IMG/VR virus record: IMGVR_UViG_3300031507_000128
Coordinates: 1-25,420 of that record
Reading direction: 5' to 3' (one strand)
Length of the DNA: 25,420 nucleotides
Source: a virus
The translations under genes were made by a program, and so were the position numbers. Shown piece by piece: positions 1 to 25,420 of the stretch. The notes beneath the pieces were generated by a model. The model saw only the letters and a list, made by a program, of their open reading frames with translations, was not told the origin of the DNA and searched no databases. Position 1 is the first letter of the stretch. Every line of letters starts with the position of its first letter.

Positions 1-749
1 GCGTCCATCAGATCGACCACGTTCTCGCCGCGGGGACGTTCCTTCGGTGTGATCGGCTTGCCGGCGCGCTTCCGGTTGATGAGATCGACCAAAGCGGTCT
101 CGTACTGGTCCTCGAACTTGGCGGGCTCGAACCGGCCCTCCTTCTGCTTCACGATGTGCCTGGCCAGATCGAGCATATCCTTGGTGACTTTCACGTCTTG
201 GATCTCGTCGAAATACTCGTCCTCGGCGCGGACTTCGTAGGGATAGCGCAACAGCATCCCCATCAGGCCCTTGTCCAGCGGTTCGAGCGCGATGATGTGC
301 TCGCGGTTGGTCAGCACCACGCGTCCGATTGCGACCTTGTTCATCTCGCGGATGGTTTCGCGGATGACGGCGAACGCGTCGTGCCCGACCTTGCCGTCGG
401 GACGCAGATAGTAAGGCCGGATGAGATATCGCCGGTCGATCTCGCTGCGATCGACGAACTCGTCGATCTCGATGGTTCTGGTCGATTCCAGCGCCAGGTT
501 CTCGAGCTCCTCCTTCGTCAGCTCGATGAAGGTGTCGGTATCGACCTTGTAACCCTTGACGATGTCCTCGTTTGGCACCTCTTCGCCGGTATCCACATCC
601 ACCTTCAGATATTTGATGCGGTGGCCGGTCTGGCGATTCAACTGGTTGAACGAGATCTTCTCGCTTTCGGAGGTAGCTGGATAGAGCGCCACCGGACAGG
701 TCACGAGGGACAGACGCAGGAAGCCTTTCCAGTTGGCGCGGGGGGCCAT
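1..749 (-). CDS. ku: Ku protein, NHEJ DNA end-binding (3' end outside window)
   Basis: Bacterial Ku homodimer that rings broken double-stranded DNA ends and recruits ligase LigD for non-homologous end joining. The reading frame begins at an ATG (747-749) with MAPRANWKGFLRLSLVTCPV, the characteristic N-terminus of bacterial Ku, continues through YPATSESEKISFNQL and the GYKVDTDTFIELTKEEL region typical of the Ku beta-barrel, and is still open at base 1 after 249 codons. Bacterial Ku proteins are usually 260-300 residues, so only the C-terminal tail is missing. No phage gene adjoins it, and I take it as host chromosome flanking the phage block. A ligD partner is not visible and could lie to the left. 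Identity is recognised from sequence; the host assignment is inference. Confidence 0.95.
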   Translation of the reverse strand, partial: MAPRANWKGFLRLSLVTCPVALYPATSESEKISFNQLNRQTGHRIKYLKVDVDTGEEVPNEDIVKGYKVDTDTFIELTKEELENLALESTRTIEIDEFVDRSEIDRRYLIRPYYLRPDGKVGHDAFAVIRETIREMNKVAIGRVVLTNREHIIALEPLDKGLMGMLLRYPYEVRAEDEYFDEIQDVKVTKDMLDLARHIVKQKEGRFEPAKFEDQYETALVDLINRKRAGKPITPKERPRGENVVDLMD

Positions 750-1085
750 GATACGCAGAACTCCGTTCGGGGGCGGCTTGTAGTCAAGACGAATGAGGCT
801 CGCCGGTTCCGACAGACCTTTTGAGATATTCATCCTGGGCGGCGCGGCTACGCCGACAAATTCGGGGCCCAGCCGGATCCTCCGCTTGACGATCAAGAAC
901 GGAATGGGAACAATCGGTACTGGCCGACAGCGCCCCAGGGCCCCTCAATCAACACGTACTGGACCTCCGCTGCAGATCAGGCCATCGAGAGGTTATGCGC
1001 GGGGGTCGCCCCCTCGCGACGGGAATTATATACTTGACTGAATCGTGCCCCTCTTAATCCTTGGGTAGAGGTGGGCCGGATTCGC
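750..1085. other. Intergenic leader region of ku
   Basis: 336 bases without a convincing gene; an 82-codon plus-strand open frame at 793-1041 has no recognisable protein features. Read on the minus strand towards ku, there is a TATAAT hexamer at 1025-1030 without a good -35 partner. Just downstream of it is a G5-TCG-C5 hairpin (1001-1013) with an extra CGC/GCG pairing outside it, which would fall in a long ku leader. A TTGACT on the minus strand (782-787) is also without a matching -10. None of these is proven to be a promoter. Confidence 0.3.
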
Positions 1086-1232
1086 TCATTTAGCGCGAGA
1101 TTTCGCCTTTGCCTCTTTCGGTTTTGTGGCCTTCTTCGCTGGACCTTCGTGTGGCCTTGGCGGGGTTTGCAAGAAGGTGCGGACCAGCTTTTGAAACCCA
1201 GGGTCTTTCGTCGGGTCGGATGTCTTCGCCAT
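1086..1232 (-). CDS. Small basic hypothetical protein (48 aa)
   Basis: Starts MAKTSDPTKDPGFQKLVRTF and ends in a Lys/Ala-rich basic tail (KKATKPKEAKAKSRAK). I recall short proteins beginning this way in Bradyrhizobium and relatives, but no function is known to me. The composition, a short amphipathic segment followed by a positively charged disordered tail, would suit nucleic-acid or membrane contact; that is inference. A longer frame reaching 1337 exists, but its extra N-terminal part only mirrors the opposite gene, so I chose the internal ATG at 1230-1232. That start codon overlaps the start codon of the divergent plus-strand gene (both lie in CATG, 1230-1233). No strong Shine-Dalgarno sequence is visible. 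Confidence 0.6.
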   Translation of the reverse strand: MAKTSDPTKDPGFQKLVRTFLQTPPRPHEGPAKKATKPKEAKAKSRAK

Positions 1233-1788
1233 GTCTAATGACACCATCAGGATTAGTAAGCTTGAGGCAGCTCGCAGACAGCTTAAGACCGCAATATCAC
1301 TCTGGTTCGACGACGGTGACCCAGTAGCCGTCCACACACTTGCATTTGCAGCTTACGAGGTCCTGCATTCAGTTAGTGAGAAACGCGACCCGAATAGGCG
1401 CGATCTACTTTTTGATAGCGCTATGATCAAGGACGAATACCGCCGCAATTGGAACAAGCACATAAAAAAGGAGGCCAACTTTTTCAAGCACGCCGACAGG
1501 GACGGCGATTCAGTGATCGAGTTCAAGCCAGTTTTATCTGAATACTTTATCATGTTCGCGATCGCGGCGCGCGAACTTTGCGGCGAGTCCTCAACCGATG
1601 AGGAGGCCATCTTCTGTCACTGGCTTATGGTCAACCGTCCCAACCTCGTCAACGATGAGTGGAAGAACCTTATCGTCAACACGTTGCCAGTCGAGAATAT
1701 CAAGCAGCTTCGAACTCTCTCCAAGCCAGAGTTTTTCGAGGTGTTCCAATATGCTCGGGCAGAGTCTGCTCGTCGGACCAGCCATTGA
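1231..1788 (+). CDS. Hypothetical protein, possible HEPN-like helical domain (185 aa)
   Basis: Begins MSNDTIRISKLEAARRQLKT and contains DGDPVAVHTLAFAAYEVLHS (about residues 28-47) and a NFFKHADRD segment (about 83-91). It is predicted largely helical, and has several His, Lys and Asp residues in positions reminiscent of HEPN-type or AbiV-like helical proteins. I recognise this as a conserved hypothetical family in proteobacteria, but no function is established, and the HEPN comparison is a tentative reading of the motifs. Its base composition is visibly less GC-rich than the phage genes to its right. It converges on the methylase gene with 92 bases between. The ATG overlaps the divergent small gene's ATG. 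No clear ribosome binding site is seen, so leaderless or weak translation is possible. Confidence 0.75.
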   Translation: MSNDTIRISKLEAARRQLKTAISLWFDDGDPVAVHTLAFAAYEVLHSVSEKRDPNRRDLLFDSAMIKDEYRRNWNKHIKKEANFFKHADRDGDSVIEFKPVLSEYFIMFAIAARELCGESSTDEEAIFCHWLMVNRPNLVNDEWKNLIVNTLPVENIKQLRTLSKPEFFEVFQYARAESARRTSH

Positions 1789-1880
1789 GAAAATTTGCCG
1801 CAACGGCCATTTCGTCCGCTATCTGGGCATTGCGGACGTCGAGCAAGCCGCAAACCATTCGATTTGGCTGAAGCTGCCGG

Positions 1881-2726
1881 CTAGATCGACAACAGGTCGC
1901 GCACCGCCACGAGCGGCTCGGCCGATGGTCCAGTCACCACGATCTCGGCGACATCGGACCATTTGCCGCCGGCGACCGTGTAGCGCGTGGCCACGCTCTC
2001 GATCGCGAAGCGCGCGAAGGCGTCGCGGGTTTCCGGGACGTCGTTGACCGACAGGATGAACCGGCCGGCGATCGCGGCCAGGCGCACGGCCAGGCGGACG
2101 AAGTCGGCGCGCGTAAAGACGCCGGCGCCGTAGTCGGTCTCCGATCCCCAATAGGGCGGATCGAGATAGAACAGCGTCGTCGGCGAATCGTAGCGCGCGA
2201 GAAAATCCGTCCATGGCAGGCATTCGATCACGACGCCGGCCAGGCGATCGTGGATCTCATCCAGCAGCGGCCCGAGCTTGGTGACGTCGAAGCGCGAGGG
2301 GCCGTTGGTGTCGATGCCGAAGCTGCGCCCCGCGACCTTGCCGCCGAACGCCAGGCGCTGCAGATAGAGAAAGCGCCCTGCCCGCTCCAGATCCGTCAGC
2401 GTGTCCGGATTGGAGGCCGCGAGGCGTTCGAACTCCGCGCGCGAGGCGATCTGGAATTTCAGCGTCTCCATGAACTGCGGATAATGCCGCTGCAGGATGC
2501 GGAACAACGTCGCGACGTCGCGCGAGACGTCGTTGACCACCTCCCGCCGCGGCGCCCAGCGCCGGCGGAAGAAAACCCCGCCCATGCCGACGAAGGGCTC
2601 GGCATAGGTTTCATGCGGCACTGCCTCGATGCGCCGCGCGAGCTGCTCGCCGAGCCGGCGCTTGCCGCCGATATAGGCCGCGGCGGGCCGAATGGGCATC
2701 ACCGCCCGAAAGCTGTCGTCAGTCAT
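1881..2726 (-). CDS. D12-class DNA adenine (N6) methyltransferase
   Basis: S-adenosylmethionine-dependent adenine methyltransferase of the Dam/D12 (MethyltransfD12) family. Family motifs are in the expected order: YIGGKR near residues 18-23 before motif I, AdoMet-binding FVGMGG (45-50), and the catalytic motif IV DPPYW (189-193). The length, 281 aa, is normal. No restriction endonuclease lies next to it, so it is an orphan methylase. Such genes are common at the lysis-side end of temperate-phage genomes, where they may protect phage DNA from host restriction or adjust host methylation. The start at 2726 (MTDDSF) is weakly supported; an in-frame ATG nine codons later (MPIRPAAAYIGG) also fits the usual family N-terminus. 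The downstream neighbour is convergent and non-phage, so this gene probably marks the left limit of the phage block. Target sequence is unknown. Confidence 0.9.
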   Translation of the reverse strand: MTDDSFRAVMPIRPAAAYIGGKRRLGEQLARRIEAVPHETYAEPFVGMGGVFFRRRWAPRREVVNDVSRDVATLFRILQRHYPQFMETLKFQIASRAEFERLAASNPDTLTDLERAGRFLYLQRLAFGGKVAGRSFGIDTNGPSRFDVTKLGPLLDEIHDRLAGVVIECLPWTDFLARYDSPTTLFYLDPPYWGSETDYGAGVFTRADFVRLAVRLAAIAGRFILSVNDVPETRDAFARFAIESVATRYTVAGGKWSDVAEIVVTGPSAEPLVAVRDLLSI

Positions 2727-3017
2727 TTTCGGGGCTCAACGAATTGGCAACCCATCGGTCCGTAACATGACGGCGGCGGGCTGACGCTGAGCGCTTTGTC
2801 GTCGGACGGGCCTGGATGAACTCTGACCCGTGGTTTCGGAGCGTTGGCGCGCTCCGGCCCCCGCCAAGCCAGACGGGGAAATAAAGAAGCCCGCCGCCCG
2901 GAGCCCTGCCAGCGGCGGCAGGTTCGGATGACGGGCTGAAGGTGCGAACGATGTTTCCGGATCGATCGCGGTTTCCACCTGGTCGCTTGGAGGTCGACGC
3001 GGCGGTTGGGTCTGGAC
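2727..3017. other. Gene-free stretch between late operon and methylase
   Basis: 291 bases between the 81-aa phage gene and the methylase. Open frames here on the minus strand lack recognisable content, start-site support and phage-like composition, so I call none of them. The stretch holds a minus-strand terminator-like fold (2879-2937). The remaining roughly 150 bases next to the methylase start may carry its own promoter, but I see no convincing -35/-10 pair. Confidence 0.4.
2879..2937 (-). terminator. Rho-independent terminator-like structure ending the late operon
   Basis: Read on the minus strand, AGCCCGTC pairs with GGCGGGCT (one G-U pair), enclosing an inner hairpin CCTGCC-GCCGCT-GGCAGG. 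It is followed immediately by TTCTTTATTT. It lies 80 bases downstream of the stop of the last small phage gene, so it probably ends the long minus-strand late transcript before the methylase. The fold was done by eye. Confidence 0.55.
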
Positions 3018-3263
3018 TCAATCGGCCGGCGTGAAATCGAGGTAATACGCCTTGCCCTTCTCGAAAGCGTCGATGGCGTCCGGGTTCGTAATCGTAATCT
3101 GCAGGTGCCCGGAAGGCGTATATTTCGACCAGGTCTTGTTGACCTCGCCATCTCCATAAGTGCCGAACACCGGCTTCATCGTGATGCTGGCGTACTGATC
3201 AGTGCCGGGAATATCCGAATGTTTGATGTCCTCGACAAAGAACTTCGCACGGACCTTGCTCAT
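3018..3263 (-). CDS. Small phage-associated hypothetical protein (81 aa)
   Basis: Starts MSKVRAKFFVEDIKHSDI and is predicted beta-rich, with a middle segment TWSKYTPSGHLQITITNPDA and the end AYYLDFTPAD. I recognise this type as a small protein recurring in alphaproteobacterial phages, but without an assigned function. An AGAAGGAAAAGAG ribosome binding site sits directly upstream of the ATG (3261-3263), which supports the start and real expression. It is the last gene of the lysis-side cluster before the terminator at 2879-2937. The W-S-K-x-T-P-x-G core suggests a compact single-domain fold; ligand and role are unknown. Confidence 0.75.
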   Translation of the reverse strand: MSKVRAKFFVEDIKHSDIPGTDQYASITMKPVFGTYGDGEVNKTWSKYTPSGHLQITITNPDAIDAFEKGKAYYLDFTPAD

Positions 3264-3315
3264 GGTCTCTTTTCCTTCTCTCTTGGCAAAATGCCGGAAA
3301 CCGCCGGCGCGGATT

Positions 3316-3471
3316 TCAGAAGAACATCAGCCTCAGGATCGCGGACGCCACGATCAGCAGGCCGAGCGCGATGCCGGCGCAGCCTGGCGCCGCGCCGGCT
3401 GGCGCCGGAGCCTTGACGAGATAGACCAGTGCGACCAGGGCGACCAGCAGGCCGATCAGCAGGAGATCCAT
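3316..3471 (-). CDS. Small two-helix membrane protein (51 aa)
   Basis: Starts MDLLLIGLLVALVALVYLVK and ends LGLLIVASAILRLMFF. Two hydrophobic segments (about residues 2-18 and 32-48) are separated by a short Ala/Pro/Gly linker (APAPAGAAPGCAG), giving a hairpin-type inner membrane protein. It sits in the lysis-side cluster, two bases downstream of the preceding gene's TGA, so translation is probably coupled. Size and topology fit a class II-type holin or holin accessory protein, but no family motif allows a firm call. The short frame was picked from its own ATG (3469-3471), because the longer frame upstream reads over the neighbouring gene. Confidence 0.6.
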   Translation of the reverse strand: MDLLLIGLLVALVALVYLVKAPAPAGAAPGCAGIALGLLIVASAILRLMFF

Positions 3472-3473
3472 GG

Positions 3474-3977
3474 TCACACGCCGCCCGGTTGCACGTAACA
3501 AAACACGTAGCCATTGCGGCTCAGGAACACGACGCCATGACCGGTCGGGTTCGACCTGTCCCATTTCAGCTTGTTGGTCGGGATCTCGACCTCGGTGCCG
3601 ACATCGATATGCGGCCGGCCGCGCGGCGCATCCGGGCGATCGTCGGTGATGGTGGCGAAGGTCTTGCCGTCGCGGACGTGGATCTCGTCCGCCCAATAGG
3701 CGTCGGCCTCGCCGCAGCAGCTCGCGGTCGGAACGTCCGGCTGCATCAGCGCTTCGTACCAACGGCGGATTTCCGGATCGGCCGCCTCCCATTGCCCGAG
3801 ATCGCGAGCATGGGCGCGGTCCATCAGTACCAGCACCAGCGACAGCACCGCGAAGATACTGAGGAGAGCCGCTGCCATCGACGCGATGTTCAGTATCACC
3901 TGCACGCAGGGTTTGATCCGCGACAGCGCGGCGACGACAAAGCGCGCAGGCGCGAGCCAGCGGTTTTCAGTGCTCAT
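3474..3977 (-). CDS. Hypothetical phage-locus protein, membrane-anchored or secreted (167 aa)
   Basis: The N-terminus (MSTENRWLAPARFVVAAL) is followed by a long hydrophobic segment at about residues 28-52, ending in an AHA-RD site that looks like a signal-peptide or membrane-anchor boundary. The rest is a compact domain with vicinal cysteines (TASCCGEADAYW), a DEIHVRDGKTFATITDD segment and a Gly-rich C-terminus with one more Cys (YVFCYVQPGGV). This would place the domain in the periplasm. It lies between the holin/spanin candidates and may be lysis-related or a host-modifying cargo gene. I do not recognise a named domain. The start at 3977 has only a weak ribosome binding site, and a later ATG before the hydrophobic segment (MAAALLSIF) is possible. 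Confidence 0.7.
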   Translation of the reverse strand: MSTENRWLAPARFVVAALSRIKPCVQVILNIASMAAALLSIFAVLSLVLVLMDRAHARDLGQWEAADPEIRRWYEALMQPDVPTASCCGEADAYWADEIHVRDGKTFATITDDRPDAPRGRPHIDVGTEVEIPTNKLKWDRSNPTGHGVVFLSRNGYVFCYVQPGGV

Positions 3978-3994
3978 GATGATATGCCTGTGAG

Positions 3995-4336
3995 TTAGTC
4001 CTTGTGCTGATGACCGCTGCGCTCGAGCGCGCGATCGAGCCGATCGCCGAGCCGGTCGATCGCGGCTGTCAGCCGCTCCTCGACCTCGCGCATCACCTCG
4101 CGGTGGATGTATTCGCGGGCGATCTGCTCGCGATAGAGCGCGAACGCGGCGGACTGGATCGCCACCTTTTCATTGGCCTCATGGGCCGCGACGCGCGCCG
4201 CCTCCGCCGTCCTGGTCGCGGCGTCGGCGGCGGCCTCCGCCTTGCTGATGCGCTCGGAAAATCGCATCCAGAACGACAGGACCGTGATGCCGGCCACGCA
4301 CAGTCCCCCGACCGCTCCAAGCCCTGTCCAGTCCAT
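3995..4336 (-). CDS. Membrane/coiled-coil protein, candidate holin or spanin subunit (113 aa)
   Basis: Starts MDWTGLGAVGGLCVAGITVL: a single N-terminal transmembrane helix (about residues 5-23). It is followed by a long Ala/Glu/Arg-rich coiled coil (SKAEAAADAATRTAEAARVA onward) and a charged His/Lys tail. One membrane segment plus periplasmic coiled coil is the topology of i-spanins (Rz-like) and of some holins, and the lysin gene lies two genes upstream in the same operon. Family membership cannot be shown without a search. I chose the ATG at 4334-4336, preceded by GGGGATT, over a longer frame, because the extra residues come from the palindromic element just upstream. The 17-base gap to the next gene suggests cotranscription. 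Confidence 0.7.
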   Translation of the reverse strand: MDWTGLGAVGGLCVAGITVLSFWMRFSERISKAEAAADAATRTAEAARVAAHEANEKVAIQSAAFALYREQIAREYIHREVMREVEERLTAAIDRLGDRLDRALERSGHQHKD

Positions 4337-4354
4337 CAGAGAATCCCCATTATG

Positions 4355-4406
4355 AAAAAAGCCCCTCACCCCGCTCCTCCCCCGCGTCAACACGGGGAGA
4401 GGAGCG
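4355..4406 (-). repeat. Palindromic intergenic element / terminator-like hairpin
   Basis: A 13-bp stem (4372-4384 with 4393-4406, one bulged base; arms CGCTCCTC and CCCCG) has an 8-base loop. On the minus strand it is followed, 11 bases on, by six T residues (4355-4360). The wording, with a CCCCTCACCCC flank beside a CCCCG/CGGGG core, resembles the abundant short palindromic repeats dispersed between genes in Bradyrhizobium-type genomes, which often act as terminators or mRNA stabilisers. It separates two genes of the lysis cluster, so it may partly terminate the transcript. The copy number in the genome cannot be judged here. Confidence 0.55.
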
Positions 4407-4438
4407 AGAGCTCGCGCGATGCCGCCAAGGAGGACGGG

Positions 4439-4786
4439 TTACCCGCCCATCCTGCTATCCGTGAACTCCGCCGAGCCGGCCGACCCGAGCACCGGCGCCG
4501 ACAGGATCGGCGTCGGGGTCAGCGCGGACGAGTTCGGCAGGCCCTTGCTGAGATGGCCGATCAGTTCGGCGAACGAGCTGAGCGCATCGCCGCCGTGACC
4601 GGCGGCGATGTCGTTGAGCGCCTTCTCGACGAACGGCACCGCCATCGCGATCATCGGCTGCACCGTCATCACGATCGGCGCCGCGCCAGGCACGAACATG
4701 CTGGCGATCGAGGCCACGGTGGGCTCGACCTTCATGACGTCTTCCACAACCTTTTCCGCCTCGCCGGCGGCTTCCGCGATATCCAT
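4439..4786 (-). CDS. Small phage hypothetical protein with hydrophobic core (115 aa)
   Basis: Starts MDIAEAAGEAEKVVEDVMKV. An acidic helical N-terminus is followed by a hydrophobic stretch of about 35 residues (about 23-58, with MFVPGAAPIVMTVQPMIAMA) and a polar C-terminus ending in SRMGG. AAGGATAGAG lies directly before the ATG (4784-4786) and overlaps the end of the lysin gene, so it is almost certainly translated with the lysin. Position next to the lysin and the hydrophobic core are compatible with a holin-like or anti-holin role, but no family is recognised. A longer frame to 5056 is only the shadow of the lysin gene. Confidence 0.65.
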   Translation of the reverse strand: MDIAEAAGEAEKVVEDVMKVEPTVASIASMFVPGAAPIVMTVQPMIAMAVPFVEKALNDIAAGHGGDALSSFAELIGHLSKGLPNSSALTPTPILSAPVLGSAGSAEFTDSRMGG

Positions 4787-4797
4787 TGCTCTATCCT

Positions 4798-5955
4798 TCA
4801 GGTGACATTCGGGTGCGTGGCACCCGGGGCTAAAGGGCTCTGCACGAACTCCCACTCGACGCGCCCTTTGCCGTCGAGCTTGATCGCCGTGGCCGCGGCC
4901 AGGGTGAGATCGATGCCGGCGCCGTTGCTGTGGCGCCCGCGTGAATCGGTGCCGCTCTCGGCCTGCGGCCGGGCGCCCGTGATCCAATAGGGATCGTTGA
5001 TGTTCCAGGGCCCGACATCGACGATGGCGCAGTCGATCGAGAGGCCGTTGGCGCAACTGGTGACGCGGACGCGCGGGCGATCGCCGATGAAATGAAATGG
5101 CAGCGCCACGCCGGGGCTGTGATCGTCGATCGCGCCCCCATAGGCCGACTGCTGGCCGCCGAACATCGTCGCGGTGATGTTGTGCTGCGTGCCCATCGCC
5201 ACGCTAGCGTTCGCCGCCGGCGCCTGGAGGGCCGGCGTTGCCACCTGCCCCGACGGCGCCGCCAGCGGCCCGATCACGGGCAGCGCGACCGACTTCGGCC
5301 AGAAATAGCCGACCAGCCCGAACGTCGCGCTAGCCTTCGGAAGCGCCTCGATCCGCACCGCGTCGTTTTCGTTGCCGCCCAGCGTCCAGATGTGCGCGGC
5401 GTCCTCGCCGGCATAGAACCCGACATGACCGAGGCCGGACTCCTTTGATCCGCGCCAGAACACGACAATGGCGCCGAGCGCCGGCCCCGTGAGCAGCGCA
5501 AAGCCGGGATGGCCGCGGAAGCTCTGCGAAGCCGCCGAGCGCGTGCCGGCGATGCCTGCCTGCTCGAGCATCGCGTTGGCGAAGATCGCACACCAGGGAT
5601 CGCCCGGCGCGCCGCAATGGCTCAATGCAATGTAACGCTCGATGCCCTGATTGTTGCCGGTCTCGTGAAAGCCGATCTCGGCCATCGCCGCGCTGTACCA
5701 GGACGGCGTCCCGGCGGACGCCGCTTGCGGCTTCGGCAGCGCGGCCGGCGCCGGTGCTGCGGCGACCGGTGCATGCACCTCGGTGACCGCACTCCGAGGC
5801 AGGGTGATCACGGGTGAGAGCGCAGGCACGCCGGCCGGCGAGAGCAGCCGCGCCAGCTCGCCGATGACATTGGTCAAGCGCCACGCCAGGCCGGTCAGGC
5901 AGATGAAGACGACGAGCACGACGATCCACGGGACCAGGGCGAGGAATTCGGTCAT
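4798..5955 (-). CDS. Membrane-anchored phage lysin, TIGR02594-type CHAP domain plus RlpA-like domain (385 aa)
   Basis: Peptidoglycan hydrolase of the phage lysis module. In order: an N-terminal signal-anchor helix (about residues 4-24), an Ala/Pro-rich linker (40-82), and a CHAP/NlpC-like domain of the TIGR02594 type (about 83-222). That domain shows the catalytic-type Cys in GDPWCAIFANAML (C122), the His in GLGHVGFYAG (H177) and the LGGNENDAV block. After a second linker comes a C-terminal RlpA-like double-psi barrel (about 258-371, with TATMFGG, VDVGPW and GAGIDLTLAAA). A transmembrane anchor suggests a SAR-type or Sec-exported lysin held at the inner membrane until released; this is inference. 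The ATG at 5953-5955 is chosen because GGAG stands 8-9 bases upstream; a start nine codons earlier is less supported. The pairing of CHAP and RlpA-like domains is unusual for a lysin. Confidence 0.85.
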   Translation of the reverse strand: MTEFLALVPWIVVLVVFICLTGLAWRLTNVIGELARLLSPAGVPALSPVITLPRSAVTEVHAPVAAAPAPAALPKPQAASAGTPSWYSAAMAEIGFHETGNNQGIERYIALSHCGAPGDPWCAIFANAMLEQAGIAGTRSAASQSFRGHPGFALLTGPALGAIVVFWRGSKESGLGHVGFYAGEDAAHIWTLGGNENDAVRIEALPKASATFGLVGYFWPKSVALPVIGPLAAPSGQVATPALQAPAANASVAMGTQHNITATMFGGQQSAYGGAIDDHSPGVALPFHFIGDRPRVRVTSCANGLSIDCAIVDVGPWNINDPYWITGARPQAESGTDSRGRHSNGAGIDLTLAAATAIKLDGKGRVEWEFVQSPLAPGATHPNVT

Positions 5956-6112
5956 GCGGTTTGCTCCATGAAAAATCGGCACGACCGCTTCAGCGCATCG
6001 GCAAATCTGGACACGGCAACGGGCGTCGCCGCCTGGGGGGCGTCGGTCATGGGAGTTTCCTGTGGATTGGGGGCTGTTTCAGGTCGGGTTTTTGGGAGTA
6101 GACTTCACCCCC

Positions 6113-6799
6113 ATGAAGCGATTGCCTGTTCAGACGACGTTCGCAGCGACCCTAATTGTGATCTTGTCTCTGGTGTCGGCGCGCGCCGAACAGACACAGA
6201 TCTGCGAAAGGCACAGCTATAGGGTTGCCGACGGGTACAGACTTACTTGCTCGGCGACCTGGAAGTTTGAAGCGACCTGCAACGGCCTGGACATGTGGAA
6301 TCGATGGTCCATCACCGGTCGTACAAATCCTGCAGACTTCTTCGTGCGACCATGGCTCCCGACACCGATCAGCATCGTTGGCTATGAACTGGTCAAGCTA
6401 CCGGGCAATTCATGGTCTTGGTGGTTCAAGTCCTGGTTCTCCAAAGATGCCTGGACTGGCTGGTTTCGATCCTGGTTTGTCGACCCCCAGGATACGTGGT
6501 TCATGGTCGGCAGTACCATCGTGCCGGATGGCATGACATGGCTCGCGCCTGGAGAGTCCCACGCAAAAACAATCTGGCCATCGGGCCACGGGCAGCTCTG
6601 GCCAAGTGCAGCCACCGCCGCTCCTACGAAGCCGATCAAAGATGCCAATGGCAAAGATATCGCTTTTGCCGGGGACCTGATCGATCTGCACGGCGCATGC
6701 TTTGCGGGCCGCGTGGCGATCTTTCTGACTATCTACTATACGCCCGCGTTCAATGCCTCAGCTCCCACCGCTAGCGCAGAAACAGCCGGCGGCCAATAG
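6113..6799 (+). CDS. Secreted tryptophan-rich hypothetical protein, moron candidate (228 aa)
   Basis: The only plus-strand gene inside the phage block. It has a signal peptide (MKRLPVQTTFAATLIVILSL, cleavage expected after ARA at residue 25), a mature part with four cysteines (C31, C46, C56, C196), and a striking Trp-rich stretch at about residues 101-130 with the near repeat WWFKSWF / GWFRSWF. The function is not recognised. Orientation against the late operon, location between fibre and lysin genes and an export signal are the usual marks of a moron, a gene expressed from the prophage for the benefit of the lysogen. The chosen ATG (6113) starts the signal peptide; an upstream in-frame start at 6062 would bury it. 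No clear promoter is visible in 5956-6112. It converges on the first fibre gene with 15 bases between, without an obvious terminator. Confidence 0.75.
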   Translation: MKRLPVQTTFAATLIVILSLVSARAEQTQICERHSYRVADGYRLTCSATWKFEATCNGLDMWNRWSITGRTNPADFFVRPWLPTPISIVGYELVKLPGNSWSWWFKSWFSKDAWTGWFRSWFVDPQDTWFMVGSTIVPDGMTWLAPGESHAKTIWPSGHGQLWPSAATAAPTKPIKDANGKDIAFAGDLIDLHGACFAGRVAIFLTIYYTPAFNASAPTASAETAGGQ

Positions 6800-6814
6800 C
6801 ACCAAGGCGCTTTT

Positions 6815-9445
6815 CTATCCCTGTATTTCCCACGCTTCGATAATGAGATCGCTTATGCTGAGGCCCGCGCCAGCAGCTGCATTGCCAGTATATGCGGTTG
6901 AACTAGTTGTGTTCGGGAGATCGAAATATGGGCCGACTGAAAAGGTAAGCTGTGCGTTGCTTGTGCCTTCAAAAGCGGAGAAAGCTAACAACGTAGTGGA
7001 CGCGCGTTTTAGAGTGTTGCTTAGATTATTATTTGCAGTCGCAGTCCCTGACAACGTCGAAAAAGCACGAATCGGATTAGCCGCTGAAGTCGGGATGATG
7101 GTTGCAGTTTGTATCGCACCCGTGCCGACAGCAAATGCAGATTGAACAATCTCTCCCGGTTTGCGAATGCCGGGACCGAGTGTCTGGATGAAACTCGGCC
7201 CACTCGCATAAGTCCCGGCGGTGGTCAATCCGGTGCCGTTGTACTCAACATAGCCGAGGATAAGAAACGCCTTGCTCGTGACCGTCGTTCCGTTTGGCGT
7301 GTAAAACACACCGGCTGATGTTGCCGAACCGCTGATCGGAGTAGAACTGGCGACAGCCCCTTCGTTCAGCGGGAAAATAGTTGCCGAGGCGCCACTGGAA
7401 TAGCTGACAGCGTTGAACAGCGCCAGAACAGGCGTGCCGCCATTATTGAACACCTCAACCCAGAATCTAAAAGCGGTACTGTTCGCACTTCCGAGGGTCG
7501 CTCCGGTCGCGTTCGTACTGATTGAAAGCGCCGCCGTGACGGTGACTTGTGTCCACGAACCCGTCGAGGCTGTGACATTCCTGAACCAGAGATTGCACGG
7601 GGATGATGCCGACGGATCATTGCCGGCATTATCCTTTAACGCCACTGTCAGCAGATTGGACGCGACAGAGGCAGCCAGCGAGCAATTCTGGAAGCCGAAG
7701 CTCGGCGGACAGGTACCCGACGTCGTGACGGTGACGCCGTTGCAAACAACTTGCGTGACGGTACCGCCCCCGCCTCCGCTCGAGGTCGGCTGGAAAGTCC
7801 AGCGCGAGACGCCGTCCGACCAGAAGATGCCGGCGCCGTATTGCGCATTGATGGCGACGACCGAGGTGACACCGTTGATGGTGTCCGACCCGGCGCGCTG
7901 CAAGGTGATTGTCTTGGTGCCGCTGGCGACGCCGGCAAAATCGAGGATGTGCAATTCCTGGTTGGGATTGACGCTGTTCGCCGGCGGCAGCGTGTCGGTG
8001 CGCGCGACCGTCAACGCCGTATGGTAGATGCCGCGATCGGTCGACAGGATCGTGTAATTGGCGTCGCCAGGACAGGAGACGTTCGAGCACAGCGAATCAA
8101 TGTTCAGTCCGGCAAAGGCGCGCGCTGTCGCCTTGTTGTTGAGGTCCGACAGATTGCTGGCAGCCGCGAGCCGCGACGTATCGGTCGGATGTACGTGGTC
8201 GCCGCGCGCGTAGCGGGTCGAGGTGCCGGCTGCGGCCGTGCCGTCAATCAGCGGCGTCGCCGACGCGGCCTGGCCGAGCACGAATGCGGTGCTTGCGAGT
8301 TGTGTCGTATTGGTATCGACCGCTGCCGTCGGCGCGGTCGGCGTGCCCGTGAAGGCCGGCGAAGCGAGATTGGCCTTCAGCGCCGCGATGGCATCGGCAT
8401 AGGCCGTGCTGGCTCCCTTGGTCGAGTTGTCGCCTGGTGCTTGAGTGCCAACCACCGGATTGGTGAAGGTCTGCACACCGCCCCAACTATGCGCGGTCGA
8501 GAACACGTCCGCATTGAGCATGGAGGACGTGATCTTGGTCGCGCCGATCGCCGTGGCGAGCGATCCGGCCAACGTCGTGACGTCACCAGTCAGCGCCGGG
8601 AAGCTCGCCGCCAGGAGCGTACCCGTGACGTCGCTGCCAAGCCTCACCGTGCAAACATTGTTGGCACAGTTGAAGGTCTTGTTGGTCAGCGTATCGGTCG
8701 TGGCGCGACCGACAGCGGTATCGTTGCCGGCAAAAAGCTGGATATTGCCGCCGCCTGTCGCAGGTGGCACCAGGACCGACGTTCCGGCAGTCGCCCCATC
8801 CTGGGCGATATTGCCATGGACATGAAGCTGCTGCGCCGGCGCGGGGACATTTCCGATCCCGACGTTACCGCCGTTCGGGTTCAAGACCGTCGAAAAGTTG
8901 GTTCCAAACCCCGCTGCCGAGGATGGTTGAAACCAGACATTGCCCGTTGTGTAGAGACCAAAGCGCGCCAGGACATTCGAATTGCCGATGTCGAACATGC
9001 TGTTGGCATCGGTTGTTCCGCTGTTCTGAGGTGCGCCTCCAGCGATTCCGGTTCGGATGATCCGCGACTGAGCCGTGCCGCTCAGCAGGATGGATGATCC
9101 GACGGCATCGCCGAGGACCGCTGCCCAGTTATGCAATGCTGTGTCGAGCTTGCCGACAACGACCCAGGAGGCACCGTCGTTCATCTTGACGACGACGGGG
9201 TTCGCCGTCGTGTCGCACCAGAGCTGGTAAGGCAACGCAGCATTGCCCGGACCATTGGTCGGAGTGCTCGTCCCCCAGGAGCAACTGGCGAGCGCGCGCA
9301 GGCCGGCATTGAGCCCCCCCGCGAAGGTCGCCATGCTCATCGGCCCGGTGACGGGCATGACATAGCTGGATTGTTCGGCGGCATGGAGCGGAGCCACTGA
9401 CACAAGCGCAGCGCAAATCACGCCGAAAAGACGGACAAGTTTCAT
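6815..9445 (-). CDS. Tail-fibre-like protein with N-terminal signal peptide (876 aa)
   Basis: Long, low-charge, Ser/Thr/Ala/Gly-rich protein with phage fibre signatures: SPAFTGTPTAPTAAVDTNTT followed by QLASTAFVLGQ (the fibre repeat type found in lambda Stf-like proteins) and GDHVHPTDTSR. Its N-terminus, MKLVRLFGVICAALVSVAPL with HAAEQ, is a textbook Sec signal peptide, which is odd for a virion protein assembled in the cytoplasm. Next comes a module with two cysteines (C55, C77) that is also present in the following fibre protein. Further cysteines come in close pairs (NCANNVC, CSNVSC, and CNG...GTC). AGGA stands about 9 bases before the ATG. Its place downstream of J and the second fibre gene fits receptor-binding side-fibre proteins. 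Export or surface display is an open alternative. Confidence 0.8.
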   Translation of the reverse strand: MKLVRLFGVICAALVSVAPLHAAEQSSYVMPVTGPMSMATFAGGLNAGLRALASCSWGTSTPTNGPGNAALPYQLWCDTTANPVVVKMNDGASWVVVGKLDTALHNWAAVLGDAVGSSILLSGTAQSRIIRTGIAGGAPQNSGTTDANSMFDIGNSNVLARFGLYTTGNVWFQPSSAAGFGTNFSTVLNPNGGNVGIGNVPAPAQQLHVHGNIAQDGATAGTSVLVPPATGGGNIQLFAGNDTAVGRATTDTLTNKTFNCANNVCTVRLGSDVTGTLLAASFPALTGDVTTLAGSLATAIGATKITSSMLNADVFSTAHSWGGVQTFTNPVVGTQAPGDNSTKGASTAYADAIAALKANLASPAFTGTPTAPTAAVDTNTTQLASTAFVLGQAASATPLIDGTAAAGTSTRYARGDHVHPTDTSRLAAASNLSDLNNKATARAFAGLNIDSLCSNVSCPGDANYTILSTDRGIYHTALTVARTDTLPPANSVNPNQELHILDFAGVASGTKTITLQRAGSDTINGVTSVVAINAQYGAGIFWSDGVSRWTFQPTSSGGGGGTVTQVVCNGVTVTTSGTCPPSFGFQNCSLAASVASNLLTVALKDNAGNDPSASSPCNLWFRNVTASTGSWTQVTVTAALSISTNATGATLGSANSTAFRFWVEVFNNGGTPVLALFNAVSYSSGASATIFPLNEGAVASSTPISGSATSAGVFYTPNGTTVTSKAFLILGYVEYNGTGLTTAGTYASGPSFIQTLGPGIRKPGEIVQSAFAVGTGAIQTATIIPTSAANPIRAFSTLSGTATANNNLSNTLKRASTTLLAFSAFEGTSNAQLTFSVGPYFDLPNTTSSTAYTGNAAAGAGLSISDLIIEAWEIQG

Positions 9446-9476
9446 CGGATGCAGTCCTGTTTTGGATCGTCGTCGG

Positions 9477-10871
9477 TTAGGGGATGACGCGGACCACGCA
9501 TTCGGCGATCAGCGTCGGCTGCACGGTCCGAAATGGCGTCGAATTTTGGCCAGGAGCTGCAGTGCCCGTGAATGTCGAGACGATACCGCCCGGTGACGTC
9601 GGAACATTTATGATCGACCCCGTCGTGCCGGCGTTACCAACTGCGCCACCGACCACACCAGACGATGAAATCGTGCCCGAGGGCGTATAGGGCGGCAGGT
9701 TGGTCGTCAGCAGGGCCTTTGACTCGTTGCCGCCGACGATGCCGAAGATGCTCGAATCCGCACCGAAATAGCTCGAGGTCAACAGGCTCGCGAAGGATCC
9801 GGGATCATTGCGATCGCGACCCGCGAGCGCCCGGCCGCGGCAGTCATCGACGCCGACTGTCGAGCTCGATCCGCCCGCGCCATAGCCGTGGATGAAGACG
9901 GTCACGGTCGAGGTGCCCGACGAAGTGACGCAAGACGACGAGTTGAGGGTGATCGAACTCGAGGTGACGCTGGCGATGCTGCAGCCGGCGTTGACGCCCG
10001 TGCTCTCGACCGGCATCTCCGGCCCAAGCCCCGACGTATTGGCGACGGTGGTGATGGTCGCATTGCCGGAGATGCGGGTGCCGTTCTGCGCCCGCGTGGC
10101 CTTGGCCAGATAGGCCGGATAGGCGGCGCGCGCGAGCGCCTGGCCATAGGCCGCGACATGCAATGGCGGCACGGACTCGGCCGCCGTGAAATCGTATTTC
10201 CCGACCGCGGAGACGTCGACCGGGATGCCGTTGGCACGGGTGTAGGTCGTGATCTCCCAATTGCCGGACCCCAGATGCGTGACCTTGGCGCGATCGCCAG
10301 CCGCCGTCGTCAGCGGAAAACTGCCTGGCACCAGCAACGAATTGGACGGCGTCAATACCGAGGCGTTGTCGAAGCGAATGGTCTTTTCAATGCCTGATGG
10401 CGCCGAGGAACCGAACGAGGTGATGGTGGCCGCGCCCGAAATGGTGACGTTGGCCTGCGGCACCGAACCTAGATCGACGGTCGCGGCGGCCGCGATCGAC
10501 GCCAGACCGCCGCCGATCGCGCCAATGGCGGCACTGGTGGCCGGATCCAGCGCGCCGGTGACCGCCCAGCCGCCGTTGACGTACTGCTTGACGATCCACG
10601 GACTGGTGGAGTCGTCGATCCAACACAGACCGTCGACCGCGGCGCCGCCGACATTGGCCGGCGCCGTCGGCCCCTTGTTGCAGCTTGCCAGCGAACGGAA
10701 CGCATCGCCGATCTTCTGGCTATACTGCACGCCGGTGTAGATGCCCGACGTCGGCGGCACCAGCTCGTTCTGCACCGCATAGGCCGATATCATCGTCTGC
10801 ACCGCGCCAGCCGCGATTGCGCCAGCCGCCGCAGCTACGATCAGGACGCTCAAGCGACCCTTCAAATCCAT
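9477..10871 (-). CDS. Fibre protein with tail-collar-like C-terminus and N-terminal hydrophobic segment (464 aa)
   Basis: Begins MDLKGRLSVLIVAAAAGAIA: a hydrophobic signal-like segment (about residues 8-27). Then follows an attachment-type module (about 49-110) with two cysteines (C64, C83) and GLCWIDDSTSPWIVKQYVNG, shared with the neighbouring 876-aa fibre. The C-terminus (DDCRGRALAGRDRNDPG, IFGIVGGNESKALLTTNLPP and an ending in QPTLIAECVVRVIP) matches the phage tail-collar/short-fibre type seen in microcystin-dependent-protein-like proteins. AAGGA 9 bases before the ATG at 10869-10871 decides the start over a GTG one codon earlier. It lies 18 bases after J. Probable role: adsorption. Two further Cys pairs are present. 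Whether it is virion-bound or exported is not settled by sequence. Confidence 0.8.
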   Translation of the reverse strand: MDLKGRLSVLIVAAAAGAIAAGAVQTMISAYAVQNELVPPTSGIYTGVQYSQKIGDAFRSLASCNKGPTAPANVGGAAVDGLCWIDDSTSPWIVKQYVNGGWAVTGALDPATSAAIGAIGGGLASIAAAATVDLGSVPQANVTISGAATITSFGSSAPSGIEKTIRFDNASVLTPSNSLLVPGSFPLTTAAGDRAKVTHLGSGNWEITTYTRANGIPVDVSAVGKYDFTAAESVPPLHVAAYGQALARAAYPAYLAKATRAQNGTRISGNATITTVANTSGLGPEMPVESTGVNAGCSIASVTSSSITLNSSSCVTSSGTSTVTVFIHGYGAGGSSSTVGVDDCRGRALAGRDRNDPGSFASLLTSSYFGADSSIFGIVGGNESKALLTTNLPPYTPSGTISSSGVVGGAVGNAGTTGSIINVPTSPGGIVSTFTGTAAPGQNSTPFRTVQPTLIAECVVRVIP

Positions 10872-10889
10872 CACAGCAAGTCCTTTTGA

Positions 10890-13800
10890 TTAGAAGCCGC
10901 GCACCAGCAGGTTGACGCCGGAGCGCGTGACGTTGGTGCCGGCGTTGACGACGAAGATGGTGCAGCCGGACAGCGTGAGGCTGGTGATCTTGACCTCGTC
11001 GCCATTGGTGCCGTTGACGATGGCGCGCTGGACGTGAGGGACGGTCGAATTGTTCGGGCCGCCGTTAAACGGAACGGCCGCGGCGCCAGGTGTCGGCGTG
11101 CCGTCATAGCCGCCGGAATAGAAGGTGATGGCGAGCCCCGTGTTCGGAACGGCGAGGCCGGTATAGTCGTCAGTGCGGTCGGGCACGTCGACGAACCAGG
11201 AGAATTTCGTCCCCGTCGCGTTGGTGTTGGCATCGTTGGTGATCAGGACGTAGCCGGGCTGGAAATAGCGCTCCACCCGCGTGCCCGAGGGGATCGCGAC
11301 CCAAGCACCCCAGTGGATGTCGGCCGTGAACACATCGGTCGGAACGAAGATATCCGCCGGCGCGAACACGTCGACGATGCCGTCGACCGCGAAGCGCCAG
11401 ATCGGAAACGCCTGGATGAAGCGCGTCGGCGACGTGCCGAGCACGTCGCTATCGCCGAGGACATCGGTCTTGCCGAGGAAATCATCGCCGATGAGGATGC
11501 CCGACGCCTCGAACTCGGTCCAGAACCGGCATTCTGCCGCGCGGCCGATATCGACGATCTGCGGCGAGGCATAGATGGCGATATGCAATCCCGTGAGCTC
11601 AAGCTGCGATACGATCTCGGTAGCCCAGGCCTGCGTAATCGAAGCGCTCACCGAGGTCCGGATGAAACTGCCGTCGATGACGCCGCCATCGAGCTGCCCG
11701 GGCCATCCCGTCCCCTGCTCATCGTTCGAACGCAGGATGTTGCGGGCGAAGATCGAGCCCGCGATGGCGATCGAGGCATCGTCGGGACTGTAGATTCGCA
11801 CGCCGAACGGCGTCAGCACATAGGCCTTGACGTGGTAGGTGCCGTCACCCGTGGTCGGCCAGGGCGGTTGGGCGACGACGTCGCCGACGACGAGGCCGGT
11901 ATCCCAGCTTGAGCCCTTCCTCACCTCATAGGTAATCGTGCGGGGATCGTCGACGATGGTCCAGTCCAGGACGGTACGGCCGTCGACCGCATGCTGATGC
12001 AGATTGGTGACATCGCCGGGCACCGAGGTCAGGCCCCGCAGCGATAGTCCGAGCAGCGATGTCCAATCCGAGGCGGTGCCGTCGGTGAAGATGCAGCGGA
12101 CGCGAAAACTCCAGACGCCCGACGCGCCGTAGGGAATATCTGCCGAGGTGTGTGGCGGCAGCACCGAGGCGACATTGGTCCAGGGGCCGCCGACGTCGTC
12201 CGATTTGTCCTGCACCTGGAACGAGGCGATCTTGCCGAAGCGCGGCACCTGCCATGTCAGCCGCACCAGCGCGCGCGCGGTCTGGCCGCGGCCGTCGATG
12301 ACTTCGAGATACCGGAGATCGCGTGGCGGCAGCGTGAACGGATCGGCCGGGATCGAGACATGCGGGTCGTAATCAGGGATCGACCCGGTGTCGGCCTGAG
12401 AGATCTCCGGCGCGTCGTCGACCAGGGTCAGGGTCGCGATCAGGTCCTTCTGATGCGCAATGGCCTGGACGCGGTAGTCGGCCGACTCCCGCTCGGTTTC
12501 GCCGAAGCAGAACAGGTTGCCGGGCGCGATGCCAGAGAGATCGCCCACCAGGGTCAGCGCCGTGTAGTCGCCGGCGATCATGGCCGCGTCGACGGCGCGG
12601 TCGATGATCCGGATATCCTCCGGTACCCGGACCTGGATTGCATAGGTTTTGCCTGCTTCGATCGTCACCATTTCGTCCAGGGTCACGACCTGGCCAGAGA
12701 CCGCCTTGATGCGCCCAGAAGCGAGCCCGATCAGCGCGACGTCGTGGGTGACGCGGACGCGATCGCCGCGGGTGCAGACAAGATGCTCCCAGCCGACATT
12801 CAGCGTGATCTTTTCCGGCCGCAGCCGCGACTGCGCAATATGAAAGCGGCCGTGCTTCCAGATCAGGTTCGGATCGGTGACGCCTGGAAATTCGATGCCT
12901 TCGAACAACGACGCATTGGCGGCGCTGTATCCATCGTCATAGACGATGCGCTCGTCCGCGGTGTAGCCGTTGTTGGCGTTGATGAAGCTGACCCGCCAGC
13001 CATGCGGCTGCTGGGTATAAGGCTTGTCACCCTTGAAACCCCAGGAGTTGCGCGGCGTGAAGTGCTGTACGATCGGATCGCCAGGGCGATCCCAGACCAC
13101 GCCCCAGCGGCCGTCGATCCATGTCGGCACGGCGCGGCCGGCGGCCGCAATGTCGCAGAGCTTATCGTAGACCGAGCCCACGCTGTTGATCACCTGATTG
13201 AATGTGAAGCCGTTGTTCCTGCAATACACCCACCACTCCTGCAGGTTCGCGATATCGATCTGGGCATCGGTGCGCGGCCTTGCATTGGCCGGGCCCTGCA
13301 GCACGTGACGAAACAGATCGGCCGGATTGTTCGAGATCGTGGTCGCGGTCCATGTCGAGCCCGATCCCGAGTAGGCCAGCACCATCGAATCGCAGTCGCA
13401 ATTGAAAGTCGAGATCACGCCGGAGAGCTGGTCGGTGGCCCTGATGCGCAGCGCGACCAGCGCCAGCGGCTTCGGGAAGCTGATCGGACCCGCGCTCTTG
13501 AACGAACGCAGCGCGGTCCAGACGATGGTATCCTTGACCAGGTCGCGCCGCGCCAGATAGGGCGTGACGCGCTGAACCCTGACCTCGTATTGCCCGCCCG
13601 CTGACACGATGCGCAATCCGAGCCGCACCGGATCGTTCGAACGGGTGAAGGTCAGGCTCGGGGTCGAGACCCATGTGCCACCGACGATCCGGTAGGCCGT
13701 CGCGATCGTGACCTCGTAACCCACCGGGTCGCCCTGCGGATCGACCGCGGTCACGCCCTGCGTTGCCGTGATATCGATCGAGATCTCGTTGGTGTCGGAT

Positions 13801-14678
13801 GCCGTGGTCTGGCTGTTCCAGACCCCGGGCTCCAGCGTGATCTGCAGCGTGGTTTCGTCGACCTCGCGCGGATAGAGCGATGTGGCTCCATCGGTGATCA
13901 ATCCCTGCCGCACCTCGATCTGGTAATCCGAGAACGACGTCAGCGCGGTCTCGCCGATGCGGAAATTGCGCAGGTTCAGCGGGCCGTAGCCCATGCAGAA
14001 CAAGAGCCGCAGATATTGATCGTCACCGGAGATCTCGGTGTAGGGCTTCGCCGCGTAATAGGGCGACTGCCGATGCGTGCCCAGCACCACCGGAATCGGC
14101 CCGAACGGATTGGCCTGGTTCTGCGCGCCCTGGATCGAATTGAGCTGCTTCGAACTGGTATCCTGCGCCGCGGGGGGGCGGATCGGAAACAGCGCGTTGA
14201 TCGCCAGCGTGCCGGCCAGCATGATGCCGCCGGCAATCAATGCCGAGGCCACCGAGGCCGAGACGCCGATCGCGCCGGCCAGGCCGAGCGACAGACCTCC
14301 GGTCGGGACCGCCAGCACGATGGCGGCAACCGCCACCACCAGCGACATGATCGTCTTTGCGGCACCACCACCGAGCCTGGGGCGGAACGTGACGGTCGCA
14401 CCCGGCTTGACCCTGATGCGATGCCAGTTGGCCGGCGGAATGTCGTGCGCGGCGCTGCCATCGCCCAGCGTCACGATCCACGCCGCCGATGCGTCGTGGC
14501 CGGGACGACTTTCCAAGGCCTCGCGCAGGATCTCCGCTATCGACAGCCCCGCCCTGACGCGCAGCGCAATGCGGGCGCCGCCGACCGCATTGAGGGGATG
14601 CGTGGTGCCGAAGACGGCCACGGTCGCATCCGGTGCGAGGATCTCGCCGTCGAGCCGGGATTCGATCAGAGCGTTCAT
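10890..14678 (-). CDS. J: Tail tip / host-specificity protein J-like, with N-terminal gpI-like region (1262 aa)
   Basis: Central tail-tip protein that closes the tail and carries host recognition. Residues about 1-100 resemble a tail-assembly gpI-type ubiquitin-like domain. They are followed by a long hydrophobic stretch (about 107-163), also as in gpI, suggesting an I-J fusion. The J signature follows: NSIQGAQNQANPFGPIPVVL (180-199) with GTHRQSPYYAAKPY, then a TipJ-like domain (VYCRNNGFTFNQVINSVGSV, DGRWGVVWDRPGDP), and fibronectin-III-like segments (about residues 800-930). A variable C-terminal part contains two sets of three hexapeptide repeats of the form D-[V/I/F]-[L/F]-x-x-x. The ATG abuts the TGA of the NlpC gene, so translation is coupled. 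Length is close to lambda J (1132 aa). A separate gpI gene is absent, in keeping with the fusion. Confidence 0.9.
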   Translation of the reverse strand: MNALIESRLDGEILAPDATVAVFGTTHPLNAVGGARIALRVRAGLSIAEILREALESRPGHDASAAWIVTLGDGSAAHDIPPANWHRIRVKPGATVTFRPRLGGGAAKTIMSLVVAVAAIVLAVPTGGLSLGLAGAIGVSASVASALIAGGIMLAGTLAINALFPIRPPAAQDTSSKQLNSIQGAQNQANPFGPIPVVLGTHRQSPYYAAKPYTEISGDDQYLRLLFCMGYGPLNLRNFRIGETALTSFSDYQIEVRQGLITDGATSLYPREVDETTLQITLEPGVWNSQTTASDTNEISIDITATQGVTAVDPQGDPVGYEVTIATAYRIVGGTWVSTPSLTFTRSNDPVRLGLRIVSAGGQYEVRVQRVTPYLARRDLVKDTIVWTALRSFKSAGPISFPKPLALVALRIRATDQLSGVISTFNCDCDSMVLAYSGSGSTWTATTISNNPADLFRHVLQGPANARPRTDAQIDIANLQEWWVYCRNNGFTFNQVINSVGSVYDKLCDIAAAGRAVPTWIDGRWGVVWDRPGDPIVQHFTPRNSWGFKGDKPYTQQPHGWRVSFINANNGYTADERIVYDDGYSAANASLFEGIEFPGVTDPNLIWKHGRFHIAQSRLRPEKITLNVGWEHLVCTRGDRVRVTHDVALIGLASGRIKAVSGQVVTLDEMVTIEAGKTYAIQVRVPEDIRIIDRAVDAAMIAGDYTALTLVGDLSGIAPGNLFCFGETERESADYRVQAIAHQKDLIATLTLVDDAPEISQADTGSIPDYDPHVSIPADPFTLPPRDLRYLEVIDGRGQTARALVRLTWQVPRFGKIASFQVQDKSDDVGGPWTNVASVLPPHTSADIPYGASGVWSFRVRCIFTDGTASDWTSLLGLSLRGLTSVPGDVTNLHQHAVDGRTVLDWTIVDDPRTITYEVRKGSSWDTGLVVGDVVAQPPWPTTGDGTYHVKAYVLTPFGVRIYSPDDASIAIAGSIFARNILRSNDEQGTGWPGQLDGGVIDGSFIRTSVSASITQAWATEIVSQLELTGLHIAIYASPQIVDIGRAAECRFWTEFEASGILIGDDFLGKTDVLGDSDVLGTSPTRFIQAFPIWRFAVDGIVDVFAPADIFVPTDVFTADIHWGAWVAIPSGTRVERYFQPGYVLITNDANTNATGTKFSWFVDVPDRTDDYTGLAVPNTGLAITFYSGGYDGTPTPGAAAVPFNGGPNNSTVPHVQRAIVNGTNGDEVKITSLTLSGCTIFVVNAGTNVTRSGVNLLVRGF

Positions 14679-15089
14679 TCATGACCCAATCGCCGGCCGA
14701 TACCTGTAGAACCCGACCACCCGATATTTCAGCGGGCCGAAGCGGTAGCGCTCGATGCGCGAGGTCTCCCCGCGCTGGACGTGCAGCAGCATGCCGGGTT
14801 GTGTCACGATTCCGATGTGACGCGGAAAGCCGGCCTCCTTCATCAGCACGCCATCGAACGCCTGCTCGTCTCCGGCGGCGATCTCATCCCAGGGATCGAG
14901 CTCGCCCTTGATCAGGCTTGCCAGCGCGACACGATCATCCGCCGTGGCGTAATGATCGGCATAGGACGGCAGCGCTATGCCGCGCAGCTCGCTGAAGACG
15001 CGGACGACGAGGCCCCAGCAATCGACGCCATCACCGCGACCCCTGTCGCGATAGGGCAGCCCGACGAAGGAATCGAACAGACTCCCCAT
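14679..15089 (-). CDS. NlpC/P60 tail assembly peptidase, lambda K-like (136 aa)
   Basis: Cysteine peptidase domain of the NlpC/P60 superfamily, found in lambda gpK and in gene transfer agent tail tips, where it is thought to cut peptidoglycan during DNA entry or to process tail-tip parts. Visible residues: catalytic Cys24 in GVDCWGLVVRVF, His91 in PRHIGIV, and a later His103 in LLHVQRG. Lambda gpK also carries an N-terminal JAB metallopeptidase domain; here only the NlpC part is present. The ATG at 15087-15089 overlaps the previous stop (TGATG), and its own TGA abuts the J start, so it lies in a coupled chain. The start was set at this ATG rather than at a TTG one codon upstream. Confidence 0.88.
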   Translation of the reverse strand: MGSLFDSFVGLPYRDRGRGDGVDCWGLVVRVFSELRGIALPSYADHYATADDRVALASLIKGELDPWDEIAAGDEQAFDGVLMKEAGFPRHIGIVTQPGMLLHVQRGETSRIERYRFGPLKYRVVGFYRYRPAIGS

Positions 15090-15592
15090 CAATAGAATAG
15101 CCCCGGAAAGTACGCCGGCGAGAACGTCCCCGCCGGATAGGGCTCCGTCGTCAGCGCATCCATGGTCAGATCGAACTCGAGCACCGCGGCGTCATAGCCG
15201 AGGTGGCTCATGTCCATCACCGGCCAGGTCATCTCGACCGTGTCCAGCGCCGACGCCAGAACCGCCTCGATCTTGACCGTGGGCGGCGTCGACACCGAGC
15301 GCGCCAGCGGGATCAGCCCGCGCGTGACGTTCTCGATGGTGAGTTTGCAGGCCGGCGGGCTCTTGTCCTGTTCGTCGGGTAAGGTGACGCTCGAAGCCGC
15401 ATAGAGATAGGTGACGCCGCGCGAAATCGTGCCGTAGGTCAGCGGATCGGTCGAGATCCGCGTGGTCGCGTCGGTCGACGAATAGATCGGGCTCGCCAGG
15501 TCCGGATGCGTAATCGTCAGCAGGAAGATCGGGATCTCGCCCGACTCCTGCGCGAACAGCGCCTTTCGGAAATTCAGCGAGAGCGTGCGCAT
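15089..15592 (-). CDS. Minor tail protein, DUF1833-like (lambda L position, 167 aa)
   Basis: Starts MRTLSLNFRKALFAQESGEI, with PIFLLTITHPDL next. It contains SSTDATTRISTDPLTYGTIS and ends in FSPAYFPGLFY, which I recognise as the DUF1833 type of phage minor tail protein. It sits where lambda has gene L, between the M-like gene and the NlpC gene, and is likely part of the tail tip complex. The ATG (15590-15592) overlaps the upstream TGA as TGATG, and its own TGA overlaps the next ATG in the same way. A longer frame to 15652 reads over the neighbour and is not preferred. Homology is by eye only. Confidence 0.75.
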   Translation of the reverse strand: MRTLSLNFRKALFAQESGEIPIFLLTITHPDLASPIYSSTDATTRISTDPLTYGTISRGVTYLYAASSVTLPDEQDKSPPACKLTIENVTRGLIPLARSVSTPPTVKIEAVLASALDTVEMTWPVMDMSHLGYDAAVLEFDLTMDALTTEPYPAGTFSPAYFPGLFY

Positions 15593-15951
15593 CAGGGCAG
15601 GATCCAGAGCATCATCGAGGCGCTGTAGTAGTCGCCGCCGAGCGCGGCCCATTTCGGCAGTCCCGCCTTCTGGAACTTGCAGAGATAGGTCGCGCTCTCG
15701 CTCGGCGCCGGAAACGAGAACGGCAGCGAGCCGCCGAGCAGCGTCGTGTCGACGAAGGCGCGCAGGGTCGCGAGCTGGCTCGAGGTCAGTTCGAAGCTGA
15801 TCGCCAGCGGCCGCACGACCGCGGCTGTGCGAAGGCGCGTGATCGGCGGCCCGACGTCGGGCTGGTATTCCGTGAGCCCATCGCCCTCGGCTTCGGAATA
15901 GCCTGGTTGCAACGGCTTCTGCGGCAGCGTTCCGGGCCAGGCGTCAACCAT
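15592..15951 (-). CDS. Minor tail protein (lambda M position, 119 aa)
   Basis: Starts MVDAWPGTLPQKPLQPGYSE and has an LRAFVDTTLLGGSLPFSFPA segment. By size and by place, directly after the tape measure gene and before the L-like gene, it is the counterpart of lambda gpM, a distal tail protein joining tube and tip. I recognise it as a recurring alphaproteobacterial phage protein without a named domain. Start at the ATG 15949-15951, only three bases after the tape measure stop; translation probably re-initiates. Its TGA overlaps the ATG of the next gene. Confidence 0.75.
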   Translation of the reverse strand: MVDAWPGTLPQKPLQPGYSEAEGDGLTEYQPDVGPPITRLRTAAVVRPLAISFELTSSQLATLRAFVDTTLLGGSLPFSFPAPSESATYLCKFQKAGLPKWAALGGDYYSASMMLWILP

Positions 15952-15954
15952 TTG

Positions 15955-18486
15955 TTACCTCGCCGCCAGCCGGCCGCGCTGATTGAGCACGCGGCTGGTG
16001 GCGCTGCCGGGATTGGCCGCGTTCTTGGCGGTGATCGAGTCGACGAACACGGTGAGATCGAGCCCGCCATTGTCATTGTTGCGCTGCTGGGTCTGGCCGG
16101 CGCGACTGGAATCCTCGATCATGTTGACCGTGACCTGCGGCGCCTGCGCGCCATAGGCCTGCGCCATCTGGCCGGGCCAGCCGACGACCTCGCCGCGTTT
16201 CGCGATGATCGGCACTTCGTCGCCGACGATGCCACCATCATGCATGCGCCGGGCTCCGGCAAACGCCGAAAAGTCGACGGTCCGAGTGGGCATGCCGGGA
16301 TCGCCGACCACGCCGCCGGCATGGTGGATCGCGGCGATCGCATCGAGACCTGCCGTCGGCGCCGCGGCGCCGCCGCCGAACCCGAGCACGCTGCCGAGGC
16401 TGAAGCCGCTCCCGGAAATCGTGTTCTGCAGCGCCTGCATCAACGGCTGCACGATCATGATCTTGATCACCATCTGCTCTATCGCGGTCACGATCGCCTT
16501 GCCCATGTTGGTGAAGGCGTCGCCGGCGCTCTTCGCCCCCGAGACGATGTCAGTCAGGCCCTGCGTCAGGTTGCTCTCGATCGACGACGAGATGTCGTGA
16601 AAGGCATTGTTGAGCCGGATGCCGGCCGCATAAGTCGAGTTCAGCGCCGCTGGCACGTCGTTGCCGTAGATGCCCTTGAGCTGGGTCGCGATCTGAACAT
16701 CCTCCTGCGACAGGAACGCGGTCTTGCGGCCGAACTCGATCTGGCTGACCTGGCGCGCCTTGGCCAGCGCATCCGCCGCGGCGCCGGCCTGCTGGCCGAG
16801 CCCGCTCATCTCGGCCTTCAGCTTCGCAGCCTCCGGGGTCAACCCGTCCTTCATGCCGGCCGCGGTGAGTTGGGCGATGATCTTGAACTTCTCCTGTTCG
16901 CCGGCGGCGTCCGAGACCGCGAGCGACGCGGCCTTGGTGGTCTCGATATATTTCAGGACGGATTCGGTGGCGCGGTCGTAGGCCGAGGTATCGGGCTTGG
17001 CCGCATTGGGGTCCTTCGAGACATCCGGGAAAACCTTGTTCTGGATGCCGTTGAGCTGATCAGTCGCTGCGGCCACATTGGCTGGATTCGAGAGCCCGCT
17101 CGCCAGCCGCTGCCGCGCCGCCAGCATGGCCATATCGGCCGGATTCGAGGAAATGCCGAGCGAAGCCTCCGACGCCGCGCGGCCCTCCGGAGTCGTCGTC
17201 AGATTCATGAAGGCGGTCGCACCGCGGTTCATCTGCGTTTGGAACCAGCCCGGCGCTTCGCCGAGCTTGCTCATCATCTTCGAAATCCAATCGAATGCAG
17301 TCGCCATGCTCTCGACGATATTCACCCAGGCCTCGCGCATGGCGATGCCGGCCTGCGTCAACAGGTCCTGGATCGGATGCCAGCGCTCGCTCAGGATCTT
17401 CTCGGCGGCGTCGAGCCGGTTCTGCAATGCGACCGCGTTATCGATCGAGGCCTGCGAAATCAGATCGCTCGATTTGATCTCGTTGGCAGAGGCCAGCATC
17501 TTGCTCAGATAGTCGGAATCCTTGGCGAGGTTGGCGGCGACCCCGTCGCCGAGGAAGGTCTTGGCGACGTCGAGCGCGGCCAGGCGTTCGCCCTTCTGCA
17601 TGGCCTGATCAATCAGGCTTGAGATCGCCTGAACCCGCGCCTCGATCGTGTTGGCGCTCGACAGTTGCCCGATGCCGGAATTGCCACCGAAATTACCGGC
17701 CTTCAGCAAATCGCTAAGCCGGTTCTGCGCCGAGGTGCCGCCGAGCTGGTCTGAGGTGGCGTCGCGCAGCTTCGCGAGCGCCGCCGTCAAGGCATCGACC
17801 GGCAATCGCGCATCGGCCGCCGATTTGGTGATGCGCTGGAAGAAATCGGTCGAGACGCCGGAGGCGACGGCCTTCTCCGATAGCGCGACATATTCGGCGA
17901 GCTTCTCGCCGCCGAGCCGCCAGGCCTCGCCGACATCTTCGATGCCCTTGACCGCGAGCGTGAACCACCCGACCAGTCGCAACGCGGGCGACAGGAACGA
18001 CAGCAGCGACGTCACGGCCGTGCCGATGGTTGGGCTAAAGGCCTCCATGGCGACGCCGGCGGAGCGGACACCGGACGTATAGGCGAGCATGCTGGGGCTT
18101 GCCTTCTCCGCCGCACCCGCGAGCGCGATCAGCCCGGTGCCGGCATAATTGGTCGCGGTCACGATGCCAGCCGCCACCGCCGCCAGCGCCGTGTTGGCGA
18201 CGCCCAGTGCGGCCGGCGCCATCTCGTTGACGACGCCCCGGAATGCCGGCGAGAACGCATAGGCAGCCTCCGCCGCCTGGCGTAGATGGTTCGCCGCGGT
18301 CGCCGCGCCCTCGCCGGTGATGCGAAAGCCCTCGGCATTGTCCTGGGAGATCGCCCGGCTCCTGGCCAGGTTGTCATTCGCCGCCTGAATCGAGGCCGTC
18401 AACCGATTGAGCGCAGCCGTGGCGTCATCGACGCCGTCGGCCCTGCCCTTGATCGTGACGTTGCGGATGACATCGAGTGAAGGCAT
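15955..18486 (-). CDS. H: Tail tape measure protein (843 aa)
   Basis: Sets tail length and is ejected into the host with DNA. Evidence: large size, overall alpha-helical Ala-rich composition, hydrophobic segments (about residues 90-125 and 165-182), and repetitive Ala/Gln/Asp/Leu helices. The C-terminal domain is typical of lambda-type tape measures: an SIESNLTQGLTDIVSGAKSA block (about 640-660), then a Gly-rich part and GARRMHDGGIVGDEVPIIAK. It directly follows the G/GT chaperone gene, its known partner in assembly. At about 1.5 angstrom per residue, the family rule of thumb, this predicts a tail of roughly 125 nm. The ATG (18484-18486) overlaps the GT stop as TGATG. It is intact and without frameshift. 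Confidence 0.9.
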   Translation of the reverse strand: MPSLDVIRNVTIKGRADGVDDATAALNRLTASIQAANDNLARSRAISQDNAEGFRITGEGAATAANHLRQAAEAAYAFSPAFRGVVNEMAPAALGVANTALAAVAAGIVTATNYAGTGLIALAGAAEKASPSMLAYTSGVRSAGVAMEAFSPTIGTAVTSLLSFLSPALRLVGWFTLAVKGIEDVGEAWRLGGEKLAEYVALSEKAVASGVSTDFFQRITKSAADARLPVDALTAALAKLRDATSDQLGGTSAQNRLSDLLKAGNFGGNSGIGQLSSANTIEARVQAISSLIDQAMQKGERLAALDVAKTFLGDGVAANLAKDSDYLSKMLASANEIKSSDLISQASIDNAVALQNRLDAAEKILSERWHPIQDLLTQAGIAMREAWVNIVESMATAFDWISKMMSKLGEAPGWFQTQMNRGATAFMNLTTTPEGRAASEASLGISSNPADMAMLAARQRLASGLSNPANVAAATDQLNGIQNKVFPDVSKDPNAAKPDTSAYDRATESVLKYIETTKAASLAVSDAAGEQEKFKIIAQLTAAGMKDGLTPEAAKLKAEMSGLGQQAGAAADALAKARQVSQIEFGRKTAFLSQEDVQIATQLKGIYGNDVPAALNSTYAAGIRLNNAFHDISSSIESNLTQGLTDIVSGAKSAGDAFTNMGKAIVTAIEQMVIKIMIVQPLMQALQNTISGSGFSLGSVLGFGGGAAAPTAGLDAIAAIHHAGGVVGDPGMPTRTVDFSAFAGARRMHDGGIVGDEVPIIAKRGEVVGWPGQMAQAYGAQAPQVTVNMIEDSSRAGQTQQRNNDNGGLDLTVFVDSITAKNAANPGSATSRVLNQRGRLAAR

Positions 18487-19225
18487 CAGTCTGCTTTCTT
18501 GTGGTAGTCGCGAAACGCGGCATCCAGCGCGTGCATCAGCGCGCTGAAACGGTCGAATTCATCACCGGCGATGCGGTAGCGCTCGGCGAAGCGGTCGATC
18601 GACGACCACGGGATCGGGCCAATGGCAAAGCCAGCGTGGCGGTCCGAGGACAGTGACCAGAACGCCGACCACTCGAAGGTCAGATGTCCGAATAGATCCG
18701 GTCTGGTGGCGACGCAGGGCAGCGTCGCAAGATCGGCACCGGCAGCGCGGGCCGCATTGGTGATGCCCTCGAAGGTCTCGCCCCAGTCCAGCTGCCAGAC
18801 CAGGACGTCGATCAGTTTTTTGTTTCGGTTTCCGAAATGGCCTTCTGGCGCTGCGCTACCACCGAGCCTGCATAAGCGCAGCCGGCCTGGAACACGCGGA
18901 AATCCGGATCGAGCAGCAGCTTCTCACCGAGCGCGCGGGTATACGGAATCGGCGTGACGCCGTCGTCCTCGGTCAGGCCCTCGACGTCGAGCACCACCGT
19001 CTCCAGCAGCAGCCTGCCGGCGATGCGGTCCTGGTCGGCCGGCGCGACACCCTCGACCCGCTGCACGCGCGGGATCTCGCGCACCAGCTTGCCCTCGAGC
19101 AGGCGATAGTCACTGTTGTTGGTGCCGCGCGCCTTGATGCGCACGCCAGGCAAGTCAGGGATGTTCTCGACCCAGTCGCCCTGCTCGATGACGGCGGAAT
19201 CGACCTTGATAGCGGAAAGTTTCAT
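18486..19225 (-). CDS. GT: Tail assembly chaperone GT, -1 frameshift fusion (246 aa)
   Basis: Long form of the tail chaperone, made when ribosomes shift -1 at 18815-18821 near the end of the G reading frame. The frame downstream (18486-18815) is open without its own plausible start. After the slip it reads LIDVLVWQLDWGETFEGITN, then SAFWSLSSDRHAGFA, GPIPWSSIDRFAERYRI, and ends in DYHKKAD. The product is 137 residues of G plus 109 residues of T. In lambda and many siphoviruses, G binds the tape measure and the T part recruits tail tube subunits. The product is needed for assembly but is absent from the virion. The TGA of T overlaps the tape measure ATG. The T frame cannot be found as a standalone gene and is easily missed by annotation. 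Confidence 0.85.
18812..19225 (-). CDS. G: Tail assembly chaperone G, short form (137 aa)
   Basis: The zero-frame product: starts MKLSAIKVDSAVIEQGDWVE, has a compact acidic fold typical of tail assembly chaperones, and stops with ETETKN and TGA at 18812-18814, directly after the slippery sequence. GAGG stands a few bases before the ATG (19223-19225). It is the first gene after the embedded tRNA and lies between the tail tube and tape measure genes, exactly the lambda G position. In lambda the G to GT ratio is set by the shift efficiency and matters for tail assembly. No specific family was checked by search. Confidence 0.85.
   Translation of the reverse strand: MKLSAIKVDSAVIEQGDWVENIPDLPGVRIKARGTNNSDYRLLEGKLVREIPRVQRVEGVAPADQDRIAGRLLLETVVLDVEGLTEDDGVTPIPYTRALGEKLLLDPDFRVFQAGCAYAGSVVAQRQKAISETETKN
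18815..18821 (-). promoter_or_regulatory. Programmed -1 ribosomal frameshift site A_AAA_AAC
   Basis: On the minus strand the G frame reads ACA AAA AAC TGA, so the heptamer A AAA AAC has the correct X_XXY_YYZ phase and the stop follows at once. Shifting back one base puts CTG ATC GAC next and opens 109 codons of T. An AGAAGG lies about 19 bases upstream, somewhat farther than the spacing known to stimulate -1 shifting. Downstream, GGTCT and AGACC could form a stem. The stimulators are uncertain; the heptamer itself is unambiguous. Confidence 0.85.
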
Positions 19226-19247
19226 AGGAACCTCACTGGTGAAAACG

Positions 19248-19324
19248 TGGTTGCAGGAGTCAGATTCGAACTGACGACTTCGAGGTTATGAGCCTCGCGA
19301 GCTACCGGGCTGCTCTACCCTGCA
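19248..19324 (-). tRNA. tRNA(CAU), initiator-type methionine tRNA features, 77 nt with encoded CCA
   Basis: A full cloverleaf lies on the minus strand: acceptor TGCAGGG with TCCTGCA (last pair G-U), D stem GAGC/GCTC, anticodon stem CGAGG/CCTCG with loop CTCATAA (anticodon CAU), T arm GTCAG-TTCGAAT-CTGAC, discriminator A and encoded CCA. The length of 77 and the A11-U24 pair are initiator hallmarks, and the D arm nearly matches bacterial fMet tRNA. Unlike a normal initiator, position 1-72 is U-A rather than a C-A mismatch, and the anticodon stem has two of the three G-C pairs (A29-U41 replaces one). It sits 16 bases after the tail tube stop and 22 bases before the G start, co-oriented, so it must be cut from the late mRNA. 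Confidence 0.92.
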
Positions 19325-19340
19325 GGGAAAAGCGGTGTGA

Positions 19341-20786
19341 CTACGGTAACCACCAGAAGCGGCCGATGCTCGCGGTGTAGCCATAGGTGGTATCTCGGAT
19401 GGCTTGGAAGCTCGCGTTGATCATCACATCGGCGTTCTTGCCCGAGACCGACGGCGAGCCCGCCGAGAGCTTGATGCTCGGGAAATCGAACACCAGCGAC
19501 TCGTTGTTGCTGTCGGTGCGGCCGAGCCGGATGTCGAAACTCGTCAGCGTATTGTTCATGATCTTGTCGAGCACGGTCTTGTCGCCGAAATAGCAGTTCA
19601 GCGATCCCGAGGTCACGAACTCGCCGTTGCCGATGCCGATGGCGCCCAGTGAGCCGACCGCCATCTGCCGGCGCAGGTTGTTCTGAAAATCCCACTTCGC
19701 CGACATCACATAGTTCGGCCCGGCAATGGCCGAGCCGGCGAAGCCGATGCGGCCGACATTCGATGCTGTGTTCAGCACGTCATTGGTCGCTGCCGCGACG
19801 TCGGTGGCGCCGGCGAAGCGCGTGGTCTGTACCGCGCCGTCGGAGCCTATATAGGTCTTGGCATAGGTCGCGATCTTCGAGGCGTCGGCGGTGACCGAGA
19901 ACTTGTCGAGCGTCTGGCCGCGCAGATATTCATAAGTGACCGGCGAATGGTCGAGATACTGCCGCTCGATGGTGTTGGAGCGCAAGGTCGAGCCGTTGGT
20001 GAGAAAATCGCCGAGAAACACCTGTAGCGTCTTGCCGGTACCGGCATCGGCGGTCCAGCCCGTGGGCACGCGATCGAGCGTCAGCGAATGCGCGACGGCC
20101 GAGAGGATCCTCACAAAGTCATTGTCGGCCGCGGTGGCGAGCTGGAAGGCGGCCGAGGCGCCGCCGATCTTGCCCCACATCCCCGGCAGAATGCCGAGTG
20201 TGGTGAAATCCAGCGCGGTCGAGGTCAGGTGATTGCCAGAGGTCGCGTCGGCGACGATATCGCCAGAGGCTGCCTGGAAGCCGACGACGCGGATATTCGC
20301 GGCCGCCGGCGGCGAGGCCTCCGCGGTGAAGCTCGAGGCCGGAAACACCACCGATGTCGCACCGCTCGAGGCGACCACGAACAGGCCGTTATTCGCCGGG
20401 GTCGCGAAGCCGGAGGCCAGCACCAGCATCTGCGCCTTGAAGGCGGTACCAGCCGCGACCGTCGCCGTGGTGGTGGTCAGCGCGGTGACCGCCTGCGAGG
20501 GCAGATTGGTCCATGCGCCCTGCAGCGCCTCCTCCATGTCATCGTCCATGGTCTGGAACGACATCTCGCCGGCAACATCGCCGCCGGCCTGCATGCCGAC
20601 CAGGATAAGGTCGGGCACCTGGCGGTCGCTGCGGATCTCGTTGGAGATCACCGTCTGCGGATTGACCGCCAGACTCGAGGAGACCTCGCGAATGCCCTTG
20701 AAGGCCGGCGTGGTCGGCGTGACGCCGAAGGTGGTCTCGCGCACCTTGGCGATGGCAACGCGGTTCGTCGATTGAAGGGCGACCAT
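19341..20786 (-). CDS. V: Major tail tube protein (481 aa)
   Basis: Forms the stacked rings of the tail tube. Starts MVALQSTNRVAIAKVRETTF, has SNEIRSDRQVPDLILVGMQA and GEMSFQTMDDDMEEALQGAW, a central Thr/Ala/Gly-rich insertion (about residues 100-240), and a C-terminal part with GRTDSNNESLVFDFPSIKLS and an ending in FWWLP. This pattern fits the phage tail tube proteins of the Phage_tube_2 type; the family name is given from memory. It is longer than lambda gpV (246 aa), which the insertion may explain as surface domains. AAGGAG stands 7 bases before the ATG at 20784-20786, so the start is firm and a TTG two codons upstream is not used. Directly downstream is the tRNA gene. Expression should be among the highest in the operon. 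Confidence 0.85.
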   Translation of the reverse strand: MVALQSTNRVAIAKVRETTFGVTPTTPAFKGIREVSSSLAVNPQTVISNEIRSDRQVPDLILVGMQAGGDVAGEMSFQTMDDDMEEALQGAWTNLPSQAVTALTTTTATVAAGTAFKAQMLVLASGFATPANNGLFVVASSGATSVVFPASSFTAEASPPAAANIRVVGFQAASGDIVADATSGNHLTSTALDFTTLGILPGMWGKIGGASAAFQLATAADNDFVRILSAVAHSLTLDRVPTGWTADAGTGKTLQVFLGDFLTNGSTLRSNTIERQYLDHSPVTYEYLRGQTLDKFSVTADASKIATYAKTYIGSDGAVQTTRFAGATDVAAATNDVLNTASNVGRIGFAGSAIAGPNYVMSAKWDFQNNLRRQMAVGSLGAIGIGNGEFVTSGSLNCYFGDKTVLDKIMNNTLTSFDIRLGRTDSNNESLVFDFPSIKLSAGSPSVSGKNADVMINASFQAIRDTTYGYTASIGRFWWLP

Positions 20787-20816
20787 GATCAAGCTCCTTG
20801 AAAAAAGGTGTTCAAC

Positions 20817-21224
20817 CTACCTGATGAGATCGAAGCGATAGGTCACGACGAACGGCAGCAGATAGAACACGCCGGAACGGTTCGATTTTTCGAACGCGGC
20901 CGGCGCGGCTTCGAACGTGGAGACGCCGTCGAACTTCTGTTCGCGAAACCAGTCGCGCAGCGTGTCGACCAGCACCATCGCGTCGGTCAGCCCACTCATA
21001 TTGAGGATATGAACGACGAAACGAATGGCGCCGGTCTCCCGGAAGATCGCAGGCCGCGCGCCGACATTGATGCGGTTCTCGTTAGCGACCGGGTATTCGA
21101 CGGTCAGATGCTGCGTCGATGGCAGTGGTGCGGCATCGTTCTCATCGAAGAATGGGCATGCCGACAGGCCCGGCCATGTCGAGAGCCTCGCCTCGACCGC
21201 TGTTTTGACGGCTGCACTCGCCAT
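20817..21224 (-). CDS. Tail terminator-like protein, DUF4128-type (lambda U position, 135 aa)
   Basis: Starts MASAAVKTAVEARLSTWPGL and has PLPSTQHLTVEYPVANENRI and a long helix (SGLTDAMVLVDTLRDWFREQ). Size, alpha/beta pattern and place directly before the tail tube gene match phage tail terminator proteins such as lambda gpU, which cap the finished tail and join it to the head. The DUF4128 assignment is by resemblance from memory. The start ATG at 21222-21224 lies six bases after the preceding stop. Intact. Confidence 0.75.
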   Translation of the reverse strand: MASAAVKTAVEARLSTWPGLSACPFFDENDAAPLPSTQHLTVEYPVANENRINVGARPAIFRETGAIRFVVHILNMSGLTDAMVLVDTLRDWFREQKFDGVSTFEAAPAAFEKSNRSGVFYLLPFVVTYRFDLIR

Positions 21225-21230
21225 CTCGCC

Positions 21231-21854
21231 TCACAGGTCCAAGATGATCGCCGGCTCGGCCACCGGCGGCGGCGAATGCGCCGGATGGTCGACGCCGGGC
21301 ACGGCCAAGAAGGTAAAGCTGATATCGGCGATAGCGCCGTAGCGCTCCCGCGCCAGCGCGGCAACAGCCTGGTACACGCCGTCTGGCGCCTTGCGTGACT
21401 CGCCTGGCCGCCCGTCATGCGGTTCGATCTCCGGCGCGTAGGCCGATAGCGGTGCGAAGACGATGCGGGTCACGCTGGCAGCGATGTCGGCAATCGACGT
21501 TGCGATCCCGTCGACGAAGACGCGGTGCGATTTCTGATAGCGACCGGTCCTCACAGGCGAATGGGCGACTAGCTGCTGTTCGATCCAGGTCAGCATGTCC
21601 GTCTTCAGATCGAAGATGCCGACAATGCTGCCATCTGGTCTGACGCTGTCGAGGTCAGCGCTCTCGCGGCCGTCGACCAGCGTCCGGTAGGGTACGGACC
21701 TCCCGAGGGCCGCGGCGTTGATCGCCTCGGCATCCGCCAGGGCCTGGCGCGCGATCTCGGCGATCGCAGCGCTGACGGCCGCGGGCCCCAACGATTCGGA
21801 TATGATCAAATGCAGATCATCCTGATTGTCGACATCAAAGCTTCCCGACAGCAT
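21231..21854 (-). CDS. Head-tail joining / minor tail protein, HK97 gp10-like (lambda Z position, 207 aa)
   Basis: Starts MLSGSFDVDNQDDLHLIISE. Its central motif, AHSPVRTGRYQKSHRVFVDG (about residues 96-115), is typical of the HK97 gp10-like proteins ('S-P-V-x-T-G-x-x-x-x-S'), which join tail to neck, and it sits in the lambda Z position. A Pro-rich C-terminus (HPAHSPPPVAEPAIILDL) follows. The chosen ATG (21852-21854) overlaps the preceding stop as TGATG; a GTG four codons earlier would overlap more. Function is inferred from motif and order. Confidence 0.75.
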   Translation of the reverse strand: MLSGSFDVDNQDDLHLIISESLGPAAVSAAIAEIARQALADAEAINAAALGRSVPYRTLVDGRESADLDSVRPDGSIVGIFDLKTDMLTWIEQQLVAHSPVRTGRYQKSHRVFVDGIATSIADIAASVTRIVFAPLSAYAPEIEPHDGRPGESRKAPDGVYQAVAALARERYGAIADISFTFLAVPGVDHPAHSPPPVAEPAIILDL

Positions 21855-22159
21855 CAGACCGCCCACATTTTCCAGACCAGGCCTTCCTCATCGTCGAGCA
21901 TTGGCCGGCTGGACACGACGGCGGCTCGTCCGCCGAAGGTGAAACGATCGCCATGCGCCGGCGAGGCGGCCTCGGTCTTGCGCACTTCGATGGTGATCTG
22001 GCCCGCGATCGGCCGGCCATCGTCCGGGCGCGAACCTGCATCGCGGAGGTCGACGATGATGATGATCGGCGTCGGACTATCGTTATAGGTCGCCGAGCGC
22101 CCGAATTCGGCGAAGGCGTCGTCGATTGCGATCTGGGCGACGTCTGAAGCGTATCCCAT
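21854..22159 (-). CDS. Head-tail joining protein, lambda FII-like (101 aa)
   Basis: Starts MGYASDVAQIAIDDAFAEFG with SATYNDSPTPIIIIVDLRDA and a C-terminal FTFGGRAAVVSSRPMLDDEE. The size, beta-rich character and the F-G-R-x-A-x-Y start are those of the gpFII / Phage_attach-like head-tail joining proteins, which form the ring to which the finished tail binds. It lies between the small gene after the capsid gene and the Z-like gene, which is the FII position. Its TGA overlaps the next ATG. The start ATG is at 22157-22159. Confidence 0.75.
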   Translation of the reverse strand: MGYASDVAQIAIDDAFAEFGRSATYNDSPTPIIIIVDLRDAGSRPDDGRPIAGQITIEVRKTEAASPAHGDRFTFGGRAAVVSSRPMLDDEEGLVWKMWAV

Positions 22160-22163
22160 TGCG

Positions 22164-22421
22164 TCAGACCCTGATCACGACAATGTCGAGCCAGGTCTCG
22201 ACGGACAGATCAAACTCGACGATGCCGTTACCTCCGGTCAGCCGTGATCCGCTGACATGGATTTCGACTTCGCTGGCTTTGACCGCATAGCGTCCGGGGC
22301 CGAGCCGCATCTGCAGCGGCGGCGTTGCGAGCGGTGCAGCGGGTTGTGGCGTTTCAATGATTGGCAATTCGGCCGCCGCGCCCGCGGCACTGACTAACCG
22401 ATCATTCTTTTTCTTGCTCAT
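22164..22421 (-). CDS. Small hypothetical protein between capsid and joining genes (85 aa)
   Basis: Starts MSKKKNDRLVSAAGAAAELP, a basic N-terminus followed by a Pro-rich linker (IETPQPAAPLATPPLQMRLG) and a short beta-rich C-terminal part (about residues 42-85). In lambda this slot belongs to FI, a small DNA-packaging accessory protein; size and Pro/Ala-rich linker are compatible, but sequence similarity cannot be claimed. GAGGGG precedes the ATG (22419-22421). It is separated from the capsid gene by the hairpin at 22442-22472, so its level may be lower than that of the capsid gene. Confidence 0.65.
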   Translation of the reverse strand: MSKKKNDRLVSAAGAAAELPIIETPQPAAPLATPPLQMRLGPGRYAVKASEVEIHVSGSRLTGGNGIVEFDLSVETWLDIVVIRV

Positions 22422-22441
22422 CGTGCCCCTCTATAAACAGC

Positions 22442-22472
22442 AAACCCGCCACAGGTCGCCCTGGGCGGGTTT
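22442..22472 (-). terminator. Strong hairpin after the capsid gene (attenuator, terminator or 3' stabiliser)
   Basis: A 13-bp stem (AAACCCGCC + CAGG pairing with CCTG + GGCGGGTTT) has a GCGA tetraloop on the minus strand and one bulged base. It is followed by GCTGTTTATA rather than an uninterrupted T run, so termination is probably partial. It begins 29 bases after the capsid stop. Such a hairpin would let a large excess of capsid message be made or preserved over the downstream joining and tail genes. Confidence 0.7.
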
Positions 22473-22500
22473 CGAACTTGCTCGCATGGCTCCCGGGTCG

Positions 22501-23547
22501 TCAGTCGGCTGCAGTCCGTTTGCCGCTGAGGAGCGCGCCGGGCATGGTGCAGACCGCGAGCGGATAGGAAAATGTCTCGACATCGGCCCACATGTCGCGC
22601 TTTTCGTCGAGCACGATCCAGGAATAGGTCGGCATCCCCAGCGTGTTGACGAATTCGAACCGCGGCGGCGGTGCATAGGCAATCTGGAAGATGCCGGCGT
22701 TGACGGGGAAGAACTTCGCCCTGGTCGAGGGAATGCCGACGACCGGCGTATCCGTGGTGTCGCCGTCATCGGTCGAGCGATAGTTCGACCAGGTGATGTC
22801 GCCCCACTGGAAGTCCTTCCAGGCGTTGCCGCCGCGCAGCTCGACCGCGGCATTCCAGTTCAGGAAGGTCTGCCGCACTTCCGGATGCGCGGTCAGCGCG
22901 TCCCAGAATTTGTCGCCCACGACCGCGTTGATCCGGACGTTATCGCCGCCGACGCCGAGCAGGCTGCGCTTGATATGCCGCACAACCTGATTGCACTGCT
23001 GCCGGAGGATACCGGACGCGGGGGTCGCGTTCTGCAGGTCGAAGTTGACCTCCGCGCCCTGTGCCTGGCCAAATTCCGCGTTCCAGTCATAGATCACGCT
23101 GCCGTCGGCATCGAGCAGCTTGCCCTGGATGACGCCGAGGCGCCAGTTCTCCCTGGTCAGCTCGACATCGTTCTTGATGAGCTGCTGGCGGCGAGCGACC
23201 TCGCTCATCAGGGACTTCATCTCGGTCTCAGAGCCGAAGGCGCGGATGTTCTGCAGCTCGTCGGCCATGATCCTTGACCCCTCGCCGAGCGTTCTGGTCC
23301 TGAAGGCGCGCGCATTGCGCTGTTCGGCGCCGCGCGCTTTCGGCGCCGCCGCACGCTCGGTGGTCTGAATCAGGGCTGGTGCGTTCGAACGCTCCTCGAT
23401 CCAAACCGCTGTGGTACGGACCGGCGTGTCGTTGAACAGCCCCGGAACCGTGCCGAGGTACTGCGGGAGATAGCCAAGCTTGTCGACAGCCTGGGTGAGC
23501 GAGACGGCCGAAAACGCGTCCGCCCGGAATGCATCCATTGTGATCAT
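22501..23547 (-). CDS. E: Major capsid protein, lambda gpE family (348 aa)
   Basis: Builds the icosahedral shell. Starts MITMDAFRADAFSAVSLTQA with VDKLGYLPQYLG, the typical opening of the Phage_cap_E family. Further family features are the long loop-rich region (TRTLGEGSRIMADELQNIRA), VVGDKFWDALTAHPEVRQTF (about residues 200-220), and a C-terminal FVNTLGMPTYSWIVLDEKRD followed by FSYPLAVCTMPGALLSGKR. The length matches lambda gpE (341 aa). GGAG lies about 9 bases before the ATG (23545-23547), which fixes the start. A longer frame reaching 24012 is only the shadow of the decoration gene. No portal, protease or scaffold gene is visible upstream. Intact. Confidence 0.93.
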   Translation of the reverse strand: MITMDAFRADAFSAVSLTQAVDKLGYLPQYLGTVPGLFNDTPVRTTAVWIEERSNAPALIQTTERAAAPKARGAEQRNARAFRTRTLGEGSRIMADELQNIRAFGSETEMKSLMSEVARRQQLIKNDVELTRENWRLGVIQGKLLDADGSVIYDWNAEFGQAQGAEVNFDLQNATPASGILRQQCNQVVRHIKRSLLGVGGDNVRINAVVGDKFWDALTAHPEVRQTFLNWNAAVELRGGNAWKDFQWGDITWSNYRSTDDGDTTDTPVVGIPSTRAKFFPVNAGIFQIAYAPPPRFEFVNTLGMPTYSWIVLDEKRDMWADVETFSYPLAVCTMPGALLSGKRTAAD

Positions 23548-23611
23548 TGCAGGTCTCCAGAATGGTCGGGCGCGTGCGCCGACGTTAGGGGTGAGACGGA
23601 AAGACGAAACG

Positions 23612-24289
23612 TCAGCGGACGATGACGCCGAGCTTCTCGAGCTGGCGGATGGCGTCGGCCTTCTGGATGGCCGTGATGCCGGCCGGCCAGGTGAGGTCGA
23701 CGCCGCGAACTTCGGCGGCTCGCGTGATGACGACGCCGACGCCGAGATTGGAGCCGTCGGTCGTGACACCCTCCCAGAGGACGCCGGCGACGCGCTGCGT
23801 GCCATCGGTGCCGGCCGTATTGTACGCCGCGATCTGATAGTCGGTTTCCTCGATGCCGACACTGACCGAGAAGGCATCGCCGATCGCGAAGTCAGTCGCA
23901 CCGTCGGCGATGACGAATTTGATCTGGCTGCTGAAGGTGGCCGCGACGGCGACGCGGCCGATCTCGATCCCATCAGGATCGAACACGACGAACTCGCCGC
24001 TGTTCGCGGCAACCAGCTCGTTCACCACACGATAGACGCCGTTCTTGGCGCCGGCCAGGACCGGCGTGGTGGCGTCAAGGGTAAACACACCGTTGCCGGT
24101 GTTGCCGGCGTCGGCGGCAACGCTCGACGTCACCAGGGCGACGACGGCAGTCTTGCCGACCACCTGGCCGGCGACCAGTGCCTGGTTCAGCGCAACGACG
24201 AAACGATCCCGTGACAGTCGGCCCGGTGCTTCGCTGACCATGAAGCTGCCGGCATGCCTCGCCTCGGTTTGTACAATACCTGTGGTCAT
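23612..24289 (-). CDS. D: Head decoration protein, lambda gpD-like, extended (225 aa)
   Basis: Cements the expanded capsid at its threefold sites. The C-terminal half (RVAGVLWEGVTT, VITRAAEVRGVDLTWPAGIT and a final QLEKLGVIVR) is typical of the HDPD/gpD family. The N-terminus (MTTGIVQTEARHAGSFMVSE) has the usual entry pattern, and VVGKTAVVALVTSSVA with GNTGNGVFTLDATTPVLAGA is an added or rearranged middle part. At 225 aa it is twice lambda gpD (110 aa), suggesting an inserted domain (about residues 75-150). GAGAAGG stands just before the ATG (24287-24289). It is the first gene of the visible late operon, whereas in lambda the protease/scaffold and portal genes would precede it. Confidence 0.88.
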   Translation of the reverse strand: MTTGIVQTEARHAGSFMVSEAPGRLSRDRFVVALNQALVAGQVVGKTAVVALVTSSVAADAGNTGNGVFTLDATTPVLAGAKNGVYRVVNELVAANSGEFVVFDPDGIEIGRVAVAATFSSQIKFVIADGATDFAIGDAFSVSVGIEETDYQIAAYNTAGTDGTQRVAGVLWEGVTTDGSNLGVGVVITRAAEVRGVDLTWPAGITAIQKADAIRQLEKLGVIVR

Positions 24290-24543
24290 GAGACCTTCTC
24301 CCGTGTTGACGACGGATGGCCACTCGGCAGCGACCGGCTCCGTCGTCGGACGGCCGGCGCCTGTGTTGAGGTCGGCTATTCGCTGGTTGCACGCTTCGGC
24401 CGATCTGAAGGGCTAGGAAATCCTGTTGGACTGGAGGGCCCTGCGGCGCGCTTTGGGACCGTCCGCCTTCGTGGCACGGCGAATGCAACTTCTAGTAGGA
24501 TAGTGAGCTACTTCACAAGCGTTCGCGATAACTAATCTACCAG

Positions 24544-24565
24544 TGCAATTGAACTTCAAGTTGCA
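24544..24565. promoter_or_regulatory. Imperfect 22-bp dyad, possible operator
   Basis: TGCAA-TTGAA-C-TTCAA-G-TTGCA: two 10-base arms are complementary apart from one extra G. The size and symmetry fit a binding site for a dimeric helix-turn-helix regulator. It lies 140 bases before the plus-strand secreted gene and 255 bases before the start of the minus-strand head genes, so it could control either. No regulator gene is in the window. Confidence 0.35.
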
Positions 24566-24668
24566 TCCAGTGACTAAGGAACTATGGACGCCTGCTTACA
24601 TCGCTAGCCGGATCTTCCCGGCCATTTTGATCACCGAGGGCCTTAAGGCCATTCCCTGACTTTTTCGC

Positions 24669-24685
24669 GCTGAGAGTTTCTCAGC
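24669..24685 (+). promoter_or_regulatory. Hairpin in the leader of the beta-helix gene
   Basis: GCTGAGA-GTT-TCTCAGC, a perfect 7-bp stem with a 3-base loop, ends seven bases before the AGGAGAGAG ribosome binding site of the plus-strand gene. It may stabilise the leader or modulate access to the ribosome site. Position and symmetry are seen; function is inference. Confidence 0.35.
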
Positions 24686-24704
24686 TAACACAGGAGAGAG
24701 AGAG

Positions 24705-25420
24705 ATGTGTCGTATACCGCTGCTGGCAATGATTGCCGGGCTGTTTATTGGATTCTTTGCATCGGCGCCGGCCCATGCGCAGGCGACCCGAACCTGGGTC
24801 TCCGGCGTGGGGGACGACGCCAATCCGTGTAGCCGTACTGCGCCGTGCAAGACCTTCGCAGGCGCCATTTCGAAAACCGCTGCAGCGGGAGAAATCAACG
24901 TTCTCGATCCGGGCGGCTTCGGTGCCGTAACCATCACCAAGTCAATCAGCATCAGGGCTGACCATGTCGAAGCGGGAGTCCTCGTCTCCGGAACCAATGG
25001 CATCGTCGTGAGCGTCGCCTCGACGGATAGGGTTCTCCTGGAGGGACTTGACATTGAAGGCCTGGGAACGGGAATCAACGGCGTCCATATTATTGGAGGC
25101 GGAACGACCAACATCATAAACTGCGCAATCAGGCACTTTACAGGAAACGGCGTAAATCTCGTCGGGACCGCTGGTGCGGCCGTGCTAGTTCAAGACTCCA
25201 TCATCACCGACAACAATGGCGGGATCAACGTGGCTGGCGCGGGCGGCGTAGCAAATTCAGCAACCCTCGTCAGAGGATTGGTGCAGACCAATGCTGTTTT
25301 CTCTACACAGGTGACAGCGCCCAGCTCGCTGATATTGAACGGAGCCACACTGCTCGGAAGTGGTACCAGCATTGCCAATGTCGGCGGAGCGACCGTCCTA
25401 TCATTCGGCAACAACGCATT
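24705..25420 (+). CDS. Secreted right-handed beta-helix protein (3' end outside window)
   Basis: Starts at ATG 24705, six bases after an AGGAGAG ribosome site, with a signal peptide (MCRIPLLAMIAGLFIGFFAS, cleavage expected after AHA near residue 25). The mature part opens TWVSGVGDDANPCSRTAPCK with TFAGAISKTAAAGEIN, then shows the short repeating beta-strand pattern of parallel beta-helix proteins (GLDIEGLGTGINGVHIIGGG, AVLVQDSIITDNNGGINVAG). It is open for 238 codons to the window edge. I recall close relatives spread in Bradyrhizobium chromosomes; no enzymatic function is established. Two Cys lie in the NPCSRTAPCK motif. It may be host chromosome bordering the phage block, or cargo inserted between the head genes and packaging genes that lie farther right. 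Confidence 0.85.
   Translation, partial: MCRIPLLAMIAGLFIGFFASAPAHAQATRTWVSGVGDDANPCSRTAPCKTFAGAISKTAAAGEINVLDPGGFGAVTITKSISIRADHVEAGVLVSGTNGIVVSVASTDRVLLEGLDIEGLGTGINGVHIIGGGTTNIINCAIRHFTGNGVNLVGTAGAAVLVQDSIITDNNGGINVAGAGGVANSATLVRGLVQTNAVFSTQVTAPSSLILNGATLLGSGTSIANVGGATVLSFGNNA

Follow-up and report, generated by a model that had tools for sequence, protein, structure and literature searches.

Single tRNA genes with a CAU anticodon, tRNA-fMet genes among them, have been described in the phiLM21-like prophages of Sinorhizobium (PMC12429752). These elements resemble the locus presented here in two respects: each carries one CAU tRNA gene, and each belongs to a temperate phage genome of the alphaproteobacteria. 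Initiator-like tRNAs of phages are therefore already known, and it is the location between the tail tube and tail chaperone genes that is unusual. The second point of reference is the cellular initiator tRNA of the alphaproteobacteria, which is encoded as the last gene of rRNA operons. It shares with the present tRNA a length of 77 nt, the A11-U24 pair, a D loop containing 17a, the CAU anticodon, an anticodon stem with A29-U41, G30-C40 and G31-C39 and, in most copies, A73. It differs in having mostly C1 opposed to A72 without pairing, G4-C69, G9 and A57. The mismatch at 1-72 is the classical bacterial mark for formylation (PMC9976931).

The window, by which is meant the whole stretch of 25,420 bases of viral DNA that was analysed, contains a single tRNA gene, identified by ARAGORN as tRNA-Met with anticodon CAU. 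Rfam family RF00005 matches the same positions with a score of 60.6 bits (E 4.9e-11), above the curated cut-off of 29, and the cloverleaf together with a CCA encoded in the gene completes the features expected of a family member. Divided by structural segment the gene reads TGCAGGG TA GAGC AGCCCGGTA GCTC G CGAGG CTCATAA CCTCG AAGTC GTCAG TTCGAAT CTGAC TCCTGCA A CCA, and all 21 of its 21 stem pairs are standard, G7-U66 included. The gene is real, complete and initiator-like, and from its sequence it appears functional. Three marks of initiators are present, namely the CAU anticodon, A11-U24 and a 77-nt body with a long D loop. Two others are not: the E. coli-type run of three G-C pairs (29-41, 30-40 and 31-39) is broken by an A-U pair at 29-41, and a Watson-Crick pair, U1-A72, is formed where the classical initiator has none. 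The initial annotation, which had reported a complete initiator-like tRNA(CAU) here, gave the correct coordinates, as both programs agree, and was equally right about A11-U24, the length, the anticodon and U1-A72. The features of the region are collected in Table 1.

Table 1. Features of the tail region around the tRNA gene (positions in the window).
Feature	Position	Strand	Characteristics and evidence
Tail terminator gene, upstream of the tube gene	20817..21224	-	phrog_179 5.6e-9
Tail tube protein gene, 481 aa	19341..20786	-	ATG start; Phage_tube_2 PF18906 6.2e-35; phrog_290 7e-68; alignment
Spacer, tube stop codon to tRNA nucleotide 1, 16 nt	19325..19340	-	Sequence; expected RNase P leader
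Initiator-like tRNA-Met(CAU) gene	19248..19324	-	U1-A72, A11-U24, A29-U41/G30-C40/G31-C39; ARAGORN, Rfam RF00005 and stem pairs
Spacer, tRNA CCA to chaperone ATG, 22 nt	19226..19247	-	Sequence; contains GAGG (19231-19234), the Shine-Dalgarno of the chaperone
Tail assembly chaperone gene, 137 aa, G-like	18812..19225	-	phrog_313 1.9e-5 (weak); 35 relatives have a homologue behind their tube gene
Slippery heptamer A AAA AAC at chaperone end, probable programmed -1 frameshift	18815..18821	-	Heptamer in relatives
Open -1 frame (T-like extension)	18486..18820	-	Runs as far as the tape measure start
Tail tape measure protein gene	15955..18486	-	phrog_2335 1.6e-17

The sequence and the gene annotation confirm that the tRNA is co-oriented with the tube and chaperone genes and separated from them by the two short spacers that had been described. 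The listed tube ORF extends to 20792 from an upstream TTG, and the ATG at 20786 was assigned as the start. Assignment of the chaperone is strengthened by its 3' end, because the A AAA AAC site is followed by an open -1 frame to 18486 and the heptamer is conserved in relatives. It is placed immediately ahead of the chaperone stop codon, and in 8 relatives it likewise occurs about 400 nt past the chaperone start. A programmed -1 frameshift at this site would probably produce a chaperone fusion of the G-T type. The tail-gene strand also carries, close to the end of the record, a DNA methyltransferase gene (1881-2726, minus strand; phrog_56 2.7e-70).

A search of related phages for a tRNA at the same junction, as the initial annotation had suggested, was carried out on 35 relatives with adjacent tube and chaperone genes, which were drawn from viral contigs and genomes and include a few near-duplicates. 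ARAGORN, applied to L002-L030 and further loci, finds a tRNA at the junction in none of the 35. By parsimony the insertion is the derived state, because the nearest relatives (L007 and L008, with a tube protein 88% identical) have only 14 nt between the two genes. The junction is an insertion hotspot, because in 16 of the 35 relatives it holds 158-2133 nt with differing contents, many with unrelated ORFs on either strand; the remaining 19 junctions are compact (7-89 nt). Unrelated cargo, with some of the ORFs unnamed, is present at L003, L004, L011, L014, L016, L018, L021 and L023-L026. It includes a protein with weak GIY-YIG and helix-turn-helix (HTH) matches (L016), a Gcw_chp protein (L025), reverse-strand ORFs resembling lipoproteins (L003 and L014) and a short reverse-strand ORF, beginning MSEPRD, common to L018, L021 and L024. 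Other structured RNA in the longer junctions was considered and rejected, Rfam detecting no RNA family in the 11 loci searched. Several relatives have tRNAs at other places in their records (Asn, Cys, Ser, Arg and one CAU tRNA). The junction sequence of the window matched no other viral contig, and a search with the chaperone protein gave no relatives beyond those already collected.

These comparisons indicate that the tRNA is a recent, lineage-specific insertion, one cargo among several at the hotspot. Like a moron, it is found in one lineage and is missing between the same genes in relatives (0/35), but a promoter and terminator of its own, also expected of a moron, are not detected: a consensus scan of positions 18400-21300, which is weak evidence, finds neither above shuffle level. 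The gene is better termed a cargo insertion than a classical moron.

Comparison with cellular initiator tRNAs bears on both of the missing marks. Using a search pattern in which pairs 30-40 and 31-39 were fixed and pair 29-41 was left free, A29-U41 was found in all 45 of the initiator-type tRNAs read from alphaproteobacterial genomes. Because of this, a requirement for three G-C pairs does not appear to be universal for initiator tRNAs. The one changed anticodon-stem pair of the initial annotation is indeed a difference from E. coli, but it is the norm in alphaproteobacterial cells. The U1-A72 pair is rarer: among 289 alphaproteobacterial genomes the C1 pattern matches 138 and the T1 pattern 7. 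One of these 7 genomes (G045) has U1-A72 in four copies (L265, L271, L274 and L277), each located behind 23S-5S rRNA genes, and beyond these four no other initiator match is present in the genome even at two mismatches. The cell thus appears to live with a U1-A72 initiator. Because this is its only matching type, the absence of pairing at 1-72 would not be universal among initiators either, and U1-A72 would be compatible with initiation. With A29-U41 the norm of the class and U1-A72 the sole matching initiator of one cell, the label 'altered' that had been offered for the tRNA was overstated. In two further genomes (G031 and G163; L262, L263 and others) cellular initiator-type tRNAs with U1, U72 and C73 occur in four copies per genome. 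Relative to the cellular copies compared, the window tRNA is distinct at A4-U69, A9, G57, C27-G43 and G28-C42, and its anticodon loop (CUCAUAA) and C39 are identical to theirs.

The T1 pattern also matches 108 stretches in viral contigs, and 35 distinct U1-A72 tRNAs with CCA were read from the contigs fetched; some of these may be host genes at prophage edges. When the window copy is added, the stems of the 36 aligned tRNAs are 99.9% paired, double-sided changes number 119 and the covariation is 0.43 (0.15 when shuffled); some of the invariant pairs are at positions that the pattern had fixed, and only the free positions are informative. The nearest tRNA found is from a viral contig (L046, 71/77), followed by L136 and L141 (both 69/77), whereas the best cellular match is 67/77. 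A single compensatory double change (G28-C42 versus A28-U42) separates the window tRNA from this nearest known relative. Of 128 distinct viral-contig tRNAs, 18 have the A4-U69 pair, which is absent from all 23 cellular tRNAs compared; five viral contigs were matched by a strict pattern describing the type that combines A4-U69 with U1-A72. Pairs 27-29 vary widely among the phage copies, the cellular copies being mostly TCA. An origin from phage to phage is favoured by these comparisons, although it is not proven. Two other origins are disfavoured: a recent copy of a host initiator, given that the best cellular match is below the best viral one, though by a small margin, and a remnant of an attachment site, the gene being complete and internal. 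In Mesorhizobium phage vB_MseS-P1 (L032, 6211-6285) a stretch resembling the window tRNA, possibly an unannotated tRNA, lies within a gene annotated as a transcriptional repressor.

The reading best suited to these observations, to which we assign a probability of about 0.65, is that of a supplementary initiator-like tRNA, acquired as a cargo insertion and made late in infection. The gene, its place, its absence in relatives, the hotspot, the intact fold and the initiator marks can be read directly from the DNA; from them we infer co-transcription, excision, charging, formylation, use in initiation and a benefit to the phage. A phage-type initiator-like tRNA(CAU) would have been inserted, as a small cargo of the moron kind, at the tube/chaperone junction of a late tail operon and would be transcribed within the late mRNA. 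Because neither promoter nor terminator was found beside it, the tRNA is probably part of this transcript and cut out of it, the 5' end by RNase P and the 3' end by CCA-side processing of the host. Excision would split the tail mRNA, as had been anticipated from the co-oriented arrangement, and the chaperone would retain its GAGG Shine-Dalgarno in the 22-nt leader. The CAU anticodon would specify charging with methionine, A11-U24, the long D loop, G30-C40 and G31-C39 would confer initiator-like behaviour, and the product would add to the supply of start tRNA late in infection. Of the 'supplementary or altered start tRNA' first proposed, the supplementary part thus survives, with its use in initiation presumed, and the altered part claims too much.

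Three observations count against a supplementary start tRNA. Its 1-72 positions can pair, unlike those bearing the classical formylation mark; the insert comes from a single record of 25,420 bases, in which its own conservation is unmeasurable and a neutral insert is possible; and the margin of the phage over the cellular match is small (71 versus 67 of 77). That a U1-A72 tRNA may be formylated is favoured by the precedent of the G045 genome, and the classical mismatch rule points the other way (PMC9976931). Measurements of formylation with U1-A72 were not found in the open literature. E. coli tolerates weak pairing at 1-72, a point that is not used as evidence here.

The main rival is that the tRNA is neutral or transient cargo at the hotspot, which does little harm, brings no benefit and has not yet been lost. 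A lineage-specific insert in one record, at a junction that tolerates many unrelated inserts, is what would be expected in that case. The fully paired stems, the compensatory change at 28-42 and the folded state in which phage initiator-like tRNAs are kept as a group argue in the other direction, and we regard a neutral insert as unlikely.

A replacement start tRNA that resists a VapC-like nuclease of the initiator anticodon arm, escaping through pairs 27-43 and 28-42, seems improbable. It has been proposed that changes in the loop make phage tRNAs resistant to the anticodon nucleases of their hosts (PMC10264068), an enteric VapC cleaves tRNA-fMet between 38 and 39 (PMC4105405), and the diversity of pairs 27-29 in phage copies, set against the mostly TCA cellular ones, would be consistent with such an escape. 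However, in this arm only the two stem pairs differ from the cellular copies compared; the loop and C39 are as in cells and the known cut site is intact. Expression from a late operon would also be late for defence, and the host nuclease is a putative one. It is quite improbable, too, that U1-A72 denotes an elongator-type or dual-use tRNA-Met decoding internal AUG codons. The pairable 1-72 positions, and A9 and G57, which are unlike those of most cellular initiators, would fit this role, but the tRNA retains A11-U24, G30-C40 and G31-C39 together with a long D loop and the CUCAUAA loop, and one cellular genome has no matching initiator other than the U1-A72 type.

The initial annotation had also proposed that the tRNA may serve as an RNA-processing punctuation mark, and had named absence from related phages at this position as grounds for giving the idea up. 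On this reading the tRNA would be retained for the sake of its excision, which would part the tube mRNA from that of the chaperone and fix the ratio of the two. With a co-oriented tRNA, tight spacers and no promoter or terminator found, cleavage between the genes is to be expected. However, all 35 relatives lack the tRNA and have direct junctions or unrelated inserts instead, so that its position is not conserved; the tube, chaperone and tape measure module is retained in them without it, relatives that lack it also share the frameshift site in which the chaperone ends, and no known RNA family takes its place in the 11 relatives with longer spacers searched with Rfam. The chaperone, moreover, has a Shine-Dalgarno of its own, located 3' of the tRNA. 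The idea of a conserved punctuation device is rejected on the count of 0/35, and punctuation as the reason for which this one tRNA is kept is very unlikely; cleavage of the tail mRNA probably follows from where the tRNA lies and is not its purpose. Tardiphaga and Bradyrhizobium genomes that were searched have one matching initiator gene each, and replacement of a host initiator tRNA gene that prophage integration had disrupted, a tRNA-dependent lysogeny known in mycobacteriophages (PMC10865867), can nevertheless be dismissed as barely credible, as it needs expression in the lysogen from what is a late-operon gene with no promoter found, and no integrase is seen among the annotated ORFs of the window, a record of mostly late genes.

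No new means of regulating tail operons is revealed by the window tRNA. It does indicate that the tube/chaperone junction can accept RNA genes besides protein genes, and that phages harbour many folded initiator-like tRNAs whose 1-72 and stem pairs 27-29 are more varied than those of the sampled cellular copies. U1-A72, the sole matching initiator in one cell, offers a natural means of testing how strictly formylation depends on the 1-72 mismatch. A bolder and rather doubtful proposal would be that the U1-A72 initiator-like tRNAs form a distinct group spread by phages, which would provide them with a start tRNA that the host handles differently, put in the tail operon of this phage for late-only production; the difference in handling, proposed just as tentatively, would concern the transformylase, peptidyl-tRNA hydrolase and initiator-cutting toxins.

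The putative supplementary initiator-like tRNA can finally be set beside the systems already known. The phiLM21 copy is also initiator-like but is identical to the window tRNA at 60 of 77 positions, begins GTCGGAG and is located ahead of the terminase genes rather than in the tail operon. The phage tRNAs proposed to resist nucleases (PMC10264068) would do so through changed loops, whereas the loop of the window tRNA is unchanged. The viral-contig tRNAs that combine U1-A72 with A4-U69 (L046, L136, L141, L074, L111 and others) are closest in sequence, and L046, L136 and L141 additionally have the T stem GTCAG/CTGAC; they differ in genomic place, none being found at a tube/chaperone junction. In arrangement, the locus resembles the moron or cargo insertions of tail operons, in which an extra gene is found amid conserved structural genes at a variable site and relatives lack it, and it differs from the tail-operon morons in having no detected promoter or terminator and in that its cargo is an RNA gene.
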